A stretch of DNA of 64,000 nt. It comes from Tilletiopsis washingtonensis (Eukaryota > Basidiomycota > Exobasidiomycetes > Entylomatales). The stretch lies in NCBI RefSeq assembly GCF_003144115.1, contig NW_020312010.1, positions 380,428 through 444,427 of the forward strand. Direction: 5' to 3'. The translations under genes were made by a program, and so were the position numbers. This document shows positions 1-64,000 of this stretch, piece after piece (position 1 is the first letter of the stretch; every line of letters begins with the position of its first letter). The notes under the pieces are model-generated. The model saw only the letters and a program-made list of their open reading frames with translations. It ran no database searches and was not told the DNA's origin.

Positions 1-590
1 AGAGAGGCGGGCAGCGAGGCGCTCGAGGTCGAGAAAGGCAGCTGCGAGGCGCTTGAAGTGGGCGCTGATGGCTGTGGCCGCTGCGGACCGTGCTCATTGA
101 ACTGCGGCCGTGCAGCGACGAGCTGCGAAGCGTGTGCCCATACGCTGCCCGCCGGCGCACGCGGCAGAGGCCCTCGGTGTGCAGCGGCGAGGGGAGCCAG
201 CCGCGAGGGACCAGCTTGTGCTTGCTGCCCGTGCTGTGCGTATGGCTGCGGCGCCGGCGCAGCGTGAGGGTCCCAGCGTGTCGCGTCCTCGGCTCGCCGG
301 TGCTGCGGAGCGTGCTGCGCCGCAGGGCTGGCCTGCGGACGCCATTGCGGCTGCTGCAGTGGTCCGTACGCCTGCGGATATGGCGCACAGCCCTGCTGCG
401 GCGGCACATCGGGCAGCGGCTTCTCGCGCCGCAGCGGCGGCGGCGGCGTGTGCGAGGGCGCGCTGCCGGCGCCGCCGAGCTGGGTGTCCGCCAGCCGTGC
501 GGCCAGCGCCTCGAGCGGCCCACGGGTGCGCGGCGGCGGCGGCGAGGCGTGATGAGCCGGCGGCGCAGCGCGGCGATGAGCGTCCGCCAT
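1..590 (-). CDS. Pro/Gln/Ala-rich protein, N-terminal part, cut by window edge
   Basis: An open minus-strand frame runs from an ATG at 590..588 to the left edge without a stop, giving at least 196 codons. An in-frame TGA lies twelve codons upstream, so this is the first possible Met. The protein starts MADAHRR and is rich in Pro, Gln, Ala and Ser. It has PxxP stretches (residues about 18-22 and around REKPLPDVPPQ) that could be SH3 ligands. I recognise no domain, and the catalytic or folded part, if any, lies outside the window. It is divergent from the cyclin gene at 1617 across about 1 kb. The competing long frames on both strands over the same bases are arginine-rich shadows typical of GC-rich coding DNA. 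Existence of the gene is likely; its function is unknown. Confidence 0.55.
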   Translation of the reverse strand, partial: MADAHRRAAPPAHHASPPPPRTRGPLEALAARLADTQLGGAGSAPSHTPPPPLRREKPLPDVPPQQGCAPYPQAYGPLQQPQWRPQASPAAQHAPQHRRAEDATRWDPHAAPAPQPYAQHGQQAQAGPSRLAPLAAAHRGPLPRAPAGSVWAHASQLVAARPQFNEHGPQRPQPSAPTSSASQLPFSTSSASLPAS

Positions 591-1616
591 GGCGCCGACG
601 CCGACGCCGACGCGAGAGCGGGCTCGTCACGCCCTCAAGCTGATTGGCGCCCGCCGCCGCCGTGCGCTCGCTCGTCTGTCTGCTCCCGCTTCTGTAGAAG
701 TTGCGCCTTCTCCCTCTCTTGTGTGCGATGCGCTTGCGTGCTGTGGTGGAGCTGCGGCTAGCTGCGCCTGCGCACTTGCACACTCTGACTTCCGAGGCGG
801 GCAAGGCGGTCGCACCCCTGTCAGGTCTAGCCGCAGGCGGCAACTGCCGTCCAGGGGTCCAGCAGCAGGCCGCGCGAGGCGGTGCAGCCGTGTGTGGAGC
901 GCTGGCTGGAAGTTGAGCCGTCACGTGTACCGTGCTGGTGCTGCTGCCTGCCTGGTGCCTGCGCGAGCGACTGGGCGCAATGATGGGCGGCGTGGGGCGA
1001 GTCACTGTGCGTGCGTGCGCCACCGCCGCGCAGCGCCCATGCAGGGGCGGCACGTCGGCGCGAGAGCGGGTCTCGCCCCGGCGTACGGCGGCGGCGGGCG
1101 CGAGTCACGGCCGGCCTGCTGCTGCTGCTGCGCCACCGCTCCGCCGCGCGATGGCGATCCAAGCGGCAAGCGGCGGCGTACTGCGCTGCCGTGCTGCGTG
1201 CCACCTGCGCAGTCACACGCCCGCCAGCGTCACTCGCAGTCACCGCGCCGCCCAGCCTGCTTCCTCTCCACCCCACCTCACCCATGCACACACACCCCGC
1301 CATGGTCATCGTCATCCACGCGCGCCGCATCTAAGGCGCACCTGCGCGCAAGCGTCTGGAGAGAAGAGAGTGTGTCGGTGTCGGTGCTGTGTGCTATCCG
1401 CATCCCGCCCTGCACCCTCGCGCCACCGCCAAGGGCTGCACCTCCGCAATCCCCTTCGCACCTCCGCAGCCATCTCCTGCTCTCGCCAGCCACCCGCGCC
1501 TCTGCGCGCCTCTCGGTCTTCCTCGTCTACGGTCCTCTTCGCTCCTGATCACCGGCCTCCGCTCTCGCGGCGCACTTAGCTGCTGCGCCTGAGAGCATAC
1601 ACACACACCCCGCACC
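591..1616. promoter_or_regulatory. Divergent intergenic region with a CACGTG box
   Basis: About 1 kb between two divergent starts. No supported ORF. A palindromic CACGTG lies at 922-927, the site class bound by bHLH factors such as Cbf1 and Pho4. The last 300 bases before the cyclin ATG are pyrimidine-rich (CT runs), usual for fungal core promoters and 5' leaders. Any link between the box and phosphate control of the cyclin gene is only a guess. Confidence 0.4.
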
Positions 1617-3097
1617 ATGGCCTCGCCTTCTGTCTCGCGTCCGCCGACCAGCATCGGCAAGCGCTCGCGCAGCAACAGCAGCAGCAGCATGGCCAGCATG
1701 GCCAGCAGCAGCAGCAGCATCAGCAGCTGTGCAGACGACCACTCGCCTGCATCGCTCGACGATGCCGCCGCCGCCGCCCACGCCACTCCCTCCACCTCAT
1801 TCGACTCTTCTTCCTCCTCTCCCGCATCGACGTGCGACTCGCCCGGCCTCGCGCCTCGCAAGGCGCGCCGTGCCTGCCGCGCGGCCATGGCGCCGTGCAG
1901 CAGTGGCGCGCGTTCCGACGACGCCGTCTCTGGCCCGCCGCCACCGCCGCTGCCGGCGTCGCTCGGCAATCCCGACTCGGAGGACGAGGCCGTGTCGTCG
2001 CTCGGCGACACCGTCGAGGCGCTGCACTTCGCCGGTGGCGCCGCGGCTGCGGCTGCTGCGCCGTCGCTGGCGCGCGGCGGCTTCGTCGACTGCCTTGTCG
2101 GTGAGTGACATCCATCATGGACGTGCCAGGGCTCGCGCTCATAGTGTCCTCAGATGTGGCGGTGACAACGCTCGACTCCATCTGGTCTGCGCCTCTGAAC
2201 GCCGGCGACGCCAGTGCTTCGCTGCGCGACGCCACCTGCCCCGACGCCACCGGCCCGAACCACGGCGGCGCGCTGCCGCTGCGCCTCTTCATCCGTGAGA
2301 CGCTGCGTCGCAGCCGCACGTCGTGCTCGACGCTGCAGGCGGCGCTGCTGTACTGTGTGCGCGCGCGGCCGGCCGTGCTGCACGCTCGTCGTGTCGCCGC
2401 CGGCCTGCCGAGCGAGGCGCCTGCTGCTGCCTGGCCTGGCCTGTCGTCCGACTCTGCCGACGTTGGCCCTTCTCCTCTCCTCTGTGCACGCCGCATGTTC
2501 CTCGCCGCCACGCTCCTCGCCAGCAAGTTCCTGCAGGACCGCAGCTACTCGAACCGCGCCTGGGCACGCATCAGCGGCCTGCCGCTGCGCGAGCTGGGCG
2601 CCGTCGAGCGTGCCTTTCTGCAGGCCGTCGGCTACCGTCTCGACGTTGGTGTGGCCGAGTGGCGGCGCTGGAGCGCCAGTCTCGCCGGCGTTGCTGCGCG
2701 CGAGGCTCTCGGTCCCCACCTCGCCCTCGCCACGCAAGCGACACTTGCCGCCTCGCCCACGCCGCTGCCCGTCGTGGCGGCGCTGGCCGAACGGCGTCGC
2801 TCGCTGGCGCGCAGCACCTCGGACGTCGTCTCGCTCGCCGCGGCGCCGTTCGACACTGCGCTGCCCGGCGCGGGCGTCACGCCGCCGGCGCCTTTCCCGC
2901 TCGCACGTCCTCGCGCCTCGCCGTTTGGCCAGTCTCGCAACGGCGGTGGCGCCATGAGCTTTGCGCATGCGCCACTGCCCGCTGCGCATGCCCTGCCAAT
3001 GGGCCTCGGCACGCCAAAGGCAATGATGCCTCGCAGTCGTGCACCCGCACACCGCACCCACACGTCTGGCCGCGCCTCGTCGGGCCGGCACCGCTAG
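1617..3097 (+). CDS. Pho80/PCL-type cyclin (CDK partner)
   Basis: Two exons, 1617..2100 and 2154..3097, separated by a 53-nt GTGAGT...CAG intron; 475 residues. The first ~150 residues are Ser- and Ala-rich low complexity. The cyclin box begins at the splice (FVDCLVDVAV...LDSIW) and continues through FLAATLLASKFLQDRSYSN, followed by NRAWARISGLPLRELGAVE and FLQAVGYRLDV. This is the signature of Pho80/PCL cyclins, which bind Pho85/CDK5-type kinases in phosphate sensing, glycogen control and morphogenesis. The C-terminal ~150 residues are Pro/Ser/Arg-rich. An insertion of about 50 residues sits in the first half of the box. I assign the family with confidence but not the paralogue (Pho80, Pcl5, Pcl6/7). 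Confidence 0.85.
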
Positions 3098-3796
3098 AGC
3101 TTCCATTCCCGTCGTCGTCGTTCCCGTCTCGCTATCTGTACCACCACCCTACATCCATCATCGTTGCCCCTCCGTCCCCTCGTACGTCGTCTGTTGCCCA
3201 TCTATTTCCCTCTCCTGCCCCACTCCCACACCATCGCTGTCCGCCTCGTCACTGTCTCTCTCGCCACACTCCCTCTCCTACACCGTTGCTCCCCATCCCG
3301 TTGCCCAACCCTCTTCGTCTGCCCTGTTTCCCGTATAGCAAAGAAATCAACACACATCATCTTTGCGTGCACCAGTGCTCCTACTGGCATCAGCTGAGCG
3401 TGCAGGTCGCATCGAGAGGCTGTTCGTCCTTGCCGGCGGCTGTAACCCCAAGCGCATGGGCTTGCCGCGGCACACGGAGCTGCGTGCCGCCGCGCGGCGG
3501 CAAAGCACGGAGGCTTCCGAGGAGCGCACAAGCAGCGCAGAGCGAGAGCCCAATCAACGGCAGCCGCTCAAGATGTCGTTCTAGACTGCTGAGTGAGACA
3601 GTGCCGCGCTAGCTTCTGATCGGTGTGGGACATTGCTGATGTCGTGAGCTCGTAGGACAGCACAGCGCCCCGCTGCGAGCTCGGACGGCCTCCGCACGGG
3701 CCGCGCGCTGTTCAGGGGCGCGCGCGGCGCCGCCTCATCATCATCTCACTCGACCTCCGTCCTCGGTCGCTCTCTTCCGTCCCTCAGCACTCCATC
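3098..3796 (+). other. Intergenic, 3' region of cyclin gene and promoter of next gene
   Basis: About 700 bases, strongly C/T-rich between 3110 and 3330, then mixed. Several open frames exist but none has supporting splice or domain signals. Nothing else is recognised. Confidence 0.3.
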
Positions 3797-5015
3797 ATGT
3801 CGCTCGCGCACAACATCTCCCCGGTCGAAACTCGGGCTGCCACCTCGTCGAGCAGCGCTTCAACGGTCCCGGCGCCCTTGGTGGCCTCGCTCGAATACTT
3901 CGGCTTTCGCCCGTCGGACGCATCGATCGCGCCAGCGGGGACTGGGTCCCCTGTCTTGGCGATGCCGAGCGAATCAGTCACGCCGTCTGCGTCCATCGTA
4001 TCATCACGCGAAGGCGTGCGCCGCACCCACGACGAGACGATGCCTGGCGCTGATGCCACCGTCGAGAGACACAGTACGTTGGCCTGGTGCGATGGACGTT
4101 GCCCAACTGCCTCTGACGTCGAAACTGCTGCAGATCAGGATGTGTCGACGGAGTCTGGCACGATGGGCATTGAAGCGTCCGCGGCCGCATCGCGGGTCGA
4201 CGAAGTGCAAGTGCCGAGCCTGGTCGACGGCGACGCAACCGCATCGCCTGTTGACCCGCCTCTCGGCTATGACAACGAGCGTGGAGCATTCACCAGCAAG
4301 CTGATGTGGACATGGTCCGCTGCCGAGTGCCGAACGCTCAGACCGCCCGCGACGAACGCGTCGAGCGGAGGCGAGGCCTGGTGTCGCGAGGCCATCTTCC
4401 GAGTCGTTCTCACGCACAAGCTCGTGCTGGAACATCGGCGCACGTTCAGCCCTGGAGAGCCGATGCATCTGTCCAAAGTAAGGCACAGCCAGTCGGGCTC
4501 ACTGTGGAGTGGGCAATCCGCTGACCCCAGCCTTGCACAGGTCTTCTGCAAGGCGCTCTCGAGGGCCGAGAACGTGAGAAGTAGCAGTGAACTGTGTAAG
4601 CGCTCAGCCTTGTCGATGCTCTGACGGTGGCTGACAGAGCGCCGTCATAGACGCCGTGGTGCTCATGTCGTGGAGCACGATGGGCTCTTTGCTGGCCGAG
4701 CACCGAGGAGAGGCGGCCGCAGCTGATGAGGCTCGCAAGTACGGCAGCAGACTCAAGGCACGAGTCGAGAGAAACCTCGCCAAGGCTCGAGCCGTATGTG
4801 GCAATAGCAAGTGTCCTGTCGCCGGCGCACGCAGGAAGCAGTATGAGGCGTTCGAGGCTCTGCGCAAGGCCATCGAAGACGCAGCGTTGGCGGATGCGGC
4901 TCGGAAAGAGCGTCTTCGCTTGGCTCGGCAGGCGTGTGAGGTGTGCAAGCGTGCCGGTGCTGACCACCCGTGGCGCTCGCATGCGCCTGCGAGCAAGCGT
5001 GCTCGCCGTGCGTGA
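3797..5015 (+). CDS. Orphan protein with C-terminal coiled coil and Cys pairs
   Basis: Three exons in phase: 3797..4477, 4541..4573 (33 nt) and 4638..5015, with introns GTAAGG...CAG and GTGAGA...CAG; 363 residues. The first ~150 residues are Ser/Thr/Ala-rich and look disordered. The middle (MWTWSAAECRTLR... WCREAIFRVVLTHKLVLEHRR) looks folded. The last ~110 residues form a basic helical stretch bracketed by Cys pairs, CGNSKC near the start and CEVCKRAG near the end, which could bind a metal. The tail KRARRA could be a nuclear signal. I do not recognise a family. Codon use and splice signals match neighbouring genes, so it is probably a fast-evolving native gene. It could be nuclear; function unknown. 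Confidence 0.6.
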
Positions 5016-5265
5016 ATGGGCGCCTCCACGCGTCCGCAGTCAGCGCGACCGTGTATCATCAGCCTGTAGCTTTCCCGACCCGCTTCGTAATTCTCGAGCG
5101 TGATTGACGACCGCCCATCTGCCGCGTTCACTCGCCTACAACAGACGACAGAGGTGTGTCATTTTGAGCGATGCTCACGAGAACATGTGGGGGGATGGGG
5201 GAAAGGCCGAGGCGCGAGTGAAGGGGACCGAAGACGACGTGACAAAAGAAGGCGCAGAAGACGCT

Positions 5266-6382
5266 TTACAGCTTCTTGGCCTTTGCCGAGCGGGCAAGGT
5301 GCGCCGAGTGCTCGACGAAGGGCGTCGGCGGCGGGGCAATGTCCTTCCACAGGTTGGGCGTGATGATGGCGTACGTCTTGGCGAGGGCGGCGTACGTGGC
5401 GCCGATGAAGTTGCCCGTGGTGCACGTCTGGCCGCTGGCCTGCGTGTAGGCGTCCTCGACACCGGCGAGCTGCAGCATGCGCTTCGAGGCCGGCGCAGCG
5501 ACGATGCCCGTGCCGCGCGGCGCCGGGATGATGCGGCACATGACCGAGGCGCACTTGCCGCTGACCTTCATGGGGATCGTGTGCGGCTCACCAAGGGCGT
5601 TGCCCCAGTAGCCGCGGCGCACGGGAATGACGTTGAGCTTGGCGATGTTGATGGCCGAGCGGATGGCGGTGGCCACCTCCTTGGCGCACTTGACGCCGAG
5701 GCCGACGTGGCCGTCGGAGTCGCCGACGGCCACGAAGGCCTTGAAGCGCGTGCGCTGGCCGGCGCGCGTCTGCTTCTGCACGGGCATGATCTTCATCACC
5801 TCGTCCTTGAGCGCCGGCAGCAGCAGGTCCACCACCTGGAACTCCTTGATCGGCAGCGAGAAGAGGTAGATCTCCTCGATGCTCTTGATCTTGCCGTCCT
5901 TGACGAGGCGGCCGACGGAGGTGACGGGCACTGCAGCGGGTGTCAGCGGCTGCGCAGCACATCGACAGCGATGCGGCATTGCCCATCGGCAACAGATGCT
6001 TCGCGCCTTTCGAACGTGCGGCACGGCGGCCATGGAGAGCAGCAGGCGCAGCATGTCTTTGCACACCTTCGCAGCCACCCCGCGCGCGGCCTTGCACGCT
6101 CCGCCTGGCAGCACCGCTACCCTGGTCCGCCGCCATGGCCGCGCTACTCGCTGGTGCCGTCGCTGATGCCTGCCGCGCTTCCCATGCCTGCGCTGCCTGC
6201 CTGCCTCGCCCTGCCGTGCCCTGTCCTTTGCCCTTGCTCTGCGCGCGTCGCTGCCTCTCGCGCTACTCACCCCACTCCTCCTTCTCGTCGCCACGGCGGC
6301 CGCCGCGGCGCGGGCCACGGCGGCCACGTCCGCCACGGTCACGTCCGAATCCGCCGCGTCCGCGAGGAGCTGCGTCAGCCAT
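5266..6382 (-). CDS. RPS2: 40S ribosomal protein uS5 (Rps2)
   Basis: Two exons on the minus strand, 6382..6271 and 5930..5266, joined in phase across a 340-nt intron; 258 residues, the usual size. The N-terminus is an RGG-rich segment ([18 protein letters not shown]), then [33 protein letters not shown], and the S5 double-stranded-RNA-binding core [20 protein letters not shown]. The decoding-centre region follows, with [15 protein letters not shown]. It is a component of the small ribosomal subunit near the mRNA entry channel and a substrate of the arginine methyltransferase Rmt3 in fungi. The single long intron after codon 37 fits the pattern of ribosomal protein genes. I looked for snoRNA boxes in the intron and saw none. 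Confidence 0.98.
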
Positions 6383-6848
6383 GGTGTGTGTGTGTGAGAG
6401 GGGGTCTTGAGGGAAGTAGGGTGAGGGAGCGAGAGGCAGAGGAGCGCGCGCTGTCTGCGCTGCCGGGCCGCCGCGAAGCTCGTTCGTGTGCAGCCGCTCG
6501 AGGCAGTCGCACGCGCGCACGTGACGCCTTCCGCCCCGCCCGCGGCCCGGCGCCGCCCGCGCTGGAGGGGGCAGCTGCGGCAGCGGGCCAGGCGCGTTTC
6601 CCACGCCGCCTGCGCCGCGCTCCCACGCTCGCGGACTCCTCCTCTCCCCTCGATCTGTCGCTCGCTCGCTACCTCCCTCTTGACCCGTGCCCTGCTCACC
6701 TCAACTGTGCAGCATAAATCGCGATCTGGGCCGAGGTGCTCTGTGCCTCACAATGCATTGCCCCTCACACTCTCGCGCACAGCCACGCATCGACGCGTGG
6801 CCACACCTTCGCACGCCGCCCAGTCCATCATACGATGCATTGCCCCAG
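6383..6848 (-). promoter_or_regulatory. RPS2 promoter region with a CACGTG box
   Basis: The 466 bases between the RPS2 start and the 3' end of the alpha-glucosidase gene. CACGTGA lies at 6518-6524, about 135 bases upstream of the RPS2 ATG on its strand. CT-rich tracts lie near 6640-6700. No separate gene is seen. Confidence 0.35.
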
Positions 6849-9289
<2,441 letters not shown>

Positions 9290-9522
9290 TCATGCTGCGG
9301 GGAGAGCACGCACACGCGTGGGGCTCCACGTTGCAGGCATGACAGCAGCGCGGGCGCTGCTCGGTGCTGCCTCGCGCGCCGCTCTGTCGCCCGGCTTGTC
9401 ACGCGTGGGAGCGAAGGGCAAGCATCTTGCTCTCGCTCGCTCAACGCACGCGGCTGCACGGGCACGCTCACCCCGCACTCGTGCCGTCACACACACCGCA
9501 CCGCTCACGCATCTGTTACATT

Positions 9523-11893
9523 CTACTCAAGGTACGGGCGCAGCTGTATCGGCAGCGGCGGGATCAGCTTCTGTAGCGCTCGCTTTGCACGGGCCGCGCA
9601 GACGCCTCACCTTCTCCAGGCGCTCCGTCGCCTGCGCAATCTCGTCGGCGCCCTTGCAGAAGCTCCAGCGCAGGTAGTTCTCATACAGGCCCGCGTGCTC
9701 GTCCGAGACGAAGGCCGTGGCCGGAATGCTGAGTGGTGGTGGCGACGACAGAGACGCAATGCATCAGTCAGTCTGGCTACGAGAGCGGCCCGTCCAGGCA
9801 TGCCACGCCTGCAACTCACGTCACGACGTTGCACGTCTTTGCGACGAACCAGGCCATGTGGAAGTCGCGCGGCCGCCGCTTGATCTCCTCTGGCAGCTCA
9901 AAGTCCTCCGGGATGCGCAGCCGCGCAAAGTCGGCGAGGACGAAGTACGAGCCGTGCGGCTGTGTGTACTTGATGCCCAGGTTGTCCAGCATGCCTGTGA
10001 GCAGCGCGCGCCGCTCGGCATACTCGGCGATCTGCGTGGGGAAGAAGTTCTGCGACGAGGCTTGCTCCAGACCGATGGCGGCTAGACGGCCGTCAGCGTA
10101 GGCGTACAGGGACTGCGAGGGCAGAGAAAGGGGACGCACCAGCCTCAGAGGCGGCCGAGTTGCAGGTGAACACGATGCGCGTGTGCGCCACCAGCGCCGG
10201 CTTGATGAGATGCGGCGGGCCCACGAGCCATCCAATGCGCCAGCCGGTGCACGCGAACTTGATGGCCCAAGATTGGTCAGCGTTGTGACGAGCAATGCAG
10301 CGACGTGCAGAATCCACGACTCACAGACTTGCCCGCACTTCCCACAGCTGCAGGAGACCAAGCCGCATCAGCGCAGCTATCCATCTGACTCGACAAGCTC
10401 TGCTTCCCAACTCACTCAGCGTGCGCTCCCACATGCCCTCAAACGCCGCAATGCGGATGTGCTCGTGGCCGTCGTACGTCAAGCAGTCATAGACCTCGTC
10501 TGAGATAACCAGCACGTCATGCTTGATCGCAAGAGCGGCGATGCGGCTGAGTTCATCGCGCGAGAAAACCTTGCCGATCGGGTTGCTTCAGAGCTCGCCG
10601 TCAGCCACACATGCGGCGAAGCGCCGCAAGAGAAGGTCCTGCGTCTCACTGAGGCGTGTTGAGGATCATGGCCTTGACCTTGCCACTGCCAAATGCCTTC
10701 TCGAGGGCATCCCAGTCCACACTCCACTCGTCGGCGCCGGCAATGCGCGAAGAGGCGTCGGCCGGCGGCTGCAGCGGCACAAAGACGGGCTTGCCGCCGA
10801 GGTACGTCACTTCGCAGATGTACTCTGCGACGGGAGACGGGCGTGAGCCTTGGGCAAGAGGAGGCAGTCGCGAGTGGGAATGAACGCACGATCAAAGTAC
10901 GGCTCAAACATGAGTACCTCGTCACTGAGCCGCGCCAGGATTGTGAGTGCACATGTCACACAGCGGCACGCCTGTCGACGTCAGCTCACCCCGGCTCCAA
11001 GAATGCCGTCATGGCCGCGTAGATGCCGCCATTGGCGCCCGCCGTGACCTGCACCTCCGTCTCGATGTCCAGCTTCTCGGCGCCTTCTCTCAGCTTTGGC
11101 GCGCCGAGGTCGCTCGGCACGTCTTTGGCGCCTGGCGCAGGCTTGTGTACGCTGGGGCCCAGATACTCGGCCAGCGCGGCACGCAGCCGCGGCCGGCCTT
11201 TGGCGTGCGAGTAGTGGTGCGTGTCCACACGCTCGCCAGACGCGGAGAGGAGCGCGTCGCGCACGAAGGGCGGCGGTGCCCAGGACATGAAGCTGTGCGC
11301 AGACTGGCATCAGCGTAGGCGCGTATCGGCGACGATCAATCTGCTTGTACTAGCTCCTCGCGTGCGCATGGCAGCGCCAGCCGATAACAGGGAGCAGCGA
11401 GTTGCACCGGCAGCCAGCTGCCACCTCTGCGCCGCCGCAGCAGCAGCGCCAGCACATGCTTGTCTGGGCTGAACATCTGACGGAGCCTGCCGCGCAGCCG
11501 CTGTACGCCGTCGTCCCTGCTACTCTTGTCTTCAGCCCGCGCGCCTGCAACTCACCCCTGCCCGAGGTTCGTGGCGCCCGGAAAGACGAGGGGCGAGAAA
11601 AGGGACCAGACGTCTGGCTATATCGAGAGCGCGTCAGTGTGGCGTGCCCGATGTAAATATGCGCTTCTGCACCGAGAGGCAGCAAGGCAGGACAGGAGAG
11701 CACGCACGCCGCGCTGGTATTCGTCGCGGATGCGCGAGCTGACGGCGGTGAGGCGCGTCTGGGGCGCCGCCGCAGCGGCGGTGTCGGCGGCGGAGGCCAT
11801 GCTGCGCGGTGCAGGAGTGCGGGCGAGGCGAGCGGGAGAGGAGCGCGAGAGGAGACGCGGAGCAGGCAGACGACGCAGCAGGGACATGGGCAT
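9523..11893 (-). CDS. BNA3: Kynurenine aminotransferase, Bna3 type (PLP fold I)
   Basis: Eleven exons: 11893..11708, 11617..11556, 11292..10990, 10924..10890, 10824..10650, 10585..10416, 10347..10325, 10257..10140, 10081..9820, 9728..9611 and 9567..9523; 498 residues. Class I aminotransferase signatures: PDVWSLFSP, NLGQGFMSW, NPIGKVFSRDEL, ISDEVYDCL and VGSAGKSFACTGWRIGW with PLP-binding Lys317. Close relatives convert kynurenine to kynurenate or act on cysteine conjugates. The N-terminus (MPMSLLRRLPAPRLLSRSS) looks like a mitochondrial presequence. A second in-frame Met at MASAADT would give a cytosolic form, as known for Bna3 relatives. Met1 and Met3 are both possible starts. The gene shares a ~300-bp divergent promoter with the reductase at 12191. 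Confidence 0.92.
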
Positions 11894-12190
11894 GGCGTGG
11901 TGCGGAGGCAGGCGGGCGAGCGCGAGGGCCAGCGCGGGTGGAGCGTGCGCAGGATGAGGTGCTTCGTTCCCACGCGCTCTCGTGCGGCTGACCCACCGCC
12001 TGCCAATGCCGCGGCTCTGCACGAGATAGTCCGGCAAGCAAGCGAGCCGCTGCACCGGCTCGTGCTGGCCCGAGAGGCGCGCGTGGCGGATGCGGGGCTG
12101 CGGCTGTGGAGCTCTCACGCCTGCTGCCTGCCTCGCAGCCTGCCTCACACCACCACCATCCCACAAGCCACTCACACACACGCAAGCGCC
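11894..12190. promoter_or_regulatory. Divergent promoter between aminotransferase and reductase genes
   Basis: A 297-base gap separates two divergent starts. It ends in CACCACC/CACACACA-type sequence just before the reductase ATG. No binding site is recognised with confidence. Confidence 0.4.
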
Positions 12191-13801
12191 ATGTCGGACG
12201 AGTACAAGGACCCCGTCGTGCTGCGCCACGTGCCCTCGACGGCCATCTTCCGCGACGACATCTTCAAGGTGCGCCGCCAGCGTGCCCTGGCACTCCACCG
12301 CGGCCCCGCTGCTCACTCCACACACACGCCAGGGCAAGGTGCTCTTCTGCACCGGCGGCGGCTCGGGCATCTGCTTCGGCATGGTGCGTGCCATAATGGC
12401 GCACGGCGCACACGCCGCCATCGTGGGGCGCAACGCCGAGCGTCTGCAGAAGGCGGCCGCCGAGCTGCAGCAGAGCGGCGCGCACGGCGCACGCTGCATC
12501 GCCACGCCGGCGGATGTGCGCAAGGAGGAGGCGCTGCGAGAGGCAGTGCGCAAGGTCAGTCTGGCGCGCCAGAGGTGCATGAGCGGAGAGAGGATGGAGA
12601 GGGCCTCGCGCAGGCGGCGCAGAGCACGGCTGGCACCATGCCGTGGCCGAGGACAGGATCTAGCCTCTCTCTGCCGTCGCGGCTCCTCCCCATGTCTTCC
12701 AGTCGCTGGCTGCTCACCTTGCCTGTGCCTGTCATCGCAGACGGTCGAGACCTTTGGGCGCATCGACTTTGTCATCTGCGGCGCCGCCGGCAACTTCCTG
12801 GCGCCGCTCGAGGGCCTCTCCTCCAACGCCTTCAACACGGTGCAGCAGATCGACCTCATGGGCACCTACAACACCATGAAGGTGATATGCCGACGGGAGC
12901 CAGACCGTGCTGGCGAGCCTTCGCTGACGCACATGTGGCCTCTTGCATTCAGGCGACGCTGGATGAGCTGAAGAAGACGCATGGCGCCGTCAGTCTCGCG
13001 CGGGACCCGTCCCTGCTCTCCCTGTTCTGCTTGCTAACTCTGAGCGCGCCGGCCCTCAACCTCGCCCGTAGTACATCCACATCACCGCCACGCTGCACCA
13101 CACTGGCATTCCCTGGCAGGCGCCTGCGAGCGCCGCAAAGGCGGCCATCGAGTCGTTGAGCCAGGGCATTGCGGTGCGTTGTTCGCGACAGAGGGCAAAG
13201 GGTGTTCGCAAGACGGGGAGCACTGGACTAAAATTGAACCCTCTGCGCACAGGTCGAGATGGGCCCACATGGCGTGCGCAGCAACTGCATTGCGCCGGGC
13301 ATCATCAAGGGCACGGAAGGCGCGGAGCGGCTGACGCCAAAGGTGGGTGCGCCCGCTGTCGCGCAGAAGCGCATGCCAGTGGGCTGAGAGCTTCGGGCAT
13401 CACCACTGCAGGGCGCAGAGGACTACATCAGCGCCTCGATCCCCATGGGCCGGCCGGGCGACGTCGACGACATTGCCAATGCCGGCGTGTATCTCTTCTC
13501 TGATGCCGCTGTGAGTATGTGCTGCCATGCGCTTGCGTTGGCCGCCCAAGCCTTGCAGGCTGACACTTGTCTCGCCCTGGGCACAATGCAGTCATACATC
13601 ACCGGCACGCGCCTCATCGTCGACGGCGGCGCACTGCACGGCAAGAGTGCCTGGCTGTGAGTCCTGGCGGGAGCTGCGACGCAGCGCCGTCTTGCTTCGG
13701 CAGCAGCTGACGCTCGCGCTGCGCCGCCAATCAGGCCCTACCCCGACTCGTCGCTCAACCAGAAGGAGGTGGCGTCCGTGGTGCTCGGCTCCAAGCTGTA
13801 G
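12191..13801 (+). CDS. SPS19: Peroxisomal 2,4-dienoyl-CoA reductase (SDR family), C-terminal frame anomaly
   Basis: Exons 12191..12268, 12333..12554, 12741..12881, 12953..12988, 13072..13173, 13253..13342, 13412..13510, 13592..13656 and a last exon from 13734. SDR features: CTGGGSGICFGM dinucleotide loop, FVICGAAGNFLAP, the PWQAPASAAKAAIESL region after the substrate loop, and IAPGIIKGTEG. The family reduces 2,4-dienoyl-CoA with NADPH so unsaturated fatty acids can enter beta-oxidation. The last exon encodes a PYPDSSLNQ-like tail ending in SKL, a PTS1 peroxisomal signal, but it is one base out of frame after the GTGAGT donor at 13657. A run of five C at 13740-13744 has one C too many. Use of a weak donor at 13647 (GTGCCT) would also restore SKL. 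Without the last exon the ORF stops at 13660. Confidence 0.88.
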
Positions 13802-14138
13802 CTGCTGTGGCGTGTGCGTGTTGCAAATGCCATCAGAGTGCCGCGTGGCCCTCTTGTCGCGCTGCTCCGGCCGCTTGTCGCCTGTTCTGTGCGAGCGTAC
13901 GCTGGCTGTGCACAGCGAGAGGGTCGTGAGCGCAGCGTGCTGAGACGAGTGTGGCCCTCTACTTGAGTGGCCCGCTTGCTGGCTGCGGCTGCGGCGGAGG
14001 TCGCGACGCGGCGCGCGTGGAGCGCGTAAAGAGGCGCGCGTGGCCGTGGCCGTGCGCCGCCGCGGCCGCGAGAGAGCAACACCTTTGCTGGCGCAGCGCA
14101 GCGCCCCCTTGCCTCCCACCTCCACTCTCCTCGCCAGC
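13802..14138 (+). other. Intergenic, Ku70 promoter
   Basis: A 337-base gap between two same-strand genes. It is GC-rich with no supported ORF and no clear regulatory site. Confidence 0.3.
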
Positions 14139-16675
14139 ATGTCCTACATCCCCCGCGCCGCAGCGCGCGAGGCCGATCCCGACCCCGACGAGCTCGAGCT
14201 GCTGAGCTACGACGAAGAGAGCGCCAAGGATGTCATTCTCTTCCTCATCGACGCCGGCGCGCGCATGCACGACACGCTCGTGCCCGCGGCGGCGGCCGAG
14301 CAGACGGGCATGCGCATCAAGCGCGAGGGCGAGGCGCAGGGCGCACAGGTCAGCTTGCTGCACCGCGCGCTCGAGGGAGCGGTCAGCTTGATGCGCCAGA
14401 AGCTCGTCGCCAGCCCGCGCGACCTCGTCGGCGTCATGCTGTACAACACGGTGAGTGCCTGGACAGCGACGCTGTGGGGTGAACGGCGCCGCTGCACACG
14501 CTTGCTTGCTCTGGCCATGAGAGAGGCAGTGCCACGCCCTGATGTCTCTCTCGCCTCGGTGTCAGCCCCTCCACTGCTCCCGCTGATGCCCGCATACCCC
14601 CGCAGCAAGAGACGAACATGGCGCAGATCGGCAAGACGAGCATGTACGAGCACACGTACATGCTCGAGCCCATCGGCATGATCGACATTGCCAACCTTGC
14701 AGGCATCATCGACGATCTGGACCGTGCGTCGGCGTGGCGAGCTGCAAGCCGTGCGTGGCGCGCCGCCTTGGCTTACCTTCTCCCCGCCGCGGCTACGCAG
14801 TCTCGCGCGACGACCCGACGCACTTGCGCACGCGCTTTGAGCCACTCGACTCGGAGATGCGCATCCACCATGCATGGAGCAATGCGCTTAATGCCATCAA
14901 GCAGACGTGAGTCGTCGCCCCCCCCCCCCTTCTCGAGGCCCCTCAGAGGCTGACTCTTCACCCAGCGGCAAGACGGGCAGCAAGCGCATCTTCTTCGTCA
15001 CACACACCGACGACCCGTACGCGGGCAAGGCCAACGTGGCGGGCGTAAGGCGACACCTGGAGGAGCGCGTGGCGCAGTATGCGGCGCGCGGCATTGAGTT
15101 TGAGCCGTTCTTGCTCGAGACGGACGAGCGGGCGTTTGACGTGTCGCGCTTCTGGGGCGTGAGTTGCGAGCAGCCAGCCGACAGCCCCCGAGACTGACAG
15201 TGCTCGCATCCCAGCCCATCTTCGCAGCAGCGCACGCAGATGGCTTTGCTTCGGCGTCGTCGCGCGCCTCGACGCCCGCCGACGGCTCCTTCAATGGCGC
15301 GCGGCCCTTGCGCATCGACGAGCTCGACGCACACGTGGCACAGCGACACACGCCTAAGCGCGTCAACTTCCGCGGGCCCCTCAAGTTTGGCAAAGGCTGC
15401 ACGATTGGCGTCAAGGGGTATGTTCCATATCGAGGCCGTGCACGGCGTCGCACCTTTGCTTATGTGGGACGGGGATAGATACGGCCTCGTCAAGAAGGCG
15501 GAGAAGGGCAACCCGACCAAGGTCATTCCCGACACGGCGGCGGCAGAGGCCGATGGCGGACCGACGTCGTACCTCGAGGTCGACACGCGCACCGAGCAGA
15601 TCTGCGTGGTGCGTCAGGGCCAGGCCGGAGCTCATTGCAGCGCATGTCGCTGACACGTCTCTTAGGACACGGGCAAGCCGTTGGGCCCCAACGACGTGGA
15701 GCAGGCCTTCTTCTTCGGCAGCGATGCGTCGCTGCGCTCCAAGGTCAAGTTTGGGCGCGAGGAGATTGCGCGTCTCAAGTCGTTTGGGCAGAAGCCTGGC
15801 ATCGAGGTGCTGGGCTTCAAGCCCAACGCCCTTGCGGTGCGCGACAACATCAAGACGGCCTACTTTCTCTACCCCTTCGACGACATCTGGAAGAACTCGC
15901 GTCGCTGCTTTGCCGCGCTCATCGCCTCGATGCTGAAGCGCCACGTGATGGGCATTGCCATCTTCATGCGCGTGCAGGGCAACCAGCCCGTCTTTTGCGC
16001 GCTGCTGCCGCAGGCCGAAGAGCGCGAGCGCGGCATTCCGGCGGGCATGCACCTCATTCCCCTGCCGTACGCAGACGACATTCGCGAGGCGCCAGCAAAG
16101 CACGCGGCGCAGCTCGAGGCGAACAGCAAGCAGGTCGAGGCGGCCAAGCTCATCGTAAAGGCGTATGCAAAGACGGGAGAGTTTCGGCCGGAAGACTTTC
16201 CGAATCCGGCGCTGGCGCACCACTACGAGGTGCTCATCAACACGGCGCTCGGCAAGCCGCTGGGCGCAGAGGAGCTGGTGGATCGCACGCTGCCGAACTA
16301 TGCGGGCATCCAGAAGGTGCGCGTGTGCAAGAGAGAGAGAGAGAGAGCGGAACGCAGCTGTCCTGACGCATTTCCTTCTTCCAGCGCGTCGGACCACGCA
16401 TCGCCCAATGGAGCGACTTCATCGCCGGCGACGAGCGCCTTCTCCTTTCTGGCGGCGGCGCTGGCAAGAGTGGCGGCGGCGCATCGTTTGGCACGAAAGA
16501 CGCCGCTGCGCTGCTGGAGCGCCACTCGCGCGCCGAGGTGAGCAAGCTGAAGGTCGACGAGCTCAAGGCTGCGCTGGAGTACTACCGCCTGAGCAAGACG
16601 GGCAAGAAGGCCGAGCTGGTGGAACGGCTGGAGGACCATCTGGACGGCTTGGAGAAGAAGATGAAGAAGGGCTGA
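14139..16675 (+). CDS. KU70: Ku70, non-homologous end-joining subunit
   Basis: Eight exons: 14139..14450, 14606..14723, 14801..14906, 14966..15158, 15215..15417, 15479..15608, 15666..16316 and 16385..16675; 667 residues. The N-terminal vWA-like domain begins at KDVILFLIDAGARMHD and continues through RIFFVTHTDDPYAG. The Ku core beta-barrel includes VKKAEKG, IEVLGFKPN and YFLYPFDDIWKNSR, followed by MGIAIFMR and the C-terminal arm. The last ~40 residues are a SAP DNA-binding domain (VSKLKVDELKAALEYYRLS ... KAELVERL). Ku70 pairs with Ku80 to bind DNA ends, recruit ligase IV and protect telomeres. Intron 3 (14907..14965) holds a long poly-C run, a likely sequencing trouble spot. Length and domain order are typical. 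Confidence 0.96.
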
Positions 16676-17944
16676 GGCGCGGCCTCCCGAGATCCCCCCG
16701 AACACTGAACACTGAGCATTGAGCATCGAGCTACCCCACACACTTGTACTTCTACCCGCAATCGAACATGACGCAGCATATCTCCTGGAGCGGCACTGCG
16801 TCGCCGAGTCAGACGGAGGCCAAAGAAAGCGGTGCTGCCGGTGCGGCGCCTCGGTGTGCGCGAGCTGCTGCCCGCCGCCTCGAGCGCAGGGCGCACCACG
16901 TCTTGCCCTGCCGTGCGTGAGACCGCAGCGGCGGCCCCACGCTGCGGCAGCAGAAGTGTAGAGTCAAACGAACCCTATATTCTGCATCCATCTGTCCGCT
17001 CTCACTCTCCCTCGTCGGAGGGCGCTGCCAGCTGAGGCGTGTTGGGGGCAGGCGGACGGCTGGCGGCGCCGCGATGGGCGCATCGCTCGGCCGAGAGGCG
17101 CGTGGCCGGCCGCCGCGGCGCGAGGCTTTCTTCGCGGAGGCGCCCTTCTCGCCGTGCGTGCCAAGCCGCGAGCTTGCCTCACAACCACCACCATCCTCCG
17201 CCGCGAAACGCTTCGCCTCAATGCCCATGTCAATCGCCTCTTCGCGCATTCGCGCATCACGACGACAGTGAAGCGCCTAGCAGTGCCCGCGCGCCGGCGA
17301 GAGTCTGTGCGCTCCTCCGTGTCCGTCGTCAGCGCCGTGCGTGAGTGTCTACTCCTTGTGCGCGCGACACCCTGCGCCTGCCGTCCCATCTTCCCGTCTT
17401 GCCCTCTCCGTGAGCCCCCATCCACCCCTCCTCTCCCCCCTTTCCGGCCCCATCGAAGCCCATCCACCTGGCACTCTCCCTATCCAAACGGCGCCTAAGA
17501 AACGCCGGGGGATCGCAGTGCTCATAGGCGGCATGGGTCAAACTGGGAGCCAACAAGAATAGAAGTGGGATATAGGTCGCGAGTGCGTGACGACGTCGGC
17601 CAGACGTACGAGCATCACCCAATCCCTCCACACCTTTCTCTACTCGCGCTTCTCCTTTGTCAATGAAGGTCGCGAATGAGATGTGATCACGCGACGCAAG
17701 GCCCCTGCAGAGTGTATTCGTGACTTTAGCATGACGAGCATGGAAGAGATGGCAGAAGGAAGATGTACAGAAGGGGGAGAAGAGAGTGGAGTTGAGAAGC
17801 GATCGGGGCGACCAAGCGAGACCTGAGAGAGACGAAACGAGAGCCTTGAGGCGAGAACGAGAGACGAGAGAACGAGAGAGGGTACTTGTCCGAGCCATCC
17901 GGGTCGAGCCAAAAAGCTTCTCGTCTCAAGCCAAGTCTACATCA
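16676..17944. other. Intergenic between convergent genes, no supported gene
   Basis: About 1.27 kb between the Ku70 stop and the 3' end of the CYSTM gene. It contains open frames on both strands, for example a minus frame at 16809-17249 and a plus frame at 17786-18151. They lack consistent splice structure or domains. The stretch 17560-17900 is less GC-rich and purine-rich (GAGAGA, GAACGAGA). Part is probably 3' UTR of both neighbours. Confidence 0.3.
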
Positions 17945-19000
17945 TCAGGCACAGTCGCAGTTGCAATCAGCGCCGGAACAGCAGCCGCAGCCCATGCAGC
18001 AGCCGCCCTCGCCGCACGCGCGCTCGTCCGTGTACGCCGGCGGGGGGTGGGACTTACCACAGCATCTGGTTTTGTACGCGCCGCGGTGAGGGAGAGAGAG
18101 AGGGAGCAAGGGAGAGGGAGAGGGCGCTGCGTCAGCTTGCCGCCACAATGAGGATCGATGCGGCTCGGGACGCCCGGCGTGCGCGAAGCCGGCAGCTCGA
18201 AGAACGGAGGGACACTCGCACTGAGACGCAGAGACCGGCACAACTCACAGATCGTCGCAGGCACAGCAGAGACACATGCCGGCGCAGCACGCGAGGCAGG
18301 GCGCACAGGCGCCGCCTCTGCTGCCTGTGAGTGGAAGCCAAGCCGGTGAGAGGAAGAAGGGGGTCAGTGCCTGAGAGGGCTTGATGGACCATGCCTGAAC
18401 GCGGGGACGAAGCATCCTCGAGCGCGCGTGCGATCGTGCTTTCGGCCTGGCGTTTCGAAGCGAGGCCTGGCTTTGCTTTGTACTTGCTTGTGCCCGTACG
18501 AGGAGACCTCAAGGCGACTACCGGGCTCGTTGCACCTGTCTCCTGCCTGTGCCTGCTGCGCTCTCTGTGCTCCGTGGCCCCATCTACCTCTCCGACCGCC
18601 CTCAAGCGGCCAGCATGCGCCCTGACATCGCCGCCATCGCGTCTTGACGTCTCTTCGAGTTTTCCCTCCATGCTCCATCTGCTCTCGCTCGCACACACTC
18701 CTGGCACGCACCTTTCTGCTGCTGCACGACCATCGGCTGCTGCTGCGGGTAGCCCTGCTGCGGATAGCCGTAGCCGCCGCCGGGCTGCTGCATGCCGCCG
18801 CCGTAGCCGCCGCCGCCCATGCCCATGGCAGGCCCGCCGGGGCCGTAGCCCTGCTGCGGCGGGTAGTAGCCGCCCTGCTGCGGCATGCCGTACGGCTGCT
18901 GGCCGCCGCCTTAGGAAGAGGCAAGAAGGGAATGTCAGTGCCGGCACCTGCGAAGGAGAGGTGAGAAGGAGAGCGCACCGTAGTACTGCTGGGCTGCCAT
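17945..19000 (-). CDS. Cysteine-rich CYSTM-like small protein
   Basis: Four exons: 19000..18979, 18909..18712, 18324..18249 and 18065..17945, all in phase; 138 residues. The first half is a Gly/Pro/Gln/Tyr-rich repeat region (PQQGGYYPPQQGYGPGG, YGYPQQGYPQQQP). The second half has a dense Cys block, GACAPCLACCAGMCLCC followed by ACDDLCC, matching the CYSTM family layout (QxYPP-rich head, C-terminal Cys-rich membrane-binding helix). These are stress-tolerance proteins at the plasma membrane. Unusually, the protein continues ~35 residues past the block into a second Cys cluster, GGCCMGCGCCSGADCNCDCA, which looks metallothionein-like. The second intron (387 nt) is long for this genome. Heavy-metal binding is an inference from composition. 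Confidence 0.75.
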
Positions 19001-20710
19001 GTCTGTGCTTGATGCGAGGCCGGGGGTGGATGTGGACGAGAGGCGGAGAGAAAGAGAGGCACTGGCCTGGCTCGCTGTTGTGGATGCTGGACGCTGGATG
19101 GACGGATGTGGCAGTCAAGTGCGGAGAAGCGACATCTGCTGTGCTGCTGGCTGAGCAGGAGAGAGGCGCGTCGACGGGGGACAAGGCGGTGCGTGCGCCC
19201 AGCACAGCCGCGTCACGGCGAGGTCTTGGCGCTCCAGATCGCCGGCGGTGCGCGTGGTGGGAGCGCCAGCCACATCGTCGTCGTCGCCCACAGCCTCAGC
19301 TGAAAGGACGGGCTGCTTTGCTGCAACGCTGAGAGACGACAACTCTTCAACCTCAGACGGTCAAGAGCATCCGTCTGCTCTGAGGCGAAGCAGCGGACGT
19401 CCGCGTTTGAGGGAACAGCGGTACGCCCAGGGCAGCGAGATATGAGCTCCGCCGAGCCGTGCGCTGCCCGGCAGATCGGCTCAAGCCGCTGCTGCCGCTG
19501 GGCGAGAGGAGGCCCTCCTCAAGGCCATGAGGGGTGTCTTTTGAGCACGCACATCTCAATTTCTGGGAGCATTCTTATTGTCACAGGCAGCTGAGAATAG
19601 ACGTAGGTGACGCTCCCACCTAGGTGACGCTCCCACCTAGGTGACGCTCCCACCTAGGTGACGCTCCCGTCCCAACAGAGAGGCACCGGACCCCGATGGC
19701 GGCCGCTGCGCGCGCGGCGTGTTCTATCGAAGAACGTCTCCCGCGCCCCCGTTCTGACGCGCTGCTGCCTTTGTCTGCCACTCCTCTTTCGAGAGAGGAG
19801 AGCTTCACCGCGCCTCCTGCGAGGACGTCTTGGGCAAGAGGTCCGGCGTGAAGACTGCACAGGAGATGAGGGTCTGCTGCGGTCGAAGAGCACCTGTGCA
19901 GCGACGAAGGCGGCACAGCATCGGCGTCAGGGGCAGGTAGCGCAACGGACGGGCGGCGGGCGCGCCTGTGCCTCGCCTGCGCGGCCGACCGCTCGCCGTC
20001 GCAGCGCCGCAGCACAGAGCTCGGCGGTGGCCAGGCTGGCGTGGGTCTCAGCACCTCGTGTGCACGCTCAGGCCTCGCCAGCTGGGCGCTGATCGACACG
20101 CGAGAACGAGGCGCGGCTGAGCATGATGAAGCGGCGGTCCCGGCGCCATCTCGTGAGGGAGCGTGGCGCGGCTCGGCGTCGGCGTGTTGCTTGTGCTGCC
20201 GCTGCCCGCCTGCCTGTGCCTGCTGCCCGCTCGTTCGGCGAAGGTGCGCGTTGTGCGTTCTGGCGCAGCGCGGAGCGGCTGCATCTCGCAGAGGGGCGCC
20301 GTGCCGCTTGAAGTTGGCTGCGCTGCTGCCGTCGCGCGCCGCCGCTGCCGCGCGCGCCTCGCAGGCAAACAGCGCCTGTCTCGCGGTAGCTGCGCTGCTG
20401 CCTGCTGCTCCTCCATCGCACCCGCCGGCTCTGCTCCATCTCCCTCTCCCCTCTTTCCACCCTTACCTCTCGTCTCGCGCGTGGCTGCGGAACGCTGGCT
20501 CTCTCTTCGCCGACGCGCCTGCACCTCTCCTCTCGCCGCTGCCGCACGTCACACTCCTCACCCCTCACGAGTCACGACCTCCCTCCCTCCCGCCCATCCC
20601 GCTCCGCACCAAGTGCGACGAGCCACCCGCCGCCCGCATAGACCGCTCTCTGCATCTCTTCGCCGCATCCGCACATCCTTCCTCGCCGGCGTCTCGGCCC
20701 AGCAGGCACC
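19001..20710. other. Divergent intergenic region, 1.7 kb
   Basis: Lies between divergent starts of the CYSTM gene and the Rax2 gene. It holds a 17-bp tandem repeat (listed separately) and pyrimidine-rich sequence before the Rax2 ATG (20420-20700). Minus-strand frames at 19115-19342, 19353-19559 and 19620-20099 are open. One (residues around GDDDDVAGAPTTRTAGDLE) has a balanced composition, but I could not join them into a gene or find a domain. Confidence 0.3.
19604..19671. repeat. 17-bp tandem repeat, about four copies
   Basis: The unit TAGGTGACGCTCCCACC is repeated head to tail at 19604-19620, 19621-19637 and 19638-19654, with a partial fourth copy to 19671. The first three copies are identical. 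The junctions create the palindrome CCACCTAGGTG. It is a short minisatellite in the intergenic region upstream of the Rax2 gene. Confidence 0.95.
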
Positions 20711-23700
20711 ATGCGTGCCTCGTCGTCGCTCGCGCGCGCCGCCGTGCTGCTCTCGGCAGCCAGCGTCGTCGCCGCAGCCGACTTCCCTTACATCGACTTT
20801 GAGGGACTCGGGCAGGTGGCCATCTCGGGCAGCTTCCAGGGCGTGCAGGTGTGGAACCAAAACGTGTCGACGCTGAGCAGCACGGGCGCGTTCAGCGCCG
20901 ATGCTGGCTCGCTCCTTACGCTTGCGCCCAGCGGCCAGCTGGCCAAGGTGGGCGCGACGGGCGAGGGCGGGGCGATCCGCGCCATCTGCCAGCGCAGCGA
21001 CGGCGTCAACGGCACCGTCTTCGTCGGCGGCACGTTTGAGACGATCAACGGCAGCGCCGTGAGCAACATTGCCGCGTACGACCCGGCGTCGCGCTCCTGG
21101 AGCGACCTGGCCGGCGGCCTCGACGGCGCCGTCGAGGCGCTGTACTGCGACGAGGAGCACGGCACGCTCATCGCCGGCGGCTCCTTTGTGCGGCCGCGCT
21201 CGCCGCCGGCCGAGGAGGCGGAGCGCTTCCTCGGCGGCGTGGCCAGCTGGTCGTACGCTGCAGGCAGCTGGAGTCCCGTCGTGTTCGGCGGCGTCAACGG
21301 CACCGTCGACACGATCACGGCCGGCTCCAACTCGTCCAACATCCGCCTGCTCGGCGCCTTTGAGATGCAGTTCTCCTCGGCCGCCGGCACGAACATGTCC
21401 ACCTCGGGCACCAACACGTCGGCGTCGAGCCTCACAATTGCCATGGCGCCGCTGCCGCTGGGGCAGAGCGAGTTCCAGGGCGGGCCCGTGTCGTCGAACC
21501 GCGACTATGCCAACCCAGCGCAGATCCTCTGTCCGCGCGGCGACGACGGCCCCAACAACACGTTCCTCTTTGCCGACAATGCGCCGGGCCGCCTGACGCT
21601 GCGCACCTTCCGCAGCCTCTCTGCGCGCGCGCTGCGCCTCGCAAACACCTTCGTCGACGGCCGCGGCACGCGCACGTTTAGCGTCGTCTCGATTCCCGAC
21701 AACCAGGTGCTGACGATGGTGTACGTCGATCCCGCGACGCAGCAGAACGTGACGTGCAGCGACGCGTGCACGCTGGCGCACGACGCAAACATTCCGTACC
21801 AGGACTTTGTCTTTGCCGACCTGCCCGAGAGCGGCGCGCAGTCGGGCGTGCGCGAGCTGACGGGCATCCAGCTGACCGTGTCGGAGTGGTACGGCGCCGG
21901 CGCGGGCCTGCACAGTCTCTCGCTCCTCTCCGAGGGCGCCTTTGCCTACGCCTACGGCGGCTACAACCGCGGCCGCTGCAGCTCTGAGCAGCCGGGCGTC
22001 AACTCGACCGACTCGACGACGACGAGCGAGGGCGGCTGGTACCAGACCAACACGGTCATCGGCGGCGCCTCGGCGCCCGTGCTGGCGTACCAGGACAGCT
22101 ACAGCAACCTCGCGCAGGCCGCCTCGTCGGTCAGTCTGCGCTGGGACGTCGATGCACACTACAATGGCAACTACTCGGCCTACCTCTACGTGCCCGGCTG
22201 CACGGCCGCGGGCCAGTGCGGCCAGCGCACCGACGTCCTCGTCACCACCATCGCCCAGGCCAACGTCGCCGGCAGCGAGATCCGCGTCAGCCAGGCCGTC
22301 GAGGACGACACGCGCGTGCTCGTCTACTCCGGCCCCGTCGACCGCACCTCGGACACCTTCAAGCCTAGCATCACGCTCAGCATCCCGCAGGACGCGGCAG
22401 CGCCGACGCGCGGCGACAACTTCATCGTCGTGGCGGACAAGGTGTCGCTGTACCTGCGCTCCAGTCCCGATCTCTTCCAGATGGTGCAGGCGCGCGGCTT
22501 TGGCATGCTCGAGTACAACGTGTTCGATGTGGCGGGCATGCCGCTCGAGAACGGCACGCAGGTGCTGTCCAACAACTCCCTCAACGCCTTCTCCAACTTT
22601 GGCTCCACGCTCGTCGCCAACGGCGTGAACCGCACGCAGGGCCACACGCTCAGCAGCGCCGCGAGCCTGCTGGCCACGACGTTTGTCGGCGGCAACTTCA
22701 GCAGCCGCACGACGGACATCGCACAGGAGGGCTTTGCCAATCTCGTCAGCTTCGCCGACGCCAGCGGCGGCTCCAACTACACGCGCCTGGCCGGCGGCGG
22801 CCTCAACGGACCCGTGTCGAGCCTCGTGGCCATCGACGAGCGTCTCTTTGTCGGCGGCAACTTCAGCGCCACGGCCGACGGCTCGACGCTACTGAGCAAT
22901 TTGGCAGAGTACGACGTGCGCGCCAACACGTGGAAGCCAATCAGCGGCGCGCCGGACGGTGCCGTTCTGACGCTCGCCGCCTTCCGCAACTCGTCGCTCC
23001 TCGTCACGGGCGCGTTTGAGTCGCGCAACAATGGCGCAGACAGCGCGGCGGGCTATGCGGTGTGGGACACGACGTCCGACGCGTGGGTGCCGCAGGATGG
23101 CCTGCTGATCGGCAGCATCGACTCGGTCAGCGCGCCCAACTCGGCCGACGGCCTGACGTACATGGCGGGCGCCGTCTCCGGCCTGAGCACGTCGAGCGCG
23201 TCGGGCGCCGCACGGCTCAATGCGCCAGAGGAGGAGGGCGGTGCACCGACCATCGAGGCGCTCAACTACTCCTTCCGGCGGCAGGACCAGGCAGCATCAG
23301 CTATGCCCGCGGCACCCGAGGGCCTGCTGGCGCTGCGTGCCTCGGCGCGCCGGCTGGCAGGGCGCGTCATCTCGGGCGAGGAGGAGCAGTCGCGCCGCCG
23401 CGTGCACTCCAGCCGTGCGCTCATCTCGAGCGGCAGTCTCTCGGGCCGCTCCAGCGGCGGTCTGACGCGCTGGCTCTCTTCTGCGCTCCTCTCGCGCAGC
23501 GACGAGCAGGCTGTCGGTGCGCGCACCAGCCTGACGCGCCGCGCCGACGCCATGGAGCCGCCGAGCCTGGCGAGCAACGGCGACGAGGATGTGCTGGCGT
23601 CGGCCTTCTGGCAGCGCGGCGACGACGACTTTGTCTTTGTCGTCGGCGGCAACTTCACCACGAGCGAGGGCATCGTGAATCTCGGCTGGTACGACTACAA

Positions 23701-25434
23701 GACGAGCCAGCTTAACCGCTTCCCGCAACTGCCTGCCTCGTCGAACCTCACCGTCATCCGTGCCCTCTACGTCGACGGCAACCAGCTCTACGCGGGCGGC
23801 GATGGCGGCCTGCAGATGTTTGACTTTGGCTCGATGGCCTGGCTCTCGGACGCCGCGACACTGAGCGTGGAGGGCGGCGCCACGGTGCTGAGTGTCTCGG
23901 ACATTGACCACCGGCCCGACTCGTCGACGATGATCGTGGCAGGCACGTTTGACAACGCCGGCAGCCTGCCGTGCGCCAACATCTGTGCCTGGGACACGCA
24001 GACGCGCCGCTGGAGCCAGCTGGGCGCCGGCGTGCGCGACGGCCAGATCTCGGCCATTGACTTTGGCGGCGTGAGTGCGGCAGCGGAGTGACGATGTGAT
24101 CGTGTGCTGACCCTTCTTGTGCAGAGCAAGGCGGGCACCGTCGTCGTCGCCGGCTCGATGACGATCAACGGCGCAGAGGCCTCGCTGGCCACGTACGACC
24201 TTGAGCGGCAGGTGTGGACGGCGCTCGGCTCCGTCGGCTCGGGCGATGGGCAGGTGCCTGGTCCAGCGACGGCGCTTTCCGTCGACGACCTCAACCTGAA
24301 CTCGATCTTTGTCGGCGGACGCACCACAGACGGCCAGCAGCCGTACCTGGCAAAGTGGAACGGCCAGAGCTTCCTTACGCTGGCGCCCGACGAGCTGCTC
24401 TCCGAGACGGGCATCGCGCAGCTCTCGTTCGTCGGCATCACGCGCGCCCACCCCTCTAACGACGTGCTCGAGAACAACCGGCTGCTGGTCGTCTCGGGCG
24501 CGCTCAACATGCGCGACTTTGGCAACGTCTCGACGGCGCTCTACGACGGCAACTCCTGGACGCCCTTCCTCATTGCCACGGCGTACGGCGGCGGCCTCGG
24601 CGCCATCCGTGCCTTTACGCGCTCGACCGAGGTGCTCTCCTTCCCCAACCTGCGCCACCTGGCCGTGGGCATCGTGATTCTCATCTCGATTGCCATTGGC
24701 CTCGGCATCGTCTTCCTCCTCGTGCTCCTCGGCCTGCTCTGGGCGCTGCTGCGGCGCAAGGACCGCCGCGGCGTCGAGGTGCCCATCTCGCCCTCCGACG
24801 ACACCCTCGGCCACGCCGGCGAGAAGAAGCAGCCGGCAGAGCTGCTCGCGACGCTCAATGCGGCGACGGAGGGCGCCATGGGCGGCGGCGCCGGCCACGA
24901 GCGCGGCAGCGTCGACAATGCGCAGATGGCCGGCGTCGGTGCGGGCGCCGCCGGTGCGGGCGCCGCGGGCTTTGGCGCTGCCGCTGCCGCGGCCGCCAGC
25001 ACGAGCCACGGGCATGCCGAGTCGTCGGCGCACCACGGCGGCGGCGGCACGACGCTCGACCACAGCGACCCCAGCACGGCGTACCACTCCGAACGCACGG
25101 GCCAGACGCAGTACTACAGCGGCGACGACGGCGGCGCAGGCGGCGCAGGCGCAGGCGCGGCGGCGGTGGGCATGGCGTATGGCGGCATGGACGACGAGGA
25201 GCGCGAGGGCATCGAGGCACATGCGCGCTACTCGTTTGAGGCTACACACCCGTCCGAAGTGTCGATGCGCGCAGGCGATGTGAGTGGCATGCAGCAGTCC
25301 CGAGGCGTGTGCGCGCAGCTGACCCGTCTACGCTCCAGACCATCTTCGTGCTCGACGACGGCGACGAGTCGTGGTGGCTCATTGCCCGGTTAGACGGCCA
25401 GACGGGCGTCGTGCCGGCCACGTACGTGCTGTAA
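20711..25434 (+). CDS. RAX2: Rax2-type cell-polarity membrane protein with C-terminal SH3 domain
   Basis: Three exons: 20711..24070, 24125..25279 and 25339..25434; 1536 residues. A signal peptide covers about residues 1-22. The ~1270-residue ectodomain has recurring beta-propeller-like motifs (FVGGTF, FVGGNF, LVTGAF, IVAGTF) and many N-x-S/T sites, as in Rax2 cortical markers that mark bud and growth sites and anchor Rax1. A membrane span lies at about 1300-1326 (VGIVILISIAIGLGIVFLLV), followed by RRKDRRG. The cytoplasmic tail is Gly/Ala-rich. The last ~50 residues form an SH3 domain (ARYSFEATHPSEVSMRAGD, FVLDDGDESWWL, GQTGVVPATYVL) split by the last intron. The SH3 domain is not part of the yeast protein and suggests direct coupling to a Pro-rich polarity effector. 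Confidence 0.9.
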
Positions 25435-25846
25435 AGAGCGCCGCGATCCGTGCGCCCACGCCTCCTCTCGCTCGATCTATTCTCCCTCTTGGCCCAGCAG
25501 GCCGCCACACTCTTTTCGCACTCTTTACCTTGCCTTGCCCTACACACTAAACCCACCGCCCCTCGGCACACTTGTCCCCAGTCGTCTCTTCTACGCGCGC
25601 GTGATGCTGCCTCATGTGCGCACCGCCGCTTCTTCCTTCTGCTCTCGCGCGCACCCTTTCTTCTGCGCTGCATCACCCCACCCCTCGATACCACACAGAT
25701 GGCGGTGAACCCCGCTGTCCGCCTGAAAGTACCGTTTTGCAAGCTCGGCGCAGAGAGATCAGACTGCGCGCTGCGCATGTGTAATCGTCTGGCGTTGCCC
25801 ACGACAGTGTTGTACAGAGGCGGCCGAGAGGCAGGCACGGCCGCGC
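25435..25846. other. Intergenic between convergent genes
   Basis: A 412-base gap between the Rax2 stop and the NOT3 stop. It is pyrimidine-rich on the plus strand (25440-25700), consistent with 3' UTR. No gene is seen. Confidence 0.35.
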
Positions 25847-28800
25847 TCATGGCGCAAGGTAGACGTACTCGAAGCTGTGGGCGGGACAGGACGGCATCAG
25901 CACGGCGACACGAGGCGTCGCGCAGCCCGACGCACCGGAAGGACTGCTTCCGCCTTTGCGACCACGACGTCTCAAAGTCAAAGTAGATGCTGCAAGCGGG
26001 GCACACACGCCGATCAGCACAGCTCGGCCATGCAGCCACACACGCGCGCGGGGCAAACTCACTAGGACCCCTCCTCGTACTCGGCCGTGACGCTGACGGG
26101 CTGCGAGTAGCGCTGGAACCAGGTGCCGAAGCGCATCGACTGCGGACGAGAGAGAGAGGTGAGCTGCTGCGGCTCCACATCGGCAGGCACGCGCCACTCA
26201 CGAAGCGCCAGGACTGCCGCTTCAGCTCGTTGGCGGCGAGATACCTGGTGCGAGCGTCAGCATGCATTTCCCAGCACACAGCACACAGCACGCAGCATCA
26301 CACTCACCGGTGGTAGTCGCGCTGCGAGTAGTAGAAGATCTGTGCGTGGCCAGGCGTCAACACCGCGCCATTGCCTCACCCGCGCAAGCGGACAGCTCTC
26401 TCTCACGTAGAACAGCGTGTCCTCCTCGAGCTTCGAGTACAGTGCCGGATTGTCAAAGATGTTGAGCGGCGTCTGCGGGTACCACGCTGGACTCGGCCAT
26501 GGGTTCTGTGCGCGGTAGTAGCGCGGCCTGGACAGCAGCGAAACCAGGCGGGCGTCAGCTTGGGCCGCCAGAGGCGTGCGCCCAGAATACGCACGCATCG
26601 CTGTCCTGCGGCTCCGGCACGCCGAGCGCACTCGACTCGAGCGACTCGTGCACCTGCGTCAAGTCGTTGGTGCGGTTCATCGCTGGCAGAGCGGCACATG
26701 CCATCAGCCAGCCAGTCCTGTGCTCAGCAACCTGCGCACGCAAACTCACACTTGTGCTTGGCACTCTCGAAGCTCGAGACGAGGTCCGCCAGACTGCTCG
26801 GCAGGCGCGCCTCGGTGCCCTGCTGCCGCTGCGCCGCGGCGCGCTGGCTGCTCGTGCCTGCGCCGCCGCCCAGCGGCTGCACGACGCCTGCGGCCGCCGA
26901 GCTGGCCGCCAGCTGAGCCGGCTGGAACTCAGAGGCAGCCTGCGAGCCCTCGGCACCGGCCTTGCCTGCTGCCGACGCAGAGGCAGACGCAGCAGCGGCG
27001 GCCGCGGCACCTTCCGGCACGCTGCTGCCGCTGCTCTTGCCGTCGAGCGGCGCGCCTGGTGCGGCATCGACGCTGCCTGGCAATGCGGAGGCATGCGCCG
27101 CGGCCGGAGAGTCCTGCGACGAGCCGTTGAGCTGCAATGACTGTGCGCCTAGCCCTGGCGGCGCAGGCGTGGGTGATGGCGGCATGTCCGACGTCGAGGC
27201 CGGCGAGTCCTTGGCGACGCCTTCGCTGGCAGAAGGCGCAGAGACGCTCTGTGCGTGTGACGGAGACGGCGAGGCGGTAACCATGGGCGCGTCGGAGCTG
27301 GCGAGGACAGATGATGGTGGCGGCGACGGTTGTGATGGCGCCTCGGACATCTGTGCGGCAGACACGACGGGCGACGAGGCCGAGGCACTGGCTGCCGGCG
27401 CGCTCGTCGAGCTCGGCGACACGGCAGCTGCGGCTGCGGCGGCGTAGCGGATCGGCGGCAGCGCCGCCTGGCTCGGCGCGCGTGGCGGCGACGCAACGGC
27501 GGCCGCAGACAGCGCAGACGGCGACGCAGTGACGGCGCTCGCCTTGCTGGGCGTGCCCTGTGCCGCGCGCGGCTCCTTGCTCGACGACGCCACGTCGGAC
27601 GCCTTGCGTGCTGGCGTCGACTTCTTGGCCGCCTCTTCCGGCTCCTTCTTCTTCGGCGCCGCCTTCTCGACCTTGGGCGTCGGCGGCGGCGGCGGTGTTG
27701 GCTCTGCGCCGAAGCTTAGCGCCCGCTGCACAGAAGTGCTCGCCGCTGCTGGCTCACCTTCTGCGACAGACGCGCCGTCGTGACTGCTCTGCACGTCGTC
27801 GTTGTCCCGCAGCCCCAGCGCCTCCTCCTCCTCCTCGAGGTTGAAGTCGTCGTAGATGCCCTCATCTTCCTCAAAGTCCTCGTCCTGCCAGCCGGCGCGT
27901 CTCAGCATTGCTGCTGCTGCGCCAGGCGCTGCACGCCTTCGCTGCTGCAACTCACCGCGTTGGACTCGACAAAGTAGGCAATGTCATCCTTGATGCCCGC
28001 CACTGCGTCCGTCTCGAGCTGCCCGTTCTCCAGCAGGCGCAGCAGCACCTCGAGCTTCTGCACGTGCCACTCGCGCCGCTCGTTGAGGCGCTCCAGCTCG
28101 CCTATCCGCTCGTTGGCGCCCGAGTTGCCCTTCTTCTTCTTGCCGCCGCCGGCCAGCGTCTCGAGCTCGGCCTCGGCGCCCTCGACCTGGTGCGAGAGCT
28201 CGTCGACGGACGCCGAGAGCCAGTTGCTCAGGTCCGCCTTGGCGCGCTCCGCCGGATCCATCTTGGCGGCGGCGATGAGGCCCTCCTTGCTGAAGGCCTT
28301 GGTCTTCATCTCCTTTTCACACGCCTTGAAGCGCTCCATTTGCTGCAGCGCAGGCGTGAGCACGAGCGTGAACACTGCCAGGCGCGAGCACAAGCAGCGG
28401 CAAGAGGCCACCATGTGCTGGACCTGCCACGCAGCCACTGCCAAGCTGCTTGTAGAGGCGAGCGCAGCAGCCCAGCGCCCAGCTGCACCTCGCTGCCGCA
28501 CTCAGCTCAGCCACCGCCGCCCCGAACACACCCCCGCATGCGCTGCCCCGGCGCTCTCCCGCCGCGCTACCACACATGCTGCGCACACGCCTGCGCGCCA
28601 CGCCGCGGCATGTGCGGCGCACACGCCGCACCACACGCACCGTCTCGATGAGCTTGCGGTTGTCCATGAGCGGCTTCTTGTCCTTGATGTCGTTGCTCTG
28701 CAGCCACGTCTTGATCTGGTCGCGCAGGCGCTGCAGCTTCTTGATCTGCGTCTTGAGCTCCGCCTCCATCTTCTCCTTCTGCGTCTGGTTCGTCGACGCC

Positions 28801-28955
28801 TGCATTTTGTCGTACAGCTCCTCGAAGCCGGCGACGCCCTCGGCGACCTTCTTGAGCGTGCGCTCGATCTCGGCTGCGGCAGGGGTGAGTGAGTGAGCGG
28901 GCAAGGGCTGCGGCAAGGGGGCAGGCCACGCACTGGCGAGCTTGCGGGCCGCCAT
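25847..28955 (-). CDS. NOT3: CCR4-NOT complex subunit Not3/Not5
   Basis: Eleven exons: 28955..28934, 28873..28641, 28342..27956, 27884..26750, 26682..26595, 26527..26407, 26339..26308, 26244..26202, 26139..26063, 25989..25936 and 25874..25847; 739 residues. The N-terminal Not3 coiled coil ([43 protein letters not shown]) ends in [20 protein letters not shown] ~370-residue Ala/Ser/Pro linker follows, including PEPEEAAKK-like acidic-basic patches. The C-terminal NOT box comprises [59 protein letters not shown] and [15 protein letters not shown]. The protein scaffolds deadenylation and transcript control with Not1 and Not2, and senses slow ribosomes through its N-terminus. It shares a divergent promoter with the bL19m gene. 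Confidence 0.96.
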
Positions 28956-29397
28956 GCTGGGCTAGGCGGGCACGGGGCGGCGAGGCGGCAGAGTGGAGCA
29001 CGCGCGCAGGGATGCGGCGGCAGCGGCGACGCGGGCGCCCGGGCGCAGCAGCTGCGGCGGGTGCGGCAGCGGCGACGAGCGTGAGGCGCAGGCAGGTGCG
29101 GTGCGGTGCGGCGCGCCTGGCGTGTGAGGGGTGCGAGGGCCGCGGCTGGGTGGTGATGGAGCGGCCTGTCAAGGCGGAGTCGGCGTGGGACTTGGCCCCG
29201 TCCACGCTGGGCTGGCTGGAGCGCAGCCACGTGGGGCGCGCTGCTCGGTCCTGGCCTCGTCTGCCTGTGCCAGCCGGCAGCCAGCCTAGCGCCAGGACCA
29301 GGCGCGTGCGACTCCGCGCATCGTCGCCCTTGTTGCATTCTTCGAGCCTTGTGCTCCACCTTCCCATCCCAACCACCTCCCCGCTCCCTCCTCGGCC
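28956..29397. promoter_or_regulatory. Divergent promoter between NOT3 and bL19m genes
   Basis: A 442-base gap between two divergent starts. CT-rich just before the bL19m ATG (29340-29397). No known binding site is recognised. Confidence 0.35.
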
Positions 29398-30554
29398 ATG
29401 TCGCGCGCCCGCTCCTCGCTGCCCACGCTCATGCGCGCCCTCGCCCTGCGCGACGCCCCCACGGCCGCCGCCGCTGGCCCGTCGTGCGCACGGCGCGCCC
29501 TCTCGGCGTCGGCAAAGGCACCCGCCGCGGCCGACCCGCTCGCGCCCACGCAGACGCAGCGTGAGTGCCAGCGCACGCAGTCGGCGCAGCAGACGAGCGG
29601 CTGGGCTGGAGACGCTTGCGTGAGGCGACAAGGCGTCGCTGGGGCGCGGTGCGACAGCAGTGCGGCGCGCGAGGGCAGCGGCAGAGGGCTGCTGGGCGCC
29701 GTGAGCAGGAGCAGGTGTGGCCCGCGCTGCTGCTGCGCGCGTGGGCGGAGTGCTGCTCGGCGCCCACATCACGCTGCGCGGACGACGAGGAGGAGGTATG
29801 GCCTGCGCTGCACGGATGACGAGGAGCAGGTATGGCCTGCGCTGCACGGATGACGAGGAGCAGGTATGGCCTGCGCTGCAGCTGCGCCTCCCCCAGGCCG
29901 GCGTCTGTGCAGCAGCGTCCGCTCCTCTTTGCCCGTGTCTCGCACCTTGGCCTGCCATCTGACGCCTTGCCCGCTGCAGCATACCCCTTCTCCTCCAGCG
30001 CCATCGTGCGGCAAGTCGGCCTCATCGCGCCCGACGGCATCACGCCCGCGCCCACCGTCAAGTCGCCCCTGCGCGGCACCATGGCGCGCCTCACGGCCGA
30101 GCTGCGCACGCAGTACGACAGCACCGGGCGCATCTCGCAGATGTTCTCGCGGCGCTCCGCCGCGCGCATTCCGCCGGGCAGCGTGCTCATCGTCGAGACG
30201 TGGACGTCGGCGGCGCGCACGGGCTTCAGCACCTTTTCCGGCGTGCTCGTCGCCGTGCGGCGGCGCGGCGTGGCGAGTGCCTTTGTGCTGCGCACCCTCG
30301 TGCAGAAGCTCGGCGTCGAGGTGCGCTTCGCCATGTACTCGCCGCTCCTCAAGGACATCAAGGTGCTCTCCCGCGCCGACGCGGGCAAGGACGACAAGAC
30401 GGGCCGCCTGCGCCGCACGCGCCGCGCAAAGCTCTACTACCTGCGCCACGACGACCGCAAGATTGCCGGCATCTCGCGCGTCGTGGCGCAGATGCGCCAG
30501 CGCGAGGAGCGCGAGCGGCAGGAGGCGGCAAACAAGCGGGGCGGACGCAAGTAG
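29398..30554 (+). CDS. MRPL19: Mitochondrial large ribosomal subunit protein bL19m
   Basis: Two exons, 29398..29560 and 29980..30554, in phase across a 419-nt intron; 245 residues. The N-terminal ~50 residues are Arg/Ala/Ser-rich (MSRARSSLPTLMRALALRD) and fit a mitochondrial presequence. The mature part has the L19 core: FSRRSAARIPPGSVLIVET, FSTFSGVLVAVRRRGVASA, FVLRTLVQKLGVEVRFAMYSP and the tail RRTRRAKLYYLR. In yeast the equivalent is Img1. It sits at the interface between mitoribosomal subunits. The intron carries a 34-bp minisatellite (listed separately). The C-terminal ~35 residues are highly charged. Confidence 0.93.
29795..29880 (+). repeat. 34-bp intronic minisatellite in the bL19m gene
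   Basis: A 34-bp unit starting GGTATGGCCTGCGCTGCACG and ending GACGAGGAGCA occurs at 29795-29828 and 29829-29862, followed by a partial copy from 29863. Decayed copies appear to extend left to about 29703 (GGTGTGGCCCGCGCTGCTGC). It lies wholly inside the only intron of the gene and probably explains that intron's length. Confidence 0.9.
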
Positions 30555-30705
30555 GCGAGGGGGAAGAATGCATGAGTAGCAGAAGCGCAGCGAGTGTGTA
30601 GAGTACAGGTGCAGGAGTGACTGGTTGCCCAACGTCTAGCGATTACGGCGGGGGGGGGGGGACGGAAGGCGAAGCAAGAGGGGCAGAGGCGGGCTTCTAC
30701 GTCGA

Positions 30706-32828
30706 TCAGCGCCTCCTGGCCGGCTTGCCGCCCGTGCGTTTCGGCTTGCCCGCGCCAGCGGGCGCGCCGCTTCGCGCGCTCGGCGGGCCGCTGCGCGCCA
30801 TGCCCATCTTCTTGCTCTTGAGCAGCGCGCTCAGCGGGCGGCGCGCACCATGCGCCGCCGCCGCGCGCAGGCGGCCGGGGATCTTCACGGGCCCCTTCTT
30901 CTCGACGCCAGCGCCGGCGGCCGCGCCCGCAGAGCGCGGTGCGGCGAGACGAGCGCCTGGGGCGCTGCCGCGTGGCGGACGAGCGCCGATGCCCTTGGCG
31001 GCCAGCTTCTCGTTCTTGCGCTTGAGCAGCTGCGCCTTGTCGCGCTTCTTGCTCTGATGCCGACTCATCAGCGCCTCTGCGCCGGCGCTCGCGGCGTCGT
31101 CGAGCGAAGCGTCGTCGGGCGTGTCGCTGGCGCGTTCGGCTCGCCGCGAGTCACGCCCTGCGCCGCGGGCCGGGCCGAGCGAAGTGCCCACGCCGGCGCG
31201 CTCGGCGCGTGCCAGTTCCTGAAAGTGGCGTCTCACCAGGGCGTCGATGCGCAGCGCCGGGTCCGCGCGCTGCTTGAGCTCCTCCATCAGCCTCTCTCTC
31301 CTCGTCTCCGGATCCTCGACTTGTTCCTCTGCGCCCTCCTCGCCCTCCATCAGCATCGTGTCGCCCTGCGGAACTTCGGCAGGCAGCTCATACAGGCCCA
31401 GGTCCAGCTCTCCGTAGCCTGCGCCCAGCTTGCCCTCGCGCCAGCGCTGCAGCACGAATGCAGCGGCGCCGTCGAGGTCGCGCTCGCCGCCGCGCCCCAG
31501 TGTTCCCGGGGCACGCTCGGCGACGAGTGAGAGCAGCGTGGCGATGGCATTTGTCGGCTGCGAAGAGGCGGCTTGCTGCTTGGGCATGGGCAGGTGCGTG
31601 ACGTAGCGCGGCTGGGGCGCGTCTGTGCAAGTGGGAGTCAGACGGGGGCGCGGCGTGGGCGCCGCACCCGCCACTCACCTCCCGTTCCCCCGTTGCGCCG
31701 CCACTGATGTTCGTCCCAGCCATGCCGCAGATTCAGGCGGAACAGCAAGTAGTCGACAAGCACCTGCACGTCGAAGAGACTGCTCTTCATGCCCGCCGCC
31801 ACGGCGAGCTTGATGCCCTTTTCCGCGCCCGACGCGCCGCGCCCCAGGTACGGCACCATGATGCCCGGCGTGTCGTACACGTACACCGGCGTCTGACTCT
31901 TCGCTCCCGGCGCGGGCGCCTCGTCGACGCCAAGCTCGAAGAGCGCAGCCGAGGCGTCGTCAGAGCCAGACGCCTCCTCTGCGCCATCGGCTTCACGCGC
32001 TGCTGCGGATGCGGCACGAACGGAGGCCTGGCCGGCCTTGGTGATGCGCACCGTGCCCGTCAGCTTGCGCGTGTGGCCCGGCTCGGGCGCCGTCGAGGCC
32101 GCCTTGCCTGCGCAGCAGAGTCAGCCTCTGCCCTTGCCCACAACCTGCCCCCGCTGTGACTCACCCTTGCCCGTGCCCACGCGTCGCAGCGCATTCAGCA
32201 GGCTGCTCTTGCCCACGTTTGGGCTGCCCACGATGACGAGTCGCGCGCCCACCTCGGGCGTGGGCGTGTGCTTGAACGCGCCCGTCAGGTTCTGTGCACG
32301 CGCCGAGCGCGGCAGGGAGCGCGGCGAGGCCGGCAGCTCGTCGGACGTGCTGAGCGCGGCGGCGCGCGCATGCACCCACTGCATGATCTTGCGCACGTCC
32401 GAGTCGCGGCGCGTGTCGACGAAGAGCACCTCTTGCCCGTCGCCGTACTTGCGGAATGCCTCGCGCAGAGGCTGGTGCAGAGCGCCTCAGCGCCAGCCGC
32501 TGCAGATGGCCACGCGTGTGACACTCACCTCGCAGATGGCCGCATCGACGAGGTCGCGCTTGGCATACACGACCAGGCGCCGATGGCGCCACTCCTCGTC
32601 GCCCTCGGCGCGCGCCCGCTGGCGCAGCAGCATCTCAAACGCCGGGTTGATGCTGCTGAGCGGCAGGCGCGCATCGCGCACCTCGACGACGAGCGGCGGC
32701 GGCTGGCGCGCCAGCAGCGCGGGCAGCGAACGCATGGCGCGATACATGTGCCCCGCGTACCAGGACGGGATGGTACGAGGGAAGGGAAAGAGGAGACGTG
32801 GGATGAAGGGCGCACGGCATGGTGCCAT
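30706..32828 (-). CDS. MTG1: Mitochondrial ribosome-assembly GTPase Mtg1, extended
   Basis: Four exons: 32828..32529, 32471..32165, 32107..31679 and 31622..30706; 650 residues. An upstream in-frame ATG at 32969 would add 47. The start used here reads MAPCRAPFIPRLLFPFPRTIP, matching the PR-x-x-F-P opening of the family. The GTPase motifs are circularly permuted, as in YlqF/Mtg1: G4 YAKRDLVD (about 88-95), then G1 GSPNVGKSS (182-190), then G3 DTPG (281-284). Mtg1 acts at the inner membrane in late large-subunit maturation. Compared with yeast (~370 residues) this protein has an acidic insert of about 50 residues between G1 and G3. It also has a C-terminal extension of roughly 280 residues ending in a very basic tail (KKRDKAQLLKRKNEK, KPKRTGGKPARRR). 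Confidence 0.9.
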
Positions 32829-33300
32829 GCTGTGCAGCAGCGGAGCGAGGGTGATGGAGGCGGGAAGAGAAGGAGAGGCGCACGCCCAAAAAGGCCCAGG
32901 GTGCGGCGGCGCATGCCCGAGTCCCGCGGGAGAGGAGCACGGCCGCGCGCCGCGCGACGCCCCTAACATGCTTCCTCTGCGACCGCCTCGCGAGTGAGCA
33001 GTCCAGAGACGAGCAATTGCAGCAGTGAAGAGGAGAGCAGCATACCGCACACTGCTATCGCAAAGTGTTGTATCGCCCGCCCGCGCCCGACATGGCTGAG
33101 ACGCCATGCGATCGACGACGTCCTCGTGAGCCGCGCTTGCCGTGTTGTCCGGTCGAGACGCGTGCCCGGTTGGGAATAGAGTGCCTGACGCCGTTTCCCC
33201 TTTCAGCCTGCAAGCCGGCCGCTTCCTGCCTGCCTTGAAGCGCTGCTGCGGCACAGCGCAGAGCTCGAGGGGAAGCGGGCAGCCCGCGAGTCTCGTTCCT
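32829..33300. other. Region upstream of MTG1
   Basis: Upstream region of MTG1, including the alternative start at 32969. Beyond that it is probably shared with the unresolved plus-strand gene that follows. No clear regulatory site is seen. Confidence 0.3.
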
Positions 33301-36211
33301 CGGCCACGAGCGACGCTCGTTGCGCCCGCCGCACGCCTACAAAAGCTCGCCTCGCCAGCGACCACCTTCCCTCCAGACCACATCCTCCTGTCGAAGCCTC
33401 CTCCTGCGTTGTCTCAGATCCTCGGCTTCCGCCTCGGCGGGGGCTGAGCCACCCTCTCCCGCTACGCTCTCCTCGGACACCACCGGCGCGCGCACCTGGT
33501 CATCGTGTGCTCGCCGTTCGCGAGCTCGTCGTCGTCGTCCGTCGGTGAGCCGCCGCACTTTTCTCATGGTCTAAGCAGTTTCAAGCTGATACTCCCCGTC
33601 ACAGTCGCTCCATCTGACGACGCTTTCGACAAGCCTCGTTCGACATCGCAACCCAACGTCAAGCTTCACCTTCCCCGTCGTCGCCGACATGGAGCATCGA
33701 GTCTGTAGCGGCGCGCTCGAAGACCCCTCTTCGACTGCACGCATACATGAATTGATGCTCCGTGCGGCCACGGCAGGCATAGATGGTGGCGGTGAGTCTG
33801 CCTCCTCTTCGCTCGCACCACTCGCTCTGCATGCTCACCATTTCTTTGCTGATGCTCTCCCGGGTCGCAGCCGTCTCGATGCAACAGACTGGAGCGCCGC
33901 GTTGAGCAAGGTCAGTTGGATTGCCACTCTACCTCGGCTGCCCATGCTCATGGACCCCTCGCAGACCTCATCACGGGCTGCGGCTGCCTCGACGCGACGA
34001 CCGCTTGCGCAGCCGTCGCTCTGTCCGAGCGTTTCAGGCGCGCAGCGATGCTCGCACCAAAGTGCGAGCTGCCGCTCTTGCCTAAAATGCTCCTGACACA
34101 GCGACCGCGGAGCAAGCGAGCGATGGTGAGTGTCCTAGTGCCCGACGTCAGGCTGCTTGGACTCACCCATCCCTCACAGATCCTCGCCGACGGCGGCCGG
34201 CCCGAGGTCGTCGTTGTTGATGCCTGGATCGCTTCTACTTTACGCTGCAGGCACAGAGTGGCGTTCGAATGGCTGTTCGAGCTGCCACTCAGTCCTGCAG
34301 ACCGCCGAACTGGAGCGACTTGGGCGCGAGCAACGACGGTGAGAGGGCGCTTTGTCCGATGTCACGCTGCCCTGTACTGACGCCTCTCTCAGTCCTCTTC
34401 ATCGGGGCGCAGCTGCTGTAGCCTCGCCCAGCTTGATTCCGTCGCTGCTGTCGTGTAGCCACGACGCAGGCGAGCAGCGCCGCTTGGACAGCCGTCCAAC
34501 CTGTCGCTACTCGCCTGTGAGGCGGCTTGCGGGCAGCAGCCGCGATGTCTCTGGTCGGGTGAGCCCGTCTTGTCGTCGCCCATACTATAGCTGTGCTCAT
34601 TCATGCCTCGCAAAGATCTTCGTGGCGGCAACTGCCCTGACAAAGATCGTCTCGTGTACTGCGATCTGGATCGCACGCTTGAAGGCACGCAGAGGAAGGC
34701 GAGCGACTGTTCAGGCTGCCGCTGCTTGCCTTCCAGCGTACGATGAGGATCGCAGCGCATGTGGCGGTGAGTCCTCTCGCCTTCCGATGGAGCGCTAGCT
34801 GTGCTCATCCGATGCCTCTCAGACCTTCGCCGGCCACGGTCGCCACCCTCGCGGCACCCGCAGACGCCGTTGTCCTCGTCCGTGCTACGTGCAGGCATGC
34901 CAGCGGCGCTTGTATGACTCTTCAAGCCGCCGCTGGGTGCCTGCACGTCCATCGATCGAGGACGGCGGCTTCTGCGGTAACGGTGAGTGCGCCTGTTCTT
35001 CGACAACGTGCTCGCCAGCTTATCCGTCTGCTGCAGCGAGAGGCGCGACCTCGGCATCGAGCTCGACGTCGATGATGGTCTGTAGCAGCCGTGCAGGCAG
35101 TGAGTGTGCGTCGCCGTCGTTGTTCACCATCACAAGCTTACGTAGTCTCTGTCTCTGTAGTCATCGTCGGCCGCTCGGTCTCACGGCGCATGGCCCGGTG
35201 GGCAGAACGACCACGCGAGGGGGTCTCGGGTAGATGGCAGGCATGCTTGGAGCGTCTCGATCGGCGCGGCTTCTTGCACGGCCAGCCATGCAGATGATCT
35301 GCGTGACTGGACGCGCAGAAATCGGGTCGACGAGACGTGCCAGGCCTTCGTGCCATCTGTCTCTGGGATGTCTGGGGGAAAAGCTTGCTGAGGTCGCCGC
35401 CGATTACCTTGGTGAGTCGGGCCACGCGCATTGCGGAAGACAGCCTCGCTGATGCTCTACTCGCTTGCAGGCATCGCACACGACGCCATCGACGGTCGAT
35501 CTCGCTGCGGCCACTCTCCTCGTTCGCGTCCTCATGCAATCGCAGGATCCGGCCATGATTGTGCTCGGTGTGCAGTGCGCCAGTCATCACCGTGCGTGGT
35601 GTCGTGACGCGCTGCCCGCTCGGATGTGCTGCTCGACGGCCGGATCCCGCGGTCGCTCAGGCGGAGCAAGTCCAGCAGGACGACGAGTCGATGCTGGGCG
35701 TGTCTACTGAGCGAGAAGACACGAACATGCTTCAGGGCGGCGATGCTGCCGCTCTGGCCATGCTCGAGTCTTCTGCGTCGCGACATGCACGAAGCATCGA
35801 CTCGACGTCCATCCGCGTCGAGGCGACAGTAGTCCGGACTCGCGTGAGTCACCTCGTCATTCCCCTCATCGTCGGAGGCTCACTATCTCGACATCCTCTC
35901 AGATGCCAGACTGCCGCCGATCTCGACATCGAGCAGGTCCGCATCGTCAGCTACGTGCGCCCACGGACGAGCTATGTGCACGCCAGGTGTGTGATCCGAC
36001 GAGCGAACGGCTTCGACGCAGGCGCCAAGACGGCGCCCGTCTCGTCACCTGCGTCGGAACCGCTTCTCTCGCAGACCACACGCGCAGCGTGTGCCAGCCC
36101 GTCCGCTATGCCGCACCAGCTCGTCGTCCGCAACGCCGCACAGCCACTCCAGCTGGCGATGCCCTTCACATTCGGTCGATCGCGCACCTCTCCGTTTATC
36201 ATCCTTTTTAG
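33300..36211 (+). CDS. Unresolved intron-rich gene, Cys/Arg-rich product
   Basis: At least nine well-formed intron-like pairs lie on the plus strand: 33792-33870, 33911-33964, 34126-34179, 34339-34392, 34559-34615, 34767-34822, 34983-35036, 35412-35470 and 35844-35902. Most are 54-59 nt with GTGAG...CAG ends. The pieces between them have protein-like frames with repeated Cys pairs, for example CSSCHSVLQTAELERLGREQ, NCPDKDRLVYCDLDRTLEGT, CQRRLYDSSSRRWVPARP, WQACLERLDRRGFLHGQPC and ELCARQVCDP. No single set of splices I tried keeps one frame open throughout. Possible reasons are more very short introns, sequence errors, two adjacent genes, or a decaying gene. A final frame would stop at 36211. 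I recognise no family. Start and end are approximate. Confidence 0.4.
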
Positions 36212-36330
36212 CTCGCGCCGCGCGCGGGAGCTCTGGCGGACGATGAAAGGGCAGTGCTGGATCGACTTAGTGCGTCTGTGCACCACGCCGGCAAGCTGCC
36301 TCTTCTCCTTCCATTCCTCTCTCTTCATCT

Positions 36331-36669
36331 ATGCTTTCTCCATGGCCTGCCATGCTCGACAGCACAGTTGTGAGATCCGTCGTTGGGACCTGTGAGGATG
36401 GGCGAAAAGACCTCAACGTCGGTGCGGTCGCTGCGAGCTTGGGCGCGGATGATCAGCCGAGCCGACGGCTTGGCGCGCGCCGATGGCAGGCAGCTCGCCA
36501 TGACTTCATAGCGCGCCTGCGTGCGCATGTTCCCACACCTTGCGCACGGCGCACGGCCGGCGTCTTGCGTCCGCTGCGCGTCCGCGCGAAGATGAAGCGC
36601 CGCGCGCGCGGCGAGGCACGAAGGGTTCGTCTCTTCCGCGGTCTGGGCTTGCCGCTGGCGCTGAGCTGA
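36331..36669 (+). CDS. Small ORF, 112 residues, doubtful
   Basis: ATG at 36331 to TGA at 36669, unspliced. The product starts MLSPWPAMLDSTVVRS and ends in an Arg-rich segment (VRAKMKRRARGEARR). It may be an independent small gene, the last exon of the unresolved gene just upstream (an acceptor-like CTCGACAG lies at 36354-36361), or chance. No domain is seen. Confidence 0.2.
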   Translation: MLSPWPAMLDSTVVRSVVGTCEDGRKDLNVGAVAASLGADDQPSRRLGARRWQAARHDFIARLRAHVPTPCARRTAGVLRPLRVRAKMKRRARGEARRVRLFRGLGLPLALS

Positions 36670-37172
36670 GAATAGAGCCAAGGATGCTGCGCCTTGCTCT
36701 CTGCAGAGAGCTGCGGCGTGCGGCTGTGCTGCGCAAGGGCTGCGGCTGCGAAATGAGGTCAGACGGTGCCAAGTAGAGCGGACCCTGCGGCATGGGCCGC
36801 GAGGAGAGAGAGAACGGCCCGGCGGCGGCGGCAGCGGCAAGTTTGCAGCAGACGGCGCAGCAGAGCTCGCAGCCACACGGCCCGAGCCCGACGACGTGCG
36901 CCGCAGTAGCAGGAGAGGGAGAGGAAAGCCTGGGCCGGCGGAGAGCGAGCACTCTCGGCGCAGGAAGGCACAGCCTGCATCCTGGGTGCTGCTGCTGTGG
37001 AGGTGCGCTTCTGCCTCGCGGGCACGCGGCCAGTGTGTGCGCGTCCGTGCGGCTGCGCGCGGCCGGCCCGCTGCCTTTGCTGCCGCACATTCCTCCTGCC
37101 CGATTAGCCAGCGGGCCAGAGTGGCATCCGCCCTCGCCTCTCACCACCATCCACCCCTCTGCCGCAGCCGCA
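36670..37172 (+). other. Intergenic, promoter of the SMP/C2 gene
   Basis: About 500 bases of GC-rich sequence ahead of the ATG at 37173. It ends in CACCACCATCCACCC-type pyrimidine-rich leader. No supported ORF. Confidence 0.3.
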
Positions 37173-40100
37173 ATGTCGGCGCCCTACAGCGCGCACCACC
37201 AGGTGCCCACCATCGAAAAGTTCCGGCAGGAGGAGGAGGCGCGCGAGCGTGCCGCCGCCGCGAATGACTCGCGCATTGCGCAGAGCGCCGACGAGGAGAA
37301 GGTCGGCGGCGCAGGCGCGGCGCCGGCACTGCAGGGCGCCGACCCGACACAGCAGGGCGAGGGCCTGCGCCAGCGCCGCGGGGCCGGCGACGCGCCGGGC
37401 GTGCCGCCCAAGGACGACGGCGACATGGCCGCCGGCCAGGCCGCCGGCGGCGGCGCGGCCGAGAAGGAGCGCCTGAAGAAGGCCGCGCAGCCGCAGGAGG
37501 GCAAGCCGACGGACTTCCAGGCCAAGGGCCGCCGCCGCGTCACCGACCCCACGACGAGCGGCGACGTCGAGATCGAGGACCAGGTGCCGCGCGACATTCC
37601 CGTCGACGTGCTCGAGAGCAAGAAGCCCGGCGGCTTCTCCTCCAAGCCGCCCAAGCTCGCCGAGAACTACAAGGCCTTCTTCACCGGCCCGTCGCCCGCC
37701 GAGCCGACCAACATCCTGCTGCAGCCGTTCCCGGCGCCCATCGACACCGACGCCTTTGCACGGCTGGAGGGCAACTTCCGCAACCTGGGCGTCGCGCTGG
37801 CCGCCGCGCTCGCCGTCGTGTGGTTCTTCACTGCCTTTGGCGCCGGCTACTTCCGCTTCGTGCTGCGCACGGGCATCCTCGTCGGCGTGGGCATCGGCGG
37901 TGCCTCGGCACTGGGCCTCTCGGCGCGCAAGATCGAGAAGGACCTCGAGGCGGTGCGCGCGCAGATGCACGAGCAGCGCGGCAAGGCTCACTCGCTGAGC
38001 GACACGCCGCTGCCGGAGAGGTGAGTGCAGCCGAGAAGATTCAGTTTAGCAGCGGGTACGCGGGCGTCGTCATCGTCGGAGCATGACCGGCGCTGCACTT
38101 CTCGCCATCGACGCGTCGAGGTACCTCCGCTGACCCCTCTCTTGCACCCATTCTCTCTCCCTTTCCTCTCCGTTCTCCGCCTCACTGCCTCCGTCCCTCC
38201 CTCACCAGTGTCGAGTGGCTGAATGCGCTCATCGCCACCGTCTGGAAGCAGATCTCGCCCGACATGTTCCTCGCGGTGAGTTTTGGCCTTCAGAAGCACC
38301 CAGTCCTCTCCCTTCTCCCAAAGACCTCCCTTCTGAGTCTCTCTACCCGACAGGCTGCGGACATGATAGAGGACACGATGCAAAGTTTGTTGTTTCTCAC
38401 TGAATAGACATCGTCCTGCCACTAATACGTCCTCTCCTCTCCAGTGAGCCTGCCTGGATTCATCTCGGCGGTCAAGGTCAGCGACCTCACGCACGGCCAC
38501 CCCGACTCGGCCCTGCGCCTCACGCACTTCCGCGGCCTCGCCGACAAGCCGAGCGACCCCAACTACCCTCAAGAGGAGTGGATAGATCAAGGGAGGCGAT
38601 CGGAGCTCAAGCCTGAGGAGAAGCCGGGTGCGATGGCGAAGAAGGATGACGGCAAGTCGGCCGGCGACGCTGACGGCGATGGCGTGGCCGACGAGGACGA
38701 GTCCGGCGTGAGTCTTCTACTCGATCCAGCTCCGCGCCGCTTGAACTGACGCTGCCCATCCTTTCTCCTTCCTCTGCAGTCGTTCCTCAACCTTGAGGTC
38801 GGTGAGTCTTCATCTGCGCAGGGTCTTGCCGGCCGCAGGCAGCTGATACCTTCCCTCTCTAGGCTTCGTCCTCATGAAGCGTCCCGGTCAGAAGACCAAG
38901 GCGGCGTCGCTGATGATCAGCTTCTTCATGGGCGCGTACGACCTCTTCCGCTTCCCTTTCAACGTCTGGGCCGAGATCACGGGCCTCAGCGGCACGGCGC
39001 GCCTGCGCGTCCAGTGAGTGGTACTGCGCGCCTGGGTCCTCCGTGCGATGCTGACCCTCCTCAGGTTCGTCGAGGCTGCGCCGTACGTGCGCAACGTGAC
39101 GATCACCATGATGGGCGTGCCCGACGTGCACGTCAACGTCGTGCCCATGGCACGGGCGCTGCCCAACGTGCTCGACCTGCCGCTCATCTCCGGCTTCGTC
39201 AAGAGCTCGATCGCGGCGGCGCTCAACGAGTACGTGGCGCCGAAGAGCATGACGCTCAACGTCGCCGACATGATCTCGGGCGCGCCGCCGGGCAAGGACG
39301 TCAACGCCATCGGCGTGCTTGTCGTGCACATCCAGCGCGGCATCGACCTCAGCGCGCAGGACGCCAGCGGCTCGAGCGACCCGTACGTCGTCATTTCGCT
39401 GGCCAAGTTCGGCAAGCCGCTGTACAGCAGCCGCATCATCTTCGAGGACCTCAACCCCAACTGGAACGAGTACGCCTTCGTGCCGATCACCAAGGACGAC
39501 CTCGCCAACGACGAGGTGCTCTCCGTGCAGCTGTGGGACTCGGACAAGCGCACCGCCGACGACATTGTCGGCCGCATCTCGCGCAACGTCGGCGAGCTGA
39601 CCAAGGGCGAGACGCGCAACAAGATGGTCGAGTACCGCGACGAGCTCAAGGGCTTTGAGGACGCAGACAAGATGCAGGGTGCGTGGTGTGTGCCGGCCAC
39701 GTGCGCCAGTGGCTGACCCTCCCCTCAGGCGCGCTCAAGTGGCGCTGCGGCTTCTTCGAGAAGGCCGCGTTCAACAAGGAGCTGTACAAGAAGGCCAAGC
39801 AGGCGCGTCGCGACGCCATGGAGGAGGCCGAGCGCAAGACCGCCGAGCAGGCCGAGGAGATGGCCAAGAAGCAGGGCACCGAGGAGGAGATCTCGGCGCT
39901 CAACTGCCCGCCCGAGGAGCGCTACCCGTCGGGCATCCTCTCGGTGACCCTGCACCACTGCATCGGCCTCGAGACGCGCGAGGTCGAGAAGGGCGTCAGC
40001 GGCAAGGAGCGCGAGCGCGGCTCGTCGGGCCAGGACGTCGAGGAGAAGGACCTCGAGCAGAACCTGCCCTCGGGCTACGCCGAGCTCGTGTACGGCGACT

Positions 40101-41227
40101 CGATTGTGTACCGCACGCGTGCCAAGATGTTCTCCAACTTCCCAATCGTGAGTGCTGGTGCAGGCCTAGCTGTGCGGCAGTGCTGACCCTGTCCACAGTG
40201 GGAGGCGCAGCACGAGGCCTTTGTGCGCGACTGGCGCTCGACGCCCGTGCGCATCGTCGTGCGCGACAGCCGCGTGCGCGAAAACGACCCGGTGCTCGGC
40301 ATCTGCGACATTTCGCTGCCCGACATTCTCACCGAGTCGAGCTCGGTGACGCGCTACTTTGCGCTGCAGGACGGCGTCGGCTACGGCAAGGTGCAGGCGA
40401 CGGTCTGCTGGCGCTCCATCACGCTGCAGGACGACATTCCCAAGTCGCTCCTCGGCGCCGACACGGCGACCGTCGAGCTGCTGAGCGCCATCACGCTCGA
40501 CGTGCAGGGCGAGCACGAGAGCCTGCGCAACGAGAAGATCAGCGTTACCACGGGCGACGTGACGCAGAAGCTGAGCGCGGTGACGAAGCAGGAGGGCCTC
40601 GAGCTCGGCGACGACGAGCAGGACAATGGCTTCCTCACGCGCCTGCCCGTCTACGACCGCCACTCGTCGACGCTGAGCTTCAGCTTCGGCGGCCAGGGCC
40701 TGCTCGGCGGCAAGGTCGAGGCCGTCGCCGTCGTGTCGCTGCTCGAGCTCGCGGACGGCGAGATTGTCGATCTCTCGGTGCCGCTGCTCGCCGGCAAGAA
40801 GCTCGGCACGCTCGCGCGCAACCACATCGACGAGGAGACGGCCAAGACGCACGAGTTCCAGGAGATCGGCACGCTGCACGTCAAGCTGCGCGTCGACCCG
40901 GGCCTCGACGCGGACCATGCTGCGCTGGCCAAGGGCCAGACGCGCCGCCACGAGTTCGAGGTCTTTGACCGCCTGGTCGGCATGCCCGAGGCGGCAGAGA
41001 AGAACGCGCACGCCGACGACGACGGCGTCATCGACCGCAAGGAGCGCAAGGCGATCAACGAGGCCAAGACCAAGGCACTGCACTCGCGCCACCGCGGCAG
41101 CTACGGCTACGCGCCCGTGCGCACGGGCGCGTGGGCCAAGCAGGGCATGCGCGACAGGGTGCGCAAGCTCAGCATGAAGCTCACGGGCAAGAAGAGCAAC
41201 GAGCGCGAGGTGGCCTCGGAGGCCTAG
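37173..41227 (+). CDS. Tricalbin / extended-synaptotagmin-like SMP-C2 protein
   Basis: Nine exons: 37173..38020, 38209..38275, 38354..38384, 38445..38707, 38780..38801, 38863..39013, 39065..39678, 39729..40147 and 40199..41227; 1147 residues. An N-terminal charged region of ~200 residues is followed by a membrane hairpin at about 205-245 (VALAAALAVVWFFTAFGAGY, GILVGVGIGGASALGL). The SMP lipid-transfer domain follows (VEWLNALIATVWKQISPDMF, PGFISAVKVSDL, FRFPFNVWAEITG). A C2 domain sits at about 543-640 (VLVVHIQRGIDLSAQD, SSDPYVVISLAKFG, NPNWNEYAF). A second, less canonical C2 lies at about 733-850. Such proteins tether the ER to the plasma membrane and move lipids. One exon is only 22 nt. The Ca-binding Asp pattern in the first C2 looks largely kept. 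Confidence 0.9.
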
Positions 41228-41721
41228 CGACGGCAAAGACCACGACGACCGCGCGTCATCCTTTCCCTCTCCTCCCTTTCTTGTACGCTTTCCGCACGAC
41301 AGTGAAGACAATTGACGACACGTACCGCTCGCATCGCAACGCTTGGCTTGCATGAGAGAGAGCGAGAAGAGCAGAGGCAGGTAGAAGAGAGAGAGAGGGC
41401 GCGAGTAACGAGCACGCGACGCTGAGACGTGCCCGCTCCCTGGGTCGCGAAGTCATCACGCCGTTATGTGCTCAAGGAACGGCGTTGCTCGGTACGGGTC
41501 TGGCCGGAGCTGGGACATGGTCTGCGGCCCGGCACGGGTGCGCGACAAGTGTGAGGGTCAAGTATGCGGAACATGTGTGTGACGGGCGGAACAGGTGAGG
41601 ACGGACGAGGATGCGCTAGCGAGCTCCTAGTCGAGAGGGCTCGAGGCTTGCGGCTCCTTCTGGACGTGCACATCAGCAACGGCGCACCGCACGGCCTCTG
41701 TTGGCACTCACCAGTCGCGCA
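41228..41721. other. Intergenic between convergent genes
   Basis: A 494-base gap between the SMP/C2 stop and the 3' end of coiled-coil gene A. It contains GA-rich sequence near 41350-41400. The part nearest gene A (41640-41721) resembles the sequence just downstream of gene B (43740-43827), so the duplication may extend past the stops. Confidence 0.4.
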
Positions 41722-42855
41722 TCAGGCGCGCTTCTTGAAGTCGGGCTTGCGGCCGCTGTAGGGACGCTTGACGCCGCTGAACGTCGGAGAGGTCAGCGGT
41801 CGTCCAGATGCATGCTGTGAGCACCACAGCAGCTCACCGGCTGGCCTCAGCGGGACCCTTCTGCTTGTCCTCGCCCGTGCTGACGCGCGGCTTCTTCGAG
41901 CTGTCAGCCGCAGGGTCGCGGCTGGGGGCTGTTGCACTAGCGTCAGAGGCCGAGTGACGCGGCTCGGTTCTCATGCTGGACGTACAACGGGCAAACGCGC
42001 TCTGGCTAGAGGAGGCAGGCATCGCCTCGACGGCGGGCGCGGGGTCGCGCTCGCGCTTCTTGATGAGGCCGACGCCAGAGCCTGGGTGGAGGAGAAATGA
42101 GTGGCATGCGCTCGAAGCTTGCATACACGCCCTCTGGACTCACCGGCGCCGCCGGGAGCAGCCTTAGGCTTCTTCTGGACGGCGGAGGCCTCGACCATGA
42201 CCAGCGCCTTCGCCTTGGGCTCCTCGCCGTCCGACTCGTTCTCCTCGGTGCCCATCTCCTCACCGAGCTTCTGGAGTTCGTCCTCGGCCGCCTGGTCATC
42301 GTCCTCGTCACTGGCGGCGCCGTTGGCTGATGACAACGTGGCGACTCAGCGATGCACGCAGGCAGCATGCAAACAGAGACGACTCACCGAGCTGCTGCTT
42401 CTTCGCCTCGTCGGCAAGGCAGGCGGGGCACTGGCCGCAGTCGCCGTCCTGGCTGCTCTCCTCGTCGTCGTCATCATCGTCGCTATCGCTGGGCAGCTCG
42501 TCGAGGCCGGTGACCTTGGTGAAGAGCTCGTCGAGCGCCTTCTGCTTGAGCTCCTTGGCCGTCTGCGCGATGGTGCGGAAGGCGAGACGCTTGCGCTCGT
42601 CGAGCATGCCCTTCTCTTCCTCGAGCATGCGCTTATCCTCCTTGAGGAAGCTCATCTCCACGTCGACGCGCTCCTGGCGGTCGGCGATGATCTCCTCGAG
42701 GTCGCGGATCGTGGAGAGCGAGTCATCGTACTCGTCGCGCGCAAGGCCGCTGACGTACATGGCCTGCTTCTCGAGACGCTGAAGACGGCGCGGCTCAGCT
42801 GCTGCTGCAAGCTAAGCGGCACGGTGCAGCTCACCTTCTCAGCAGAGCGAGGCAT
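41722..42855 (-). CDS. Acidic coiled-coil protein, tandem gene A
   Basis: Five exons: 42855..42835 (only MPRSAEK), 42778..42388, 42326..42144, 42081..41838 and 41776..41722; 297 residues. Exon 2 encodes a long helical coiled coil (YDDSLSTIRDLEEIIADRQE, FLKEDKRMLEEEKGMLDERK, FRTIAQTAKELKQKALDELF) followed by a run of Asp/Glu and a CGQCPAC motif. Exons 3-4 are acidic, then Lys/Ser-rich. The last exon gives GVKRPYSGRKPDFKKRA. I recognise no family. Gene B at 43828-45303 has the same layout: a tiny first exon, a coiled-coil exon, an acidic stretch, and a last exon of exactly 55 nt ending in an RPxSG...RA tail. The promoters also align. This is a tandem duplicate of a family of unknown function; the charged tails suggest nuclear location. 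Confidence 0.8.
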
Positions 42856-43213
42856 CTTGAGGGACTCGAAGGCGGTGATGTGCGGTGTGAGAGTTGCTGG
42901 GAGAAGAGAAGGCGCGAGCGAGGTGTGCAGCGAGCGGGAGTGCGGTGGGAAGTGGTGGTGGAGAGGCAGGGCGGGCACGGGTGCGGGGCCTTCATAAGCT
43001 GCTCGCTCGCTGCTGCGCTGGCACGGGCTCGTTCTGCTACGCCGAGCCCCCACCGGGCTCGCCGAGAGCAGCCGGCCGCCTGTGTCGCAGCACCACGCTC
43101 TGCCGCTGCTGCCGTGCCGAGCCTCGCGACGTCGTCATCGCTCGCGGTGCACCTGCCCGACTCGGCGCGGCGGCAGCAGCGCAGAGCGGCAGCGGCTCGA
43201 GAGTGCACGGCGT

Positions 43214-43338
43214 CGCCCCTGTGGCGGCCCGCGGCTGCTCTAAGTGCCGCGATAGTGCCTGATTTGGACGAGCGTCGCGCGACAACACAGCGCACGTGAG
43301 GCATGAGCGACGCGCGACGCGTCAAGAGGCCCCCTGAC
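43214..43338. repeat. Duplicated promoter block, copy upstream of gene A
   Basis: This ~125-base block aligns with 45675-45801. Shared stretches include GGCTGCTCTAAG, TGCCTGATTTGGACGAGC, GCGCACGTGAGG and GACGCGCGACGCGTC, in the same order and orientation relative to the downstream gene. Both copies contain a CACGTG box. Confidence 0.9.
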
Positions 43339-43638
43339 TGCGACAGCGGCGGCTTTGGTCCAGCGAGTGGGACGCTGGCTATCTCTGCGCCATTGTATGA
43401 AGAGCAGACAATGCTTGAGAGACGACTTTGAGCTGGTCTCGGTGATGGTGGCCCTTGAACGTATGCATCCGCCGTGCTCAACGGCGTCAAAAGCGAGCAC
43501 GCCGAGGCGTCGTGCGCGCGCAGCTGAGCTCGCAGCTTTTTGCTTCTGCCCTCATTCTCCTGACACTGCTCGGCCGACCTCTCATCATGCCTCTCACATG
43601 ATAGACGCTGTCACTTCTCGCTTCACACGCAAAGAGGG

Positions 43639-43697
43639 TCAAGTGCGGGACATGGTACGGATCAGTCAAGTGCGGGCCGGGACATGGTACGGATCAG
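43639..43697. repeat. Short direct repeat, two copies
   Basis: TCAAGTGCGGG followed by GGGACATGGTACGGATCAG occurs twice head to tail (43639-43665 and 43666-43697). The second copy has five extra bases. Confidence 0.9.
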
Positions 43698-43827
43698 TGG
43701 TGGCGGGAAGAAGGATGCGCTGCCGAGCTCCAGTGGATAGCGGGCTCGAAGCTTGCGATCACTGCTGGCGCTGGAAGTTAGCAGCAGCGCATAGCACGTC
43801 ATCCGTCGGCACTCACTGGAGAGCGCA

Positions 43828-45303
43828 TCAGGCGCGGCGCTGGTACTCGCGGTTGCTGCTGCCGCTAGGACGCTGGGCGCTGCTGAAGACGAAACACATC
43901 AGCGAAAGTGCACGCTCGCAGAAGCACCATGACTCACCGGCTGCCCTCGGCATGGGCCTCGGGCTGCGCAGCCTCGGCACGGTCGAGGAAGGCGTTGCCC
44001 GCCTTGCTGGCGCGAGGCTTCTGCTTGGGCGCCGCGCGGCCGGCGATCTTGCGCACAGGGGCGCCCAGCTCTGTGGTCGCAGATGGTCAGCTCAGCGCAG
44101 GGTGTCAGGTAGGGACTGGGGATGCTGGACGCACTGGCAGCCGCGAGGGCAGGACCCTGGAGGCCGCGAGTGCCACCGCTCTTCTCGGCGCCCGCATCGC
44201 GCTCGGACGTCTTGCTACCGGCAGCGCCATCGTCGTCGCCCTTTCTAGTGGGAGGGCGCTGGCCGGTGATCTGGAAGAACGCTTCTTCAAGGTAGCCACG
44301 CTTGAGCTCCTTGGCGATGTCAGTGACGGAGCGGGACGCCTGACGCTTGAGCTCGGGGAGTCCTCCCTTCAGCTTCTCCAGGCCCTCCTGCATGTCCTCG
44401 ATGGCGATCAGCGCGCTCTCGTACTTGGCGCGCGCGCGAAGGCTGACGGCCTCGGCCTGCACCATGACGGTCTGGTGCGGCGGGTTGTTTGAGAGTTGGC
44501 AAATGCTCATCGCCCCCGTCTGACTCACCTCACTAGGCGAGAGGCGGGGTGCGTTGGCTGTGCTCGAGGCCTGCGCGCGAGAGCGAGGGCGGCGGCCACG
44601 TGCCTGCTCGTCGGCCGACTCAGCCGGGGCGTCGTACTCCATGCCGGACAGAGTAGGGCCTGGACGGAAGTGTCAGAGTAATCACGCAGACGAGCAGCTG
44701 GAACACGGAGAAGCTGACGAGACTCACTCGCAGAGCGAGACTCAGACTGCTCGGCGGCGCTGCCGTCTCCGCTCAGCTCCATCTCCTCGTCCGAATCATC
44801 CTCGGCTGCGGCTGGGCTCGTGTAAGCAATGCACGTATGCGCCGGTGAGGCAAAACATACACGTCTCCTCGTCAGATGCCTCTCTCGAGAAGCTTTCGTA
44901 GTCGTCCTCTTCCTCCGGAAGCTCAGTGAAGATGGCCTTGAATGCTGCCTTCAGGGCCGCAGGGTCGTCCGAGCCGGCGCGGTCGCGGATCTCCTGCATT
45001 TGAGCCGCCATGTTCTCGGCGTCGTTGACCATCTTGTTGGCGATGTCGTCAAGGGTGCGGCGCGACAGGCTCTTGAGGGTGCGGCCGTTGCGCTCAAGGA
45101 ACGCCAGCTCTTCCTGAAGCTTGGTGATCTGCGTCTGCACAGCGTCGATCTCGAGCTTGTTCTCCTGATACTCGGCGCGTACAGAGAGGCTGAAGACCTT
45201 GGCCTCGCGGTAATCGCGCTGCGCAGGAGTGACTGGCGTCAGCTCGCTGTCACAGAGGGCGGGAGCAGGGCGACTCGGGACTTACGGGACCGGGCTCGGG
45301 CAT
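43828..45303 (-). CDS. Acidic coiled-coil protein with doubled unit, tandem gene B
   Basis: Seven exons: 45303..45286 (MPEPGP), 45218..44863, 44816..44728, 44659..44529, 44471..44135, 44070..43938 and 43882..43828; 372 residues. Two coiled-coil units are present. Unit 1 (exon 2) has KVFSLSVRAEYQENKLEID, QITKLQEELAFLERN, RTLDDIANKM and IFTELPEEEDD. Unit 2 (exon 5) has AVSLRARAKYESALIAIEDM, LKRQASRSVTDIAKELKRG and AFFQITG. Unit 2 resembles gene A at the same points (RTIAQTAKELKQKALDELFTKVTG is split between its two halves there). An acidic Ser-rich linker (AEDDSDEEMELSGDGS) joins the units. The end, SAQRPSGSSNREYQRRA, matches gene A's tail and 55-nt exon. The second intron is short (46 nt). Family and function unknown; probably a scaffold or chromatin-associated protein by composition only. 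Confidence 0.78.
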
Positions 45304-46539
45304 GACGCTTAGCTGGTGGATTGCTGGGCGGGATGTGAGAGCGAGGGCGGCCGACGCGAGGAGATGCAGTGGACGCAGGTGCGGTGGAGGGTGGTGGTGG
45401 AGAGGCAAGGCGAGCGAGCGAGGGCCCGGGGGACTTCATAAGCTGCTCGCTGGCGCTGTTACGCTCTCAGCTCGCCACAGCAGAGCGTCGAGCATCGCGC
45501 TACGCAGGCCGCCAGTAAGAGTGTGCCAGCTTGCTGCTCTGCTGCTGCGGGCGTGCTCGAGGCCCAAGACGCCGTCAGCGCGCGCTGTGCGCCTGCCCGA
45601 CTCGGTGTTGCGGCGCAGCAGCACAGCGGCTCGAGGCACTGCAGCCGCAGCCGAGGGAGGAGCTGCTAAGGCTTTGCCCCTGTGGCGCTGCATGCTGCGC
45701 GGCTGCTCTAAGCGACCGCGATGTGCCTGATTTGGACGAGCAGCGCGCCAAACACCGGCGCACGTGAGGCCGACGCGCGACGCGTCCAGGAGGCCCCTGA
45801 CGGCGACGGCAGCCGCCTCAGGCCGCCGTGGAGTGGCGGACTGCCGCACGAGGGGATGACTGATGCCTTCTTGAGCGGTCCACGCTGAGCTGTTGCTCGA
45901 TGAGGGCTGACCGGCGTGATTTGCAAGGCAGTCAGCCCTGGCACGCTATCGCTCGGGGTGCCCAGAGCGTCAAAAACTAAGACATCGCCGCGCGCGCGGC
46001 GGGGCAGGCGCACGGCGGTGCGGTCACGCGGCTCCTCGCCTCGTTCTCCTCTTCCTCCCGGCTGCCGGCCGCGCAATGACGGCCGAACGCCCGCTTCGCT
46101 TGGCCTTCCTCACCGAGAAGCGAGCTGATACATGGCGCTTCGAACAGAAGAGGAGCGGTGTGCAGTCGCGAGTGTGCGCCTTGTCTCTGCGCGCGATGCC
46201 CACGCATGCAAACTGCTCCCACGCGCTCAGCGGCGATCTTCACGCTCCGCGCCTGCCCTGCAGCGGGTGCGGGTGACAGGTGGAGGGCTGCGACCCTTCC
46301 TGCGCCTCGAGAGCTCGGGTCACGCGGACGAGCCCTTCTCTGCCTCGCCCAGCAGGCAGGCAGCTTCACACACGCGACAGCAAGGCAGCCAGATCACAGC
46401 ACAGAAGCGGCAGGGAGGTATTCAATGCTTTGTATTATCGTCTACGTGAGGTGGCAGGTGCTCATTGATTCTGCTCGTGCTGCGCCGCGTGCTTTGGACG
46501 ATGCCGACGCGCCGAGTTGGACGCGAGTGAGCGACGACC
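45304..46539 (-). promoter_or_regulatory. Promoter region of gene B and unassigned spacer
   Basis: About 1.2 kb. The half nearest gene B carries the second copy of the duplicated promoter, including ACTTCATAAGCTGCTCGCT near 45432-45450 and CACGTG at 45761-45766. From 45830 to 46539 several unconvincing frames are open on both strands and I see nothing I can support. Confidence 0.45.
45675..45801. repeat. Duplicated promoter block, copy upstream of gene B
   Basis: This is the partner of 43214-43338, with the same order of shared words and the same CACGTG box. With the TTCATAAGCTGCTCGCT element nearer each ATG, it shows that the duplication included several hundred bases of upstream sequence. 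Confidence 0.9.
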
Positions 46540-46897
46540 TTAGACGGTCGGCTGCTGCACCGGCGCGGGGCCCTCCGAGCCGGGGCCGCCGGTCGTGGCG
46601 TCGTGCTCTGAGGAAAGAAAAGAGAGTCAGCACAAGGTCGACAGCGGCTGATGGTGAAGCAGCGCGACCACGGGCAATTGATGCGGGCTGAACGCCTGGC
46701 GCCCGTGCATCTTCTCCCTCCTCATTGCCTTTCCAAGATGATCAAGACGCAGCCCACTCACGCTCGACGCTCTTGTCCGGGATGCTCTCGCGGCCAGCAG
46801 CGCCGGGGATCTGCGGCTCGCCAGCGGCGGCGCGCTTCTCGTTCTCGGCGATGCGCGCCGCCTCGGGCTTGGCCGTCTCGTTGAAGGTGGTCTGCAT
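46540..46897 (-). CDS. Small conserved-looking hydrophilic protein, 67 residues
   Basis: Two exons, 46897..46762 and 46607..46540, in phase across a 154-nt intron (GTGAGT...CTTTCCTCAG); 67 residues. The product is hydrophilic: MQTTFNETAKPEAARIAENE, then GEPQIPGAAGRESIPDKSVE, then a Gly/Pro/Gln-rich tail ending VQQPTV. There is no signal peptide, membrane span or Cys. Clean splice signals, a pyrimidine-rich acceptor and a balanced composition support a real gene. I recognise no family. It is divergent from the RAD10 gene across ~330 bp, so the two could share regulation. Confidence 0.6.
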
Positions 46898-47226
46898 GGT
46901 TGAGAGTTTGAGGGGTGGTTGGGTGAAAGAGAGTGATGTGTGGGTGGTGGTCGGGAAGAAGGAGGAGCGGCTCGGTTGATCTTCAAGTGGGGCTGGCGGA
47001 CCCACACCTCGGCTGGGCTCGAAGGCAGCACAAGCACGAGGAAGGCGAAGGGTGCCGGCCTCGATATCCCGCGGCAAGACAGGAGGCGCTGATGTCACTG
47101 TGCGGTGCGCGCGCGTCACGTGTGAGCATCTGGACCCCAGAATAGCCGCGCTCGCCTCCACTCCCGACCACCACCACCTCGAAGCTCGACCATCCTCAGC
47201 ATCCCGCAGTCTCTGTGCCAGGCAGC
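46898..47226. promoter_or_regulatory. Divergent promoter between the 67-residue gene and RAD10
   Basis: A 329-base gap. It includes CACGTGTG around 47118. No gene is seen. Confidence 0.35.
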
Positions 47227-48864
47227 ATGGCCTCTACGCCGGGCGGCAGTGGCAGCGGCAGCGGCAACGGCAGTGCGCCCATCACCGCCCATGCGCCGCG
47301 GCCAAAGGTGCAGCAGCTGCGTCCTACAAACAAAGTCGCAGCTCCTCCGGCCGGTGCCGACGCAGCCGCAGGGCCCTCAGTCCCACGCGCGGGACCCCGC
47401 ATCGTCAATGCGTCGGCTGCAGCGTCACCACAGCAACAGCAGCCGGGCGCGACGAGTGCGGTGCCGCGCACGGGACCGCGAGTGGTGACGGGCCAGGGTG
47501 CGGGCAACAATGTGCTCGTGAACGCGTGTCAGGTGCGTCGCTGCGACGGCGAGGGCAGCAGAGAGATAGGTAGGCCTCGGAGACTGACATTTGGCGTACG
47601 GCATTGCGCTCGGCAGAAAGGCAACCCGCTTCTGCAGCACATTCGGCTCGGCTGGGAGTTCGCAGAGATCATCCCCGATTATCAAGTCGGCGTCGCAGCT
47701 GGCGCTCTCTTCCTCTCGTGCGTTACGTCTGCTCTCGCTGTTCTCGCACGCTGCGGAGAACGCCGTGCTGACGGCTCTTTCCTTTCGCTCCGCATCGCTT
47801 CTCGTGGCGTCGCTCAGGCTGCGCTACCATCGCCTGCACCCCGAGTACATCCACTCGCGCATCGAGAAGATGCGCGGCAAGTTCAGCCTGCGCATCTTGC
47901 TTGTCATGTGCGACGTCGTGAGTGGGGCGTAGCGAGGCGAGGAGGGGGCGTAGCGAGGCGAGGAGGGCAATGTTCAGGCAGCAAGGGCTCACGTATCTCG
48001 CTGTCCAGGACACGCACGAAGCAGCCATGCGCGAGCTGACAAAGGTGGCACTGGTGAACCACTACACCATCATCGTGGCCTGGAGGTGAGCTGCCTCTAC
48101 GGCTCCTGCTCACGACCGCTCTTCACGCTGACACGCTCTCAGCGCCGAGGAGGCAGGCCGCTACATCGAGACGTACAAGTCGCAAGAGACGCGTGCGCCC
48201 GATCTGATTCGCGGACGCGTCGACGACGAGTACATGGCGCATCTGCAGCACACGCTCACGAGCGTGCGCGGCGTCAACAAGACGGACGTCGTGACGCTCG
48301 CGACCAACTTTGGCGTGAGTGGCTCGCGGACTGCTCGCTTTGCTCGCACGCGCGAGACAGCTCATTGCGACGCTCCACACTGACCTGCCCATTGCGCAGT
48401 CCCTCAAGCGCATGTCCGACGCGACGTACGAAGAGCTCGGCATGTGTCCCGGTTTCGGCGACGTCAAGGCCAAGCGACTACGGGAGGCATTCACACAGCC
48501 GTTCCGCGTGGGCGAGACACGGCTAGGCAGAGAGAGGGGCATGCAGATGGGAGAACGCGGCATGGGCATTGACGAGGTGGCGGAACTGGAGGCGAGCGCG
48601 GCAGAGGCTGCCGCAGCGGAGACGACGGGCGTGTCGGAGCGGCAGAGAGAGGTAGCTCGGGAGAAGAACGGCACACCCGCTCCACCACGACCGCCGCCGC
48701 GAGAGCAACAGGACGTCATGACGGCGGCGGAGCTGGGCGCGGGCGACGACAACGACGAGGCAGAGGCGATGGAGAGCTTCATGCAGATGAGCGAGGAGGA
48801 ACAGCTGGCACTGGCGCTGGCGATGAGCGTGGCGCCCGACGAGGATCTGGCGGAGGAAGGCTGA
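47227..48864 (+). CDS. RAD10: Rad10/ERCC1 repair endonuclease subunit with C-terminal UIM
   Basis: Six exons: 47227..47532, 47617..47717, 47818..47917, 48009..48085, 48143..48314 and 48400..48864; 406 residues. An N-terminal Pro/Ala-rich region precedes the central domain: GNPLLQHIRLGWEFAEIIPD, ALFLSLRYHRLHPEYIHSRI, and ALVNHYTIIVAWSAEEAGRY. The helix-hairpin-helix domain follows (LTSVRGVNKTDVVTLATNFG, ELGMCPGFGDVKAKRLREAF). With Rad1/XPF it forms the structure-specific nuclease of nucleotide excision and crosslink repair. The C-terminal ~130 residues are unusual. They are acidic and end in SEEEQLALALAMSVAPDED (about 383-401), which fits the ubiquitin-interacting motif (acidic run, LALALxxS). 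Intron 3 contains a 20-bp direct repeat. Confidence 0.95.
47925..47965. repeat. 20-bp direct repeat inside a RAD10 intron
   Basis: GGGCGTAGCGAGGCGAGGAG occurs at 47925-47944 and 47946-47965, separated by one base, inside the intron between exons 3 and 4. Confidence 0.95.
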
Positions 48865-48923
48865 AGGGCCAACGCACCTGTATCTCGCGGACGGGCAATC
48901 GATCAAGTCACCGATGATGCGAG

Positions 48924-49856
48924 TCAGAAGTTCCACTGCTCTTGATACGGCATGCGGTCCGGCGCGATGCCGCGGCTGTGGAAGTAGAGCTGGATGAGGT
49001 GCGGGCAGTGCACGTTCTCGGCCGGATTCCACAGGTCTGGAGCACAGCGCGGTCAGCCTGTGGTGGCACGAGACTACTCGACTCTACTGTGCGAGCACTC
49101 ACCGAAGGCGCCGCAGTGGCCCAGCGGATAGCCCTGCCACTTGATGGCGAAGAACAGCCGGCCGTGCTGCACCATGTGGTCCACCACCTCGTCGACCTCC
49201 CACTCGCCGTCATTGATGGCCTTGGGCCGCGAGCGGCACACGCCGTAGCAGCGCTCGAGCGAGTCGTACGCGCGAGGCGGCTGCTGCTGCTGCTGTTGCT
49301 GGCGCAGGTGCGGCTTGACGTCTTCGCCGTCGTCATCCGGGACGATCCAGATGGCGTGCGGCGGTGGCACCTCGATGACTTCCTCGCGCAGGCGCTGTCG
49401 ATCACGCGCCGCTCTCTCTCTGCGCCGTCGACGCCGCTCCAGCACGCGCCGCTGCTGCTCCTCGAGTCGACGCGCTTGCTCGCGCGCCTTGAGCAGCTGC
49501 TGCTGCCTCAGCCGCTCGGCTCGCAACGTGTGGCGCTCGGCGCGTGAGAGCTCCAGCGCGGCAAGATCGTCCACTAGACTGCCAACGGCGCCGGCTTGAG
49601 GCGCAGCGAGCTCGGGAGACTCGGATCGCACCTCGTGGATCTCCGGCGAAGGCTCGCGTACCTCGGGCGCCGGGGCAGGAGAGACTGGCCGCTCAGGCTG
49701 CACAGCAGCGGCTGGCACTGGCGCTGGCGCCGCGACTTCCTGCGCGGGACGCCTGAAGCGCACGACGTGCTTGAAGCGTATGCGGCCCTTGCTGTCGGCG
49801 CGACGCAAGATGGAGACGGGGCCGCTGCTAGATGAATGTGCGTCGAGACTCGGCAT
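48924..49856 (-). CDS. Chromodomain protein with SILK/RVxF-like N-terminal motifs
   Basis: Two exons, 49856..49103 and 49036..48924; 288 residues. The C-terminal chromodomain spans about 218-275: EWEVDEVVDHMVQHGRLFFA, IKWQGYP, LWNPAENVHC and LIQLYFHSRG. It keeps the aromatic positions used to bind methyl-lysine (Trp219, Trp near 240, Trp254). A long Arg/Gln-rich coiled coil precedes it (ERHTLRAERLRQQQLLKARE, RRRRRRERAARDRQRLREE). The N-terminus has SILR (15-18) and RIRF (25-28), the order and spacing of the SILK and RVxF docking motifs for protein phosphatase 1. The middle is Pro/Glu-rich. It is not a standard HP1 or Suv39, since there is no chromoshadow or SET domain. The gene is only 59 bp from RAD10 in convergent orientation. 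Confidence 0.82.
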
Positions 49857-50168
49857 GGCTGTGGCTGCAGGAAGGCGAGGGAGAAGCGGTGAGGGAGGTG
49901 AGACGAGATGATGAGCACGCGCTCGCAACGCTGACGAGATGATGAGGCGGCGGCGCGGCGCGGCGCGCGGCGTGGAGGTAAAGCTGCAACTGATGAGATT
50001 TGAATGGACGGAAGTGCTGTGAGAGAGCCGCGATCACATATCGTACAGACCCAGGACCGGAACGAGAAAGGGCATTCGAGCAGCGGCCACGCATCGTGCC
50101 GTGGTGCCGTGCCGTGGCCAGGAGGCCGCCCGCAGACGTGCGACACGGACGTGCGCTGACCAGGCCAA
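49857..50168 (-). other. Intergenic, promoter of the chromodomain gene
   Basis: A 312-base gap between NSA2's 3' end and the chromodomain ATG. No ORF or recognised site is supported. Confidence 0.3.
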
Positions 50169-51556
50169 TCAAGTCGAGAGGAGGAGGACACTGCGACAGA
50201 GCACTGTGTGAGCAGCTGACGGCAGACAGATGGGGCACGAGCACACTCACCCGTTGACGCAGCCGTCGTTTTCCTGGTGGGCCAAGGGTGTAAGCAGCAG
50301 GTCGAAGCGTAAAGCCCGCAGCGCCGTGCGTCTCGGTTCCGCTTCTGGTTCCTGATGCTTGCCGCAGCAGAGCCAGCGCACGGTCCCTCTGCGACCTCGG
50401 TCCCGCGGGCCCTGCTAGTGCGATGTGCAACTCACCGGGTTGTTCGTGATCTGCGCATACTTGCCCCACACGACCTTGCCGCCCGTCGTGACCATGCCGA
50501 GCTCGGACACGTTGACCTCGATGATGGTGCCCTTGGTCAGCACGCCGAGCTGCGTGTACATCGGCGATTGGGGGTTCTTCTTCACGCCGATGATCGGCAG
50601 CTGGAAGGTCGCCTTCAGGTCGGCTGATAGCGCAGAAAGGTCAGCGAGTGCGAAGACTGATGGCGGAGCGAGCAGCAGCAGCCGCTTGAGGAGCGCAACA
50701 GCGCGGCCGACCCGTTCGGCATATGATCGCGCTCTCACAGGAGAGCAGCACAATCGCGCCCTCCAAGCGGAGCAGCGCCACAGTGCACCATCCTCGGTTT
50801 GCAGCCTCGTCCACGCTCCGCAGTATCTCCATGCGCACACTCCTGTACGCCTCGCCACGCCTGACCGCCATGCGGTACTCACGATGCGTAATGTGCGCCT
50901 TGCGGTAGCGCAGGCCCATGGGCCGAATGAAGCGCTCCAGCTTCGGCGGTTTCCGCGTGAAGCTCTCGCCCACGAACGTCGCCTTCGTCACCATGCGCTT
51001 CCACCCCTTGCTCTTACGCTTGCCCGTCTTGACGACCTTGAACGTCTCGTCCTCCGCCAGGCCGCGCACCTGCGGCAGCGGCACAGCGTATCTCGCCGCC
51101 TTGTCCTTGCGTCTCTCCTTGACCGCCGCCGAGAGGGCCTTTGCGTCCTTCTGGCCCTCACGGTCCAGCAGGTAGGCCGGCAGGGCCTGCTCGGGCGCAT
51201 CCGACGTCGAGGCCTGCTTGACGTCGCGCTCCTCGCGCGCCTTGAGCGTCTTCTTCATCTGGATCTTCTCGGCGCGGTTCTTGCGGTTCAGCATCTTGGC
51301 CTTGAGACCCGTCGTCTTCTGCGCGATGGCAGAGGCCTTGTGCGAGGCACGCGCTGTCCGCTTGCGCCTGCAGCAGCAGCATCAGCATGATGCGCAGACC
51401 CAGTTGCTCAACTGGCCACTCACATGCGCTCATCGTGGTCCATGCGCTTGCCATGGCGGCGCTGCGCCTCCTCAATGTAGTCGTTCTGCCAGCGCACGGC
51501 ACGTCAGTCAGGCCCCACAACGGCAGCGTCGGGCAGTGGCGACGCACCTGCGGCAT
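50169..51556 (-). CDS. NSA2: Ribosome biogenesis protein Nsa2
   Basis: Six exons: 51556..51548 (9 nt, MPQ), 51485..51424, 51367..50883, 50623..50436, 50273..50251 (23 nt) and 50190..50169 (22 nt); 262 residues against 261 in yeast. Sequence landmarks: [51 protein letters not shown], then [20 protein letters not shown] and [14 protein letters not shown]. The eS8-like barrel follows ([53 protein letters not shown]) and the end is [14 protein letters not shown]. Nsa2 is a GTP-independent assembly factor of pre-60S particles in the nucleolus. Three exons of 9, 22 and 23 nt make this gene easy to mis-annotate. Confidence 0.96.
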
Positions 51557-52239
51557 GGTGAGCCAGCGGCAGGCAGCAGCTGAGCGCTGCGCGGCGAGGT
51601 GAAAGGGTCTGCGAGAGGCGCGCGCCTGTGCGAGAGATGCGTAGAAGGGCGAGACGGGAACGGAGGGGCGTGCGAGCGAGTGCTGAGGGCGTGGATGGCT
51701 GGGGCTGGTGGACGGGAAGGCAGCGTCGCCGTCGGCGGCGTCGCGCGGGGCGCTGCCGTGCGGTGCTGCCACGCTGCTCTGCTGCCGTGCCGAGCCGCAT
51801 GAGGCGGCCGCGCGGCCGCGCGCGCCGCGCCGCCGGCCAAAAATCTTGAGGCGCGTGTGGCTTACGTCAGCAAGGGTCGCTGGCCCCTCTCTCCCCCTCC
51901 GCGTCCGTGGCCCTCACCCACAACTGCTGCTGCGAGTGCTCCACGAGCAACGATGACGGAATGATGATTGTGTATCAGGAGAGGTATGCAGCGCAACGCG
52001 AGCTCGGGTACAAGGCGTGTGTGAGAGAGGGACGGAGGATGAAGGGCGCGCGGATCAGGTCGTCGCCGACCGGCCCTGTTGCGAGGGCACGGCCGTTCGG
52101 GTGTCGTTAAAAGCTCGCGAGTAGAAGACGAAGAGTTGAGAGACAGAAGCGTGACGGATGGAAGTGGTGGGTATTCCGTGAGAGGACGAGGAACGAGAGG
52201 CAGCGGCAAGTGAGCAAGCCTGCTAGGCCGGCCAGCGGC
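51557..52239 (-). other. Intergenic, NSA2 promoter and 3' flank of the Rab gene
   Basis: A 683-base gap. GC-rich near NSA2, more mixed near 51950-52200. The plus frame at 51907-52110 (TNDDGMMIV...) has no splice or domain support and I do not call it. Confidence 0.3.
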
Positions 52240-54128
52240 CTAGCAGCAGGTCCAGCCATTGGCTCTAGCCTGCGCCGCTTCCTCGTCTGCGCCAAGCGTC
52301 GGAGCATTCTGCAGCAGAACCGAGTCTCTCTCTCGTCTTCTCCTCTCCTCTTCAATCTCGGCCTTGCGCTCCACCAAGCGTGAGGCGATCGAGACAAAGA
52401 CGTCTTCGATGCCCTCTCCCGCCTTGGCGCTGACTTCCGAGACGTCCACGAACTCCCAGCCTGGCGGTGAGGCGGAAGCGCCGCCGCCGGGGTAAGGCGT
52501 AGGAGAGCCGTCGGACGAGCCCGAACCGCCACTGCCTGCTGATGCGCCGGATGCAGGCACCCGCTGAGTAGAAGCGGACTGCTGCGAGACGTTGCGCGGG
52601 AAGCCGAGGCGCGAGCCGGCGCCCAGTGTCAGGCTGGCGAGCCCGAGGCGAGATGAGGAGCGTGCCAGTGCGCCACTTGGTGGAGTTGTCTCTTGAGAGC
52701 CGCGCCGTGGCAGACTGGAAGCTGCGGCTGGCGGCTGCGTCCATTGCGCGATCGCTTCGCGCGCCTCGTCCAGGCTAGAGGCACAAAGTGACGGTCAGTA
52801 CGCGAAGCTTCAGTGTTCATGCGGCGCAGGGTGCTGCTCACAAGACTTGTCGATGCGACGGCGCCAGATCCAGCTTCGAGCCAACGACGTGAATGACGAG
52901 ATCATTCGAGACGTTCTTGCGCAGCTCTGTCGGCCGGAATGGGTCAGCGACGGGCAGGATCGCGGCAGATCAGGGCCTGGCTCACCCTCGATCCACGTCT
53001 TGACGTCTGCGAAGCTGGCCTCGTTGGTGATGTCGTACACGATCACTGCCGCGTTGCTACCACGATAGTACATCGGCGCCTGCGTCCCTCGCTTGTCAGC
53101 CCGCTCCTCTCTGCGGCGTGCGCTGCTGCTGCCGAGCACGGACTCACCATGCTCCTGAAGCGCTCCTGTCCCGCAGTGTCCCACAGCTGCAGGCGCACCT
53201 TGGTGCCGTCCACCACGAGCTTCTGCGTCAGGAAGCTGGCGCCAATCGTGCTCGGGATGCTCGAGGCTGAGAACTGGCCCGTCGTGTAGCGATGCACGAG
53301 GGATGTCTTGCCCACGCCTGACGTCGCACGAGGGCGCATCAGCTCTGTCGCCGTGCTTGGCTGGCACGGGCTGAGCGACTCACCTTGAGCGCCAAGGATG
53401 ACGACTTTCAGATCCACGCCTCCGCCCACACGCGCCGGTTGTGGCCGTCTCCTCGTGGCAGTGGGCGCGGCGTCCGCCGGGCCCAGTGTCGGACTCCTGA
53501 CCAGCGTCGTCTGCGCCATCTCGCCTCGCTCCTCCAGCCGCTGCTGCTGCTGCTGTGCGCGCGAGATAGCAGCCGTGGTATGACTGCGCCGCAGCGCTGC
53601 GGCAGCTGCAGCTCCGCGGTCGGGCTCTTCCGGCGAAGCAGCGAGCGCCAGTGCGAATGCAGAGCGCGAAGGAGAGATGCCGCTCTGTGGCGATGGTGCC
53701 GGTCGCGACGATGAGGCGCTGCTCGCTCCAACGCCGCTGCCGTTGGAGATAGAGCCGCGCGAGAGAAAGAGCGCTGATGCGGCGGACGCGGCTGCTGCAG
53801 AGCTAGCATCGCCGCTGCTTCGTGTCCTCGGCGGCGAGCTCGGCCCAGCAATACTAGCTGCGATCAGTGTGCTGCGCGCATCCGCAGCGGGCGCCCGACT
53901 GCCCTGCGCAGCGGCAACAGCTGGCGAGGGCGCGTGTGCGGAGGCGGGAGTCGTGCTGGCTCGACTGGAGCCTGAGGGGACGCCCAGCGCTTCGCCGGAT
54001 GCCGACGCAGGTGTCAGGAGAGGAGAGGTGATCGCTGCTGCCGAGAGAGAGGCGCGCGAGTGATGCCGACTGGCGCTGCTGCCACTGCCACTGCCGCTGC
54101 CGCTGGGCGGCGGCGACACGAGTGCCAT
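52240..54128 (-). CDS. Rab-family small GTPase with long extensions
   Basis: Five exons: 54128..53384, 53317..53148, 53079..52986, 52926..52842 and 52774..52240; 542 residues, over twice a normal Rab. Residues 1-235 are Ser/Ala/Pro-rich and disordered. The G domain then has P-loop GAQGVGKT (246-253), effector [41 protein letters not shown] and a G4 motif SKLD (GSKLDLAP) in place of NKxD. A ~90-residue Ser/Pro insert separates G4 from G5 ([14 protein letters not shown]). The C-terminus is WTCC, a double-Cys geranylgeranylation signal. [11 protein letters not shown] and MYYRG are diagnostic for Rab proteins acting in membrane traffic. The closest class looks like Rab5/21/22-type, but I cannot settle that. 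Ser replacing Asn in G4 may alter nucleotide affinity. Confidence 0.88.
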
Positions 54129-54697
54129 CTATCAAGAGGCGAGGACGAGACGAGCAAGAGACGGTACTTGCGTTGAGTCGCAGGCTGAGAGAAAGAGGCC
54201 TGAGCGCGCTTGCGGCGCCTGCAAAGAGACAGGGGCCGCGCGTAGCCGCACGCTGCGTATCGTTTGCCAAGGAGAGCGGGCGGAGGCGAGGGTGCGATGC
54301 GACACGACGGAGGTGCTGGCCGATGCGAGGCGTGTGATGTGTGAGAGGGAGAGCTGCAAGGCAAAGGCAAGCGAGGGCGAGGGCGTCGTTGCGAGGTGGA
54401 CAGAAGGGTGATGGGAGAGGAGTAGCAAAAGTAAGGCAGAGGGGGCCGGGCGCTTGTGCGGCGGCATCAAAGCACCAAGCAGCTCGACGCGCCGCGCGGC
54501 GCGGCGCAGCACAGCCGGCGCGCCGCGGTGCACCGCATCCGAGCACATCATGCGCCGCGCGGTGCCCCTCTCTCCGCCTACAGCCGAGGACGACGCTTTG
54601 CGGAGAGGGCGCTAGACCAGCCTGATGCCGTTAGAGTGCCTGCAGCAGCACGCCGCAGCAGCGGCAGCGTCTGGGCTGCAGCACAACAGGCGCGGTG
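54129..54697. other. Intergenic, promoter of the Rab gene
   Basis: A 569-base gap with GC-rich palindromic stretches (GCGCCGCGCGGCGCGGCGC around 54489-54507). No supported ORF. Confidence 0.3.
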
Positions 54698-55012
54698 ATG
54701 AGAGGCTTCCTCTCGCGTGCAGCCGCAGCGGTACCCTGGCTGACGGCAGCCGCGCAGGGGCAGCAGGCAGCGGCAGCGCGCCTATGCGTAGCGCGCGCCA
54801 CACCGCTCGGCGCCGCCGCACCGCACACAGCGTCAGCGCGCCCTCGCGAGGGCGAGATGCTGCCCTTCGCACGCCGCATCAACGTCGCACAAGAGCATCT
54901 CCTGATGCTGCACGGCGACGCGGTACCGCGGGATGCGACGCTCGACCTCGTCGGCGTCGGAGCACAGCTGCCGCATGGCAGGACGCTGCGCGAATGGCAG
55001 ACGCCCGGCTGA
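54698..55012 (+). CDS. Small ORF with mitochondrial-like N-terminus, 104 residues
   Basis: ATG at 54698 to TGA at 55012, unspliced. The product begins MRGFLSRAAAAVPWLTAA, Arg-containing and without acidic residues for ~50 residues, like a mitochondrial presequence. It continues FARRINVAQEHLLMLHGDAV and LVGVGAQLPHGRTLREWQ. Composition is balanced in the second half. No family is recognised, and it may be the first exon of a longer gene. It could also be chance in GC-rich sequence. Confidence 0.35.
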   Translation: MRGFLSRAAAAVPWLTAAAQGQQAAAARLCVARATPLGAAAPHTASARPREGEMLPFARRINVAQEHLLMLHGDAVPRDATLDLVGVGAQLPHGRTLREWQTPG

Positions 55013-55608
55013 GTCACGACGTCAATTTCGCCTGTCTCGGGGACGTGCAACTCAGCAAGCAGGCAGCCTCGGCGGCGACGGTCCGGAGGGAGCCGGCTGC
55101 TCGTCGCCTGAATGCTGTGGCGTCTGCACGCCCGATATACCGCTGCCGGCCGGGGTCGCTGTGGTGCGGAGGCGCGGCCCGAGAACGCGTTGATGGCCCG
55201 TCAGCGCTGACATGTCATCGCCTGCCGCTGAGCGGGGCGTATTGCTCTCAGGCCCGCAGGACAGAGATGCTGAGCGGCCAAATGCTGCCCCAGGGTACTT
55301 CCCACGGCGCGGATAGCCCGGCACACGACCCGAGGGTCGTGTGAAGGCGAAGGGAGGGGCCGTTGGATGTGGTCGCGGTCGTGCCGTTGCCGGCGCGGCG
55401 GCAAGGCACCCCCCTCCGCCCTCCGCCTCCGCCGGCTCGCCGCGCCGAAGCCGAGGCGTGTGCTTGCCTCAGCACCTCGAGCAACCAGTGACAATCTCTC
55501 ATGTCCCAGCTGCGGCGGTGGTGAGCTCCAGCATCGCGCCATTATCGGCAGGCTGGATGGAAGCCACCAAGCCTGCCATTCTGCACTATCCTGCGCTACT
55601 GAAGCATC
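55013..55608. other. Intergenic, no supported gene
   Basis: About 600 bases between two doubtful small ORFs. Several plus-strand frames are open, and splice-like words (GTGAGC at 55521) occur. I cannot assemble a convincing model joining the flanking ORFs. Confidence 0.3.
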
Positions 55609-55887
55609 ATGCGCGTGCGCGTACCTCATCAGCACCACCATCGGGTGCGCCTCATCGTCGCCGTGCTCGCAGCAGCGTGGGAGAGAGTAGATGATGATGA
55701 TGCCGGTGCATCAGAAAGGCACCCGATTCGGGCAGGTATACCCCAGGAACGAGGCGGCGCGACGACGCTAGGCGCCTCTTCCGGCGGGATGCCCTCGTCT
55801 CGATGGAAGGACGCCGACACCAAGATCGATCCGTCGGCCGAGGCTGACGCCGAGGCTGTTCTCATGCGACGATATAACGAGGAGTAG
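55609..55887 (+). CDS. Small ORF, 92 residues, doubtful
   Basis: ATG at 55609 to TAG at 55887. The N-terminal third contains a short hydrophobic stretch (VRLIVAVLAAAW). The C-terminal part is hydrophilic, with SRWKDADTKIDPSAEADAEA and ending MRRYNEE. The C-terminal composition looks like real protein, so it may be the final exon of an unrecognised gene whose upstream exons lie around 55340-55600. It ends 38 bases from the convergent TyrRS gene. Confidence 0.35.
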   Translation: MRVRVPHQHHHRVRLIVAVLAAAWERVDDDDAGASERHPIRAGIPQERGGATTLGASSGGMPSSRWKDADTKIDPSAEADAEAVLMRRYNEE

Positions 55888-55925
55888 AGATATGGTATTG
55901 GCGGGCTGTAACGAGCAGTCCGGAG

Positions 55926-57805
55926 CTAGGGAGACGACGATGAAGACGACGAAGCGAGCCAGAGCACACGATGTTCTGTCTTGCCGACGCGCAGCAGTGC
56001 GTATGCTCCGTGACCATCAGCTTCGCCGCTGAAGTCGCTGGACTCCAGTACGCGGCTCGCGTCTGTCATCGCCACGCCATTGAGGTAGAGTCCTCCGCTC
56101 TTTTGCAGTCGCCTTGCCTCGCCTGCATGTGATGGGCACACGGCAGATGCATCAGCGATGTCGAGCCCAGAGGAGAAATAGCGAGCACGTACCGCGAGAA
56201 GCTGCCGCTCCAATATCAGCCGCCAGTCTCGCCAATGGCGCGCCGAGTGCCTCTGCATCAAGGCGGACGAGTCTTGCGTCGTAATGAAACGCCTCGAAGA
56301 CATCACTTGCAGGCAGCGGCGCTTCATGCCGCTCAAAGAGTAGCGCAGACATGGTCTGTGCCCGCCGCAGAGCCGGCGCACCTCGAAGCATGCCCACCAT
56401 TTCATCCGCAAGTGTCTTTTGCGCCGTCCTCTTGCCCGGCTCGGCGGCATGGCGCTGCAGCACCTCCTCGACCTTCTCGAGCGGCAGGAGCGTCAAGGAG
56501 CGGAGATACGTCGCGACGTCTGCATCTGCAGAACGCAGGAGATGCTGATAGAGATCAAAGTCGGACGTCATGTCGGCATCGAGCCAGACGGCATTGCCGG
56601 CACTCTTGCCGAACTTCTGCCCCGAGGCGGTCGTGAGGAGCGGCAGCGTGAGACCATACGCTGGCTGCTGCTGCTCCGTCTCCCTTGTGCCGCTCTCGCC
56701 ATTTGAGGAGCTGGTGCTTCGCAGGCGCAGGATCAGCTCGATGCCGGCGACGATGTTGCCGAGCTGGTCGGAGCCGCCGAGCTGGAGCGTGCAATGACGG
56801 TCGCGATGCAGGACTAGAAAGTCGTAGGCTTGCAACAGCTGGTAGCTGAACTCGGTGAAGGAGAGCCCTGCCGCTTCGCCGCCTTCGGCTGTCGGCTGCA
56901 TGCGAGACCTGACGCTGTGGAGCGGACGATTCAGCGATGTGCGCTCAGCTGCCTCGTCTCTGCCGCTCCAGCGGACAAGCCTCACCTCTCCTTGGCCAGC
57001 ATGTTGCCCAGCCGCATGTACTTTCCCGTGTCGCGCAAGAAGTCAAGCACGCCCACTCCGGCGTACCACTCCTGATTGTTGCACACATGCAGCTCTCCTC
57101 GCCTTGCCGCTCCACCATCTGCGGCAGACCGCTCGCTCTTTGCAGCAGCACTCCACTCGTCTAGCCGAGCGTAGAAGGCATGAATCTGCGCCGTGATGCG
57201 CTCAACGTTGTGCTGCAGCTCATGCGGCTCCAATGCATTGCGCTCCGTCGAACGTCCTGACGGATCGCCTATTGAGCCCGTGGCACCGCCGACCTGTTAG
57301 ACGCCTTCGTCAGAACAAAGAAGCTCCCTGCTGCCCTGCCTCGAGCCAGGCGACTCACCAGCACGATGACGTTCAGCCCGGCTTCCCGAAGATGATACAG
57401 CGCCAGCAGCGGCAGCAAATTGCCGAGGTGCAAGCTGGAAGCGCTTGGGTCCACGCCGGAGTAGATGGTGCGTCGCGAAGAGGAGGAGTCGAGATGCGCC
57501 CAGACGGCGCGCGAGGTGACGGCCTTGAGCAGGTTGCGCGCCTCGAGCCGTGCTAGCGGATGTGTCGCATCGACAGCAGTGGCGGGTGTGGCGGTGCCAC
57601 CGGCAGTCGGAACGGCGACGGCGCTGCTGGAGCTGGCACGGGCCGCACCCAGCGCTCGGCCACGCGCACCGGTAGGCGCGGCGCCGGGCGCCGAGAGCTC
57701 CGAGCGCCAGCTTGAGCGCCACTCAGGCTGTGCACAGGCTCGGCGCACATGTGCATGCAACGCTCGTGAGGCTACGCCCCGTAGGGGTGCAAGCGAAGCG
57801 GCCAT
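55926..57805 (-). CDS. MSY1: Mitochondrial tyrosyl-tRNA synthetase
   Basis: Four exons: 57805..57359, 57293..56986, 56908..56193 and 56122..55926; 555 residues. The N-terminus (MAASLAPLRGVASRALHAHV) is a likely mitochondrial presequence. Class I synthetase motifs: IYSGVDPSASSLHLGNLLPL with the HIGH-type HLGN, VGGATGSIGDPSGRSTERN, QLLQAYDFLVLH and LQLGGSDQLGNIVAGIELI. The KMSKS-type motif is KFGKS in TTASGQKFGKSAGNAVWLD. The C-terminal S4-like RNA-binding segment (ARRLQKSGGLYLNGVAMTDA) follows the last intron. Order and length fit the bacterial/mitochondrial TyrRS type, not the cytosolic form. It charges mitochondrial tRNA-Tyr. The tail ends in a Ser run. Confidence 0.95.
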
Positions 57806-58172
57806 GGGCTGATGCTGGGCGGGGAAGAAGGTGTGGAGGTGAGGCAAGAAGAAACGACGCGCGCGCGGCGGCGAGCGCCGCGGAAAAACAGCCGACACGC
57901 TCGGCCCGGTCTCGCAGAGCCTGCATGCTCTGCCGTGCTCCTCGCGTTCCCAGCGTTGCCTGCCTCCTAGCGGGGACGAGCTCTTCACTTCGAGCTTGCT
58001 CGCTCGACTCTTGCCCTAGGCTGGACACAAGAGTAGAAGTGCTTGAGCCAGAGAGCGCACGAGTGTCACAGCAGCAGCAGAGACACTGCACACGCCTGGA
58101 CAGCACTCGCGACCCCCCGCGCCCTGTACACGAGATGAAGCCCTGTTCTATTGCATATCGCCTCCTGCCGCC
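57806..58172 (-). other. Intergenic, TyrRS promoter and EMC2 3' flank
   Basis: A 367-base gap between two same-strand genes. No supported ORF or recognised site. Confidence 0.3.
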
Positions 58173-59696
58173 TCACCGTGCCGCGCTAAGCACGGCGAGC
58201 GCCGCCTTGCGCGTGTGGGCAGGCGCACCGGCGCCGCCGTACACGCGGCTCGAGAGCAGCTCGGTAGCGAGGGCGTCGAGACGCTGTGTGGTTGCTGCGT
58301 CGCGCACCACGCCCGAGGACAGGAGCTTGGACGTTGTCTGAGGAGGGAAGGAGACGTCAATCGGGGTGCGAGAGCGAGGCAAGCGTGCGGCGTTGCTGAG
58401 CGACGGCATCTTGCGGCCTATTGAGTACAGCCTGGCTTGCCTCTCCTCCACAGTACTTGTCTCGTCGTGTCCTCCAGCTTTCATCCATCTGCCTCGTGCA
58501 AGCAAGACTCACCATCTTCAGGCCCCAAACAGCCCGCATCCAAGGGCCCGTCTTCCTCACTCCCTCCTCCACATGCGCCATCTCGAGCACGCGCAGATAG
58601 CTCGTGCACGCCTCCTCATACCGCGCCGCCGTGTACTGCGTCTCTGCCAGCTGCAGCACCGCGAAGCCGGACTGCGGCTGGAGCAGAATCTGCTCTTCGA
58701 GCGCAAAGATCGCCTGCGGATACCTGGGCGCAGAAGAGGGCAAGGTGGGTGATGAGACGGGTCACAGCAGAGGAGACGAGCTCGACGAGCAGTAGAGACT
58801 CACATGTGCACCTCGCTGTAGAGCGCCGCCAGCTCCGCCCACGCCTCGGCATCGGCATAGTACGTGTCGACGTAGGCCGTCAATGCCTTGATCGCCTCCT
58901 GGATGCCTCCTCCACGCGCAGTCGTGCCCTCCATGCTCTTCAGCACTGCGATGCGGCGCTTCACGATGATCTGGCATCGCGGAGGGAATGTGTGAGCGGC
59001 AGCTCTGACCGGCGAGATCACAGCAATACATCTCCCCGCCGCACTCACCAAGTTGCCCTCGTCCTTCTTCAGCTCGGCATCGTAGAATGCAAGCGCCTTC
59101 TCGTACTCTTGAGATGCTTCGAGGAGCATCCCCTGCAGCGAAGCGACGCGTGCGGAGTCTGGGAAACGCGTGTTCAGACGGGAAGTGCAGAGCTGTGCGA
59201 AGCAGGGATGCGTGTCAGCGGTCAAGGCGAGAGGCGTTGGGATGCGTGATTGCGGCGAGAGAAGACGGAGCATGGGAGCAGGCCATGAGAAGATCCGACG
59301 CACGCCAGCCTATTCTTGGCCCGAGGCGTCACAGCAGTTCAAGCGAGTGTCCCATCCGCGCAGCTTCCTCCCAGTGGCCCAACCTCTCCCTCTCAGATAG
59401 CACTCTCGTTACATGACTCACCTCAGCCAGCTCCCGCCGTCCACAGTCGAGCGCCGCAATGGCGACCTGCTCGAGGAAGGGCCACATCTCGTCGCCCATC
59501 GTCTCGAGCTGTGCGGCGCGCAGGAGCGTCTCTGCTGCCTGCACTGTCTGCAGGGAGAGCCGCTCTGGCCGACTGAAGGAGCATAGAGGGTCAGATGGGG
59601 GCAGATGAGGAGAGCAGATGGAGAGAGGACGCACCGACGCTGCTGAGCCAGGAACTCGATCGCCGCGGAGGGCGTCATGCTGGCTGCCGAGGCCAT
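58173..59696 (-). CDS. EMC2: ER membrane protein complex subunit 2 (EMC2, TPR)
   Basis: Six exons: 59696..59635, 59572..59422, 59192..59049, 58970..58804, 58723..58513 and 58337..58173; 299 residues, as expected. TPR helices are visible: LNTRFPDSARVASLQGMLLE, QEYEKALAFYDAELKKDEGN, AEAWAELAALYSEVHMYPQA, FALEEQILLQPQSGFAVLQL and YEEACTSYLRVLEMA. The family phrase WGLKMTTSKLLSSG follows. EMC2 is the cytosolic hub of the ER membrane complex that inserts tail-anchored and multipass membrane proteins. Introns 2 (229 nt) and 5 (172 nt) are longer than average. Intron 5 is open in the same frame as exon 6, so read-through models would wrongly extend the last exon. Confidence 0.94.
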
Positions 59697-60374
59697 GTTG
59701 GAGCAGATGCGGGCCGTGCCTGCGGAGAGCTGCTGGCTGGCTGATGTGTAGAGAAGGTGTGGCTCGTGTTCAAAGTACGAAGATTGAAGGTGGCTCCAGC
59801 TGCGCTCAGTGTGTGAGAGAGAGAGGCGAGGGTGGTGGAGAGAAGCCCCGAAGCGAGGCCGCCGTGCTGGCGCATCTGGCGCCCCGTGCGCATCTCCTGC
59901 TTAGTCAGCAGGTCGCACCTCTGGAGATCCGCGGGTGCCCTGCAGGCTGCAGCGCGTGCGTGTTACTCCGGACGTGCTGCTTTTAGCTCCACGAGCACAG
60001 CGCGGGTGCAGCGGAAGCGGATGCGGCAGGCGAGGACGCCGTGCTCAGGGCCTGCCTTCTCGGGACGCCAGAAGGAGCAGACGGGAAGGTGATCCGCCTC
60101 CGGTCTCGTGCCGGGCCGTGGCGGCGAGCAGCTATCTGAGCAGGCAGGCGAGCAGTGCAGGAAGCCTAGGCGAGCCGAGCGTCACTCAGCTCCAGGGTGC
60201 AGACGCATAAGCATGGGCCGTCAACACGAGCCTGCGCCGCTGTCGCTCATGCTTTGCTGTCGTGCCGACTCGCTGCCTGCCTCGCCCCGCCCAGCAGGCC
60301 TCCTGCTAACGAGGCTCAAGGTGCCGGCTTGCTCAACTTGCGTCTCCTCCACCACCACCCAGCCCGCTCTCATC
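59697..60374. promoter_or_regulatory. Divergent intergenic region between EMC2 and the acyltransferase gene
   Basis: A 678-base gap. It ends in a pyrimidine-rich leader with CTCCACCACCACCC just before the acyltransferase ATG. No ORF supported. Confidence 0.35.
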
Positions 60375-62487
60375 ATGAGTGACCCCTCCGCCTCGTCCAG
60401 CACCTCCACCTCCTCGGATGACGAGTTCGCCGTCTATCGCTGGCAGCCGCTGCCCGATGCGCCGCAGACATTCGCACGCAGCTGCTGGGGCGGCGAGCGT
60501 TTCTTCCACCAGTACTCGCGCTGGACCAAGGGGTGCGTCTGAGCACAGAGCGACGCGACGCAAGCCGTGGGGTACTGGCGAGGCGGGCGGCACTGGCTGG
60601 CACATGTTGCGCGCTGAAGCATTCGGGCGATGCCCGTCGAGGCAGCAGCACTCTTCGAGCAGCCGTATTCCACCGCTCCTACACTCGCTGTCCTGCTGTC
60701 CTCCGCGCTGACACTCGCAACAGCCACGCAGACGCCATCGGCATCATGACCGCCTCGGTGCCCAACGTCTCGCACGACCAGCTGCGCGAGCTCGTCGTCG
60801 CTGCTCACGTCTGGGCGCGCTTCCAAGCACCGCTGATTGGCGCCACTGTCGAGGTGCGTGGACCTCACGACGGCGCGTTTGATGCATACTGATCTCAATG
60901 CTCGACAGTGCGGCGTGCTGCCCGGCCTCGAGCCCTGGCTCGGAGCGTGGGTATACCGCTCCTCGTCCGACTCCAAGCTGGCCGAGGAGTGGGCGCGTCG
61001 CAGCATCTTCTTCTACACGGTGTCGCCCTCTCAGACGCTCGCCGAGCGTGTCGAGGAAGTGCGCGTCGAGCGTACTCTCGACGCCGCTACGTCCGAGTGT
61101 CCGCTCACAGTGCACTTCGTAGTCGGCAATGACGGAGAGCACACGATGCTGCAGCACGGCACGCACTACATTTTCGATGGCCAGAGCAATCTCTCGCTCA
61201 TCGAGCTGGAGCTGTCATTCTGGGCACGCTGGGCACACGACGTCGAGGGCGGCTGGCGCGAAGTGCGCAGTCTCAAGTGGGGCGAGGAGGTGGCCCGCCT
61301 GCCGCGTGCGCTGCCAGAGAGCATCGGCCTGCCCTTCGACGACTGCCACGACGACGAGCAAGCGCAGAAGATCATCGGCCCCGAGCTCGCCGGCCACGGA
61401 CCCTCGCTCGGACTTCCGCCTCAGCATCTCGAGCCGAGCGGCGAGCTCGGCCACGCCTTCCACTCGCGCCGCATCCTCTCGCCAGAGATTTCGGCCAGCT
61501 TCAACCGCGCCTGCCGCGCTCTCGGATTCACGAGTGGCCATGGACTCGATGCGGCGCGCCACATTGCCGTCTGGGCGTTGCGCTCGCAGGATGCAGCCGC
61601 GGCAGGAGAAGAGCTCGAAGAGACGCACATCATCAACTTCATGCTGCCCATCGACTTCCGCCGCTACTTCAAGAGCGAGTACCTTGGCAAGCCTTACATC
61701 TGCACCGGCACCGCCGGCTTCACGACCGAAGTCGATCTGCAGCTCATCGCGCCGAAGGACGGCGAGACGATGGGAGAGAAGGCCTGGCTGCTGCGCGCAT
61801 GGAAGGACGTGGGGCCGGAGCTGGCGAAACAGTACAATGCCGTGGCGAATGATCGCGACATCATCAGTGCGTGAGAGACAGTAATCTGCGCTGGTGATGC
61901 TGCACCCAACTGCACGCTGACTCAATTCGCGTTCACAGAGGGCATGGGTCCGGTGACGGACATGCTGGGCGTCAACAACGAGGAGTGAGTCGTGCCTCTT
62001 TCAGCACGGTGCACAGCATCGCTGACTGCTATCTCCCTCACAACAGCTGGCCGCCGTTCGAGATGATCAACCCCGGAGACGCATACACGTCGCTCGGCAA
62101 GCTCGAGTCGCGCCTGCGCACCAACTACGCTGCGGATGGCGGTGCGAACGGCGCACCCGTGGTGCAGATTCTCGACTGGTTCAACACGGTGCGTCCCTCC
62201 TGCCCTCCTGCACCCGCAGCGAGCTCACACCACCACCTTCTACACAGAGCCGCCTCACTCGTCCCCAGATGGGTCTGCACACCTGGCTCTTCGGCGGCCG
62301 CATCCATCTCAACACGAACCACTCGGCGCACTACGAGCGCGCCTACATTGCGCGCTACGTCGATGTCGTCGAGCAGCTCATCGTGCACGCTGCCGAGACG
62401 TATGGCGGCGCTTCGAAGAGCAACGCACCGTCAAAGACGGGCGAGGGCCTCGAGCCGGTGCAGAAGATGCGCGATGCGAAGCTCTGA
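60375..62487 (+). CDS. CoA-dependent acyltransferase superfamily protein (HxxxD)
   Basis: Six exons: 60375..60532, 60724..60853, 60909..61866, 61939..61984, 62047..62188 and 62269..62487; 550 residues. The fold is suggested by the opening RWQPLPDAPQTFARSCWGGE, the helix QLRELVVAAHVWARFQAP, and the active-site motif HYIFDG with His182 and Asp186 in HxxxD spacing. NFMLPIDFRRYFKSEYLGKP corresponds to the mid-domain strand that reads PxxxR in condensation and acyltransferase enzymes. A C-terminal half-domain follows. Similar fungal proteins acetylate alcohols, sugars or terpenes in secondary metabolism (Tri3-like) or make acylated glycolipids. No signal or membrane span is seen. No biosynthetic neighbours are present, so the substrate is unknown. 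The canonical DFGWG motif near the C-terminus is not obvious. Confidence 0.72.
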
Positions 62488-62826
62488 GCATCACTTGACT
62501 CTCTCATACCCCTAGCCCACCTCTGTCGCTGCCGCGACGGCCTTCACTGCAGGCCGGTCCTGCCTGGCGTCGTCGCCAGCGCTCCTCAGCTCTGTGGCAC
62601 TCTCTAGCCCTCTAATGACCACATCCTTGTCACGCGAGCGCTTTGCACGCCTTTGCAGCTCCTGACTTGTGGCCGGCCGCTGCGCTCAGACGGGGGCACA
62701 GGCCTCTCCAGGGCGTCGCGCAGATGACGAGTTATATTGCTGAGCGCTTCGCGCTCGCGGAGATCATTGAGATGGAAACGGTGATGAAGACGACGGAGAC
62801 GGAGCAGAAGCACAGTGCGCTCACGC
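62488..62826. other. Intergenic between convergent genes
   Basis: A 339-base gap between the acyltransferase stop and the acyl-CoA dehydrogenase stop. No ORF or repeat is supported. Confidence 0.35.
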
Positions 62827-64000
62827 TCAGAGCTTGCTCGGGTCGATGCGGATCGTCTTGATCGCCTGCTTGATACCAGCGTCGAGCATGACGTCTCTCG
62901 CGCCGCTGCGAAGCAGAAATGTCAGCATGTGGTCTCTCCCGTCCACCTCTTGCTTCTGCGGCTCACCCAGGCGTCATCAATGCATTGACCTCTCGGTAGA
63001 TGCGCTCGATGCGAGCGCCAGCTCCGCCCTTGGTCAGGCCCATGCCGCCCAGCAGCAGGCCGGCCTCGCGCACGACGTTGGCGAGGACGATCGTCGAGTG
63101 CGCTGCACGAGTGGCGTCAGCGATGTGGAGCGCAAAAGGCGTGATGCGGTGGGAACGACGAACCCTTGAGCAAGGCGGCGGAACCGCCAGTGAGCTGCAA
63201 AGTAGTGTTAGCGAGGGCAGGGCAGGTTGCGCAAGTGCAAAACGCACGACGTTGGACTGCTCGATGGTCATCTTGCTCTGCTGGAAGACAAGCGACTCGG
63301 TCCCTTTTCAGAGCGCACTGGGTGTCAGCTGCAGACCGGGAGCAGAGAGTAGCTTGCACCGCAACGCACAGGCCTGCAGTGCCTCGACCTCACGCGCCAT
63401 ATGCGCCAGCTGGTGGCGCACGACTGGCTGCTCAATGAGCTTCTTGCCGAACACGACGCGCCGGTTGGCGTGGTTTGTGGCGTCTTCGATGCTGCGTGCG
63501 GTGTCAAGGCTGTCAGTCAGGAGCGAGAGCATGCGCCCTGGCAGAAGCTTGCAGAGCGACGCACCAGACTGAGAGAACAGCGTCAGTCACGAGCGAAAGG
63601 CAACGTGGCGCGACAGACTCACCGCGAGCGAAGCGCAGGGCAACGTAGACGCTGAGAATAGGTGTCAAAGTGTCAGCAACTCGCCTTCTTGCCCCCTTCT
63701 CGTCCCGCGCAAGATTCTCACATCGTCATGCGCTCGTGGCTGAAGCACGCAGCAGCGAGGAAAGACGCCAAAATACGTCAGCAGGCACTCGTCGCAGCAG
63801 ATCGACGATGCAGCCTCACTTGAAGTTGTACATCTGCGCATCCCACCTGCGTCAGCTTTCTCTCCTTTCCCTTTGCTGCAGCAGCACTCACGATGTACTT
63901 GAAGCCCTCGCCCTCCTTGCCGACCAGGTTCTCCACAGGCACGTGCACGTCGTCCATCTCGAAGATGGTAGTGCCGCTGCCGGCGCTCTGCATCTTCATC
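62827..64000 (-). CDS. Acyl-CoA dehydrogenase, 3' part, with PTS1; includes a 4-nt microexon
   Basis: The 5' part lies outside the window. Visible exons: 63999..63892 (edge), 63833..63820, 63739..63722, 63651..63623, 63568..63565 (4 nt), 63509..63370, 63303..63248, 63194..63164, 63102..62967 and 62905..62827. Together they read in one frame: TTIFEMDDVHVPVENLVG, GFKYIMYNFNHERMTI, RFARVCLDTARSIEDATNHA, RRVVFGKKLIEQPVVRHQLA, MGLTKGGAGARIERIYREV and the end IKTIRIDPSKL. The SKL end is a peroxisomal import signal. This C-terminal helical domain is typical of flavin-dependent acyl-CoA dehydrogenases, here probably a peroxisomal fungal type that may carry an N-terminal cytochrome b5 domain outside the window. 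The 63163..63103 intron starts GTTCGT, a weak donor. Confidence 0.9.

Follow-up and report, generated by a model that had tools for sequence, protein, structure and literature searches.

Genes A and B of Tilletiopsis washingtonensis, apparent ancient tandem duplicates encoding acidic long-helix proteins

Two neighbouring genes, here called A and B, in the window (the whole analysed stretch of 64,000 nt, C13:380428-444427 of an 18.7-Mb genome in 32 contigs) appear to be ancient tandem duplicates derived from a single gene whose product was an acidic long-helix protein. Sequence comparison shows an origin by tandem duplication that included the promoter and the 3' end, with two copies of the helix unit, B1 and B2, in gene B. 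An earlier note had described a tandem pair in which one gene holds a doubled unit; this was confirmed, and the anatomy is extended here to the flanks. Two features are newly noticed: as judged from the aligned DNA, the duplication spans the promoter and the 3' end, which the earlier note did not contain, and sequence conservation is higher in the flanks than in the bodies of the genes.

Organization of the two genes

The two genes follow one another head to tail on the minus strand. Gene A (42855-41722) was predicted to consist of five exons with a spliced product of 297 aa, the length previously claimed, and gene B (45303-43828) of seven exons encoding 371 aa in the chosen exon chain (Table 1). 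The claim of two units in gene B held, with a length slightly different from the 372 aa given earlier, for which exon borders were not stated. Exon borders were set by choosing GT..AG ends, giving ten coding introns of 49-68 nt; because the ends were picked in this way, they are no independent test of the models. A branch-like motif, CTRA(C/T/G), was found in 7 of the 10 introns. Exon phases matched between the genes, and the units A, B1, and B2 all started at a phase-0 border with a conserved Tyr as residue 17, which for B2 depends on the acceptor chosen. That acceptor, of B exon 5, was picked so that 17 residues run through the shared Tyr (inclusive), as in A and B1; an alternative 15 nt downstream is likewise in frame.

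The last exons comprised 55 nt to the stop in both genes and an acidic run followed the first helix in each, as had been claimed. Net charge over residues 101-150 was -17 in A and -20 in B, and the tails of both were positive. The SSKKPRV motif in exon 4 of A resembles a nuclear localisation signal.

Table 1. Positions of predicted and shared features of genes A and B in the window.
Feature	Position	Strand	Basis or remark
Gene A exon 1 (MPRSAEK)	42835..42855	-	
Gene A exon 2: long-helix unit, acidic run, one CGQCPAC motif	42388..42778	-	splicing, AlphaFold
Gene A exon 3, acidic	42144..42326	-	
Gene A exon 4, low complexity, contains SSKKPRV	41838..42081	-	
Gene A last exon to stop, 55 nt, basic tail GVKRPYSGRKPDFKKRA	41722..41776	-	
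Gene B exon 1 (MPEPGP)	45286..45303	-	
Gene B exon 2: helix unit B1	44861..45218	-	unit alignment, AlphaFold
Gene B exon 3, acidic	44728..44811	-	
Gene B exon 4, linker	44529..44659	-	
Gene B exon 5: helix unit B2, acceptor fitted to other units	44135..44471	-	unit alignment
Gene B exon 6, basic low complexity	43938..44070	-	
Gene B last exon to stop, 55 nt, tail SAQRPSGSSNREYQRRA	43828..43882	-	
Tandem repeat of 21 nt (one heptad) within the helix of A, unit residues 45-61, 2.4 copies	42596..42646	-	
Promoter/5' flank of A, homologous to that of B	42856..43353	-	
Promoter/5' flank of B	45304..45815	-	
3' flank of A	41608..41721	-	81% to that of B
3' flank of B	43712..43827	-	
Probable 3'UTR intron of A, 52 nt	41660..41711	-	
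Probable 3'UTR intron of B, 52 nt; acceptor 6 nt earlier possible	43765..43816	-	
16-nt block GACGCGTCGCGCGTCG, contains ACGCGT	43308..43323, also 45771-45786	-	shared promoter block
14-nt block TCCAAATCAGGCAC	43255..43268, also 45723-45736	-	shared promoter block

The surroundings of the pair contained several recognizable genes. A Mug190-like gene (38426-41227, +) is convergent with gene A; its SMP, C2, and third Mug190 C2 domains scored over the cut-off at 39018-41224, and a weaker SMP match lay upstream. A Rax2-like gene (20642-25390, +) gave a C-terminal domain match across two same-frame stretches split by a stop at 24089-24091, most simply read as a short intron. Ku70/80 beta-barrel and C-terminal arm domains (15666-16538, +) and a Not3 Pfam match were also found, as was an ORF (49077-50033, -) with a chromodomain match below the cut-off (E 0.00068, 20 bits vs 25.1). 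Together with the short introns, the Mug190-like, Rax2, Not3, and Ku matches point to a fungal genome.

Relationship of the helix units

The units were compared by BLOSUM62 local scores against 2000 shuffles and 2000 heptad-preserving shuffles. The A-B2 score of 101 (shuffle mean 29.6, sd 5.5) was reached by 0/2000 shuffles of either kind, and the B1-B2 score of 59 by 0/2000 and, with heptads preserved, 1/2000. The A-B1 score of 46 was not significant, being reached by 119/2000 and 141/2000 shuffles, respectively. Of the earlier claim that both B units align with A, the part concerning B2 stood and the part concerning B1 was weak; because the full-unit A-B1 score is weak, A is tied to B1 mainly via B2. 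Over the first 30 residues, compared ungapped with 20,000 shuffles, p was 0.0058 for A-B1 and 0.00025 for B1-B2, and 0/20,000 shuffles reached A-B2. Identity to the A unit in a MAFFT alignment was 26% for B1 and 39% for B2. Taken together, A and B have the marks of tandem duplicates: they lie in direct orientation, and their coding units, flanks, and exon layout are homologous.

Conservation of flanks and gene bodies

The upstream flanks of A and B were 84% identical over 430 aligned nt with gaps set aside (70% with gaps), scoring 263 against a mean of 27.0 and a maximum of 41 in 200 shuffles. The 3' flanks were 81% identical over 101 aligned nt (score 75; maximum of 200 shuffles, 25). BLASTN identities, counted with gaps, were 338/480 upstream and 127/177 on the 3' side including the last exon. 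Downstream of the stop, GTGAGTGCC started after 10 nt in A and 11 nt in B, and CAG ended a 52-nt stretch in each; these stretches were alike at a score reached by 0/200 shuffles, pointing to a probable 3'UTR intron common to both genes.

Exact blocks shared by the flanks included GACGCGTCGCGCGTCG and GCTCGTCCAAATCAGGCAC. The 16-mer had three exact copies in the genome, two at this locus and one elsewhere. The ACGCGT-type block did not stand up as a cell-cycle signature across the genome, being rarer (25 matches with at most one mismatch) than its reversed control (47). For the 14-mer TCCAAATCAGGCAC, the exact copies among the listed genome matches were those of Table 1, and three places had one mismatch. 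In the A-B spacer, 85 nt (43555-43639) were 75% identical to C13:590414-590504, at a distance of about 166 kb on this contig.

Within the gene bodies, A exon 2 and B exon 5 were 80% identical over 104 aligned nt, above all 200 shuffles, and the last exons 75% over 52 nt (score 29; shuffle mean 15.7, maximum 26, 200 shuffles). DNA likeness beyond 200 shuffles was absent between A exon 2 and B exon 2, B exons 2 and 5, A exon 3 and B exon 3, and A exon 4 and B exon 4 or 6. None of the 24 A-B pairs of coding introns was alike, each score being reached by at least 3/200 shuffles. In the protein-guided A-B2 core (90 codons), nucleotide identity was 60%, with dS 0.60 and dN 0.57; the values were dS 0.83 and dN 0.96 for A-B1, and dS 1.07 and dN 0.73 for B1-B2. 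With dN near dS in the first pair, above it in the second, and below it in the third, constraint is hardly visible. Second codon positions were the most conserved in all three unit comparisons (0.62, 0.61, and 0.53), a weak sign of constraint at the protein level, and in A-B2 (0.61/0.62/0.56) they led only narrowly over first positions. The contrast between flanks and bodies would fit either conversion or constraint of the flanks, or fast evolution of the bodies. It would offer a test case for gene conversion versus promoter constraint.

Helix prediction and length variation

Structure prediction, which the earlier note had proposed, returned a long helix in A exon 2 and in B1. The AlphaFold2 models covered these two units and used an input alignment of three sequences. 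A exon 2 formed one helix at 2-90 (mean pLDDT 83.1, pTM 0.42; 79 of 130 residues with pLDDT of at least 90), and B1, at lower confidence, helices at 2-81 and 86-98 (mean pLDDT 74.5, pTM 0.37). Heptad periodicity on a hydrophobicity scale of our own gave p values of 0.08 (A), 0.03 (B1), and 0.23 (B2), with best periods of 3.6, 3.67, and 3.45. Of the claimed coiled coils, a long helix is predicted in A and B1, and the heptad signals were weak. A coiled coil is likely, and the weak periodicity means that a lone charged helix is possible in place of pairing.

B2 was shorter than the A unit by exactly 21 residues, aligned to A unit residues 30-50. The helix of A carries a heptad-long tandem repeat with the units SFLKEDK, RMLEEEK, and GMLDERK. 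The length difference could plausibly have come about through slippage in whole-heptad steps, with the repeat at residues 45-61 overlapping the gap only in part.

Database and genome searches

The claim that the genes belong to no recognised family held for Pfam (full-length A and B), NCBIfam (helix exons), and PDB sequences (A and a three-unit profile). At E<=10, Pfam listed two families for full-length A and eleven for B, none reaching its cut-off; HMMER filters drop most matches above about E 0.1, also from these listings. Nothing convincing was obtained from NCBIfam with the helix exons, and TrbJ was set aside (E 0.00068, yet 18.8 bits against a cut-off of 225). Spp1, the sole PDB match of A (E 1.8), was likewise set aside. 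The best PDB matches of the three-unit profile (E 5.8e-5 and 0.0014) were designed repeat proteins, followed by assorted coiled coils.

SKA2 (PF16740) matched over B1 at E 0.05 to 0.063, with 13.9 bits against a gathering score of 30.1. Membership was rejected, as B is below the cut-off and no match was listed for A or B2. In the same genome, the SKA2 model found one place below the cut-off (14 bits) on a different contig, and it gave below-cut-off matches in 2 of 14 control genomes. Shugoshin was also rejected: at E<=10, neither Shugoshin_N for the coiled coil nor Shugoshin_C for the tail was among the Pfam matches of A or B, and the three genome matches of PF07557 were all outside the locus. 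One of the Shugoshin_C matches was over the cut-off, at C1:461101-461166, and marks the likely shugoshin of this genome.

Searches with two short peptide patterns yielded 92 stretches in viral contigs and 208 in prokaryotic genomes, none of them confirmed, as expected for a fungal gene. No comparable gene pair was among the papers listed by keyword, and Rfam gave no match at gathering score over window positions 1-64000.

In the own genome, the DNA search returned four places: the locus, the two mutual flanks, and the spacer-like 85-nt stretch. The A and B2 units found each other at E of about 1e-5 to 1e-6. The B1 unit found itself and a place on C4 (E 1.21), with neither A nor B2 at E<=10. 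No third family member was seen by these DNA and unit searches, which are insensitive: since the B1 query missed B2, a diverged third member could have escaped. The tandem copy and the doubled unit in B are supported; the suggestion of a locally expanding family is weak, no third gene being seen in 18.7 Mb by these searches.

Discussion

We propose, with a probability of about 35%, that A and B are paired helical adaptors with an acidic linker and a basic tail, B being two-headed. The proteins would pair, with themselves or each other, through a coiled coil of some 80-90 residues at the N-terminus, and the acidic linker and basic C-terminal tail would contact another partner. Alike promoters would hold A and B co-expressed, and the two helix units of B would let it link two partners. 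A nuclear location of A is hinted at by SSKKPRV. The 21 residues by which B2 is shorter equal three heptads, which would fit selection for register. Participation in a rapidly evolving nuclear assembly, for instance in chromosome segregation, is a guess by general precedent.

The genes might instead belong to a known small helical family, for example as a kinetochore, spindle-pole, or BLOC-like subunit, and have diverged so strongly that they escape profile searches. We rate this as almost equally likely. Such families consist of short helical proteins, A and B have themselves diverged greatly, and B1 has its sub-threshold SKA2 match (E 0.05, 13.9 bits vs 30.1). However, full-length A and B lack any Pfam match at cut-off, the top PDB profile matches are designed repeat proteins and then assorted coiled coils, and the SKA2 model rings on another contig and in controls. 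Decaying or mispredicted genes, with partly wrong exon chains, seem unlikely. A G+C content of about 66% makes long open frames common (97 overlapping frames of at least 50 aa within 40000-47000), dN/dS is near 1, and the middle exons compared are unlike between A and B, but exon phases match, promoters, last exon, and 3'UTR intron are conserved, and the frames of A exon 2 and B1 have high GC3 with low GC2 (the B2 frame failed the filter).

That B is two separate genes, B1 and B2, is improbable to much the same degree. An in-frame ATG (MEYDAP...) does lie in B exon 4 ahead of B2; against this, the duplicated promoter precedes B1 alone, the duplicated tail follows B2 alone, and the unspliced frame of B exon 3 is open to 44525, so that an early stop for B1 is not seen. 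We consider it quite unlikely that A and B form a recognition or selfish gene pair under rapid diversification, with recombining flanks that remain alike as the coding bodies diverge. This reading would account for promoters at 84% and 3' ends at 81% beside 0/24 alike coding-intron pairs and a core dN/dS near 1, yet only two genes and no broken copies were seen in own-genome searches of limited sensitivity, and a constrained promoter could explain part of the pattern. Its fuller form, with homogenised flanks as recombination arms, diversifying bodies, and helix length in whole heptads setting partner specificity, is very improbable.

If lineage restriction holds, the locus would provide a small test case for the origin and retuning of helical adaptors, by tandem copying, doubling of a unit, and changes of length by whole heptads while the promoter is preserved.

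Among known systems, SKA2 resembles B in being helical and in matching the B1 region below threshold; it differs in that the score of B is far under the cut-off and nothing is listed for A or B2. Shugoshin has an N-terminal coiled coil and a basic C-terminal motif. It is like A and B in general layout (N-terminal helix, low-complexity middle, and short basic tail), whereas no Pfam Shugoshin model is among the matches of full-length A or B. A broader comparison is with taxonomically restricted genes. PMC5633384 puts genes without detectable relatives beyond close species at about 10-20% of the protein-coding genes of a typical eukaryote, so that an unassigned pair is not surprising by itself. 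It also describes essential taxonomically restricted genes of yeast and worm as often acting in chromosome segregation and as having more disorder. A and B resemble such genes both in having no recognised relatives in the libraries searched and in their low-complexity, probably disordered parts.
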